A stretch of DNA of 64,000 nucleotides, from NCBI RefSeq assembly GCF_011745365.1, contig NW_024468909.1:806001-870000 (forward strand), given 5' to 3'. The DNA comes from Cryphonectria parasitica EP155. Lineage: Eukaryota; Ascomycota; Sordariomycetes; Diaporthales; Cryphonectriaceae. Made by a program: the position numbers and the translations under genes. Below are positions 1-64,000 of this stretch, piece by piece. Under the pieces are notes generated by a model, which was not told the origin of the DNA, did not search any database, and saw only the letters and a program-made list of their open reading frames with translations. Position 1 is the first letter of the stretch. Every line of letters begins with the position of its first letter.

Positions 1-603
1 CTTCTCGGCCAGCGCCTTGGCACTCTCCTCGTAACCCTGCCTCATCAGGTAGTCCACCAGCAGCCTATCGAGCCTGACGCGGCTCCACTGCTCGTACTTG
101 ACATCCTCGAAGACGCGAATGTCGTGCAGCTCGCTCAGGTGCTTCGCCCTGGCGTCCACCTGCCGATACAGGCGAGCCTCCTCGTCGGCACACGCCGATA
201 GCTTACGCTTGATGCCACGCATGCGTGCGATCATGGTGTCGAGATTCTTGAGGACATCGCCAGGAGTTGTGCCACCCTTCAGAGCGGTGTTGGCCGAGTC
301 CTTGAGGGTCTTCTTGATCGAGGAGCCTTCCTTCTCGACAGTGAAGCGGGCTGCTCGGAAGTTGGTGTGGAGGAGCTCATAGGGGAGACGCACGAGCGGC
401 TGGTCCTGTTGGGTTTGGGGAGTATCCTCTGGTCAGCCTATACTGGCGTGGCGGCAATGAAGCTCTGGAGGTCATGGGTGTGCGGCTATCTCGCAGCTGA
501 ACAACAGCTTGATGTGCCTTTCCCAGGGACGCTGAGAAGAAGAAGGACTTACAAGGAGGAGATGGTTGGGGTGGTCAATCTTGGTGACTAGGTGGTCGCA
601 CAT
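1..603 (-). CDS. fyv10: GID9/FYV10 (MAEA-like) subunit of the GID/CTLH E3 ubiquitin ligase, 5' part
   Basis: Two exons read on the minus strand: 603-553 (17 codons, starting [17 protein letters not shown]) and 405-1, which runs off the window. The 147-nt intron (552-406) starts GTAAGT, ends CAACAG and has a CTGAC branch point. The spliced protein continues [17 protein letters not shown], a coiled stretch ([11 protein letters not shown]), and then a LisH motif ([19 protein letters not shown]) at the window edge. This order, an N-terminal LLL-DQPLxRLPYELLxxNFR followed by LisH, is that of yeast Gid9/Fyv10 and animal MAEA, a RING-containing subunit of the ligase that degrades gluconeogenic enzymes when glucose returns. 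CTLH, CRA and RING parts lie outside the window. The start ATG has A at -3. The family call is strong; the activity itself is family knowledge. Confidence 0.88.
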
Positions 604-2494
604 GTTTGGAGAATACGCTCCCTCGAGTGGGATGGCAATATCGAGGATGGCCTTGTCTTTCTTTATCAATGTAAGCTGCTCGAAGACGGCGGGATGTCTG
701 CCCGCACAAGTGGTGGTGCAATGGTGGTGGTACTGGGCTCTTTAGAGCAACAGACAATGACGCTCAGAGGGTCCCTAAGCAGACGGCGATAAGCGATAAG
801 CGCTTCTCACTATCGAGACCCCTAGGTGTGTGAGTCCGTGCGTGGAGCTCGGGCGGGGGACACGGAATGGATGTTAAAACATTCTATTCAATACCCTGGG
901 CAAAACAAGGACCCAAGAAATGAAGGAAAGAATCCTATTTGCTCCAGGGAAATTACCCACCCAGGGCCTTGCGGGTCCAGAGGAGAGGGGGAAGGGGTAA
1001 AGACGACTCCGATGCAGGTGGCTCGAAACGGAGGACCGCTGGCTGAGTCTGTAAGGCGTGATGCGCGCCTGACGAGATGCTGGGGAGGATATTCCCGTGT
1101 TATTGACGGTCAGCTGCAGATCAGGTATAGATGCAGCTTGGTGACATGGACACTCTGCTAAGACAGGACTGGGAAGAAGAGCAAAATACTATTGATATCA
1201 TGGCATCTATTTTGTAACGAGATCAAGTTGACCATGTCTGCTTTGGAAGCCTGGAGTCAATGTTGTCATGGCCTGCACGGCTGTATGATTTCACTTGCAG
1301 GCCTCGTTGTCCTTCTATAGACCATGGAAAAGAGCGAGTCCCATTCATTCATCATCATTCAGAGTCTCATCGCGTATCCGACGAATACGAATTGACGCGT
1401 ACTATGTGAATGGCAGTCAGTCCGTCTAGTTGAGCGATCGGCGAGGCGCATTTAGCAGGACTTCACGAATGAGATGTGAAGCTGCTGGTTACGCAGGCAT
1501 GACACGAAATGATTAGGGGCTACACCATGGTTGCGTCTACACACCATCTCCCCTTGGACTCTGCATCAGATGACGAGTGTTGGACCCAAACCACACACCC
1601 CCTCTCCTCGCCCACCAACGGTTACTGTAACCAGACAGTAAAACTCCGCGACGCCTGCAGGGCATTAACTTGACGCAACAGCCTGAGACACAACAGACAG
1701 CCGCATCTCAACGCTGCATTTGCGGCCTGGAACGCTGGGGTATGACCAGTAGGACTGATCAGGCCTTAGGTCAGGTGTTCCAGATGAGTGTTGGCTATAG
1801 TCTTCACAGTCCAGCCGATCCACGCCATCACGGGATCTTGGTATCAGATGCCCAGAGGGCAGGAAGAGAGAGAAGAGGGAAAAGAGAAACGAGTTGTGAC
1901 CAGGCAGGATGCATAGTTAGCTTCCCTTTAGCCTCTCCAGAGTCTTGTGTGGTGTATCATATGTGTGTAGGGACCATGCAGCCAATCAAGGAGTCATCTC
2001 GGCTGCTGGCCTTGACCGGCCTTGTTGATGGTGGCAAGCCTTCTTCAGTCTGTCACTCACAATCACCTTATTGTTTCCCACCCTCTGGTGTGATGAGATG
2101 GGCAGGGTTCAGTCCAGTCAGGTCAAGGTCCCAATTGTTGTGGGATGCGAGTGTTGGTGGTGGGCGTGAGTTGGAGGAGTGAAGGGTTGGAGGGGGGGTG
2201 TGGAACAGGATGGAATGGAGTGGAGGCCCCACCAAGCCCGCGCTAAAATGAGTCCATTTGACTTGACATTTGTGCTGGGAGCGTTTGGTGCCTCCCGCAT
2301 CTCTCCTCAGCCCATGATCAGGAGTGACCCCAACCGAGGTGTCTTCTTGCATAGCAGGCCGCTGTGTCCCTTCCACCTCTCCAGGTACCACCTGTTAGTC
2401 ACAGGCACGACCAGGTCTGCTGCGCACCCTTGACCAGCACCGCCCAGGAGCTTTTCCTTGAAAAGGCCCCTCCTCTCTGCTTTCCTCGAGGACT

Positions 2495-2500
2495 CACGTG
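2495..2500. promoter_or_regulatory. CACGTG E-box (TCACGTG) upstream of cbf1
   Basis: The sequence reads CTCACGTGC. CBF1-type bHLH proteins bind RTCACRTG/CACGTG. The site lies about 950 bp upstream of the CBF1-like start codon. Autoregulation is an inference only. Confidence 0.35.
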
Positions 2501-3111
2501 CACTCGGTAACCAATATCAAAGAGAAGCCAGAGCAGCAGCCTCGAGTCTGCTGCCGACCAGGTATGCATCCATTCAGCCTTGCCTTTTTCACCTCGGACA
2601 TGATGAAAACTGACTTTGCAGACCACGAACTACCCATCAAACTCATCAGAAATCATTCAAAACCCCCAGATCCTTAATCCGAGGCAATTTTCCACTGCTA
2701 CTGACATCCTCCTCTGGCCAAGAACACCTGACTGGTCATGTGCAAGAGCTCCTCTTCACTATGTGAGTCGCCGCCATCTTCTCATCTCCCAACCGCCCTC
2801 CTACCCTCTTCCATCGTCCATCGTTCAGTCCACCTGCTCTCTCAACCAAGAGGCATCTCAACATTTTCATCACAAGGGTTCATCATGGTTGTCATCAATT
2901 TTTTTTCTTTCTACAACCTAACAGACAGCTCTCTTGCTTGGTGCAGCCAGGGGAGTGAAAAAAGGAAAGAAGAAGAGAAAAAAAACACGCATCCTCTTCA
3001 CAAACACGTAACGCGTTCACTCGCTCTAATCGAGCCACCACCAACCTAGAGCCAGGCTCAGCCAAGTTTGACTGTGCTTGACATGATTCGTTTGCCTGTC
3101 TTCCTCGCAGA

Positions 3112-3117
3112 CACGTG
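3112..3117. promoter_or_regulatory. CACGTG E-box (ACACGTGT) upstream of cbf1
   Basis: Second perfect E-box, in the palindromic context ACACGTGT, 337 bp before the CBF1-like ATG. It directly follows a TCCTCGCAG that could serve as a splice acceptor, so it may be in the promoter or in a leader exon. Confidence 0.35.
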
Positions 3118-3417
3118 TTTCTCCTTTTCTGTTGATGAGCTAGATGCCCCTGGGCTCGAAGCTTGCCTCTTGTCGCACCTTCAAGTGAAGTTGCTGACAT
3201 GGAAAATTTTCCACTGCATTATCAACCTCTCTGCATGTCTCTATTTGCTCAATCAAACAAGTCCATGATCATGCATTGCCCCTCCTAGTCTGTGTTTCCG
3301 TCATTTTTTCTCTTTCCAAAGATGCTTCTTATTGTTAGAAGGGCAGAAATGCCTCTACTCTTGAGCACCCACTAAACACCTTACATCACATCTGTCGAGT
3401 GCCCAAACTGAACAATC

Positions 3418-3447
3418 ATGCAGAAGCTGTTGACCAGTTCAGCTTGA
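3418..3447 (+). promoter_or_regulatory. 9-codon uORF just before the cbf1 start
   Basis: ATG at 3418 opens a frame MQKLLTSSA and stops with TGA at 3445-3447. Only six nucleotides separate the stop from the ATG at 3454. The uORF start has A at -3 (aatcATG). If the leader includes it, the main start must be reached by leaky scanning or by very short-range reinitiation. Confidence 0.5.
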
Positions 3448-3453
3448 GGACAC

Positions 3454-4512
3454 ATGTCTACCGATCTAGCTGCACTTGTTATGGCACAAGTGGCGGTGGC
3501 GAACTCTGAGCCCAACCTAGCAGCCCTCACAGATTCGCCGCCTCAGAAGAGAAAACGACTCGGAGAGTCCTCTCCCTCAGATCTTCGCCATCCCAAACGG
3601 AACACCATGGGAAGTCCAGACCCCACAGATGAATATGGCAGTGCCATCGACACTGCGCAAGCTGCCGCAGCTGGCGTAAATGTGTCTGATTTCAACGCCC
3701 TCCAGCAGGCCGCAGCTGGCGCAGACCACAGCGATGCGACTGATCCAGCAAACGCATCGAGTACTGCAGCTGCGGCCCTGGTCTACCCTACGATTCACGC
3801 ACCTCAGCCCTCGGAGGAGAACTTTGCTGCTCAGCTGGCAGTAGAGGAACGACACCACGAGATACCGCACTACGGTCACGATCAAGACACCCTCCACTTG
3901 GACCACCCGGTCTTAGCACCAGCTGTAGGCGGTCAGCATAATGGCGTGATGCGGCAAGACATTCCTGGAGTCCACCGTTACTCTACCCCCAAGCCCGCTG
4001 TTGGCTCTGAGGAGTGGCACAAAATGCGAAAGGACAACCACAAGGAAGGTAGGTGTCACACACAAAGCACAGCGTTCTCCCAGTACCTGAAGGGGAGGGG
4101 CGTAACTTCCTGCGACACGCCAAGTTTACGCTCAGTCTGCCAAAGATTTCTTTGCTAATGATACATAGTCGAACGCCGCCGTCGTGAGACCATCAACGAG
4201 GGCATCAACGAGCTGGCAAAGATCGTGCCTGGATGCGAAAAGAACAAGGGCTCCATTCTGCAGAATGCTGTTCGTTACATCACCAAGTTAAAGGAGGACG
4301 AGCAACAGGCGATCGAAAAGTGGACACTGGAGAAGCTCCTCACCGAGCAGGCCATCTCCGAGCTTAGCACTTCCAACGATAAGCTCAAGGCTGAGTGTGA
4401 TCGGACCTACCGCGAGCTCGAGGCGTGGAAGCGAGTCGCTGAGTCGCACGGCCTCTCCATCGACGAGGGACACCACATGAATGGCGGCCCCGACATGGGC
4501 GACGCCAAGTAA
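3454..4512 (+). CDS. cbf1: CBF1-type bHLH transcription factor
   Basis: Two exons, 3454-4048 and 4169-4512, give 312 aa. The intron starts GTAGGT, ends CATAG and contains a GCTAATG branch point. The long N-terminus is low-complexity and Ala-rich, with a basic KRKR patch near residue 30. The bHLH (about 192-250) begins NHKEVERRRRETINEGINEL, with the E-box-contacting His196, Glu200 and Arg204, and ends in a helix followed by a leucine-bearing coiled coil to about 295. This matches the yeast Cbf1/centromere-binding factor family, which binds CACGTG at sulfur-assimilation promoters and, in yeasts, at CDEI of point centromeres. In filamentous fungi with regional centromeres only the promoter role is expected. 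Two E-boxes and a uORF upstream suggest possible auto- and translational control. The family is clear; targets are unknown. Confidence 0.9.
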
Positions 4513-6599
4513 CGTCTTTGCCAGCAATTGGCTCACGGTGGAAGGCTCGACCTGTCTTCGAATATCGAGTCTATGCGTTCAGCTCGACTATACCCCCTAG
4601 GAAGGCGACGCTCAAGTTTTGTACCTAGGAGAAATTTGTTATCGTTTGCCCAGGCGTTTCTGATTCGGTGTCGGGAGGTAATGACTGCTTGCGATTGGCG
4701 CCGCGTGTTGAAGGATTTGATCCATTCCTTCTTGATTCTTGTTGTTGTTTTTTTATCTCGTCTTTTTTTTCTTTTCTTCTTTTTTTTTTCTCGCTCGGGA
4801 CGATCAAGGAGGCAGTGATTTCTGGTGAGATCACCATGTGGCATACTGCTAAGGCATAGGCGTTCCGGAGGTAAGTCTGGTCTGCCGATGGATTCTGGGA
4901 GGCTTTCTGAGGAGTTACACGGTTGATGGAATTATACATGGCCATTGCGATTCTTTTGATGCTGAGTGGTCCTCTCTGGAAACCACACGTGGGAGCCTCT
5001 CTGGAGGATGGAGCAGTCGGGGGCTCAGGAGGGTCTCCAGCTATTAGTAGGGGAAACCCATGAAACGGGGCGTCAAGAGACCGCAACAATGGCATCTAGT
5101 ACATGTGCAAGGCTGTTGTTCAATGCAGAGAGGGATTTCTAGAGAACCGAAGAGGTTCTGGGGAGGACAACTTCTTATAGAAGGCCGAATAGCTGCCAGG
5201 GGAGAGCAAGAGCCGCGCTGGTGGAAGGTCGCTAGCCGGAGAGAGTCTGTTAGGCACATGAGTCTTGTGGCGATCGTATTCCCAATAGTGGCAATACAAA
5301 TACTTTACAGACCGTTCTGTGGGTGTGCACTTCCGATCGCGAGCATTGGGTAATAAAGGACCCGACTGGTTGCTTGATAAGACATGCTTTCTCACCTATC
5401 TCTGACTCGAAATCATTCGTCGAAAGAAAGATACCAAGACGGGTGTCCCTCTGCAAGTACCTGAGACTTGGGCTTGGATGCTCATCACCCCTACATCTGA
5501 TACAAGTTACCAAACAAGGCATGTCCAAGAGGCCTCATTACTAGTATGGGTATGTGTCGGTCGCTCACTAATGTTCGTAGTATCAGATATGTAGTATGCA
5601 GCGGGCGTCGAAAGAACAAGAAAACACGGTGCAATCGCGTAGACATTCCTCTTTCGGACATATAGAACGCCCCCTAGGTTATCACACCGACCCGAAGTCG
5701 GTTCTTGTCACAAAAAGCGGATGAAAAGACGCGATTTGCTAACCGGGTACAGACGGCAGTAGCCAGATGCCCTTTTTTTTTTGGGGGGGGGGGGGGGGCT
5801 TTTTCTTTCTTTCTGTAGTGAAAGGCAAAGAATCCCGGCCATCGGAGCCGGACCGGGTACAAAGAGAGCGTAAAAGGGCATTGAGAGGCCGGATCGCTGC
5901 GCCGGCTGGACATGCCAAAGACAGTAAGGCTGGCAGGGAATTCTCCACGCTGCCGGCTTTCTAGCTCGTGACCTGAGATATTGACCTGGGGTGTAAGGGC
6001 AGTGGAGGAGGAAACTGTTTTGCTCTGACATGAACATCAGGAATTGGAGAGAGTATGGGAAGATACTCTCCTTCTCCTTCTTATGAGAGTAGAGACGCGT
6101 TTGCCTCAAAGACGCTCAAACTCAGGGAACTCTATCAAAGAGTGTAAGAGCCTCGATGTAAAGTAATATCTTGCAAGATCTAGACAGCGAATCTAGCAGC
6201 AGATCTGTGAGGAAACCCCTGTAACCACCTAGCCACGGTCAGCAAAACGCCTTGTACCCCACCGTCTCGAGCCCCAATTCTGGTCGCCACCCCACATTGA
6301 TAAGCCTCCCGCCTGGTCTCTGATAGTGCACTGCGAATGCGGGACGTCAGCCAGCAGTTTCCAAAACCACGTAAATACATCAACCGCCCCTTCGTCTCTT
6401 GTACCCACGACTTGGACTACTAAACTACGGATCCAATTGCTTAATTTTTACCTAGTTTTTGTGACACCAACCTTTTGTTGGTCTCCTTTTTTCTTGCCTC
6501 TCGCCCCAGTGCCAACCACAAGCTCTTTCAAGCCGCCAGGCTCTTTCTATAAGAAGGGAAGGAAAGCTTTGCTCCTCCTCCCCTCTTCCCTCCGCCACG
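4513..6599. other. intergenic region, 3' flank of cbf1 and promoter side of the GABA transaminase
   Basis: No gene seen. It begins with a T-rich tract (about 4740-4790) likely in the 3' UTR of the bHLH gene. It contains a T10G15 compound run near 5783 and a CACGTG at 4986. The last 60 nt before 6600 are a pyrimidine-rich leader without an ATG. Confidence 0.6.
5773..5797. repeat. compound homopolymer T10 G15
   Basis: Ten T are followed directly by fifteen G. The same arrangement on the other strand (C15 A8) occurs at 9820-9842, and C14 A4 at 39708-39725. Confidence 0.9.
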
Positions 6600-8259
6600 A
6601 TGTCTGCCCTTCGCACTATCTCACGGCGTGTTGCTGCTACTAGACTCCTCGCCTCGCGACTTGCGCCCGCCTCCTCTCTTTCCAGCAGATCCTTCTCTGT
6701 CTCTGCCAGCAACATGGGTCGCTTTGACGGCATCGAGCCCAGTGCTCCCTCGGTCAAGACGGAGATTCCTGGCCCCAAGGCCAAGGAGCAGACTGCCGAC
6801 CTCGACAAGGTCTTTGACACCAGGAGTTTGAACATGCTCACTGACTACAAGGCCTCGATTGGCAACTACATCGCTGATCCGGATGGAAATGTGCTGCTGG
6901 ATGTGTAAGTGCTTACGCCCCAACCTACCTCCTCCCCCCCCCCCTTCCTTTGCAGCAACCTGCATGCATACTTAGTATTGTCCATTCGTTTATAGCCAAG
7001 ACATGGGAAGCTAATGCTGTGTTACTTGATGTGTGTGTCTCCTATATAGCTACGCCCAGATCGCGTCCATTCCCGTGGGCTACAACAACCCCCACCTGAT
7101 TGAGGTCATGAAGAGCGATGCCGTTGTCAACTCCCTGGTCAACCGCCCTGCCCTCGGCAACTTCCCTCCCAATGACTGGGCCGAGGTCCTACGCTCTGGC
7201 ATCCTCAAGGTCGCACCCAAGGGCCTGGACCAGGTCTTCACGGCCATGGCCGGCTCCGACGCCAACGAGACCGCCTACAAGGCTGCCTTTATGTGGAAGC
7301 GCCAGCAGCAGCGTGGTGGTGCCCACGTCGAGTTCACTGAGGAGGAGCTGCATTCGTCCATGAACAACCAGACCCCCGGCGCCTCGGAGCTCTCCATCAT
7401 GTCCTTCAAGACCGCCTTCCACGGCCGTCTGTTTGGTTCCCTGTCCACCACCCGCTCCAAGCCCATCCACAAGCTCGACATCCCCGCCTTTGACTGGCCC
7501 CAGGCCACCTTCCCGCTGCTCAAGTACCCCCTGGAGGAGCACGTTGAGGAGAACCGCAAGGCGGAGCAGGCGGCCCTCGCCGAGGTCGAGGATCTGATCC
7601 TCAACTACCGCGTGCCCCCCTGCGCAGTGATCGTCGAGCCCATTCAGTCCGAGGGTGGTGACAACCACGCCTCGCCCGAGTTCTTCCGCGGCCTGCGCGA
7701 GGTCACCAAGAAGCACGGCGTGCTGATGATCGTCGACGAGGTTCAGACTGGTGTGGGCGCGACCGGCAAGTTCTGGGCGCACGACCACTGGGACCTTCCC
7801 TCGCCTCCCGACATGGTCACCTTCTCCAAGAAGGCCCAGACCGCCGGCTACTACTTTGGCAACCCTGAGCTGCGGCCCAACAAGCCCTACCGCCAGTTCA
7901 ACACTTGGATGGGTGACCCAGCACGCGCCATCCTGTTCAGGGCCATCATCGACGAGATTGAGAAGAACGATCTGATCGCGCAGACGGCGCGCGTAGGTGA
8001 TTACCTGTACGGCAAGCTGGCCGAGCTGGCCAAGAAGTACCCCGGCCAATTCGACAACCTCCGCGGCAAGGGCCAGGGCACCTTCATCGCCTTCGATAAC
8101 CCTCGCCGCGACGAGTTCCTCAAGAAGGCCAAGAGCTTCGGTATCAACATCGGAGGCTCCGGCGCCAGCGCTGTGCGCCTGAGGCCCATGCTGATCTTTG
8201 AGGAGAAGCACGCGGACATCCTGCTCGAGGCTCTGGAGAAGATCGTTACGTCGTGGTAG
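6600..8259 (+). CDS. gatA: 4-aminobutyrate aminotransferase (GABA transaminase), mitochondrial
   Basis: Two exons, 6600-6904 and 7050-8259, encode 504 aa. The intron is GTAAGT...TATAG with a GCTAATG branch point. The enzyme transfers the amino group of GABA to 2-oxoglutarate, giving succinate semialdehyde and glutamate in the GABA shunt, and needs PLP. Visible marks: an Arg/Ser/Ala-rich N-terminus (MSALRTISRRVAATRLLASR) typical of a mitochondrial presequence, IMSFKTAFHGRLFGSLSTT, VEPIQSEGGDNH, the cofactor-binding Asp in VDEVQTGVGATGKFWAH, and the Lys362-Lys363 pair in TFSKKAQ, one of which forms the Schiff base. C-terminal RGKGQGTFIAFD and AVRLRPMLIFEEKH are also as in yeast Uga1 and animal ABAT. 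Length is as expected and exon 2 is strongly G/C-ending in codon third positions. A 422-codon open frame antisense to it is a by-product of that bias. Confidence 0.96.
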
Positions 8260-11200
8260 ACAAGTCAGTCCAGTCATACACTGAGCTGTCGTCATAATGG
8301 CGTGACATGCTCTTTTCTTTTTCTTTCTTTTTTTACCCGTCAATACTTCACCTCCGCGGGTGACGATGTGGGAACGTTTAGGCAAGCAGGCAGTTGTGGA
8401 TCTCGGATCAAGGTTCATGTGTTGGTTGTGTGTGCAAGCATCTGTTGGGGGGGGCATCTGGAGTTCAGGGAGTGCACTGCGATGAAAGTTTCGCTTACAT
8501 TGCGGCTCGTATTAGCATCCGCTTTCTTTTTTCTTCTTCCTTTTCCTTTCCCCTTTGGTATGGGGGATTGTTGACAGAAAAATCAATGATTGATTCTTCC
8601 AAAAAATGCTTTGCTCTCTTTGCATTGCCTTAATGTGTCGTGCACATGCGCTTTAAGGTCGATCGTCGTAAATATGCCAAGGCTCATACCCGACTGACAG
8701 GTCGGCCAAGCCTGTCTACCTGCGTTTGGGCAGCTTTACATATACTGATCTGTATGTGGTCCAGTAGTAATCATGAATTTTGATGCAATCGGATCAATGG
8801 GGCTGGGTAATGATCTCTATACATCTAAACGTTGCACAAGCACCTGAGGGCCTTCAGACATCGCATAAGAAGCAATATAATAGGGGTTGACGTAGTCAAA
8901 TCAACTACGTCGAAGTGTTCTCTCCACTTCTCAACATGATGAGCAGGCAGGACCAAGCTACAATATGCACAACCAACGACGCGCGATATCTTCGTTGGAG
9001 ATCAAACTGCTTGCCTCGTGATGGGCTTTGACCAACGGTCTGGCTGTATTGCCAAGTGTACAGATAGCTTCAGGACCTGCTCTCAAGGTGTCTCTGCCCG
9101 GTGTGGAGCAGGCCCCCAATCTCGGCCGCCACGAGACAATTTGTGGCTGGCTTTGCAAACGTCCTTGCACATGGCACGGACTCTCTCGGGGTAAAAGTAA
9201 AAGAAAATTAAGTTCCTGAAGAGCACAATGCGGGAGGGGAGATGCGGGAGCACGGTGCAAGTGGAGGAGGGCCTCGTTTGGAGTTACTTGTACTTTAGTT
9301 GGACCAGGCTGAGGTGTGATGATGGGGTTCACGTCAGTCAATTGAGTGCTCAGCAGCAGGCGATGAGGTTCAAGCGAGGCCGGCTCTCCGGAAGACGTTT
9401 TGCAATGGCGTAGCAGGGACCGGAGCTGTTCCTTCACTATGGACAGATTATGTGCATAGAAGTATGTATCAAGTCTTCGGGGTCTTGTTTAATGCGTGAA
9501 TGCCGAGGTACGGGCGCTACGGCAAGGGGGGGGGGCAAAACAAGGTCGCGTAGCCTTGTGTAGGAAGCTTGGATGAGGCTGATGAATTGTGGCCCTAGGC
9601 GCAAACCATAGCGCCTTGCACAATACATACAGCATTGTAGAACAGGTAATGGATAAATACCTTGGGCAACTAGGGAGGATTTCATGGTGGGTATATCAGA
9701 TGGGATGTGGCTGTGGATGGGTGCCATCGTCAATCTGCCTTCCGGATCACTCTGCGTCTACGATCGCTGCGTGCATGCATAACACGGTTGTGCAATCCCA
9801 TACCTGGCTGACAAAACCACCCCCCCCCCCCCCCAAAAAAAAGGCATCAAGCTGTTTTTCTTTGGTGACTTACTATACTATCTGCTGGCATCGTCATAGC
9901 CAATGTTTGAAAGCAGGACTGCGGATCGGCCGGATCCCTTGGGCCTGTTCTGTGCTTAGCGCCAGGGGAGGAAAAGGGTTTTTGTATTGATTTTTTCTTT
10001 TTCCCCCTTCGAAGATATTAAATCCGCGCTTGGTCCAGCCCAACCTAAGCCCCGCTGCCCAGGCGATTGTTCTGGCCCAGACCTGGGAGCCGTTCGTCTT
10101 GTCAGCCTGGTAACTGCATCGAGTCAGCGACCGCTGTAGCCATGGTGCCTTCGGCTCGTCCTCGCGTGGTCGCGCAAAGGCCGATCTGTCCAAGCATTAT
10201 CATTGCTTGGAAATCTCAAATTTCCACCTTTTATCTCTTTTTTTTCTTTTCCCCTCCCCAGCCCTCAAACCAGTCAATCTTCTTCGAGAAGGATTGATGT
10301 GTCACCTCCGTACTCTAGCCTAAGCCTACTCTAATAAATCTCGCGCCACTCGCCGTTTTTTTCTTTTTTTTCTTCCTCTTTACCTTTTCCCCCTCATCTC
10401 AATAGGGTTTACGGCAGGCGAAGCAGCAACAGATCCAATAAGGGGGATCGTCACTCAGAGCCCGCTGTCCTTGCCTTGGCTTTTCCAGCCTGCGACTTAT
10501 CCGCTGCCGGGAGAGGGTCCCACTGCTGGGGAAGTGGGCGATAGCTGCCCCTTGCAGAAATTGTCCGACGCGATTCTTGTTTGCCACAGAGCGTGTCGAG
10601 CCTTGCTGTGCCCATTGTTGATCTTATCACCTGTGTGGTTGGCAAGAGTCTCTTGTTAAAGTAAACAAGAAGAAGAAACAGAGAGCAGAAAGAAAGAAAA
10701 GAAATTGTAAGTTACAAAAAAGTTTTCTTACGAATCGGCCTGCAATCCTTGGGGTTTACGCTGTTTTGCACAAATGAATGGGAACCTCGTTGGTCAGCAT
10801 GCATATCCTCTTTTTCCCCCCGTCTACTATGGTACCTTGCGATTATTCCTCCACTGGTCGGGAGGCCTTAAAGTTGGCCCCTGCACGGCCCCTTCCGGGC
10901 GCTGGCCAGCCAGTGGTTGCGCCTGAATGCGTGCTGCCAGGTGCTGTCTACTGGGCGCGGCATAGCAGCACGTCCGGGTGCGGTCCAGATTGCCGCAGGT
11001 GCCCAAGTGCCTGGGTTCCTGGTAGCTGGCTGCCTGAGAGGGGGTTTTTGGCAGAGGGTGGGGCGGTTGGAGGGGTGTGGTTGGTTGGTGAGAAGGGAAG
11101 TGGTAGAGGAGACACGTTCTGCGACGGCCTATTTCCGGAGCTCCCGGTCGACCGCTCTTACCGTACAGTACAGTCCCATAGCAGTACTAGGTACTCTGGT

Positions 11201-11422
11201 ACATGTCCTATCCTTACCCAGACGTCCAATTTTTCCCGTACCAATCACTGACCCAGAACATCTCGTGCGAGCTCGCATACACCCTTCCTTCCACCCTTCC
11301 TGCAATCTACCTGCCACTTCTCCTTCTCCTCTTCACCTCACCTCACCTCTTGCCTCTCTTCCAGCGTCGTGGTCCCGTCTCACCCCTCCTTCCCGTACCT
11401 ATCAGACCACCGACCTGATCTC
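8260..11422. other. intergenic region between the GABA transaminase and lcb2
   Basis: No gene seen in about 3.1 kb. It holds T-rich 3' flank sequence, a C15 A8 run, T-rich tracts around 10230-10390, one copy of the TACTATGGTA motif at 10825-10834, a GTAC-rich patch at 11160-11200, and a pyrimidine-rich leader-like stretch from about 11280. Confidence 0.6.
9820..9842. repeat. compound homopolymer C15 A8
   Basis: Fifteen C are followed directly by eight A. This is the reverse-complement arrangement of the T10 G15 run at 5773. Confidence 0.9.
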
Positions 11423-11536
11423 ATGCACGTTGACGGCGTCAATTGGCTCGAGGGTTACTCATTGACAACGTCTCCTCCATCACAGCTCCCTCCCTCGACC
11501 TCGACAGGCTTCGCCTTTATCGTCATTTCACTATAA
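11423..11536 (+). promoter_or_regulatory. 37-codon uORF upstream of lcb2
   Basis: ATG at 11423 opens 37 codons (starting MHVDGVNWLEGY) and stops with TAA at 11534-11536, 75 nt before the lcb2 ATG at 11612. It lies in pyrimidine-rich, leader-like DNA. Whether the transcript starts upstream of it is unknown. Confidence 0.35.
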
Positions 11537-11611
11537 TTCCCTCCCCTCGACCATTTGAATCGAGTCATTTACCCACCTTAACCATCATTGCTACCTGTCC
11601 GGCGAGGAGAG

Positions 11612-13621
11612 ATGCCACGCAGACTGACGAACCCTTTTTCGAGTTCATCCAGCATGACGCCCTCCGAGAAGATGGGTGATCGTAGGCCGTCCACCTCCCG
11701 GACGAACCGTCTCACCCAGCTCTTCTCTTCGTCCCCCAAGAATAAGGACAACCTCTCTGCGCAGCAGTCCCTGCTGGCTGTCCACCAGAACACCTCATCG
11801 CAGCAGATCACTGCGCCCTCCTTATCGCTACCGACCATTTCTCTATCCACCGCCACCGCCGGCGAGGTCAACGATGAGGAGCCCTCGACCACGCTCTTCC
11901 AGCCTCCCTCCACTGCCGAGAGCAAGCGGCAGACGCGCTCCGAGACCCAGTTTGGACCTCTGCTGCACCCGACCCATAGATATATCAGCAAACACCGCGG
12001 AGGTTCGCTCGAGACCCCCATCGAGGACGAGCCGCCCTACTACTACGTCCTCACCACCTACATCAGCTATCTGTTCCTGATTGTCTTCGGCCACGCCCGC
12101 GACTTCTTTGGCAAATATTTTGGCGACCAGAAGCGCTACAGCATCATTCGCGGCGCGAGTGGCTACGCCCCGCTGACCGACGACTTTGACAGCTTCTATA
12201 CCCGTCGCCTGAAGAGGAGAATTGACGATGCCTTCGCTCGCCCCACCACTGGCGTACCGGGCCGCTACATCACCCTGCTAGACCGCACCTCAAACGACTT
12301 CAATTACACATACAAGTACACTGGCACCACCACGGAGACCCTCAACGTCAGCTCCTACAACTACCTCGGCTTTGCCCAAGCCGAAGGCGCATGCGCGGAT
12401 GCTGTTGAAGAGGCTGTTCGCAAGTGGGGCCTGGCCGCCTGCAGTGCGAGGGCCGATTGTGGAACATCCGACTTGACCCAGGAAGTCGAGCGCGAGGTCG
12501 CCCGTTTCCTCGGCAAGCCCGACGCTATGGTCTTCTCGATGGGATACGTCACCAACGCTGGCGCCTTCCCTGCACTTGTCGGCAAGGGCTGTCTGATTGT
12601 CTCCGACGAGCTGAACCACGCCTCCATCCGCGTCGGCGCCCGTCTGACCGGTGCCATGATTAGGTCTTTCAAGCACAACGACATGGCCGACCTGGAGAAG
12701 AAGCTGAGGGAGGCGATTGCCCAGGGACAACCCCGCACCCACCGCCCCTGGAAGAAGATTCTGGTTGCAGTCGAGGGTCTATACTCGATGGAGGGTACCA
12801 TGGTCGATCTGCCAGGTGTCCTGGCCCTCAAGCAGAAGTACAAGTTCTTCCTGTACGTCGACGAGGCCCACAGCATTGGAGCACTTGGCCCCAATGGACG
12901 GGGTGTCTGTGACTACTTCAAGGTGGACCCCAACGAGGTAGACATCTTGATGGGCACCTTCACCAAGTCTTTTGGCGCGAATGGAGGCTACATCGCTGCG
13001 GAGAAGCACATCATCACCAAGCTCAGGAGCATCAACGCGGCATCTCAGTACGGCGAGTGTGCCACTCCGGCTGTCCTGATGCAGATTCTCTCGTCTCTGA
13101 AGATCATCGAGGGCGAGCTGGTGCCGGGGCAGGGCGAGGAGAGATTGCAACGTATCACCTTCAACTCGCGGTATCTCAGGCTGGGTCTCAAGCGGCTCGG
13201 GTTCATCGTTGCGGGTCACGATGACTCTCCTATTATCCCGATCATGCTCTACAACCCTGGAAAGATGCTGGCGTTCAGCCACGAGATGCTCAAGCGCAAG
13301 ATCTCGGTGGTGGTGGTCGGCTACCCTGCCACGCCCCTCATCAGCTCCCGGGCGCGGTTCTGCATATCCGCGGCGCACAACAAGGACGACATGGACCGCC
13401 TGCTGCAGGCATGCGACGAGGTTGGCGACATTCTCCAGATCAAGTTCTCGTCGGGCATCGCGGGCGGTCTCGAACCCCTGCCGGCGGGCGTGACACCCGA
13501 GATGGAGAGGGAGTGGCGCAAGACCGGCGGCAATGACAGCTCTATCATCAAGCCACCGAGGTGGTCGCTGGAGGACGTGTTCGCCTGCGGTGTGCGTGAT
13601 ACCCAGCTGCCTCTGCGATAG
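11612..13621 (+). CDS. lcb2: serine palmitoyltransferase subunit 2 (LCB2)
   Basis: A single exon of 669 aa from ATG 11612. The upstream in-frame TTG at 11588 is not a likely start, and a second ATG at 11654 is possible. With LCB1, it condenses L-serine and palmitoyl-CoA to 3-ketodihydrosphingosine in the ER membrane, the first step of sphingolipid synthesis. Seen: a Ser/Thr-rich, probably disordered N-terminus (1-145), a hydrophobic membrane segment (about 153-169, YLFLIVFG), the alpha-oxoamine synthase fold with NVSSYNYLGFA, SDELNHASIRVGARL, VDEAHSIGALGPNGRG, and the PLP lysine (about Lys452) in GTFTKSFGANGGY. The family's C-terminal RARFCISAAHNKDD is present. It is longer than yeast Lcb2 (561 aa), the excess being mostly N-terminal. 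No LCB1 gene is nearby, as expected. Confidence 0.96.
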   Translation: MPRRLTNPFSSSSSMTPSEKMGDRRPSTSRTNRLTQLFSSSPKNKDNLSAQQSLLAVHQNTSSQQITAPSLSLPTISLSTATAGEVNDEEPSTTLFQPPSTAESKRQTRSETQFGPLLHPTHRYISKHRGGSLETPIEDEPPYYYVLTTYISYLFLIVFGHARDFFGKYFGDQKRYSIIRGASGYAPLTDDFDSFYTRRLKRRIDDAFARPTTGVPGRYITLLDRTSNDFNYTYKYTGTTTETLNVSSYNYLGFAQAEGACADAVEEAVRKWGLAACSARADCGTSDLTQEVEREVARFLGKPDAMVFSMGYVTNAGAFPALVGKGCLIVSDELNHASIRVGARLTGAMIRSFKHNDMADLEKKLREAIAQGQPRTHRPWKKILVAVEGLYSMEGTMVDLPGVLALKQKYKFFLYVDEAHSIGALGPNGRGVCDYFKVDPNEVDILMGTFTKSFGANGGYIAAEKHIITKLRSINAASQYGECATPAVLMQILSSLKIIEGELVPGQGEERLQRITFNSRYLRLGLKRLGFIVAGHDDSPIIPIMLYNPGKMLAFSHEMLKRKISVVVVGYPATPLISSRARFCISAAHNKDDMDRLLQACDEVGDILQIKFSSGIAGGLEPLPAGVTPEMEREWRKTGGNDSSIIKPPRWSLEDVFACGVRDTQLPLR

Positions 13622-15144
13622 GTTCAGGAAACAGTGCTTCTGCGGACACGGGTAATGTCTATTACATAGCTATATATGTTTAGGCGGCTTTCAAATCTCA
13701 CCGGAGTTGTTGAGAAGAGAGGGAGAGAGGGAGAGGGGCCAAGGCTTGAGGCACAAAGCTTTGCATCATTATCAGAAAAGGGACAAGACATTACGACGGC
13801 GTTTGAGATATCATGTATGAACTTACTAATTCACTTCTATGGCCGGCATGGACCAACAATGGCCGGCATGGACTAACAAGCCGTGGCTACGAATGAGCAT
13901 TTACAATTTTTAATGCCGATCAAAATCGGCCTAAACAAGATATTTACAGAGCTAAGGTTGCCGCTTGCAAAAACGAGTGAAAACACACACACGCTGCTTC
14001 AAGGTCATTACAAGGCATATACGTCTATCTATTCGTTTACTGTGCATGCTCACCGTCCACTAGGGCATGCATGTGTCTAGAAGTATGCAAACGGCATGGA
14101 CCAGTGTCGGTGAGTGAGGAGGACCCGTGTGTGTGTTGTCAACTGCACGGGACTGACCGACCAGCCTATACCCAATAACGACTTGGAACAACACCTGCGT
14201 CCTTCACACACCGATGCAATACGACTTTATATGACAGACATGCGGCGTAGGAAATGAAAGAGGCGGAGCTGAGGTTGCCTGGGCTGGGGCTGTGTTGGGT
14301 GATGAGGCTTGTTTACTCACACATACCATTGTCTCTCTCTCTCTTTTTTGCCTGTCAAAACATGACAAACAGGAAGCAACAAAGCAATCTTTAGACGGTG
14401 TGTGTGTGTGTGTGCATGCTGAGAAGAGTCCCACCTCCAGCCAGCAGCACCGAGAGAGCCGGCTGTGCCGTTAGTTCAAGAACGTGGCAACCAGTGGGCG
14501 TGGGTGAGGCTGCGGAGATTTGCAGAAGTGGACGAATTGAGCATGTGTATTACAAAGCCGTTCGCCAGGGGTGCTTGCATTTCCTACTACGGATGTTACT
14601 ATTTCTATTTCTAACACTTTTTTTTCTTCTTCGCTTTTTTCTCTGTTGAAAATCTGCAGCTCCCTGTTTCTTTTGCACCAATCAGTTTCCTTTCGAGGAA
14701 AACAATACCCAATTGATCGTTAGGACAGGGGAAATAAATAAAGGAGGGTTCGTAGCTGTTCCTCAAAGTTTGAAAAGAGAAAAAGAGAGAGACAGAAGGT
14801 AAAGCAGGCCATTAAAAAAAAAGGGCTAAGGACGTCATTGATTAGCTGCGCGCCTAAAAACCGAGCATAGCGGGCGGGCGTTCAGGGTACTGTCGCCGTC
14901 ACGTTCTCTCTGCGGCTTCGCTTCCGAACAGCAGCAGCGACCCAACCTTTGCGACAAGGTCCTGCGTACATCCTCACTCCGCCGACGACCTCCGAGGACC
15001 AATTTCTCGGGCAAATCAGGGGAAGGAGATCATAAACTCCGTATCTTTTCTCTCGTCTCTTCCAGCTCCACTTCTGCTCGTCGTCGCTTCATCAGAGAGA
15101 CAAGACATTCCCATTCCTTTTCCCATCCCGAGACAGGAAGAGGC
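13622..15144. other. intergenic region between lcb2 and the ABC transporter
   Basis: No gene seen. It contains a 20-bp tandem duplication near 13840, a short GT repeat near 14400, a T-rich tract near 14615, and a pyrimidine-rich leader-like region from about 15040. Confidence 0.6.
13840..13879. repeat. 20-bp tandem duplication
   Basis: TGGCCGGCATGGACCAACAA is followed at once by the same 20 bases with one C-to-T change. Two units only, in the 3' flank of lcb2. Confidence 0.85.
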
Positions 15145-15186
15145 ATGCTCTCCCCGCCAGAACTGAGACACTCTCCTCACGCATAA
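15145..15186 (+). promoter_or_regulatory. 13-codon uORF upstream of the ABC transporter
   Basis: ATG at 15145 opens MLSPPELRHSPHA and ends with TAA at 15184-15186, 108 nt before the main ATG. It lies in leader-like sequence; use in vivo is unknown. Confidence 0.3.
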
Positions 15187-15294
15187 CCTTACCTACCTTC
15201 TCACCTACCTTCTTAATCATCTACCACACACGACCTGGGGCTCAAAACCCACCCTGCCCTGGCCTGGCCTGGTTACGTGTCTCGTCCGGCGGCA

Positions 15295-21621
<6,327 letters not shown>

Positions 21622-23573
21622 TATAGTCAAGCCACCCAGTCCGTCAAGTCAGTCAGTCAGTCAGTCACGTCTGCAGGGGCTATTCTTTCGTTGCAGACCA
21701 AACCAAAAGAGGATTTGAAGAGGGTGGGTGGGCACAGAGTTGCCGATGGACAAACAGGCCGACAGACAGGACGGTAGACAGCAGGGAAGACGGGATGGAT
21801 GGATGGATGGGGTCAATGCATTGTAGTGTAAGATTCAGAGCAAAATTCGTAGGGGGGCGGGCAGGCCAAAAATCCGTCCAAACTATCTACGTACAAAAAA
21901 CAAAGAAAAGAAAAATAGAAGAAAAAAAATAACATTTACATACATACGTACTATACTATCACGCATCACACACAGACACACACACACCCTTCATCATTTA
22001 CATCTTACCTCCTATACACACCTACACAAAACCATGGTACCCCCCCCTCCAAAATGATCTCACAAATGATCTCAGACGTCATGGCCGATCCTGCCTAGCT
22101 CGGATCCGCGCCGCCAACGAGCAGCAAGAGCAGCAGTTGCAGCAGTAGCAGTAGCAGCAGCAGTGAGGCCCTATGGCTGTCTGTTCCATCGGATCATCCA
22201 AAGCAGTGCCCTGATGGAAATTTCAATCTTAGTTTGATTTGATGATCTTTCCAAACAGTAAAAGTCCCCTCACACACGCAGACAAGCCTATAGACGAGGG
22301 GACGGACAAGGTTGCGGCAGGCAGATGGACAGGCAGGGCTGGCAGAACAAGGTTCACACCGATTTATGTAGTTTTGTCTCCTTTTGTCAATCATGGTCTG
22401 TGTGTCTGTCTATCTTTTGTCCTGTGGTGCGCTGTCTGCCTTGTCTGCCTGCCTAGCCTCCTCCTTGGCGGTGATGGCACAGTGATTGGACCAAGAAGGG
22501 GGGTGGTGGAGGGTGGATGGAAGGGGGAGGGAGGAGAGGGAAGGGGGGGGGGGGTGGCAAGAGGAACATCATTGAATTTACCATTGTAGTCAATGATCAT
22601 CCACCATCATTCATAATGCTCCCAAGCCCGGCCGCCCCTTTTAGACTGATGCGTTGTACAAAATGCTGACGCCCCCGTCTCACCCTGTGTTCTAAGGCAC
22701 GCCACCAACAAACCATGAGGAGGAGGAAGAAGAAGAAGAAGAAGAAGAAAAGGATGACAATTCTTTCCTCTTTTGCGTTCTACCTCTTCTCCGCCCCCCT
22801 TCCTACCTTAAAAAAAAAAAAAAAGGAAGGGTGGGGGGGGGGGGAGGAAGACAGAAAAAGCCAAAATCAACCACCTTTCTGTCCATTCACCGAAAGGGCA
22901 AAGAAGGGGGGGGGGGGTGTGGTGGGTGTGTGGCAGCGCCATGTGACGCCAAGGGGACGAGAGACATTAGACAACAAGAAGAGCGGGAGAGAATGAGAGA
23001 GAGAGAGAGAGAGAGGAGGTGAAGCCAGCCACATCTAAGTTTTCTGCCGCGTATTCGTGAAGGAAGGTTGCGCGTCGACACAACCCGAATGGCCCTTTGG
23101 GGCCCGATGGATTGCAGGCCGGGAGGAGAGAAGGGAAGGGGGGAGGGGGAAGAGAGACTGATGGGAACACCACTAGACGGATTCACCTTTCATCGAGCAA
23201 TCATTCGTTGGTATTTTTATTTGTACATTTATCAATATTCATTCTTGACTTTGTTTATATTGGCTTCTTCATTATGTTGCTTCTGCTTCTTTCTTCTTCC
23301 TCTCATCTCTCTCTTTTTCTCTTCTCCTTCTCCTCTCTTTTCGTTTCTTCTTATTTTTTTTCCCTTCCTTTTTCTTCTTCTTCTTCTTCCTTGCCTCATG
23401 CCCTTGTCTCTAGTTAAGTGTTGCCGTCAATACGTAATCTGCCCCAGTGATCTCGCTCGGACGTTGTGCGACCATCCCCCGCCCTCTCCCCCCCTCCTTC
23501 TCGTCTCTCATGGGTTGGTCTAGGGTTGCCTAGGGTGGCCTCGTTAGAGGAAACCGGCCTGGGCCAAAGTAAG

Positions 23574-23600
23574 AAAAAAAAAAAAAAAAAAAAAAAAAAA
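23574..23600. repeat. A27 run
   Basis: Twenty-seven uninterrupted A in gene-free DNA. No reading frame ends before it that would suggest a retroposed transcript. Confidence 0.9.
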
Positions 23601-24329
23601 GGAAAGAAGAAAGAAATGCAAGGTCAGCAAAAAATGTGGCTTGCATCTTCGCGCACCGGTCGGGACGCGAGCTGAGTGAAGGGGGGGGGGGGAAGACGGG
23701 AAGGGGATGGAGAAGGAGGGGGGGGGAAGACGGGGGGCGGGAAAGGGAAAAGCAAATGTTTAGATCAGCTGGTGCTGGCGCATACGCCGACGGGACGGGA
23801 GAAGAAGAAGGAAAAGGGGGGTAAATAACAATCAATTCATAATAAATAAATAAAAAAAGAAGGTTTCGTGATTGCTTCTGCTTGGGAAACTAGGGGAACC
23901 AGCCGTGTATCGTTCCGGCGATGATGTCGGCGCCGGAGGCCACCTCTTTTTCCCGAAGAGGCGCGGGAAAGGCGTTTTTCGTCTCAAAGCACTTTTGCGG
24001 AGTGTGGTTTGTTGCTTGGAAGACCCTTGTTCTTTCTCAATTCCTTCTAGCTCTTTTCCTCTTGTTACTTCTTACCTTCTTACCTTCTCTTCCACCCCCC
24101 CCCCCATCACCACCTCTACTTTTTCACCCGGAACCGAGCATCTAAATAGTTCCACTTGAGTACGAAGGGTGGGGAGCGGGCGGGCGGCAGCGGGCCTGCA
24201 TGAATGAATTCAAACGCCTTGACGGCGATGGGGGATTTGGAATCAAAGGGTTTCAGGAGAGAAAAAAGAAGGGCCAAAATAAAAGTCCCCATCATCTACA
24301 TAGTACTGACACTGATGGCCCCCGCCCCC

Positions 24330-24428
24330 TCTTCTTCGCTCTCTCTCGCTCTCTCTGTTTCTCTTTCTTCTCCTTTTCCTCCCCCCCTCTCTCTCTTGTC
24401 TCTTTATGGTGGGCGCGAGAAAGAAAGA

Positions 24429-24467
<39 letters not shown>
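24330..24467. repeat. polypyrimidine then polypurine inverted pair (CT / GA)
   Basis: A CT-rich stretch (about 24330-24405) is followed, after a short GC-containing spacer, by a GA-rich stretch (about 24414-24467) that ends in uninterrupted GA repeats. The two arms are complementary enough to fold back on themselves. Confidence 0.75.
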
Positions 24468-24468
<1 letters not shown>

Positions 24469-24610
24469 CTCTGAAGCCACAGAGCCGCTTCGGCGCAGGA
24501 GAGAGGGGCAAGAGAAACAAGAAAGCGACACCGGCGCTTCCTCCTGCAGGCTAGACGCATTCGCTTGAGATCCTGGGCCCCGTGGTCGGCCGATGTTTGG
24601 TCGTGGGTAG

Positions 24611-24618
<8 letters not shown>

Positions 24619-24656
<38 letters not shown>
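24619..24656. repeat. (AG)19 microsatellite
   Basis: Uninterrupted AG dinucleotides after a short ACAC run. Confidence 0.9.
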
Positions 24657-24659
<3 letters not shown>

Positions 24660-26390
24660 GGGGGTGGAAGGGGGGCAGGCAAGGTCGAGCTTCTTTGCGC
24701 TCGCAACGCCTCGCTTTTTGCGGTACGGTGGGTGGGTCGGGGGGGGGGGGGCTCTCCCAGCTCATCCGGCGTGGGGACCGATGGAGATGGAAGGATCGAA
24801 GCCAGATGTGGGGGATGGCGTGAGTTCGGTAATTCAACCGAGGATTCGCCTGCTTCTCGCGTGGCTCGGGTTCTGCTCAAAAACTTGCCGTACGCTGTTG
24901 TACATAAGTACTACTACCAGCAAGTAGTATTCGCCCACCCAGGGGCCTTCGTCACAAGCAAGTGTGGAGCAGTAGGAGGCCTTGTTCGTCAGGACCAGCG
25001 TTGCATCTGCTTAGTCTCGTCGCAGTCGGCCACTGGCACACACCAACAACCCTCCCCCCCCCCTCTTCCTCCCTCCTCCTCCTCTCTACCGCTGTACTAT
25101 GGTACATGCCATAGCAAGTAGACAAGGCAACGCGTCGTGTGGTCTTGACGGTCTTAGCGAAGGCCCACCTCCAAGAACCTCATGGAGAAACTCCATACAA
25201 TCTCGGTGAAAAAAGAAGACTGGGGACTGAAATGAACCTCTCCTCTCGCCCCTCCCCAGCCGCAGCCGCCGGGGAAACTCAGGCTCGACCCCCGCCCGCA
25301 GATGCAAAAGAATCAAGACAGGCGTTGCATCACGAGCTCGGTGAAGATGGCCTCCACAGCTTGCCTGTCATGAGGCACTGCGGCGTGCAGAGACTGCCGT
25401 GTCCCCAGTGGCCGGGGTCAAGGATATGGTTTGACGATCTGTATGAGGCATCGCATTTTCCCTCCCGTAAACCTTAAAAAGAATTCAAGACTTGAACAAC
25501 AAGAAATAAAACCACTGGTCTCAATGCTACGTGTCACCGAGATCTGCGATAGCCGCCCTGGCGGACCGAGCCACTTTCTCCTTTCCTCCTCCTTTCGTGC
25601 TCCTTCTCCCGGGGGGGGGGGTGGCAAGCACAGGGGAGGACAAACCCTTCCAGCATCCCTCTGATACATCATGGTTTAGCATAAAGTTATGTGTGGGATA
25701 GTAGCGTACATGATAAGATTTAATTCACCGAAAGGTGGGACGTGGGTTCAGAGACATTACGCACTGGCGAAACGGAAACCCTCGGTCGAATTGCCCCCGG
25801 CGGAGGCAGACTTTTTGACAGGCGGCGTGGCCGGCAAAAGTTGCCCACCCCTAGTCTCGTGGAAGGCCATGAAGGATCATGATTCAGAAAAAGGTTGTTG
25901 TCTTCTGGCTCGTCCTCGCAAATCTAGGCCATGGGGCCAGGTACTATGGCTGTCCCGTTGCTCTGCATTCCTAATGTCCATGTGAGCGACCTTCTCTCCT
26001 TGTGTACACAAGGGACAATCTTACCATACTTGTGTGTGCTCCCCAATTGAGAGTAAGATTCAGAGCAATCGGTAGCGCTTGCAGATCCCTCTACGGGCAG
26101 CGGAATGTGACCCGTACAGGTACCATGTACTGTACGTGACTTGCTATCACAAGCTTGCAGGCTGTTTAAAGATCCTCTCTTCCTCGGTAAAGCAATCGGA
26201 CGGAATTCCAACTTGTCGCATCCGCGCCATCCAGCCTGCTAGTCCACAGAGGTCACGATCATGGTTGCTTGACTGAGACGGAGCCTCCAGTGACGATCCT
26301 CAGCCCATTTCTCATGGTGGGTACCAGTTACCGCGTGGGAGTGGGCCACTATCCTGGTCAGTCATCGACGACAGCCGACAAAAACGTCTG

Positions 26391-26404
26391 CACACACACA
26401 CACA

Positions 26405-26436
<32 letters not shown>
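26391..26436. repeat. (CA)n microsatellite with one TA interruption
   Basis: About 46 nt of CA repeat with one T substitution near its centre. Confidence 0.9.
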
Positions 26437-26437
<1 letters not shown>

Positions 26438-29400
26438 GCCAGGCAGGGTTGATCGAGAGGGGTAACACTGATGAGAATGAAAGAGACCAAGAAAGAAAAA
26501 AAGACCTAAAAAATTAATGGGTCGACAGCCCGGCCTGCACTCCCTTGGTGGGGACTGAAGTTGATGTCGAGACCCCCCCTGAGTGGTGTAATACGAGCTT
26601 GATGCGGGTAGAAAAAGTTGCACATCCTCTCTTGCGTGTGTCGACGATCAGGCGAGGTTACACGGCAGAGTGCCATGTAGGCCCTTGAACCTTCATGGAC
26701 AAGTGCTGCATCCAAAGACAAGAGTGACTATATGCAAGAATCCAATTCGGGCTCGGCAGACCTGCCACGTCTCCGTTTGGGACATGATCTGACAACATGG
26801 CGGCGCACACCAGCTCGGATCTCGTGCCTCTGGCAGGCGGGCCATCAACCGACCTTACCTTTTCGGCTCCAAAATAATCTGTGAGGTATCGTGGACAGTC
26901 ATAAAATGCCTCGTGGCATCGAGGAGGGGCTAGGTCTGACAGCTTCCTGTTGCGTCAAGGCCTGCATCTAGCCAGTGTAGCCATGACATATTCCGGCACG
27001 CTCTTGGTCGTTTGAGCCTTCGTCCGACTGCCTCCACCCCACGCGCAAGATTCGCTTGATGATCAGGGCAACAAGTCAACGAGAGATCCAACTGGCGTGA
27101 GGCTACTATTGAGAACTGTCCCCTTCCCTGCAGGCCTGAACTGGAAGCCTGCCAGTCCCATTGAGATTTAGCAGCGCAGATCTCGGAGGAGTGAACCGAA
27201 AGCAAGTGGCCCCTACTCCCAGTCCCTCAAAACAAGGCGCAGCGTCGCGTCCATAGCTGTTCTGGAAGATTGTGATGAGATATCACCCTTGCGGCGTCAA
27301 GACTGAGTACTTGGTCGAAAGAGAGCCATGTGCGCAGACCTCAGTCTATTGAAATATCGTGAGATTCTGGTCCACCTGTAGCTCACTTTTACAGTACATG
27401 GCCACGCGTCTCTGTATAGACTACGCAAAGAGGCGCCGCCGGAGCTGAGACCGAGCAGACTGAGGAGGGAGTGTGCCGGTAGCTCTTGTCTCTTCGGCAT
27501 CCGATTCAGCTGTGTATGTCTCGGGAAGACTTCTTTGACGGGTAATGGTTCTGGCAGCGATCGCCATAATCGAAACACCTCAGTCAGTATTGACCATCGG
27601 GAGATGTAGCACTAGAGTCGTCTTGCCTTCTGCTCTCCAAATTTCAGTGGTATGCCTGGATGCAGGACGACTGTGTAACCCAAAGTTGAGAGATTGGTGG
27701 AGGGGGAGGGAGAGGGTGGCTGGGGGCGGGGCTCCATAATTGACAGAGCCATATGTCGCAAAGAGATCAGAGAGAAGAAAGCCTGAAAATTCGTCGGCTC
27801 TTTCTTGCGCGATATAGGCCCGTAGCGAGCCGGGATTCCAGCTCAGCGCCCTGTCAAACGACACGTCAAGTTCCTTGACCCCTCATGGCATGCTGGTCCC
27901 AACAGGACGTTGCATGGCTGGTCTTGTACACGCCAATTCCACAGGTGATATACCTAGCGATTAATCGACGAGAAGACGGGTGTGGCGGCGACGGCTTGCC
28001 TACGCCTCGGGTAGTTGATTGCGTCGTATTACACCGGCTCCTCGAGCACCCGCTCGTGAGCTGAATTCCAGGTTTCACCCATGACAGTCTCATCTGCAGG
28101 CGGGCTTCACAGGTCAAAATTCTCGGGTAGACGGCGGGCATTCTCCCTGAACGGCCGCCAGATAGAGACGTCAACTTTTCCCCCAGAGACGAGGATAGAT
28201 GCCCTCAAGCCCTCGAAGTGTGACCTGTGAAAGGATCAGGGTTCCTCAGGTGCCCGCTGCTTCCACCCGCCTTTGACAGGAAAACTGGGTCGTGGTGTAA
28301 CGTTGGGGCCCTGAGTTGTGGCATGTGTTCCACTTTCTGGAGCAGGCCAATCAGGATTCCCATGTTTTGTCCTCTCGCAACAATTTCTGGAGCCAACGAT
28401 CGTCTCACCGCATCTAAGATCAAGTTGCGGTCCAAGCTTCCAAGAAACCGCAGACAGTCTAGACTCGATTTGCTTATGAGAAGGTCGTGTTGCGTTCGAT
28501 AGGCCCTAGGAACCTCTACTGTCGGCCCGCGGGACTCTTACCGCCAGAGGCTGGGTGGGTTGTGACCCAGGGTGGGGTCCAAATGCCACGCCATGCAAAA
28601 GTCGGGCGATTCGGAAAGATCGTCCTGGGACTCCGACCTGGGCCAAATATGGAACGACTTAGAAGATGCGTGACCGCCTAACCGAATATTGATTTGGTCA
28701 GTGAGAGCCAAGGTTGAAGACCCAGGGCTGTGCTCGTGTCCTAGCATATCAAGAATTGTGCTGCTCTAGGGACTGGGCTATCGATCATGCTCGGTTTACG
28801 CAGTAGTCTTCGCCGTAGTCAAAGCTAAACACAGTTGTGTGACTGCAGTGGCACAGCCACCAGTTTGATGGCTGCCAAAGGTTGGATGAGTATGCCATTG
28901 TCCGATTCGCTCAGAGAACAGAGGGGGTTTCATCGTCGCTGATTAGGGCATCATGTCTTCAGTCTCCAGGCGGGTCGCTCCGTGATATTCTGGCGTGCTC
29001 CGTCGGGGCGTAAAGACACGTGTGCCAGGCACGACTCTCTCGCATCGGCAGTCGAGATATCACAGGTAAGTAGGTGTGGGGTGGGCAATCCCGACAGTCT
29101 GGATGCACCTGTCAGCGGGTGCAGCGGTGACACATGACGGACGTGGTATGTGGCATCATCCTGTTGTTTGTTCCTTGCAGGGCGGGATGGTCAGGCCAAG
29201 TGAAGCTATTGATACCGGTGAGGACTGATGCGGTATCGTCGGAATTTAAGGTTGGGCCGGTGAGGCGTGGAACACCAACGGGACGTCGAGCTGCTGACTC
29301 GCAGGATCTCGGCAGCTTCCGAGCCGCTAAAGCGCACAAGTGAGAACTGAGTGCCGCCAGACCCTGCTGGCCACTTTCCAAGGATTCGTGGAGTATGGGC

Positions 29401-30191
29401 TTCCTCAGTTGCACTTGGACAGGACAACTTAAGGCGGATTTGTCAAGGACATGAAAAGACGTGTCCTGAGTGCCACCAGACAAGACACCACCATAGTAGA
29501 AGCCTTTCCTTCCGAGCACGAATGGCCTTGTCGCTCCTTGTGTCACTCGGGATTGGCCAGCCGAGGTTGTACGATCTCCCTGACGAAATGCGATTGGACG
29601 CAATTTGCGTTAACCTCATGCAGCCGACCCTGAAGAATGCTGAAAGGCGCTGGCCATGTAAAGGACCACCGCCGCATACCGCACGTTAGCGTTGGCCATA
29701 CGAAACCTGATGCTGCAGGATTGTGATTCCTGAGCCGGGCAAAATAGCTGGGAGGCTGCTTAACGACTCGGGATCTGAAAAGCCTTGGCCAACCCTAGAC
29801 GAGAAAATAGCAAGGGTATCCCCAGGGAAGGGAAGCTCTCTCAGATCAGCCAGATACACTCGGCTGGCTGCATTGCGTGCTTCACAGGCTTGGCTGCCCC
29901 GAAGTTCCAGTATGCTGCAGCCGAGCACGCGCAAGCTGACGGCATCCTTCGAAGTGAGGGGCAATGCTGTTCATGCAAGATTATGCGGGAAAAGCCACTC
30001 CATCACTCAAAAATCGATTTCTGCTTTTCAGCTTCATCCAAAATATTCCATCATCTGCGCAGACACGATGGAATAGTACTGTGTGGTCTTTGACTCGTTT
30101 TGGGTGCCCATGCTGCCTAGAATTCAGGAAGCTGCAGAGAGCTGCAGCCAGAGTCGCTAGCCATCGAGATATGTTGGAATTGTATGACACG

Positions 30192-30251
30192 AAAAGCCGA
30201 TTCAACTTTCTTGAGTCGGTTTTTTTTGGTTTTTTTTGGTTTTTTTTTTTT
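30192..30251 (+). other. 14-bp hairpin followed by three T-tracts
   Basis: Left arm 30192-30205 and right arm 30211-30224 pair over 14 positions (two G-U) around a 5-nt loop. T8-GG-T8-GG-T12 follows, overlapping the end of the right arm. It looks like the end of a structured RNA with a U-tail, but no A/B box or reading frame was found upstream. Confidence 0.4.
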
Positions 30252-33130
30252 GGCTGGCGACGCTGGGCAAGTTGCGACTGGCTCTTCCACACAGAGCCCC
30301 CACCATTCCCCTTGTCCCTCCCTTGTCGTACAGTCGATGATGTGCACGGTCTACTTGCTTTTTTTTTTTTTGTTATGTTCGTCCGTGGATGTAGTGATCA
30401 ACATCCAGCATGGGCCCTAGGCATGGACTGAGGGAATAGAAACACCATCCGACAGGCTCTGAAATGCATGGCCAGAATGGTCTAATCAGTGTCGGTCCGG
30501 TGCTCCAGCGCTAAGCCTATGGAGGGCATTCCTGTTGTGCTGGAAGAACTTCCAGGGTCGAATTTTTGTGACAGCTCATGCGGTATGTCAGCCTGCCCGG
30601 CTGCTGCGCGGTATAGACTGGCATGTTCCGCGTGCTGACAGTGTGGTTGGTCGCAACTGGTATCACAATCAACCAGCACAGGTCGTGGGTCATAAACGAG
30701 ATGACACAATGGTATACCGATGGAGATGTGGACATTTGTGCCTCTCGCTTTGCTGTTTGGTTTATGACTTGTCAATGGTCGGATCGAGATCAGTTGACAG
30801 GCCGACCCACTGGAGGGGTATATCCAGAGGAGGGCAGTGAGTGCTGCAAAACGGAAACTGCCTGTTGGGTAATAGATGGCATCTATCCACGACAATCCAG
30901 GAGTCTAGGCCATGGGCATTCCGTCCTCTTGTGCCTGTCATCTTGACGCTGAGGAAGTCGGGTGGGCTATCGTTTCAAGTAGACCATCATCTCCTTTCTG
31001 CCCTCTGCTGGAATGTTGCGAGATAGGCAGAAACCTGGCTAGACCTCCAGTAGATAGAAGGGGGGGCTGTGTGTTACGGGTTGTGAGCTGAAAGTTTCGC
31101 TGGAGTTCGAGATTCCTTGTGGGCGGCGGCTGGACCAGGGCAGACGTCAATGGCTTGTGCGAGGAAGAGAAAAAGCTTATGTCTACCGTAGTAACGTAAT
31201 CATCTAGCAGGGATGACGCCCTATCTTTGGAGAGGAGTTGAGCTATGCAGCTGGCAGGCACGCTCCCCATAAACTAAACCCACACTCAATCAAGGCAAGG
31301 GCAGATCCCTACCGGAATTTGTGTGTCAAGGTCGACTTTGTACTGTACCATAGTAGTCTCCGCTATTTTCGGTATTTCTCTTTTGCGAATGTATGCTGAA
31401 GTCTACTATATATATCAAGAGATAATATCGAAATTCTCTTGTCCCTCAGGGGAGGCAGAAAAGAATAAAGCAGTCAGTAGCTTTGTGTCAATCTTTCCGG
31501 CGTCTCGTCGAAATGCATCACGTCCAGCGAGAGCCGTCCCGGCTGGTAATATTTTTGCTGGGGGTGCGTCTGTGTGTATGTGACAGTGTGATAGGGCAAG
31601 TACGCACAGCAGCGGGATCAGGACCAGCGGATGCCCTACGTACTGGTACAGGCCTCACGGAGACCCACTATCTCCCGAGCCCAATCTTAGTACCATTAGT
31701 GGGAGTTGTTGGAAATTCTAATCTGGAACCTGTGACCCTGATGCAGGGCTTATGAAGAATTTCTCGTGCCTTCCTGCCAAGCCCCCCTTCCCCCCCTCTC
31801 TGAGGAAGGAGAGACATGAAAAAGAGGAAGGAACATGGAAGATGGTGAGAAGAAAAGAAAAGAAAAGGTTGGTGGAACACGGAAAGAGCGCCAGAAAAGA
31901 AAGAAGAAATAATCAACAAAGGAAAAGAAAAGTCTGAGCAAAAGCAAGGCACCTTGGTTGACAACCACCCTCCTTCACCACACCAACTGGTATCATCATC
32001 AAAATCAATAATGTCGACCTTAACCGAGCCACATCACCTCAGCCAGGGGCGCTATCACGACCTGCCGATACTGACGATAGATCGACTCTCTCAGCTGTGC
32101 GCAATACTTACGACTGCAGCGCATTGGTACCTACAGAGCCATATCCTGTCGAATGTGCTACGGCACCCCCATGGCAATGCAGCCGGTGCGACAACAACAC
32201 GATCACTCACTTCTCGCCGGCAGCGGCAGCCGAAATCTTGCGCCCAACATGGACATGATGAACCCCCTCTGTGGGTTGAGGGGAGGGGTAGGTGGTGGGG
32301 GGGGGGTGGGAGGTGACCCGTCCCTCTGGTCCTCCTGGGCCTGGTCCCCTGATGGTACCTAGCTAGGTATCCCATACTGTGTGCACCTAGAGCACCCTCA
32401 CAATTCAGTCCGTGCAGCCTGTCAGCGCACTAGTACCACGGTTCCAAGCATGAATCACAGGTATCCACCCAGTCGCCGGCCCAGGGTCTCATCACTACTC
32501 TAATCCGGCATAGTTTCCCCACCAAATCACCCTTGTTGTCGACAGGGCACCATTGACATCCTAAACATTTCGAATGCCATTTTTTTTGCCAACGTCCAAC
32601 ATTGTCGCACGCGGAGCACCACGAGCTCTGAGATTTCGCGCCTGGGAAGGCGGACAGTGCTGGTATTAGGTGCTCTGGAGTCTCGACCAACCATGAGCGC
32701 TACGCAACCCCCGTCCCTCACCCCGTCCATCCCTCCCAGGCGGACGACGTCGCTGTTTCTTCGACCAAAGGAGGGATGTTGATTAGCACGTTGCCGAGCG
32801 AGACTGAGTTCGTCTTCGAATGCGACCTGACCACATACAAAGGCGGTCAACGGCAATGTCAAGCTCAGGATATGTTGGTCATATCGCATCGCATCGAGAG
32901 CCTAGGTTCGATATGCGACGTCGACCTCAATTTCCTGCTCCTTGTTAGTCTCACGCATAAACACTACATTCACTCTTGAGCTGCCGCACTGGAGGCTCGA
33001 CTCGACGGGTCGATTACTCACACAGATACTTCGGTACTTTGGTACCGTGATATGACTCCGGCTATGAGATCAAGGGTGTTGGGGGGGGGGGCTGCTGTCA
33101 TCGCCTGTGGTGACAAGCAAGCAACCCCCG

Positions 33131-33154
33131 TCTCTCTCTCTCTCTCTCTCTCTC
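33131..33154. repeat. (TC)12 microsatellite
   Basis: Uninterrupted TC repeat, 12 nt upstream of the first of three clustered TACTATGGTA motifs. Confidence 0.85.
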
Positions 33155-33165
33155 AATGTACTGTG

Positions 33166-33494
33166 GTACTATGGTAATACATACTACTACGTACTATCCG
33201 TATACACCATGCAACATTTCGCAACTCCCGCGGACGGGTCCATTCGTTTCGGTACCAGCAGCAAGATGTACTATGGTACAACCCACGTTTCCTCATCGAC
33301 CTTTCCGTCCACTTACAAGGCGCATGACTGTGACCCAGCTGCAGATTGCAAGCTGCTTGGTAACACTATCTGGTTGGTCCATCACAGGACAAGCTATGAG
33401 GAGAGGTCCGGTGCAAGGTCATCACGCTCATCTCCCGTTCTTTACGTCGATCTTTGGGATGTGTCTAGCCTTCCAGCTCATGGTACCATAGTAC
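33166..33494. repeat. cluster of GTACTATGGTAC near-palindromes
   Basis: The 10-mer TACTATGGTA is found at 33167-33176, 33269-33278 and, reversed, 33484-33493. Other exact copies lie at 10825, 25095 and, reversed, 31346. Flanks usually complete GTAC-TATG-GTAC. Confidence 0.7.
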
Positions 33495-35117
33495 ACTGGA
33501 CTTAAGATCGTACTGTGTCCCCCCCCCCCCTCCTTCCAGCCCTTGTTCAGAACAACCCCCCTCCCTCCGAGTGGATGGGTGGAGAGAGAGGGAGAAGCAA
33601 GAGGCAGAGACATGCACATGAATCACGCTAAAGGTACGAGACGCCCTCATTTTCCCTTTCCTTTTTCCCTTTTTTTCTTTTTTCTTTCTGTCCTTCTCTT
33701 TCTTCCTTTTTCTGTTTTGTCCAGAGCTCCTCGTCATTGCTTTCCCCTCCCCACTCACGGTGCGACTCGCGGCCTACCATGCGGCCTGGGATACGCGCGA
33801 GATACCTGCAAGCAAAGCTCTACTTCTACTGTACTGTCTACAGGCCAATACGTGGCGGCGCCTTCGTCCAGCTCCCGTCGTCCCCACATCTATACTATAG
33901 TAGTATTCTCGACATACCGTTGGTGCTATGGTACATCTTCGACCGCCTCCACCCCGGTTCTCAAGATAGCGTCGCAAGCTGGCGCTAGCTTAGTTGGGCA
34001 ATATCTCAAGCACGGTGCGGTTGACCTTTGGGATTGGGTTGTCCTGTGGCCTGCCAGTGCATCTGCTCCCTCAGCTCGCCTAGAAACAGCCATCAGTTCT
34101 CGTTAGTCTCATCGGTACATCTCTTCTTTTGCAACATGCATACAAGATAGAACATACAGCCCCGTCTCTCTCTCTGTCTGTCTGTCGCTGCCATTGCCAG
34201 CGCTCGACTGATCGATTCCTTCTTGTTGCTTATCAAAACCCTGCAGATCTGCACCTCTGACTCCCATTCCTTCTGTATTCGCCTACCTCGCAAGTCTTCC
34301 GCACCACCATAGTACGGGGGGCGCGCGCACTGGGCTCTGTGTGTGTCTCTCTCTGTCTGTCTCCACTGCTCTGCATAAGACTTTAAGAGCAGCAAGGGTG
34401 GCCCGCAGCCCTCTGTGTGCGCCGCCTAGGGTCCTCTTCCACTAACACGGACACGGGAGCATCTGTACAGACAGACGGGTCTATTTCACACATCCCCCTT
34501 ACATACATACATTAGATGTTTCCTCGCGCAGCCGAGTTCAGGTTTCCTATTCACGATCTTCATACCTCATATTCTTTTTCCTCGCCGCAGCTCAATTCTT
34601 CGTGGTCTTGCTCTTAGTTAGGCCTGAGTTCGGGCTTCGTCGCATCTCGCCAAGGTGGTTTTCGCCTGCAGCACAGCTGTCAAATCACACCTCGTTGCCG
34701 CCAGAGTTCCTTGGCTGCAGGAGACTGTCCCTCCTCTTTTACCTGCAGTCTGCTTTCCCCTCTTCCGCCCAAAGTCGCCGCGTCCACGACCAGCGACCAC
34801 CAGTGGCGACTTCACAAAACCACCAGAACCTGTCGTCTCGCATAAGATCGGTCTCGGGTTCGATCTTCATATTACCCTCAATCTCTGCCTCACGCGTCGG
34901 TCCTGTTTTCTGCGCCTATCGCGCCTGCTGAACGCTTCTGGTAGGAGGACTGCTTGGACGTCCAATTCGAAGACGGAGTGACATTTGGCAATTGTGCGAA
35001 CCCTCCTTTCCTGGAAGAGCCTCGCACGGGATATCGTGGCCCCAAGTCCACAAAGCTCTGTTCATCACACTCGACACCATTTACTGTCTTCACTTTCGCC
35101 ACTGCGACTCTTTTACT

Positions 35118-35119
<2 letters not shown>

Positions 35120-35148
<29 letters not shown>
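35120..35148. repeat. (CA)n microsatellite
   Basis: About 29 nt of uninterrupted AC repeat upstream of the gene at 36345. Confidence 0.9.
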
Positions 35149-36344
35149 CGTATACGGAAACAGCCAAAACCCTTACTGGCGAGGAGCCCACGTTGATTGA
35201 CCGACTTTCCCCCTCGGCGTCTGCCAGCGTATACACCTCGAGCATCTTTGGCTGTCCATCGTTGTCCAAACTGTTGACAGTCTCTCATCCTTCTGCGCTG
35301 CTCTCATTCACCACCTCTCGGTTGGTAGTGCCGGTCTTCCTGTGGCGGTCCCGCCCGTCCTCTGCTGGTGGGGATCCTGGTGTGGAACAGCCTTCTTGAG
35401 CAACAGGGCAGCTGCTCTCCGATGTTTCACAGCCGCACAGCAGACAAAGCAATCCGTGACGTCCGACCCCCAGGGTACTGATCACGAAGGGCTGGTTGGT
35501 CTGTGGAGCGGGGGCTATCCACCCAGTCTTTGGGCGCGGATCTAGGTCTGTTCGCAGACGCAAATCATCAATCTACCTGTCGTTGGTCATGTACGCCACC
35601 GCATTCACCTGACCATATTCAATCAGAAAAGACATTTCCAGGAAGGGGGAGCACTTCGTCTTGAACCGCCTTGAGCTCTACCAGGGTCAGTGTTTAGTGT
35701 CCGCCCTCCCGTCCGACTCGGCAGCAAGCTCCCGTACGAACAGACAGGCCAGATCCGTGCCTGTGGCCCATGGTCTTGAACTCGAACAGGCTGGTGCGTA
35801 AGGACTTGCCTTCTGTCGAAGGAGCAACCAAATCACTCGGCAGTTCTCTTCAGGTGCGGCTATCCATTTCTGTCTTGCACATATATAGAGACTCTGTCCC
35901 CCGCCACCACAACCTGGCAACAACTTGACAAGGAGAGCCGTCACAGCCTCTCTACCCCCCCCCCCCTCCTCTCTATCTTCTGCATCTACTTTGTCGTGTC
36001 TCACCCGTATTCCTGGCGGCACTACGGTAAGCCAGGCCCACTCGCTCTGGTGAGAGGCCCGTCCGACATCTAGTCAAAGACTGTTTTTTCTCTTTCTCTC
36101 CACAAACCCATGCCTGTTTTGCCTCACCTTCAGCCTCACCGAAACTAGTCCCTGGAGCTAATCAAATTCTCTATATACCCAGAGTATCGGCGGCGCTGTC
36201 ATTTCTCATCCTCTCATCCCCTTTCACCGCCCAATGTATTGGGATTAAAAAGGAAGCCCGCCAGTCTCGCCAAAAAGACGAGCTTAACAACCCGTTCTGA
36301 TCTCTCAAGGCCAAATTTCGTCCCATATCCTACCCTTCGACAAG

Positions 36345-38371
36345 ATGGTTCTGCCACAACACCCTTCTCGTCAGTGGACGGCGGAGAGGCTCTCGGCAGC
36401 TCGCCCTCCAGTCGCCGATCCCATAAACCAACGCAGATACCCAATGGTAAACAAGCCTCACTTATAGTGTGTCATTCTTTTCATCGGCCAGATCTGACGT
36501 AAAATAGGACATCTGTACAATGCTTCAGCAACACTGCAATATCTCGCTATCCCATTTCATCATGGCAGGCATCACTAAGCAGGGCGAACTGATCACCTTC
36601 AGCGGTCCCAGAGAGGCTGGAAACCCCATGGTCTACAAACAATACATCAATCTCGATGGATATCTCAACTGGTATAACAACGAGAGCATGCTCCCAAGTA
36701 CGAACAAACTGGATACACCCTCACAGGCTGCAACGATAGCTGACTGGAAATTCCTTTCAGCACCGAGCCCATCCTCATACGAGGACAATTACTTTGGCCA
36801 CGGAGACTCCGAACGCCATCCCACCTACGGCGGTCGTCGACATTATGACCGCCGTCGAATTCAATCGGCTTTTGAGTATGACGACGACGCTCTCAGAACT
36901 CGCAAGCGGCCAAGAGGAGCAGTGAACAGGAGAGACCCGGCTCAGGATGCTGGACCAGCAGTCAGTGTCGTGGTCCCGAAGAGAGCTCTCAAGATTAGCA
37001 ACAGGGAGGAGGTCTGGAAGTTCTACGAGCAGCGTTTCAAGAATATCCAACAGTCGGCCTGTAAGATGATTGCAAAGGCCTGGATCAAGTTGATCGCCCC
37101 AAAGAAGCAGTCCAACCATCCCTATACAGGGCAGGAGGCGAAGGCGCCAGACTGGTGGCCGAAACCGACGGGACCCACGAGAGATGACAGAGTCAGACAC
37201 AAGGAACCTGACCATCTGTACAAACCCGGTACGTCCCAAAGCCCTTGCCTCACACAGTACTTGTTAAGCTAATGCATGCCCAGAGCGTGTGTGGCTCCTC
37301 TGCCATATCCTGAGCATGGTCGTCGAGCCCAATCGCCTGCAACACAAGGACATACAGAAGTTGAATGTCACGGTTGGAAAGCTTGAGGAAGCGACCTTCG
37401 AAGCACTCTCAAGCTTCTTTGGAGACGTCGAGAACCCGAACAATGCCAAAAAGAAGCCTTACCTGAAGGAGATTTTCAGAGTGGCCAGATACGAAGAGCG
37501 GTTCAAGAATGGCGAGATTGGTTCGTAAACTTATCAACATATTGTGCAGGCTCGTTTCGACTGACACGAAACCTTCCATACAGATGCCAATGCCGAGGTT
37601 CAAGTCACAGCTGATGACAAGGTGCCGGATGATTGGCATGAAGAGGAAGAAGAGGCGCCACGGGACGACGATGACAATCAGCCTACGCCTACTTCCCCCA
37701 AACAGGAGCACGGCCTGCCTGCGCTCGCCCCTCCTCCCGCTCAACAGAGCTCGGTTGGGAGCTTGCAGGGCAGCTCGTCGTTTAACATGGGCGAACTGCC
37801 CGTCCGCGGTCCTCCATACCCCCAGCCGTCGATGATGCAGTCGGATCTCAACGCTGGCCCGCCCAATTTTGTAGAAAATAGCTCTCTCGGGGTCAGCAGC
37901 CAGCCGCCGCCCATCTCTCAGGCGCACACAATGCCTCTGTCAGAGGGCTATTCAGACCCACACGCAAACAGCCGGCGCTCGTCACTGTATACTTCGAACC
38001 CTGAATATGCCACTTCTTCCACCTCCACCTTGTACTCTACCTGGCAGCACAGCAACCAACCGACCACATCGCCTGTGTACTCATTCAATCAGTCACAGCA
38101 GCAGCAGTCGCACCCGCATGGGTCCTACGTCGAGCAGCAGCAGCAGCCATCCGTACCTCTGCCACAGACTCCACAGTACCTCGAAGCGCCCACTTACGAC
38201 CCCATGCACAACAACCCTTTTCGCCCGGCGAATGTGACCCAGGGATCTTTGCATCCTCACACTCCCCATTCGTTCTCCAACTATCTCTCGTCTTCCGGGT
38301 CAGGCTTGAAGGGAGACCCTCTTAGGCCTGCACACCCGCACGAGGACAGTGAGCACAAACGCTGGAACTAG
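36345..38371 (+). CDS. YDR124W-like helical bundle protein (hrmA-associated/DUF2841 family)
   Basis: Proposed exons 36345-36446, 36508-37228, 37284-37520 and 37584-38371 give 615 aa. The first exon (MVLPQHPSRQWTAERLSAAR) is an inference: it has a good start context, is in phase, and is joined by a 61-nt intron. Otherwise translation would start at 36520 or 36562. The core, about residues 195-360, reads VWKFYEQRFKNIQQSACKMI, AKAWIKLIAPKKQSNHPYTG and ERVWLLCHILSMVV, and is the conserved helical bundle of fungal YDR124W-like proteins, including ones named in the Aspergillus fumigatus hrmA cluster. The domain's biochemical role is unknown. The C-terminal 240 residues are Ser/Pro/Gln-rich and likely disordered. 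The third intron uses a GTTCGT donor. A KRPR patch precedes the domain and suggests a nuclear protein. Confidence 0.8.
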
Positions 38372-39707
38372 TAATCGTCAGGGATATCATACGGAGTGGA
38401 GGATGAGATACCACTTCAAAGAAACAACTCTTCTCTTGGGCCGGCTGAATTGCTTTGCCTATACAACACCAACGGGTTTCGCAGCCCTTTCATCCCCGCA
38501 TTCCCTTGTCTGTCATGATGATCCAGAAAGGTCTACGTCGGTTCTTATTATGATTATCATTTATTATCCCTTTTTCCCCTTTCCCCTTTCTCCTTCTGCC
38601 TCTTTTTCTTCTGTTCTTCAGAGTTTCATCCAACCTTTGTTCAATCATGGATAGACAATATGGTGGCAGGGTGGCAAGTGGCTGGTTCTGCGACGAACCA
38701 GTCACTCTTTGCTAATTTTATTTTGGACTTTTTCCTTCTTTTTTTCCTCCTTTTTTTCCTTCCGGTTTTGCATACCCTTCCTTCACCTTTCAGTGCGCAA
38801 ACGATACATCACCCCAATTATCTCTAATTTTTTTGATACACAACATCGCCAGGCGTCTGGGGTGGGCTCGACGGTCAACGAGAATCGCATAATAAGTGTG
38901 TTCTTTCAGTGCCGTTTTCGTTGTGGTCCTAAAAACGCCCCCAAATAAGCCCTCGCAGATTGACCGAGGAGAAGGCAGCCATGGTAATTTCGATATTGAG
39001 CAATGACCGGCTCAGCGATGACGCTCATCGCAGCCAGCTTACACGAGGGGTGGGGGGGGGGGGGGAGACAGAGAAAAGGGCGTGAGGTGTTAGTCGGATA
39101 TACTAAACAAGCGAGGAGCATCGGTTGGATGGAAGAATGGGATGACGAAAGACGAGGGAAAAATCTGGAGCCAGGGCCATATGGACGTCAGAATGAAACA
39201 AGGTGCTTGTTATGTTTGTGGTTCTTTCTCTCTTCTTTTTGCATGCTTTAATTTTCTCTATCAGGTCAATCAAGGTTGTTTTGCTGGGTTTATGGGTGGC
39301 TTTTGTCTGGTATCATTTCTTGGAAACATGAATCTCGAGTCTGCTTTACTTCACGGGACCCAATTTGGGGGCCAGCACAGCACAGGGGCCGGGAGCAACA
39401 CCGGCATTGTGTGGAAAGACTGGCAGGTCGATGTTCTGGCTCAGTTTCCGGGTGTTCGGGTCTGAAAAGGCAGAGGAGGGTTTGGGCGGCCGTCTGTCAG
39501 TCTATTGTCCCGCAGTAATATCTCTGCCGTTTGTTACGACTTATGAAGAGTGACACCTTCTCTCTACACGTCAGCGTCATCGTGCTTCTCTGCTTTCCAT
39601 TGTTGCACTTGTTTTATTTACAGGTGCCGATATGATGATCCTGAACAGTGAAAGAATGAAGCAGGAGGTCTAGGGCGGGGAGAACCGAGGGTATTTTTGC
39701 ATGCTAG

Positions 39708-39725
39708 CCCCCCCCCCCCCCAAAA
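39708..39725. repeat. compound homopolymer C14 A4
   Basis: Fourteen C are followed directly by four A, the third example of this arrangement in the window. Confidence 0.85.
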
Positions 39726-40288
39726 CCAGTTCTGTGGAAGAAAAGGATCCAATGGAAGACGCAGAGTAATATTGGACAACCGCCGCGACCGCTACCACCA
39801 TCACACCAACACAGCAATACACAGGCAGGGAGAGGAGGGGAGAGGGGAGAAGAGAGGGAGGAAGGCCGCATCAGACGTTTGTGGCTCCAAGCGACTAGCC
39901 ACTGGTAACAAGTAGGGGAGTTGGAGTGGATCAGACCTCCCTTCCTGCGCCTGAGAAGTGACGAGACGGGCGTCTGAGGCCAGCTGAGATGAGCTCGGTT
40001 AACAGACCCGGGAGGTGCGGTGTCCGACCGCTGTCGTCATGGGGGAGGGAGAGGGGAAGAAACGATGCCAAAGTGGTCTCAGCTAGGCTGATCGGGTACT
40101 CCTGACCAGCTGAGGTTCTTTGTCCTCTGTATCGAGGGGGGGCCGGGGTGTTGAAAATCGGCCCAACAAGTATTGGGGCAGAGGAGCGGAAGGAGAAGGC
40201 TTACCATTCTAGTTCCTGCTTCGGCCCTCCCCAGGTTCAGACCCCTTCGACGCAGACCCTGGAGCAGACAGTCTCTCTAGGGAAAGTA

Positions 40289-40312
40289 CTGCTGCTGCTG
40301 CTGCTGCTGCTG
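40289..40312. repeat. (CTG)8 trinucleotide repeat
   Basis: Uninterrupted CTG units in gene-free DNA; no convincing coding frame around it. Confidence 0.85.
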
Positions 40313-43300
40313 CCTGCAGCTTACTCATGACAGCAAGCTGGATCGCATCTGCGCGTCTGGCCTAGATGCGTCTGTCTACACGCCACTTGACGCCAACCTC
40401 GTTCCGTTCAGAGTGCACAGGTGCCAGTCAGTAGAGGGAACACGGGACGATGGACAAGAAACAAACAGACACACACGCACACACAAATCCAAAATACACC
40501 ATATACATACACGAACAGGCCAACCACTTTTTTTTATCTCAATAGTAATAAAAACTTTTCTAGGCAGAGCAAAGGGACAGCAAAAAAGAGAGGGCGGGCG
40601 TCCCCGAATATTTTCCGAGTCCTTGTGTCTGCGACAAATCAGCCGTTGGCTTCCGCTGCCAGATCATGCGGCGGCGCGGGCAAAACGGCAAAGCAATTTA
40701 CCTGCCTCCTTGGGCCATTTTCTCCTGCAAGTGTCACCTGCACACATATCCAGCTCTTTGGGCGCTCTTGATACACGCACACACGCTCACACGCACACAC
40801 ACAGAGAGAAAGAGAGACGGAAAGAGCCCAACAGTAAGATGCGGCTGGTGCCCAATGGTGACATCCGATCCCTTGGGCTCCTCCACATCTCGGTTAGAAG
40901 AGAGTGGTCGCCCAAAGAGGAAAATAAAAAAGGGTCCAGCCTTGTGTCCGGCTAAGCTGACAAGATAGACAGGCAGACAGAAACTTGGACACTAGTACAG
41001 TAATACTCCGCAGATCCTCTTTGGTTGGTTTCTTGTTTTTCTTCTTCTTCTTTTCTCTTTTCATTTTCAGCTCATCCTTCAAAGACAAACCCCTCGGCTA
41101 CAACCAGTTCCGACGATCTGAACGGCAGTTGTTGTGCCAGTCCAAGGCCTGGAAGTCACAGTTCCATTCGCAGGCCCCTCAGGATCAGCTAGCGTGTGAG
41201 CAAGGTGCAGGTGGCAAATAAGAAAGATGACATGGCGTTGAAGAGAAAGAAAAAAAAAGAGTGAATGAACTGCTACCCCCCAACTGCTGCCCAAGATTAC
41301 TTAAGTACCTACTTATGTTTTCTGCAGACTACTACTATGCAGCAGCCCGAGCATGTTTTGGAGCTGGCTGGCCGGGAGTGGGGCAATTCTCTGTCGGGCG
41401 AGTCTGGTCCTTTGTTATGCGCGTGACACTATTTGTCTGGCCGGAATATGATATCAGATGAGGAAGGAAAATAAGATCCTTCATTATAAAAAATAAGAAT
41501 AAAATTGGAATTCAACAAAGGCCCGAATCGTTTCGATGCCCAATCTACTTTCCCTTTGGCCGGGGGGGGGGGGGGGGTTTGCTGCACAAGTGCAGTAGAC
41601 AAGTCTCGACTTCTCTTGCTGACTGACAGGTTACATGATGAATTCTGCTGTATACAAAATAATGACAACAATCGATTACACACACAGTCAAGAGAAACAC
41701 ACTATTTATTTCATCTATCACATTATCTAGACAAGAAAATAAAAGGACCAGCCAGCCAGCCCCTCCCTTGTCCCCCGCTCCCCATACCAGTGTCACCTCC
41801 CCTAATTGACCAAGAAAAAAGAGGCCAGATTCACGGCCAGCCGCACCTAGACTTGCGTGTGGGGGGGGGGGGGAGGATGGAAGGGCAATGGAAGTCAACC
41901 ATGTCTAGAATCCAAGCTCTTGAAAAAGGGAGATGGAAAAGAATGAAAATAGACCCCCCCCCCCCGCTCCCATCTTTCCACCCTCGTGGAAAGGTGGCTT
42001 GTACTCATAAAGTATTTCACACAGTGCTTATCAACTTTCATATTTTTTTCTTTCATTATAGTTTCATCCTCTTCTTCTAGTTTACAAGCGAGCCTATCAT
42101 GTTCCAGTACTAGAGGAGGGGGGAGAAGTGCAGATATGGGATGGGGTCTGGGCGTGTGTAATGTCTCGGAAGATGGACATTGGGGTAGAGAAAGAGAGAA
42201 TAGGGAGAGAGAGGGCTGGCTGGCGGCAGCAGATGATGGGTGACGATGTTTCGTGTGATGGAATGGACAATACGAGGGCTGGGCGTCTTGAGTGGGGGCA
42301 GGCAGTTCGGTTGTTGAGGGTTTGCGACGGCTCATGCGTTATTTTTTTTCTTCTCTTTTGGTTTCTTTTTGTTATTGCTGTGGTTGTTGTTGTATACGAG
42401 GACGGGACTTGTGTCACCATTGGACTTGCATGTGTGTGTGTGTATGTGTGCGCGTCTATGTGCGTCCGTGTACCATGTAGTTTGGCACAAGTTCCACTGC
42501 AGGAGGCACTTAACTTGTATTTTGTTCTTCTAGTCTAGTGATAATATCTCCATACACCCTGCCTTGACCGGTTTTGAGGGGGTGGAAAAATGTGAGACAG
42601 TTGACGTGGAACGATGATCCCATGGGTAGCCGGCTGCGCTCGGCTGTCAATTATCTTCTTTGCTTGGAAACCTGCAGAGAGTCAAATCATATGCCGTCGG
42701 CAGATGTTTCTCGCCTTCTCACCTTTGTGGTCAGTTATTGTCGGCATAGATGGATGATGTTACGATGGCTGAGTCAAAAGATGATGGTATCTACTTCCAT
42801 GATGCCTGGAAAGTGGCCAGACGGCGTGCGAGTGAGTGTAGGAGAGAGGGTGCAAGCTGATTTTCGTATGTCTGAATCTAATGTTCTGAGCCTCCCAGAT
42901 GTAGAATCCAATTTGGGCACTTTACTTCTCTCTTCGCTGTCTGTACTCACACTGAAGCCTGATCTGGTGAAGTTTGTGTCGGCGGTGTGAATGTCATAGC
43001 GGAAGACGACCGAAGATACGCCCCTGGGCACGCTGGGAAATGCTCCCCTGATCTGGATCGCTTGTTCAATTGTATTGTTGGATTCTTGAAACAGTGTTAT
43101 ACAAATGTGTCCAAGCTTGACATTATTACTCTCTTGGTTGTATTCTACTCTGAGTACATTTAATCATTGCATGGTGATTCCTGCGCAACGCTTCAGCCTA
43201 ATCAGAACCTCGGCGTCTATCATGCTTTGTTCTTTCTCTTCTCACAGTTGTTTGGATTCAAAATATTGGCCATCCTCCCCTCTCCTTCTTTACTTACCCT

Positions 43301-45345
43301 TTACTTTTACCTGCATTCATTACCTGACTTACTCGTTGGCTGAATTGATACTCCCGAGGAGAATAAAGACTTTGACGGGTGCGAGTAGGTATGGAGAGCA
43401 GCTGGATCTGGGGAAAGGAGCTGACGGCGAAAGGTTGGAACAATTCTGCACAAACTTAGACTGAAGAAGTTTGAACAGAATTTTGAATCAGCCACGAGCG
43501 ACGGTTCTTTGACATCTTCAAGTCCATGTCAAGTCGTCGGCCATATGATATGTCATTGGTGACTCGTTCTTGACAGGCAACGTGAATGATGATGATGACC
43601 TAAGTAGCCCGTCGTACATTGGTGGCTATACCATTATTGTGTGTATGACTTTCATGTCAAGTGTTTCTTCCCAGATATGCTTCTCCAACCTGTTTCATTC
43701 GGTAGTCAGGACATGCTCTGTTATTTTGCCAGACGCAGATTGCTTGACTGGGCTTCGACCCCCAATTGAGCTCGTACTGCTGTACAGACTGTCTTTTACA
43801 TAGACTTGAGTATAGAAATCAAATCCAGAAAAGGATATAATCAGGTGTGGTTGAAAAGGACCTGAACTACCTTCTTTGTCAAATTCAGAAATGTAGTGGA
43901 TGTGTGCGGCCTTTCTTTCAGTGTGGCCCCATGGTGTTGAATTGAAATGTATCATGACCATAGCCTTGGAGCTGGGAAAAGGCATCTCAGGGTCGACCAT
44001 GAGTAAAACGGAAATCTGGAACGAAGAAAGCTGCCAGAGTTTTCTGTTTTGGCTTCACATCATCAAGCGACGAACTCTAATTCATGAGAGAGAAATGGGT
44101 ATATAGAAGCAGAATACGAGGAGAAAGAGGAAGGAAAGGCAGGACTCTCTATTCGCTGGTAGAGTAAGGTGTGCTGGAATTCTGGAGGACATGCATAATT
44201 GTAATACTTATCTCAGGCTCAAAAGAAAAACATTAGACTCAAGAAAATGATTTTTGGTTTACGGAAGTGGCATATCCTTTCGACAGGCTTAGTAGACGAA
44301 GCCCCAACACTTTCAGAGCCAACTGCACCACATCATTATCATATTTCCGAGAGATCGTTGCTTTGACAGACAGAGAGAGAAGGAGGGGGGAAGGCAGGTA
44401 AGAAAGATGAAATCTAGATAACACATCACCATTCGTCATTGTGTGCTTGAGTAGACCTCCTCAGAGTGTTTGGGGCCTTTGAAACATGCTTCTTAATGTT
44501 CTGCGGTGAGAATACGGTGAGAATTCAGTATGGATTCAGTTATTTATGTCGTTTTAATCGGAAGGAACGTGCGCTTTGAGAGAAAGACCGTGCTAATTCC
44601 ATTTCCAAGTGTATCCTCCAGAACATTAATGGTGATGCATACGAACTGGCTGTCTTGGGAGCACAAGCAGGATTGAAGAAATACTTCTATACGATTTGAT
44701 TGCATAGTGGTACAAGTAATAATCTAGTAGAGCAGAGGTGGCAACTCTCCCCCCCTCGTTTGCATCTGAAACCCAATCACCTGCACAGAAAACGGCGAAG
44801 AGCATCAATGATCCAGAGCGAGTCTTGGGAATGGCTTGTGCATAAACCCAAGTATCATTGAGTGATTACTGATCACCATCCACCCAGCCAATTCCCCTTT
44901 ATGGCACACTGCCTATGCCCGCCGTTGACCTTAATTTCCTGGAACTCGCCTTATGATGGTCTTGGTCTTCTGAGAATGATCACATCCTCGCAGTCTCTAT
45001 ACGACCACCCTTGGTGTCCTTCCAGGCAACGAAGCTGCTCAGAAAATATGGCTGGTATTTTAGGTACCTCCACTAGCAAATTCTCGGTGCTTCACTGTTC
45101 ATGCTCAGCATCGCTTTACGTGTTTTTGCTCTCCAAGGCTTGCTTTGGTCCTAGAGATAAACTCGTTTCCAGCCGTGTATCCAGACCGAAACGCCGGTTG
45201 AGGTATCAAGAAAATCTGCTTCTTTGCCGTATGAAGAATGAAGCCGTCCATGAGGCAGAAGAGCCTTCCCAGTCGCAACTGACTGATTATAGATACGCAA
45301 TGAGAGATATATGGCTGCATAATGTGACAAGATAGGTATCTTACT

Positions 45346-46366
45346 TCAATCCGAATCGTCGTCATCATCATCAGCTTCACCACGCTTCCGTTTTTTTGAA
45401 GAAGACTGCACCGGCTTGGGCGTTTCGTCCCTCCTCACAAAGACATAACTTCTCGCCGGGCGCTCCTCCCCCTTCCACCCGCCGCCCACCTCGCCCTGCT
45501 TGTTCCGCACGACACCCAGCGTCCGTGCGTGGTGGTACCCGGGATACGCCGAGGCCTGGAAGCGGAAGCTCCGCTCGACCTGCAGGCCCGAGTGGCGGCC
45601 CAGGTCTCGGATGTTCCAGAGGGTATAGGGCTCGCCCTCGAAAAGCGTGACGATGACCGTCCCTCCTGGTGCGAGGGAGAGCAGGGCGCGCTTGAAGAAC
45701 TCGACGAGGAGCTCCTGGTTGTAGCGCACCTGGCGGTTGACGTCTGTGGACTTTCCCCCTGTGTGGGGAAAGTTGAATACTTTGACGAGAAGAAAAAAAA
45801 AAAGGTTAAGTAAAATCAAGATATTGGCGAAAGAGATGCAACTGGGTTGGTTGAATATTTCATGGGCAGAGGAGGAGAAGAAGAAGGAGGAGGAGGAGGA
45901 GGGGGCAATGTGATGGCATGGCATACTTACTTATCCTGTCAAAAATCCCCACCGACTCCTTTCCTGACTTCTTGGCCCAGGGGCCCATCTTCTTCGCGTC
46001 TACGCCGTAGATGACCTTGCCGCCTTCGCCCTCAATGATTTCTACATTTTCCTTCACATGGGAGTACTTCTCGACGAGCTCGTCCAGGTTCCGGTCCAGC
46101 ACGGTGGCGGTGACGTGCTCGCAGTAGTGATGCTCGACCAGCGCCCGCGAGAAGCTGAGGTCGCCCTCGCCGACCAGAAGGATGGTCTCGTCTGCAGCGA
46201 AGGGAATGGTAGGTGTCTGGTCGCGCGTGGGCTTGGGATCTTGCGTGCTAGACTTTTTGGCGTGTGACTTGCTGGTGGTGGTGGACTTGGGAATGCTGGC
46301 CTGATGAGGACTGGGTCTGCTGCTGGGCTTTTGCTTGTGTTGCTGGATCTTGCGCTTCTTGGCCAT
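45346..46366 (-). CDS. bmt5: 25S rRNA (uridine-N3)-methyltransferase, BMT5-like
   Basis: Two exons, 46366-45931 and 45779-45346, encode 289 aa. The intron (GTAAGT donor, CAAAG acceptor, 151 nt) restores FDRI-IFNFPHTGGKS. A Lys-rich, low-complexity N-terminus (1-50, MAKKRKIQQHKQK) fits nucleolar targeting. The SAM-binding motif ILLVGEGDLSFSRAL is at 62-76. IFNFPHTGGKS and VNRQVRYNQELLVEFF follow, both hallmarks of the DUF2431 Rossmann methyltransferase domain. The C-terminus is a KKRKR patch and an Asp-rich tail. Yeast Bmt5 makes m3U at position 2634 of 25S rRNA; the plant and animal relatives include FDXACB1-type proteins. The Rossmann core is complete. Alternative in-frame upstream sequence exists but has no ATG in good context. 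Confidence 0.92.
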
Positions 46367-48435
46367 TTTTAAATCCCAGAAAATAGGTAATTTTTTTAAA
46401 TAAAAATATACTGGCTTCTTCGAATACTTCTGCAATTGTTTTATTCTGACGTCAGGAGGTGGAGGATGAGGTGGTGGTGGAGGCGCGTGTTGGTCTCTGC
46501 TTAGAGAGAGAATTTACTGTACTCAGGAGGCGAGGTCCTCCTACTCAATTCTTGGACTGTCGTCTCCCCCGTTGGCGGGCTGAATTTGGAGGAGTGGAAG
46601 TCGGTACGTACCGCCACCATAACAAGACTGGGGGGGGGGGGGGAAGAGGCAAAATTAGCATCCAGGAGTCTTACCATAAGTATATTGAGCCAATCGAAGC
46701 CGCTGTGATTAAAGTCTGCTCACCCCTGTCCAAGTGTTCGAAATAGGCCTGGCTCGACGATTTGGCACGTTTTTTCTCTCTTCTTGTCAGGGTTAGGAGC
46801 AGCGTTTGCCATGGATGGAAATTTCATTTAATTTTTCTCTATTTGAGGGAAATCTCAGAATTAATGCATGAATCATGGTCACGGCCTACAGCTCCTAGTA
46901 CAGACCTTTCTTTTGTCTGTCTCTGTCTTGGTGCAAATACTACAGTAGTAGTACCCCAAGTACAAGTGGGGAGGAATTATGTGTGCGTTTGGAGCAGTGG
47001 GGCGCGGCTCAGGAGGTTTCGTTGGCTACGGAGTAAGCTGCACATTCTGAGGCGGGATCAGATCCAGGCAATAGTATCAGGGGACAGCAAACGCTGCGAT
47101 GCAGGATGAGAATGGTTCTGAGCGGAGCCATTCCCCAGAAACCTGTACTTGTCATCGATGCATCTCTAGCTTTAAGGCCTGCCTGCTGCTGGGTTGGTTT
47201 GGGCCCTCAGCAGTAGTACAGTATGAACAGGGACCGCCTGAACGAAACCACCAAGCCATGGGTGTTCGTTTTGTACACCTCGGTAGTTATTGACACCCCT
47301 CCCCCCTCCAACCTCCCTCGTCGATCGCATCTGGAAAAGCACGAGGTTCCCTCCGCCTGCGAATGTTGCCATATCACTGGCGTCGTGAGAAGGAGAAGGA
47401 GAATAGCATAAAGGTCCAGAAAATGAGTTCACCTAGGAGAGATTGAGCAACGTAGATAGGACTCACCGCCCTTGTCGCTCCTAGGCCAGCGTAATTTGAG
47501 AGAGAATAGAGTTATACACACTACTTGGTTTCTCTCAAGCACATGATAATGATGGAGTGCAGATCTGGCTCGAGGTGGACAGAAAAAGAGGCGAGACAGC
47601 GTGGCCGTAGGTGTTTTGAATAGGTAAAAACCAAAGTACGTCCCTACCTCTCTCATCTTGCTACTGCTGCTGGTGTGGTGATGGAGGAGGCTCGAGTGCT
47701 GTAGAAAAATCCGTTCCGGGATGGCCGCCAAGAAGCAGGGCTGATAGCGGCACCCCCGGGGGTTCGTATTCTGGTGGTGGTTGTCTCTTACTGCAGGCTT
47801 GGAACCGACGACACTCAGCTTTCTCAGCACAGAATTGCATCAAACGCAGTCAACAACCAACTCGCTGAATGGGCTCGCGTACCTATTGTCTTTCACATTC
47901 TTTGGCCCTCATTGATCTTCCAAGCCTCAATTTATTTTACTCTTCTATCTGCAGCCTGCGACACCTTGCAGAAAGCTGGCCTCGACTCGACCTCTTACTG
48001 CGCGGCTCATACCTGTCTCCATCTTTCTCTCTCTTTCTCTCGCCTGCACCCCAGAAACCAAATCTAGCAGCGCCCAAAAGCCCGCCAGCCATCACATCAC
48101 TTTTCCTTTTCCAACAGGCAACACATAACAAACACGCACACGTCCTCTCTTGCAGCTGAGAAAAAAACAACAAAGATAAACTGTTGATATTGTCAATCAG
48201 CAATCTTTTTTTTTTCCTTCATCAAGGCGATAACCCCCCTTCTGCCTTACCCTGCACGAACTCTTTCGTGTCCCTTTCAAAACCTCTCTCCCCTGTTACC
48301 CGATCTCACCTTTTTGTAACCCCGTTACCAACAACCCTTTTTTCTTTCTTTTCTTTTCTCCTCACCCTGCTCCAACTACCACCACCAATTCTATCTTGCC
48401 TCTCTGCATTTTCAGGTGAATGGCATCTACACACC
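46367..48435. other. divergent intergenic region between bmt5 and the Q/P-rich nuclear protein gene
   Basis: No gene seen. There is a G-run near 46630 and GTAC-rich patches near 46940 and 47215. From about 47990 the + strand is pyrimidine-rich and leader-like. TTTTCAG at 48411-48417, 18 nt before the ATG, could be the acceptor of a 5' UTR intron. Confidence 0.55.
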
Positions 48436-49120
48436 ATGAGTGACGCTGCTGTTCAACGCCCCAGCCCGTCCAAGCGAGGTCGCGGCAGAGGCAGGGGAGG
48501 CGGTGGCAGGGGAGCTGCGTCTGCCCGCGCCAGAGGAAAACCTGCCGCTGGCCGTCGTGGGCGCGCCAAAGTCTACGATACCACTCGTGCTCAGGCTGCC
48601 CATGAACGTCAGCGCGATCTCAGAAATGCCTACTCCTCTCTGGCGTCTGCAATGAAGCCCGCCCTCGAGGAGCTGGCTGACCGAAACTTGGACCGCCTCA
48701 AGTCCGATTTCAACGCTCACCAGGAGGTCGACCAATACAACCAGATCACCACCTTCCTCAAGGAGCGACACAGAGATCGCGTCGACGAGGTCGAAACCAA
48801 ATACAACTACAGCATCGCCTGTCAGAACCACCAGATAAATGCACAAAAAGAATACACCCTGTACTCCTACCGAGTATGTCCAAATGCCCCCCCCCCCCAA
48901 TCTTTTCATCTGACTGCGGGTTTTCCCCCAAAGGTTTCCCTCCCGCTTCTCGGCTGGCCTGCTAACGACCCCTGCCTTACCCACCCTCGTGCAGAATCGC
49001 TTCAGCGAAAAGGTCGAGGAATATTACGACACCTTGCTCAGACGCCTTGACATCCTTCAGCAGCTGTCCCAGAATGGAGAACCAGTTGATGTAAGCCACT
49101 TACAAGAATCCACTTCAGGC

Positions 49121-49153
<33 letters not shown>

Positions 49154-50924
49154 ACTCACACACACGCACACTCATTCATACTTACCAACTCCATATAGAA
49201 ACCTGATGAGTCGTGGAACTACAAGTCCATCACCACCGAGGAGGCTGCCCAGCAGGGCATCTACTGCAAGATTCACAAGGGCGTCGAGGTTCCTTACCCA
49301 CGCCTACACCCTGAGCTGTGTCGAGAGGAGGAGGCGGGCAAGTCCAAGACCCTTCGCACCCCCAGCAAGCGCAAGGCCGCCAACCAGCTCGAGGACGCCA
49401 ACCATCCCAAAAGACCAGTGAGTGCTCTCGACGGCCAGGCTGCTGCTGCCATCCCACGTCACATTGGCGGTCTCCTCTCCGCCGTCGCCCCCGATGAGCC
49501 TGTCAGCCAGCCCCCTTCCCCCTCTCCCGTCGACGACAATGGCGACGCCGCCTCCCCCCAGGCCAATGAGCCCACCGCAGCCGCTCGCGGCAGAAAGCGG
49601 AAGCGGCTGCTGGAAGCCTCACCAGTGCCTATGGCAGCGTCTATGGCAATGGGAGACGGCGCCGAGGAGTCGGAAGCCGAAGAGGACGAGGCCATGCCGC
49701 CCCTGCCCAATGGTGCAGGTGAACCAGACGAGTACGGTGTTCGCCTCATCAACAAGAGAGCGCGGATCAACGACATGCCCAACAACCGCATCATGACCCC
49801 TCCCCTTTATGAGTATGAGAGCCATGAGATTGGTTTCCGCGACTCGACCAATGACAAGAGCCGTGGTGCCACCAAGGCGAAGCGCAGGAAGTTCCTCAAC
49901 CAGCCCAATGCCGGCGCCATGTTCTTCGATCGCAACAACTCCAGCTACGATGCCACCCGCTACGCCGACGGTGACCTGGACCAGGACACCATCGCCAAGC
50001 ACAACATACATCCCAAGTACGGCCTGTTCATGGAGGGCTCCGTCAATGACTCGGAACCCGCCAGGCCTTACCAGTCTGGTTGGATGCCCACCGTTTTCGT
50101 CTCCGACGACGGCAAGGTCCAACACACCTCGCGATCCATCCGCGCAGCCAAGGCGGAGGAGGCTTATGTCAAGCTCACCATGCAAAACATGATGAGGCGA
50201 CACATGGAGCAGGAGGATATCAGCGAGGATGACCTGATGGACCGGGAGACGAGGCAGCTCATGAAGGAGCGCGACGAGAAGAGGCGAGAGCTGGAGCGAC
50301 AGGAGGATGAGGCCCAAGATGTCCACGACCAGCAAGTCGCCGCTCACAATGTGGCCCTCCTCCTCGATGCCGCTGCGGCGTCCGAAGCCCAAGAGCTGCA
50401 AAAGACCAAGACGCAGAGTGTGTCGCCGGCCTTGTCACGCCCCTCGACCATGTCTCGACCATACGATGCGATCCGAGATGTCTTTGCTGGCTCCGACCTG
50501 CCCCCTGCCGCCGCATCCACCATTAATGCGCCTCGCTTCGAAGACGCAACAAAACTGATGGCCTTGGCAGATCTCGCGGCCCTTGAACCACGGACGGAGG
50601 CCCTGCCTATGCAAATTCCTGCTGATGCTGCTGCCCAGGAGCCTCGGCAACGAATCCCAATCCAGATGCCGGAGCCAGTCCGCCCCAAGCAACTGCGGGA
50701 TCCCTCAGACCTCGAGCAGCGTGAACAACAACACGTGGTAGATTACCCTGATCCAGACAACGAGTTTGTCCCCAGGCAGATTGCCTTTTCCACCAACTTT
50801 GTCGGCCGCCAGCCAGGATATCCCATGCAGCCGCCGCCTCATGCATACCAAGAACGAGCAGTTTCCCAGAGCCCCCTGGCGCGTCCTGAGAGTTATGCAT
50901 ATCGCGGAGAGCTAAGTGGGCGGT

Positions 50925-50961
<37 letters not shown>

Positions 50962-52279
50962 GCCTAGACAGCCAATGCAGCCGCCGCAGGGCTACCTTGG
51001 GCAGCATGATGCTCAGTCCTCTGGTGCACCTCATGACAGCTATGCCTACGGAGAGCCAGAGACGTCCTACGAACAGCAGCAGCAGCCGCTTCTGAGACGG
51101 CCATCACAATTATCACAGCGATCCGAGGAGCAGTTTGCCCCTGTACGCCCTAATACTACAGATGTTGCCTTGCTGGATCCGATGCTGTTCGAGGGAGGCC
51201 AGCGCCCTGGAACCTCCCAGCTCCAAGCACCACAGCCCGAGCAGCAGCAGCCGCCCAAGTCTCAGGCCACGCACTCTGGAGGCGTGCTTCAACAGCCACA
51301 GAACAGCTTCTTTCAGACCGCGCTGAACGCACCAGGCACACCCACCTCACAGGATCTACCACAGGTATCAGAATATGGCGAGCCTTCTTCTGCCTCCCAG
51401 GCGCATTTCCCACCTGGCCCACCACCGCTGGCTTCTTCTGCTGCACCTCATCAATTTCCTGGTGGTCACGAAGGCTCTCCCGGTCGCACGCCTTTCAGCA
51501 ACCCAATTGGCACCGAGAACATGCCGGTGCCCACGCTTCGGCCATTACATCGTGGTTCTGGCCCTCTTGTGGCTCCTACAGCATCTGGAGCGCAGGTTCC
51601 TCAGCACGTTATGATGACGCCAGGTGAGCCAGCAGACCCATATGCGGCCGCACCTCCGCTGCCTCCTGGCTCTGCATACCTCGACCAAGCCTACGCCCTT
51701 GACGGCTTTGGTGGCCCAGATCAACCCATCATGTCGACGGAACAGGGTCCACGGCATGGCTATATGGCCCAGCCCATGATGCACCCTTCGCAGCAGCAGC
51801 AGCAGCAGCAGCAGGCGGGCCAGGGTGGTGCATACCCTCCTCCGCATCAATCCTACCCGCCGCCAGGATCAACGGGTCCTCAGCACCCATCGCACAATGA
51901 TTATTCCCCATCAGGCCCTTCTGGCCAGCCGTTCCAGAGCCCTCCTCCCTATGGTAGCAGCGGCCCAGGCGTGTCTCCGTCCCCGTCTCGGCGCAGCAAC
52001 AGCATCTCGTCCAGCTCTCGAAATAACAAGCAGTACCGCGAGATCAAGCCTGCGCCTCGCCAGGCTGAGACATGGGAGCCTCCCAGCGCCGAGCTGCGCA
52101 CCTTCATGTTCAATCCGTACGAGGGCATACGCGACTACCCCGCGACCGCGCCGCCGCCGACACACGGGCCCACCATGATCCGCGGCTGGACACACACCAC
52201 GGGAACTAGGAAATCCCGCGGGAAGAACTCCACCGACTCACATATCGATCCTTCTCTGGGGCGAGAGGAGAAGAAGTAG
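48436..52279 (+). CDS. large Q/P-rich nuclear protein of unknown function
   Basis: Exons 48436-48873, 48995-49090 and 49199-52279 encode 1204 aa. I do not recognise the family. The N-terminus is RG-rich (RGRGRGGGGRG, residues 13-23) like an AT-hook or RGG tract. Residues about 45-180 are predicted helical (TFLKERHRDRVDEVETKYNY, RFSEKVEEYYDTLLRRLDIL). The middle has nuclear-type basic patches (RKRKR, KAKRRKF) and a conserved-looking block around WMPTVFVSDDGKV and AEEAYVKLTMQNMMRRHMEQ, then acidic coiled coil. The rest is Gln/Pro-rich with pure Q runs near 50930 and 51795. A GTGAGT at 49418 looks like a donor, but the frame stays open across it with sensible sequence, so I leave it unspliced. 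Composition suggests a chromatin or transcription cofactor, which is inference. Confidence 0.75.
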
Positions 52280-53062
52280 GGCTCTTCTTCCCGTGTCAAG
52301 AAGGCAGTCGCGAAAGAGGGGGTGTCTGTTCAGAAGAAGACTACTTGGGCAAATGCTATAGAGAAGATGCTCGAAGACCTGAGTGATTCTGAGGACACGC
52401 CTGCAGAGGATGAGGATACGCCTATGCCGGACGCGCCTGAAGAGCACGCGCCTGTGGAGGATACGCCTGTAGAGGACATGCCTGCAGAGGACAAACCCGT
52501 GGAGGACACGCCTCTGGAGGACACGCCTCTGCAGGACACGCCTCAGCAGGACACATCTCCCTGGGACACGCGTCGAGAGGACTCACCTATGGAGGAACTG
52601 CAGTTCGAGGACATATACCAGGAAGACAGGTATCCTGAGGACGCGCTTACGGAAGAAGATTATAGCGACGAGGAACCGACACTCGAGACCCTTGAGGGCC
52701 CTGCTCAGGGAAGAAGAAACATGCTCGACATACTCTCAGGCTTTGGGGAGGCACCTCGTGCCATCAGTCCAGAGCCGACTGCCGGTACCAGCACCGGCAC
52801 CAACGCAAGGCAGACATCTCCGATGACTTCGGTCTCTTCGGATGGTCGACAAGATGCGTGGGATATTACGCCTCCCGGCTCACAGGGACCGAGACCTCTG
52901 CCTCGAAGAGTTCTTGAGCTGCGACACGGGGTCAAGAAGAAGAGAAGAAGAGGGAGGAGGAGGAGCTCTCGCCGATCCCGTGATAGGGAGAGGAATAGAA
53001 ATATTCCCAGGAGTCCACTTGGCCCCCAGCCCGGAAGCGGCCGTATGCCACCACCCCGGTGA
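52280..53062 (+). other. 260-codon in-frame open extension directly after the TAG of the preceding gene
   Basis: After the TAG at 52277-52279 the same frame stays open to TGA at 53060. It encodes GSSSRVKKAVAKEG..., about seven 5-residue units of the P-x-E-D-T type (52450-52560), an acidic stretch, RRNMLDILSGFGEA, and a very basic Arg-rich tail (KKKRRRGRRRSSRRSRDRER). The content resembles a disordered nuclear protein tail, like the upstream gene. Possible readings are a C-terminal part cut off by a nonsense change, read-through, a splice that removes the TAG, or a separate gene starting at a non-ATG or later ATG. Confidence 0.55.
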
Positions 53063-53827
53063 GCGGATAACGAAAACATCCAAGAGATGCAACGCGACAA
53101 CAGCCTGCGTCGCATCACCCTTACACAAATCGAAGGGGGAAAAACTTGATGCCTTCATCTTGGGCTTCATTGGGGGGCATCGACATCACTGTGCGAGCCA
53201 TCTCAATCACCAGAGGACATAGACACTGGAGGACAGACCAGGCAGCATCAGCTGCCCACTAGATTGTTCGCCAGAGCTTGATCAGGAAGGCCCAATCCAC
53301 AACAGCATCGTGGAGCTCAAGGACATGCAAGAAAAGAAAAGCGACAAAAACAAAAAAAGGAAGAGAGAAAGGGTGTGTGGGGGAATGCAAGGGACAGACA
53401 CCAGAAAGGAAGGGACGATACCCCCTCAATGGCGGCTTATTTGTTGTTGGGTTTTGTTTGTATTTGACATATCACGAAGGATGATCGAACCTGCTTCGAC
53501 CCCTTCTAATCTCGTTTATTTTTTTTTTCTCCCGTCCCTCTCCAGGTCTCATGGTTTGTCTTGTTTTTCCCTGGATAGGGGGGGGTTCGGGTGGCAGGTT
53601 ATCATCGTGTTTGTAGGCATTTACAAGGGAATTGAAGGGAACGGGCATTATGGAAATCGGGGCCTAGGAGCCCAGCCTGACTTGATATTGAATCAAAAGA
53701 TCTGCATGATCATCATCAATGTCTTGCGCGAAGTCTTTTCCCCCGTCAAATGCCGTGATACTCGGGGCTGTACAGGGGCGGGCTCCGTAATCGAGATCAC
53801 AAGGCAATTCAGTAATGGCCGCCGACT
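53063..53827. other. convergent intergenic region
   Basis: No gene seen. It lies between two convergent genes and includes a T10 run near 53519 and probable 3' UTRs of both. Confidence 0.6.
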
Positions 53828-54990
53828 TTAAGCAGCAATGGCAGCAGTCGAGACAGTAGCTGTCTTGTTCCTCTCCGCCTCCTCCAACCTCTTCAGCTCC
53901 TCCTGCTTCATCTTCTCCTGAATCTTGAGCCTCTCTGGAATCACGCCCTCACGCTCATGCGTAATCTTCCATCCTTCCAAACCATCCTCCTGCCCCAGCA
54001 TCCGCAGCGTAGCCCTCTCCACCAGACTATACTGACCCTCCTCCTCCTCGCCGCTCCTGTCCAGTCTGAAGGGCTCGCGTAAGCTCACAGGCGGGTTCGT
54101 GATGATCCGCACGTTCCGCAAGCTGTTGTTGGTGCTACTATGCAGCATGAGCGGGTGCAAAAGATACACATCCCCGACGTCACCAGAGGCCTCGACATAG
54201 TCCTCATCAGCCCCCTGGCCAGAGATGCCGTTGAACCAGTCGAGGTTGCGGTAGCCCTCGGTAAAACCTGGTTCGCCGCGTGGAACCATGCGCGGGCTGA
54301 CACCCTCTGGGTGGGCGTGCAGGTGGGCTGCGACTGCGCGCATGCCGGCTGGGTAGAGGGCGGTGCCGCCGCCCTGGGGGGGAATGTCGGTGAAGAGGGG
54401 CACGACTAGGAGGGCTTGCTCGGGAGAGTCTAGGTAGTGGACGAAGAAGTCACCGTCGACATGCCAACCTGTGAGGGCCTGGGGTGGGTCGGGCTGGTTC
54501 TCGTACGTGGGAGAGCCTAAGTTTACTATGAGGGAGTCGCGCCATTCCCTCGAGGTTGGGCTGATACGTTCCTGAGGTAGGTAGGGTGGTCAGGCTCAGT
54601 CTCTCTGCATGTGAAAGGAGGAGGAGGAGTGGAGACAAAACGAACCTCACCCCCGCAGAGCTCGCATATGGCAGCCCACGCACGAGGGGCAAAGTGAGCG
54701 GCATCAAAGGTCTGGTGACTTGGCATGTTGGTGCGGATGGTGTGCCAGGTAGACTTGTCGTGAGGTTCCATGCCCAGCCTGGTCCAGACGTTCTTGGTCA
54801 TTTGGGCGGCTTGCTCTTTTGTAAACGCCTTGGGGATTCTGAATGCATGGTCCCTCTGTTAGTGAAATTGCTTGTACTGTGGTGTTGCGTGGGAGAAGGC
54901 TTAGGCTTCAGCAATAAGAACCTACTTGATCCAGCCGTGGTTGAGAAAGTGCTCCCTCTGCTCAGGAGTGAGAACCGGCTTAGCAGTCAT
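53828..54990 (-). CDS. PhyH-family Fe(II)/2-oxoglutarate dioxygenase
   Basis: Three exons, 54990-54926, 54838-54646 and 54571-53828, encode 333 aa. Introns are 87 nt (GTAGGT donor) and 74 nt (GTTCGT donor). The second joins CELCGGE to ERISPTSREWRDSLIVNLG in frame. The iron ligands are visible: His123 and Asp125 in GWHVDGDFF, and the distal His (about 230) in LLHPLMLHSS; the following Arg of RNVRI may bind 2-oxoglutarate. The N-terminus (LTPEQREHFLNHGWIKIPKA) is the usual opening of phytanoyl-CoA dioxygenase-like proteins. The C-terminus is a charged helix. All catalytic residues are present, so the enzyme is probably active. Substrate is unknown: fungal members act in varied oxidations, and the neighbours give no pathway hint. 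Confidence 0.87.
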
Positions 54991-56557
54991 CTTGATGTTG
55001 ATATGTTCGTTTTCCAAGTTTCGGGAAAGAATCAAGAGAGTGTAAAAAGGTAGAAGTCCAGTCGCGGTTCACTATACAAAGGGGAGTCTTAACAAAACGG
55101 AGAGTAGATCAAGACGGAGGAGGGCCTTCTGATTTATGATGTATGATATAGTCCATTACTCCACCACCAGGGCGGCTGATGTCTCCTCTCGACGCTGTAC
55201 TTGTGCGACCCCCTTCTCGGCTCAGTGCAATGATGTACAGGATCATCCTCGCCAGTATTGGACGGTGAGGGATGTAGCATGCGGGGGAAACATGCGCCAC
55301 GAATTTATCCAGCCCTGTAGCGGGCATTGGATAAAGTCGCTGGCTAACTGCCTCACTGCCACTGGCTGCTGCTGGTGGTTCTAAAGGGGAAAAGTAATGA
55401 TAAGAAACAACCATGTCGGTTTGACGGAGAAAAGAAAACCACAACGGTGATGATGCTGATGTTTTTGTTGCTGCCTGTATATTTTGTCCTGGGAAGGTGC
55501 CTTTGAGTATTTCTCTCCTCGCCTCTCTGGTTACTTGCTTTCCAGGTACTGTGACATGTACTGGATGTATAAGCTGTCACCGTATCATCACCTTGTCCAA
55601 TTTATTGCACCAACTCTCATTCTCACCTCAAAAGAAGTACTCTTCTATTCACATATGCATCAAGAACATGTATATGGTCCTTCTTTCTCTCTTCCCTTTT
55701 TTCCTTCCTTTGCCTTACAAAAGAGGGAATAGTGACCCAAGGGCTAAGGTCCATTGATTTGCTTGAACGTACTACTGGTAGTCCGTACATTACCCGAAGT
55801 GGGCCTGAGGACATACAATAAAGTACAGTAGCGCACATACATGTAATCACATCCTGGTCCCTGCCCTCTTCCTGATTGGGACATCCAAGAGTACATTTAA
55901 CAAGGTTACCCCACTATTTTCAAGCTATAGTACATAGCACGCACTGCGGTAGCAGCCGCTGCAAAGCTCCAGGCCCATGAGCTCCTCCTAGCTCTGATAC
56001 TGCTGCTGTACTCGTCTCTGCTTCGACTTCCCTGATGTCGATCAACGTGACCAACAACACAGCATCTCTGCCCCTCAAGCCAGTGACTCTCTGCAACGAC
56101 TTTACAAGACAGCTTTGACAGCTTTGAGGACTTACACAGCTACCGCTACAGCTACAACGACTATCTAGATCCTTTTTAGGCAACCCTCGAGGACGACAGG
56201 GCACTCAAGTAACGTACACCAAGGAGGGGTACTCTCCCGCAGTCTCAGCCCTCCTTCGATCTCAGCCCTCAACCCGCAGCCCTCAGCTCTCTGAGCTTTG
56301 CTGCAATCGGAGCAGTTCATGATCACTAGGGCTCTTCAGCTCCTACCGGTGGTCTGATTGCTGCCCACCCCTCCCGATCTCTCCTCCCAGAGTCTGCCTG
56401 CTCTTCCTTGCTCGACTGTTTGGTCTCGTACATAATCCAGCGCTCCACGCGAGAGGGCGCACGCTTCGCATCTTCCTGCCCCCTCGAGCTGCTTCACGAG
56501 TCATCCGCTTCACGTCTTCCTCTAGCAAGATTGCAGCTCACATAATATTCCCTCAAG
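54991..56557. other. divergent intergenic region between the PhyH gene and the CFIm25 gene
   Basis: No gene seen in about 1.57 kb. It holds several TAC/GTA-rich patches (55776-55832, 55920) and, from about 56220, a pyrimidine-rich leader-like stretch. Confidence 0.6.
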
Positions 56558-57439
56558 ATGTCGACAATCGCGCCTAATGCGTTGCAATCATCCAAGCCGC
56601 CGGCCGTCCCCCTCTCCTTCGAGGCCAGCCAACCCGAGACCATTCGTCTGTTCCCGCTGTCCAACTACACATTCGGCGTTAAGGAGACCCAGCCTGAGGA
56701 GGACCCCAGCGTGATGGCGCGGCTGAAGCGGCTCGAGGAGCACTATACACAACACGGCATGCGGCGTACCTGCGAGGGCATCCTCGTCTGCCACGAGCAC
56801 AACCACCCGCACATCCTGATGCTGCAGATCGCAAATGCTTTCTTCAAGCTCCCTGGCGACTACCTCAAGCCCGAGGACGACGAGATCGAGGGCTTCAAGA
56901 AGCGCCTGGACGAGCGCCTCGCCCCCGTCGGCAGCCTCAGCGACGGCCAGACCGACGGCGACTGGGACGTCGGCGACTGTCTTGCCCAGTGGTGGCGGCC
57001 CAACTTCGAGACCTTCATGTACCCCTTTGTCCCCGCTCACGTCACACGTCCCAAGGAGTGCAAGAAGCTGTACATTATCCGTCTGCCCGAGTCCAGTAAG
57101 TTTCGCAAGAAGCCCCCTCCCATTGTCCTGCCGCCAGCCGCCAGGGTCTGGTCATGTAGACAAGCTGATTTTGAGCTTGCGCTCCCTGTAGAGGTCCTCA
57201 GCGTCCCCAAGAACATGAAGCTCCTAGCAGTGCCCCTCTTCGAACTCTACGACAACTCCCAGCGCTACGGGCCTCAGCTGTCCGCCATCCCCCACCTGCT
57301 CAGCCGCTACAATTTCGAGTTTGTCGACGAGAGCGGCAATGTCGTCGCACAGACTCCCTGTGGCAGAAATGCAGAGATGCCCAAGGCTAAGGTCGTGGCA
57401 GGAGACGACGTCAACATGCAGGAGGAGGGCGCTGAGTAG
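56558..57439 (+). CDS. NUDT21: cleavage factor Im 25-kDa subunit (CFIm25, NUDT21/CPSF5)
   Basis: Exons 56558-57095 and 57192-57439 encode 261 aa. The 96-nt intron (GTAAGT...CTGTAG, CTGAT branch point) joins LPES to KVLSVPKNMKLLAVPLFELY. If it is not removed, 32 extra residues without a stop are inserted. The protein follows human CFIm25 closely: LFPLSNYTFGVKE, GMRRTCEGILVCHEHNHPH, NAFFKLPGDYL, WWRPNFETFMYPFVPAH and PLFELYDNSQRYGPQLSAIP. The Nudix box region (GDYLKPEDDEIEGFKKRLDE) lacks the full catalytic consensus, as in the family, which binds RNA (UGUA) instead of hydrolysing nucleotides. It acts in the nucleus in mRNA 3'-end formation and poly(A) site choice. The N-terminal 30 residues and the acidic C-terminal tail are fungal-specific. 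Confidence 0.94.
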   Translation: MSTIAPNALQSSKPPAVPLSFEASQPETIRLFPLSNYTFGVKETQPEEDPSVMARLKRLEEHYTQHGMRRTCEGILVCHEHNHPHILMLQIANAFFKLPGDYLKPEDDEIEGFKKRLDERLAPVGSLSDGQTDGDWDVGDCLAQWWRPNFETFMYPFVPAHVTRPKECKKLYIIRLPESSKFRKKPPPIVLPPAARVWSCRQADFELALPVEVLSVPKNMKLLAVPLFELYDNSQRYGPQLSAIPHLLSRYNFEFVDESGNVVAQTPCGRNAEMPKAKVVAGDDVNMQEEGAE

Positions 57440-57862
57440 GTCCAGCTCTTTCTTGACGATTTAAGATGTCAAGGGGAAGAGAGCGAGGTAGAGACAGAAG
57501 TGTATAACCGTTAAGCGTGTTCACAATGTCGGGACCGTTGCCGAGGGCATTCGATGTTGCTGCTGTTATTGGCGACTAGGTCAGGTGGATGAACAAAGGG
57601 AGGCTCGAGTGATGTGAATGCATCGATATTGCAATTGGGCCTAAGGCGAGCATGGAAGCGCCGTATGTTCTAGAGCGAAGTACGAGGATCATAGGATTGA
57701 AAACAAGTTGCGGCAAGACATTTGCTGCAGAAGCTTGCTGTGCTACAGGCAAGATATGCTGATCGGCTGCTTACTCAGGGAAGGGCAGGCAGGATCGCGA
57801 AATACGCGCAACACCTTGCTTTAAAGAAGCACAACGAAGTTCGAATTTCAGCGCCATTTCTT
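57440..57862. other. convergent intergenic region
   Basis: No gene seen; probably the 3' UTRs of the CFIm25 and YjbQ genes. Confidence 0.6.
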
Positions 57863-58693
57863 CTATGCCTTCTCTCCTTGGATGGTTGCGACAACACGCC
57901 GTTGATGCTTCATCGCCCGAAACTCCAAGTACCATATTCCCTGCCAAGTGCCTATAGGTTTTATGTTTAGTGGGCCTTAGATCTGGTCCTCTGTGATTTG
58001 AGATATCAGAGGGGAGTGAAGGCAGGATCCGACATACCTGTTGCAAGTTTGCCGTCCCGGATCGGTATCGTGACACTCGCGCCGATAAGTGCAGACTTGA
58101 TATGAGCTGGCATGTCGTCCGGTCCCTCTACCAAAGGCAGCCCGCCTTATGTCAGCAAACAACAACGATAATACAAAAAATGAGGCACTCTGAGCGATTA
58201 TCTGGCGAGGCCACGTACCAGCAGAGTGTCGATATAGCTCCTCCCCCTTGGCACCGGCCTCTGGGGCTATGCGGTCCAGCGCATCGCTCATGTCGGCGCG
58301 CACATCGTCGTCCCAGTTCTCGTTCAGCGAGAGCGCGCAGCTCGTGTGCTGGATGAAGAGGTTCAGCAGCCCGACCTTGTAATTCTTGATCTCGGGCAGC
58401 GAGCTGACGACGTGGTCGGTGATGAGGTAGGACCCGCGGCTCTTGCTGGGGAGGGTGAACTGCTTCTGGTACCAGGAGCCCATGGCGAGACTTGGTTCGC
58501 AGGACAGACAGTCGGGCGACGGTGCTTCGGTCGTTGTGGGATTGGAAGAGAGCGGCGAAGAGGGCAAAAGGCTTAGTGGAAGGGTCCAGAGGTAGTGGAA
58601 GAGTCCAGGGAAGAAAGCGATCAGGATGAGTAGAAAAAAGATAAGTGTTGTTGTGTGTGAGGCTTGTGGTGAGGCTCTGTTTGTCGTAGGCAT
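57863..58693 (-). CDS. YjbQ/UPF0047 family protein with N-terminal hydrophobic extension
   Basis: Three exons, 58693-58219, 58127-58038 and 57951-57863, give 217 aa from ATG 58693. Introns (91 and 86 nt) have GTACGT and GTATGT donors and restore [20 protein letters not shown] and [17 protein letters not shown]. The conserved family part starts at [17 protein letters not shown] (ATG 58483, strong context GCCATGG, which would give 147 aa, the usual family size). It contains [19 protein letters not shown] with the conserved His, EGPDDMPAH and [12 protein letters not shown]. Bacterial YjbQ has weak thiamine-phosphate synthase activity; the true role is unknown. Upstream of 58483 the frame adds 70 residues with a hydrophobic stretch ([20 protein letters not shown]), which could anchor or target the protein. 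A further in-frame ATG is at 58768. Which start is used is open. Confidence 0.85.
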
Positions 58694-59066
58694 GGTGCAG
58701 TGGGTATAATTACTCGTAGCAAGTAGCTTTGATGGGGGGGGGGGGGGTTGAGATGCAGTGGACGTCATTCGTGGGGCTTGCACGCCACCTACACCAGCGA
58801 AGTGCGGGGAGCCACTGTTATGCTATAGTACTATTATCGTAGTAGGGGTCGAAATTTACAGGGGCCGGGGGTGGCCCTGGAGACTTGTCGTTGGGCTGGC
58901 GGCTGAAGTAGCATTCACCGATGACATCTTAATTCTCAACGCCCAAAAGTTTAAGACTGTCCTACCTCTTTCCTTTTTCCCTTTTTACTCCTCATCCTGC
59001 TCTTTTTATCACCAGCCACATACGTCAACTCTCGCAGCTTTGAGAATCATCGCCCACTCGGCCAAG
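58694..59066. promoter_or_regulatory. bidirectional promoter region between the YjbQ and WDR70 genes
   Basis: 373 bp between divergent start codons. It contains a G run (about 58735-58747), a TAC-rich near-palindrome (58819-58845) and a T/C-rich leader before 59067. Confidence 0.5.
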
Positions 59067-60848
59067 ATGAGCGACAATGAAGAGTTCGAGATCGAGCAAC
59101 CCGAGTTGGCGGAAGATGACCCGATGCGAGCATTTCTGCCGGCGTCCTTTGGCAAGAGGTCAAAAGAAGCAGACATCGCCGCACAGATAGACCGCAGCCG
59201 GCGGGGAGCAGAAAAGCCCAAAGCTGCACAGACACAACAGGTGAAAGACGAACCATCGAGAGGAGGAGACTCCAACGCAGATTCTGATGGCGGCGACAGC
59301 GACGACGACGACGATGATGACGATGACGACTCCTCGGACGATGACGAAGACGAGTACCCCGTGTCACACGAGCTGGTGCTCAAGACCCACGAGCGGACGG
59401 TCACCAGCGTGTCGCTGGACCCCGCCGGGTCGAGGCTGGCCACGGGGTCGCTGGACGGCACGGTGAAACTGCACGACTTCGCCTCCATGACACCGACGAC
59501 CCTTCGCGCCTTCCGCAGCGTCGACCTGTGGAAGACAAAGAGCTCCGCCGCGGCCGAGTCGTACCCGGTCAACCTCGTGCAATTCAACCCGCTGTCTGGC
59601 GGCACGTTCCTATGCGTCTCGGCACACCCACAGGCCAAGATCGTGTCGAGGGATGGTGACATTCTTACAGAGTTTGTCAAGGGAGACATGTACCTGCGGG
59701 ATATGCATAACACCAAAGGGCACGTCTCCGAGGTCACCACGGGCACCTGGCATCCTACGGACAGGAACCTGTGTGTCACAGCAGGCACGGACAGCACGCT
59801 GCGGATATGGGACGTCAATAACAAGAGGAGTCAGAAAGATGTCATCGTCTTCAAGTCAAAAGCCGCCGGGGCAGCAGGGAGGACAAGGATGACTGCGGTG
59901 GCGTGGGGGGCGCCGGCCTCTGGGGGCAGCAACGTGCTGGTCGCGGCTGCGCTGGACGGGTCACTGGTCTTGTACGGCGGAGATGGACCATTTACTAGAC
60001 CGACAGGAGAGATCAGCGCTGCGCACAAGGCTGATACCTGGACCGGAGGTGTGGACATCAGCTCAGACGGTCGCATGGTCGTTACTAGGGGCGGAGACAA
60101 CACCATCAAGTTGTGGGACACGCGCAAGTTTAAGCAGCCGCTGGTGTCGGTTGACCACCCATCGACGTCCGATAAGTTCGCCATGACGAACATCAAGTAC
60201 GCGCCGAACTCGACAAGCATTATCACTGGCTCGGCATCCGGACACCTACACATCCTCAACCCAGGCAATCTAAAGCCAGAACATGTCACACCGATCACGC
60301 CCGGCGCGCCACTCATCGTGGTCGATTGGCACGCAAAGCTTAATCAGATTGTCACGGGCTCCGCGAACGGCGAGACTCATGTCCTCTACAATCCCACCAT
60401 CTCGCAGCGCGGTGCGGTGGACGTGATGAGCAAGGCTCCCAAGAAGCGCCATATCGACGACAACCCGTCCATGACCATGGACCAGACCCTAGGTCTCTCT
60501 GGCGATAGCATTGTCAGCCCTGCTGCCCTTTCAGCACAACAACGGAGGAGCGCCAAGGCTGGGGTTACAGCCACGGGCAGGTCGCTGGATCCTCGGAGAC
60601 CACAGGTGCAGCAGATCACACCATTCATGCGAAGCCAGCCCGATGAGAAGCATATCGAGGAGAACATTCCGCTGTCAAAGATGCTGCACGAGGACCCGAG
60701 AGAGGCACTGCTTAAGTATGCAGATGTCGCGAAGAAGGACCCGCTCTTCACAAATGCGTGGAAGGAAACGCAGCCCGTGACGCAGTATGCAGAGTTGAGT
60801 GACGAGGAGCAGGAGGAGGGGCCAGATAAGAAGAGGGTGAAGAGATAG
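59067..60848 (+). CDS. wdr70: WDR70 (gastrulation-defective-1 like) WD40 protein
   Basis: A single exon of 593 aa. The open frame continues upstream to a GTG at 58758, but the first ATG in good context (caagATGa) is at 59067. The N-terminus is acidic, with FLPASFGKRSKEADI and then an uninterrupted Asp/Ser stretch (about residues 72-99). WD40 repeats follow (LVLKTHERTVTSVSLDPAGS, GTWHPTDRNLCVTAGTDSTL, VDISSDGRMVVTRGGDNTIK, IITGSASGHLHILNPG). The C-terminal part is basic and family-specific (TPFMRSQPDEKHIEENIPLS, EDPREALLKYAD), ending DKKRVKR. In animals and fission yeast WDR70 works with CUL4-DDB1 in histone H2B ubiquitylation at DNA breaks. That role is family knowledge. Its sequence is complete. 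Confidence 0.93.
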   Translation: MSDNEEFEIEQPELAEDDPMRAFLPASFGKRSKEADIAAQIDRSRRGAEKPKAAQTQQVKDEPSRGGDSNADSDGGDSDDDDDDDDDDSSDDDEDEYPVSHELVLKTHERTVTSVSLDPAGSRLATGSLDGTVKLHDFASMTPTTLRAFRSVDLWKTKSSAAAESYPVNLVQFNPLSGGTFLCVSAHPQAKIVSRDGDILTEFVKGDMYLRDMHNTKGHVSEVTTGTWHPTDRNLCVTAGTDSTLRIWDVNNKRSQKDVIVFKSKAAGAAGRTRMTAVAWGAPASGGSNVLVAAALDGSLVLYGGDGPFTRPTGEISAAHKADTWTGGVDISSDGRMVVTRGGDNTIKLWDTRKFKQPLVSVDHPSTSDKFAMTNIKYAPNSTSIITGSASGHLHILNPGNLKPEHVTPITPGAPLIVVDWHAKLNQIVTGSANGETHVLYNPTISQRGAVDVMSKAPKKRHIDDNPSMTMDQTLGLSGDSIVSPAALSAQQRRSAKAGVTATGRSLDPRRPQVQQITPFMRSQPDEKHIEENIPLSKMLHEDPREALLKYADVAKKDPLFTNAWKETQPVTQYAELSDEEQEEGPDKKRVKR

Positions 60849-61999
60849 ATAGAGCTCTCCCCCCCCCTTCTCCTGGCAAAACGTGGGGCTATTGGAATGT
60901 TTCAAAGGGTCAAAAGCCACTATCAAAGGTGGCCGTTGCCGCATGGTTTGGTAATTCTGGTAGTGCTGATGGTTCTGAGACCCTAGTGTGGTACCGCCCT
61001 CCTTACGCCGCCTCCTTACTACTGATACTTGTATGGTAGTAGCTGTCCAGTGCTGTCTTAGTTATCCGACCCCCCTGAGCTGATGCTTGCGGCGCAGAGG
61101 CCTCTTTCGGTGGAGACTCCGAGAGTTTAGTAAGCAGATACAGCCTTTGATTGGTGGGTGTGGCCCACTTAGTGGCTGGTCCGTGTCATCCGTGCATAAT
61201 TGTTAGTGCCTCAGGAATCAAGTTTTTGACCAGGCCTGCCATTGCCGCCCGCGCGCGAGTTGTGGTCAATCCATTCTCAATCACCACAGCGGACGGTGAC
61301 TCCATCGAAAGCGAAGCCTGCGCATCGCCAAAACAGCTTGGATTCATCGATAAACCATCTCAAGCTGCCCTGCAAACTTCACGGCACGCGATTTTTTCGC
61401 GCCATTCCTGCAGGCACTGGCCTTACCGCCCCCCTTTTAGGCCTGTTTTTTTCACATTTCCTTCCGTTCACTCGCCTGTTCCCTCCACCCCCAAGCAGCC
61501 ACTGCCTACCTACCTTTCACCACCCACGCACGCAGCCTGCGCCCAAAAACCCCCCACTGCAGCCAACCAGCAGCACCCGCCTTGTCGCATCGCATCGCAT
61601 CGCATCGGACCTCGAGGCTTGCCCCAGGGTGCAACTGTGACTTTTAGCTTCCAACGATTCACCCTCCCCCTCCCCCCTCGACGCGATAATTTCGTTATCG
61701 CATCCCATCGCTCAACGACTTTTGACGGTCACCGCGTTTTTTTCACCTGGCTCGGTCAAGGAGTCCCCCCACTCCCTGACACGTCTGCTCATCAACCAGC
61801 GACGCGCCCACAGTGACACTCGACATCTTCGCGTCGCCTCTTTCGGACCTGATCTTGACCACATCACGCTTTGTATCAATTGTCTCTCTACCAACTGAGC
61901 GCGTTGCTTGATGGATCTGCGACCAGAATAATATTTGGCCCTTGGTGTCACCCAGAAATTCCTACTCTTGAAGTGTCCGACTCCGTGCCGAACCAAATC
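60849..61999. other. intergenic region and leader before the SNF2 ATPase gene
   Basis: No gene seen. From about 61400 the + strand is C/T-rich and leader-like. A short uORF (MDLRPE, 61911-61931) ends 68 nt before the ATG at 62000. Confidence 0.55.
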
Positions 62000-62346
62000 A
62001 TGGCTTCAGTTCAGCCTGCGGGCCCGGTACATATGCCGGGCGCTGGTCTCCCCAGCTTGCCCTCCAATCTGACCCAGCAGCAGGTCAAAGATGTCTACCA
62101 GGTATGCTCGCCAATGCGGCTCCCCTGCGCGTTCGCCCTCTGAAGTCTGGCTCGGCATGCTGACACACTGTAGAAATTCCAAGAGATGAAAAAGAACAAC
62201 ACGCCTACGACCGATCCCGAGTTCATCAAAACATCAAATTTCCTGGCGAGCTTTCAGCAACATCAGCGCATGCGGGCGAAACAGCTTGAGTACCAGAAGA
62301 TGCAGCAGTCCCAGCAGCAGCAGCATCAGCAACAACAGCAGCATCA

Positions 62347-62391
<45 letters not shown>

Positions 62392-64000
62392 ACACCAACA
62401 GCAACAGCAGCAGCAGGGCGCCGTTGCTAACGGTGCTATAACAGATGGTCAAATAGGTGCCAACGGCGTGCAGCCGGGTCCACAGGCCTCGCCGTCTTCA
62501 ACCTCCCTTGGGGCTTCAGCTCTTCCCGCCGCGTCTGGAGACGCTTCAAATGCGGCTGCCTCGTCAACTTCAAGTGCTGGCACGGGCCAGTTCACGCAGG
62601 CACACCTTACTCTACTTAGGCAGCAGATCGCGGCCTTCAAGTACCTGAGCAGAAACTTTGGAGTACCCGCACAGATGCAAAATGCCCTTTTTGCACACCG
62701 ACAGCGGCGCCAGGCTTTGGTCGCGCAGCAAATATCTCAACCGTCGTCGACCCCGACCACACAACAAACGCCAGGCAAGGCTGGTCCGAGTGGATCGGAG
62801 CCGCCAAAGCCCGAAGAAGCCGCTCAGAAGCCTCCTGCGCATGAGTTCAAGACGCTGAAACGGCCTGATACGATGCTGGCGGATACCGTCAGCTTCTTCA
62901 AGCATGCACGGCGGGACCAGCGGCTGTTCATTCCTGGCCTCTTCCCGCCGGGTGTTGATTTTGACCAGCTGAGGGCGGACCGGGAGAAGATCATGTTCAG
63001 CAGGATGAGTGCCCGGTTCCACGAGTTGAAAAATCAACCAAGCAACCTGGCACACTGGGACACCTCCGAGGATAGCCTCGAGGTTGATGACAGCCTCAGG
63101 CGGAAGGCCATCATCGAGATGAAATCAATCGCGTTGTACTCCAAGCAGAGGAGACTGCGTGAGCTGATTGGGCGGCAGATGATGCAGTACGACAACCTCG
63201 CGACCACGACAAACCGCAGCCAGTACCGCAGGCTCAAGAAGCAGAGTGTGCGTGAGGCTCGCATCACCGAGAAGCTGGAGAAGCAGCAGCGTGACGCAAG
63301 GGAGAACCGTGAGAAGAAGAAGCACTCTGACTTCCTGCACGCCGTGTTCAACCACAGGCATGAGATCCTGTCGACCGGCGCCAGCCAGCAGAATAAGATG
63401 GGCAAAATGGGCAAGCTCATGTACAACCACCACTTCAACATCGAGAAGGAAGAGCAGAAACGTATTGAGCGGAATGCCAAGCAGCGTCTGCAGGCTCTCA
63501 AGGCCAACGACGAGGAGGCATATCTCAAGCTGCTCGACCAGGCCAAGGATACGCGTATCACTCACCTGCTCAAGCAGACAGACGGCTTCTTGGGGCAGCT
63601 CGCCTCGTCCGTCAAGGCCCAGCAACGGTCTGCCGCAGAGCGTTACGGCGACGAGTCCGGCGAATTCCTCAACGAGGAGGAGAGCGAAGACGAGGAAGAG
63701 GAAGAGGAGAACAGAGGCAAGATCGATTACTATGCTGTTGCTCATCGCATCAAGGAAGAAGTGACCGAACAGGCTAGCATCCTGGTGGGTGGTCGGCTCA
63801 AGGAGTACCAGGTCAAGGGTCTGCAGTGGATGATATCACTGTACAACAACAACCTGAACGGTATTCTTGCAGACGAAATGGGTCTCGGCAAGACGATCCA
63901 GACCATCAGCTTGGTCACCTACCTGATCGAAAAGAAGCAGCAGCTCGGTCCTTACCTCGTTATCGTCCCGCTCAGTACGTTGACGAACTGGAATCTCGAG
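62000..64000 (+). CDS. snf2: SWI/SNF or RSC catalytic ATPase (SNF2/STH1 type), 5' part
   Basis: Exon 1 is 62000-62101; intron 62102-62173 (GTATGC donor, GCTGAC branch point, TGTAG acceptor); exon 2 starts at 62174 and runs off the window. 643 residues are visible. In order: a Gln-rich, His-interrupted tract (about 81-115), the QLQ domain ([20 protein letters not shown], 174-193), [13 protein letters not shown], the HSA domain (about 392-440, [20 protein letters not shown]), a helical post-HSA part, an acidic stretch, then the start of the SNF2 ATPase: [12 protein letters not shown] (576) and motif [12 protein letters not shown] with Lys607. QLQ plus HSA separates it from ISWI, CHD and INO80 types. 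Whether it serves SWI/SNF, RSC or both cannot be read here. The bromodomain and second helicase lobe lie beyond the window. Confidence 0.94.
62311..62416 (+). repeat. polyglutamine-coding CAG/CAA tract in the SNF2 gene
   Basis: About 35 codons of CAG and CAA with four CAT or CAC (His) interruptions. The longest pure run is about 16 Gln. Length variation between strains is likely. Confidence 0.9.

Follow-up and report, generated by a model that had tools for sequence, protein, structure and literature searches.

The window analysed here is a 64,000-nucleotide stretch of the Cryphonectria parasitica EP155 genome (contig NW_024468909.1, positions 806,001 to 870,000), and all positions below are counted from its first letter. 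A three-exon gene ends in a single TAG, beyond which the same frame stays open (Table 1); the exon and ORF coordinates confirmed the arrangement described in the original prediction, a 1204-residue protein separated by one stop from a 260-codon extension. The two introns of the gene have the splice sites GTATGT/TGCAG and GTAAGC/TATAG, and residues 1-1203 of the 1204-residue product are identical to the deposited model P0001 (M406DRAFT_325141). Unbroken CAG/GCA runs at 50928-50960 (11 units) and 51790-51814 (8 units) encode polyglutamine in the main protein. The extension contains, as had been described, a repeat of P-x-E-D-T units, followed on its 3' side by an acidic stretch and then by an Arg-rich end.

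Table 1. Positions of the gene, the stop codon, the extension and the predicted or candidate features around them
Feature	Position	Strand	Description
Main CDS	48436..52279	+	Three exons, 48436-48873, 48995-49090 and 49199-52279; 1204 aa plus TAG
Stop TAG	52277..52279	+	Last codon of the main CDS; the A at 52278 is the proposed A-to-I site
Hairpin	52270..52290	+	Predicted fold: arm 52270-52276 GAAGAAG, loop 52277-52283 TAGGGCT, arm 52284-52290 CTTCTTC
In-frame extension	52280..53062	+	Open over 52280-53059, 260 codons, then TGA 53060-53062
15-bp tandem repeat	52412..52554	+	Codes for the P-x-E-D-T units; Tandem Repeats Finder, 9.5 copies
Candidate 108-nt intron	52276..52383	+	From GenBank model P0001; donor 1.14, acceptor CTGAG -0.43, no branch motif
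Second P0001 intron, inferred	52845..52936	+	GTCGAC donor -3.27, CAAG acceptor -3.41; would delete RRVLELR
RRVLELR	52904..52924	+	Possible counterpart of the Diaporthe motif KRVSELR; best of 77,860 heptad positions in the window ORFs

A homologue search with the main protein, drawn from the 7,987 candidates sharing most words, gave 130 matches, 120 of which were listed. The named organisms among the matches listed are all, we take it, Sordariomycetes. Pfam returned no confident domain for the main protein and 22 family members; the Sds3 family (PF08598) was matched by one of the 22 members with an E-value of 0.055, and by none via the Cryphonectria gene model. When a profile of 22 orthologues was compared with the PDB, the N-terminal region weakly matched the SDS3 structure 4zqa (E 0.028), and two orthologues carry the name 'Sds3-like' in UniRef. 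The main protein is thus like Sds3 of the Sin3/Rpd3L histone deacetylase complex in its N-terminal profile match and in the names of two orthologues, but it is far longer and has no clear Pfam Sds3 domain. Judged from these similarities, it is probably an Sds3-like nuclear or chromatin protein and a subunit of the Sin3 histone deacetylase complex.

The original prediction argued that a random frame of 260 codons without a stop is improbable. In a first-order Markov model of 52280-53830, two out of 20,000 trials did stay open for 260 codons; however, 264 kb of the genome held four cases, this one among them, in which a single stop parts two same-frame ORFs of 260 codons or more each, so openness is weaker evidence than had been claimed. 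Codon usage is the better test. The whole extension scored 0.18, equal to the coding median of 0.18 and reached by none of 5,562 overlapping noncoding segments of 780 nt. The model had been trained on 39 ORFs and the noncoding sequence of one 200-kb stretch, which also provided both reference sets, and the 15-bp repeat adds to the score of the extension. The original prediction was right that the frame remains open and that the sequence beyond the TAG keeps a coding style. The first 102 nt past the TAG (52280-52381) scored 0.16, which 2.0% of 4,095 stop-free noncoding segments reached, and the 87 nt before the first ATG (52280-52366) scored 0.11, reached by 4.0% of 5,164 such segments. This coding-like stretch directly past the TAG would go untranslated if transcripts were spliced to 52383 or if translation began at the ATG at 52367. 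The coding character belongs to the first two-thirds of the extension, and the last third (52775-53059) scored approximately 0 in this frame but about 0.2 when read in another, a separate analysis giving a similar picture.

The extension is present once in the C. parasitica genome, where a search for a second copy of the tail found none. The sole Pfam match in the tail was a low-complexity match to Extensin (23.9 bits against a cut-off of 105), a search for homologues by its own sequence gave three repeat-driven matches, including bacterial ones, and no known structured RNA was detected in 48000-54600 at curated thresholds. The codon statistics suggest that the extension is probably a coding tail, and the 260 codons probably specify a real but fast-evolving C terminus. 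Acidic and then basic, it would probably serve a subunit of a histone deacetylase complex as a disordered binding tail.

Orthologues had been named as the test for the extension, and we accept that they are the right one. The close group was defined as the 43 closest matches (P0001-P0043), the next match (P0044) being from Pleurostoma. Its named members are Cryphonectria, Cytospora, Diaporthe, Gnomoniopsis and Discula, presumably all Diaporthales. In 40 of the 43 proteins the C-terminal end is the equivalent of GREEKK and three are longer; in such protein entries the end point is visible, and the stop codon and hairpin are not. All 30 entries from the source 'lgn' end there, on Lys or Arg, as do 10 of the other 13. 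The 'lgn' entries are taken to be unspliced ORF calls, and P0012, for one, holds translated intron sequence. The three longer entries are gene models, namely P0001 itself, P0004 (D. amygdali) and P0014 (D. australafricana). The P0014 model reads KK-R-SQV without a break across the stop point, which may reflect either a splice or a stop that has become a fixed sense codon. On the evidence of these protein ends the stop point of the 1204-residue protein is old, and the common end point contradicts the recent nonsense change that the original prediction had offered as one option. The same count led us to reject a faulty TAG, whether from assembly or from sequencing.

A search with two Diaporthe tails found 17 proteins of 123-198 aa. 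D. ilicicola P0126 is the one named among them, and the others are taken for Diaporthe by similarity. Alignment of the 17 proteins with the two queries gave 31 invariant columns over 19 rows, including the motifs FRPANR and RVSELR, and in this alignment the tail ORF is conserved within Diaporthe. Main ORF and tail ORF apparently lie on a common contig, as the contigs of P0134 (tail) and P0012 (main ORF) both have a length of 62,225 and those of P0124 (tail) and P0025 (main ORF) one of 11,428. The original prediction had held that the extension would be fortuitous if orthologues ended at GREEKK and had no conserved tail; orthologues do end there, whereas a conserved tail ORF was found in Diaporthe. 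The 17 tail ORFs start in eight different alignment columns with no Met common to all, a comparison that the ORF caller's choice of start may blur.

The relation of the Diaporthe tail to the extension was approached in several ways. Using hhalign, 14 columns were aligned with a probability of 1.0%; the extension was absent among the matches listed for an HMMER profile of Diaporthe tails against the window ORFs; and a Diaporthe tail had no match at this locus in the C. parasitica genome, the best genome match (E 0.14) lying elsewhere. The FRPANR motif had no real match in the extension. For RRVLELR, the possible counterpart of KRVSELR, longer forms of the motif placed the extension second and fourth among the window ORFs, and the heptad score was reached by 6-38 of 20,000 shuffles of the extension, depending on shuffle type, these statistics being flattering because the motif was spotted before testing. 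From the start of the heptad to the C terminus there are 52 residues in the extension and 41-43 in the 19 Diaporthe tails. A DNA pattern for the heptad had 68 matches genome-wide compared with 120 for the reversed control; thus the heptad is informative by its place alone. The sequence link between the two tails is this one heptad and is weak. We consider it likely that the Diaporthe tail and the Cryphonectria extension are of common descent.

The TAG is predicted to lie within a hairpin, with A52278 in a loop of 7 nt closed by a fully matched stem of 7 bp, and with a predicted unpaired probability of 0.98-1.00 across six folding window sizes. Both strands of 264 kb contain 4,294 TAG triplets, and in 15 of these a perfect stem of at least 7 bp encloses the A. 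Fold energies were compared over 30 nt on each side of the A, as in PMC9600606: 28 of the 4,294 TAGs combined a loop A with an energy as low or lower, and four combined an energy that low with a stem as long. Energy, stem length, G at +2 and A/G at +3 taken together were found at one TAG of the 4,294, this site, which is a rank and not a probability since the thresholds are the values of the site itself. The flanks of A52278 (U at -1; G at +1, +2 and +3) match published preferences, and the combination of G at +2 with A/G at +3 is common to 496 of the 4,294 TAGs. Two minor flanks are disfavoured, G at -2 (C/U preferred) and C at +4 (A/G preferred). In the published editing-site model these positions weigh 0.53% and 0.60% (PMC9600606), and the two disfavoured bases accordingly weigh little.

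The matching flanks and the loop are features preferred in fungal mRNA editing. Tad2/Tad3 and stage-specific cofactors edit mRNA in the fruiting bodies of Sordariomycetes, where UAG becomes UGG, with U at -1 and a hairpin loop as the preferred context (PMC11156358, PMC4817773). Data for F. graminearum give stop-loss editing in 323 genes and place 62.4% of edited A residues in a stable hairpin loop (PMC4817773), and the preferred flanks include G at +2 and A/G at +3 (PMC9600606). We therefore put forward as the leading explanation, tentatively and at just under even confidence, that the UAG at this locus is bypassed by stage-specific A-to-I editing to UGG. The 1204-residue protein would be the ordinary product. 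The A of the UAG, presented in the loop by the strong hairpin, would be deaminated to inosine by Tad2/Tad3 with sexual-stage cofactors, as in other Sordariomycetes, and the codon would be read as UGG, giving a long product of 1465 aa with Trp at the stop position. Hyphae would make the short form, and fruiting bodies would make the tailed form from a share of the transcripts.

Editing is favoured by the shared end point, the coding signal directly past the TAG, the loop A and its flanks, and the conserved Diaporthe tail ORF. We infer it both for C. parasitica as a species and for A52278; among the open-access papers listed, going by title and opening of the abstract, no report of editing was found for C. 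parasitica, nor was any found for Diaporthe. The editing machinery consists of Tad2, Tad3 and AME1; the deaminase family PF00383 has nine matches in the C. parasitica genome, counted at the level of the family and not of Tad2/Tad3. Individual sites of S. macrospora are reported to be mostly not conserved in F. graminearum or Pyronema (PMC5381528), and such turnover speaks against an edited site being deeply conserved. For 15 proteomic stop-loss events of the same fungus, another report gives conservation of 73% in N. crassa and 20% in F. graminearum (PMC6794485). The edited stop of CHE1 has led to three annotation errors, a short model, a small false intron and a separate gene from a downstream Met (PMC11169179). 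Counterparts of all three were found among the present entries: P0002 and others (short), P0001 and apparently P0004 (intron), and P0126 (downstream start).

As a PUK1-type check for editing in this species, kinases of C. parasitica were scanned, giving 132 matches, five of them with TAG as the sole internal stop. By eye, three of the five look like introns, and in the other two (L028 and L031) no obvious intron accounts for the in-frame TAG. L028 is a second Aurora-type kinase ORF with one in-frame TAG in the N lobe (L028:239-241, G000:C4:4565725-4565727), otherwise open through the matched part and with 79% identity over 155 aa to an intact kinase copy at C1:662807. Its TAG has the A in the loop of a weak predicted hairpin, and the ORF may be an editing candidate or a decaying copy. 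In the kinase-like ORF L031 (G000:C2:956517-957019, minus strand), the in-frame TAG immediately precedes KVDIWSL and its A is paired in three of four folds.

Alternative splicing would yield the same two C termini. The donor overlaps the stop (AA-GTAG), such that retention would give the short form and removal of 108 nt the tailed form. The original prediction pointed to one frame-preserving splice, and that splice does exist, identical to the intron of the deposited model P0001, whose junction reads GREEK-N-DSEDTP. P0004 (D. amygdali) appears to join at the same residue (AREDK-N) and P0014 (D. australafricana) could do so, and models of Sordariales and Xylariales too alternate between long and short ends. 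The donor at 52276 is fair. The GAG end of the acceptor also occurs in 4/24 inferred introns with a branch motif, and that motif is likewise absent from 18/42 inferred junctions and from the genuine intron 49091-49198; the comparison of splice sites, resting on 42 inferred junctions, 24 with a branch motif, is lenient evidence. However, the acceptor scored just under the lowest (-0.41) of those 24 introns, the site at 52383 is the single one of 19 AG sites giving introns of 41-199 nt that rejoins the frame, and the stretch removed itself looks coding. The second intron of P0001 is far poorer still and would delete RRVLELR. A terminal Lys is no evidence for splicing either, since any stop after AAG creates a GT and a terminal Lys thus often brings a donor-like site. 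The unseen splice of the original prediction coincides with a deposited intron but has a weak acceptor and takes out coding-like sequence. We regard the 108-nt intron as probably an annotation artefact, judge the second to be one as well, and consider alternative splicing an unlikely source of the tail.

It is also rather unlikely that the short form is the sole product and that the extension is 3' UTR, what is left of a former tail, or a frame that is open by chance. The common end in the closest matches, the missing in-frame coding bias in the last third, the repeat-driven matches that were all the extension search gave, and the further same-frame ORF pairs in the genome are consistent with this. 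The whole-extension score at the coding median, beyond every noncoding segment, and the conserved Diaporthe tail ORF argue against it.

Ribosomal read-through of the UAG, which would give a low level of tailed protein at all stages, is improbable. It accords with the in-frame coding-like sequence directly past the stop and with the end point common to relatives. The context UAG-GGC, however, differs from the short UGA context reported for fungal read-through (PMC4207609), the predicted folding of the 121 nt that begin at the stop is unremarkable (z 0.62), and the stop is placed in the loop of a hairpin and not upstream of one. The regulated read-through (TAG G) of the original prediction was thus close in spirit, as a bypass of the stop, but a stop within a hairpin loop fits A-to-I editing better, an option absent from those it listed. 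That the tail is a downstream gene in its own right, started independently on a monocistronic or dicistronic transcript, as the original prediction also allowed, is highly improbable: the D. ilicicola tail is annotated as its own protein (P0126) and the ATG at 52367 has an A at -3, but the Diaporthe tail ORFs share no initiator Met among their eight start columns and the 87 nt before the first ATG are already coding-like.

C-terminal variation was also seen in other orders. Six Hypocreales orthologues (P0105, P0108, P0113, P0116, P0117 and P0118) have a long tail after the IRG region without a stop, with VRF[AL] in five of the six and then an LRPR motif in all six. Motifs elsewhere are YNLR/YRLR-like in Sordariales and YGLRSG in Diaporthe, and the Hypocreales, Sordariales and Diaporthe tails are possibly one ancient tail. 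Eight Xylariales models (P0076, P0083, P0084, P0094, P0095, P0097, P0099 and P0120) have a conserved INKWN tail that starts approximately where related models end in SPK, so that two C termini may exist there too. In Neurospora/Pseudoneurospora, the long P0102 and P0106 (about 390 residues past the IRG anchor) and the short P0104 have ends that part ways within one common stretch, which points to alternative splicing or to gene models that differ. Separately, the exact 20-mer CAGAGAGTACTTGAATTCAG occurs on several contigs of the genome (G000), for example at C2:775667, C2:1008626, C4:81470 and C11:36819, and is probably part of a repeat or transposon.

An end point shared by nearly the whole close group together with a genus-conserved tail ORF is what selection on a stop-loss event would be expected to produce, and A52278 is a single base on which stop-loss editing can be tested. 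The analysis also suggests that the deposited gene model P0001 carries false introns. A 2024 review states that stop-loss editing hits hundreds of genes in two fungi, with no report on a function in sexual reproduction (PMC11156358). A wider proposal, which we hold to be doubtful, is an order-wide switch, in which a UAG kept by selection in a hairpin in Diaporthales would allow sexual-stage editing to add a selected tail to a histone-deacetylase-complex subunit, with the stop already fixed as a sense codon in D. australafricana.

In fungal metabolic enzymes, the extensions added by read-through are reportedly short and serve targeting. Such enzymes with read-through or splice extensions resemble this gene in having two C termini from one gene, but PMC4207609 describes a UGA context, in contrast with a UAG and a 260-residue tail here. 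Closer is the stop-loss editing of Sordariomycetes, as described for F. graminearum (PMC4817773) and S. macrospora (PMC6794485), which has in common with this locus the UAG, the in-frame extension and the loop A; in S. macrospora white collar 1, for example, stop-loss editing adds a 131-aa extension (PMC6794485). Individual sites are reported to turn over fast (PMC5381528), whereas here the end point is common to 40 of 43 proteins and the Diaporthe tail is conserved, with editing itself predicted. The premature-stop-correction genes PUK1 and CHE1 of F. graminearum likewise have an in-frame TAG, edited there and a candidate here (PMC4817773, PMC11169179). CHE1 also offers a parallel in annotation, with a conserved TAG whose A lies in a hairpin loop and a stop that automated annotation avoids by calling a false intron, by cutting the model short or by starting it downstream (PMC11169179). 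In PUK1 and CHE1 the portion before the stop is described as truncated, whereas here the conserved protein lies within the 1204 residues, to which the tail is an addition.
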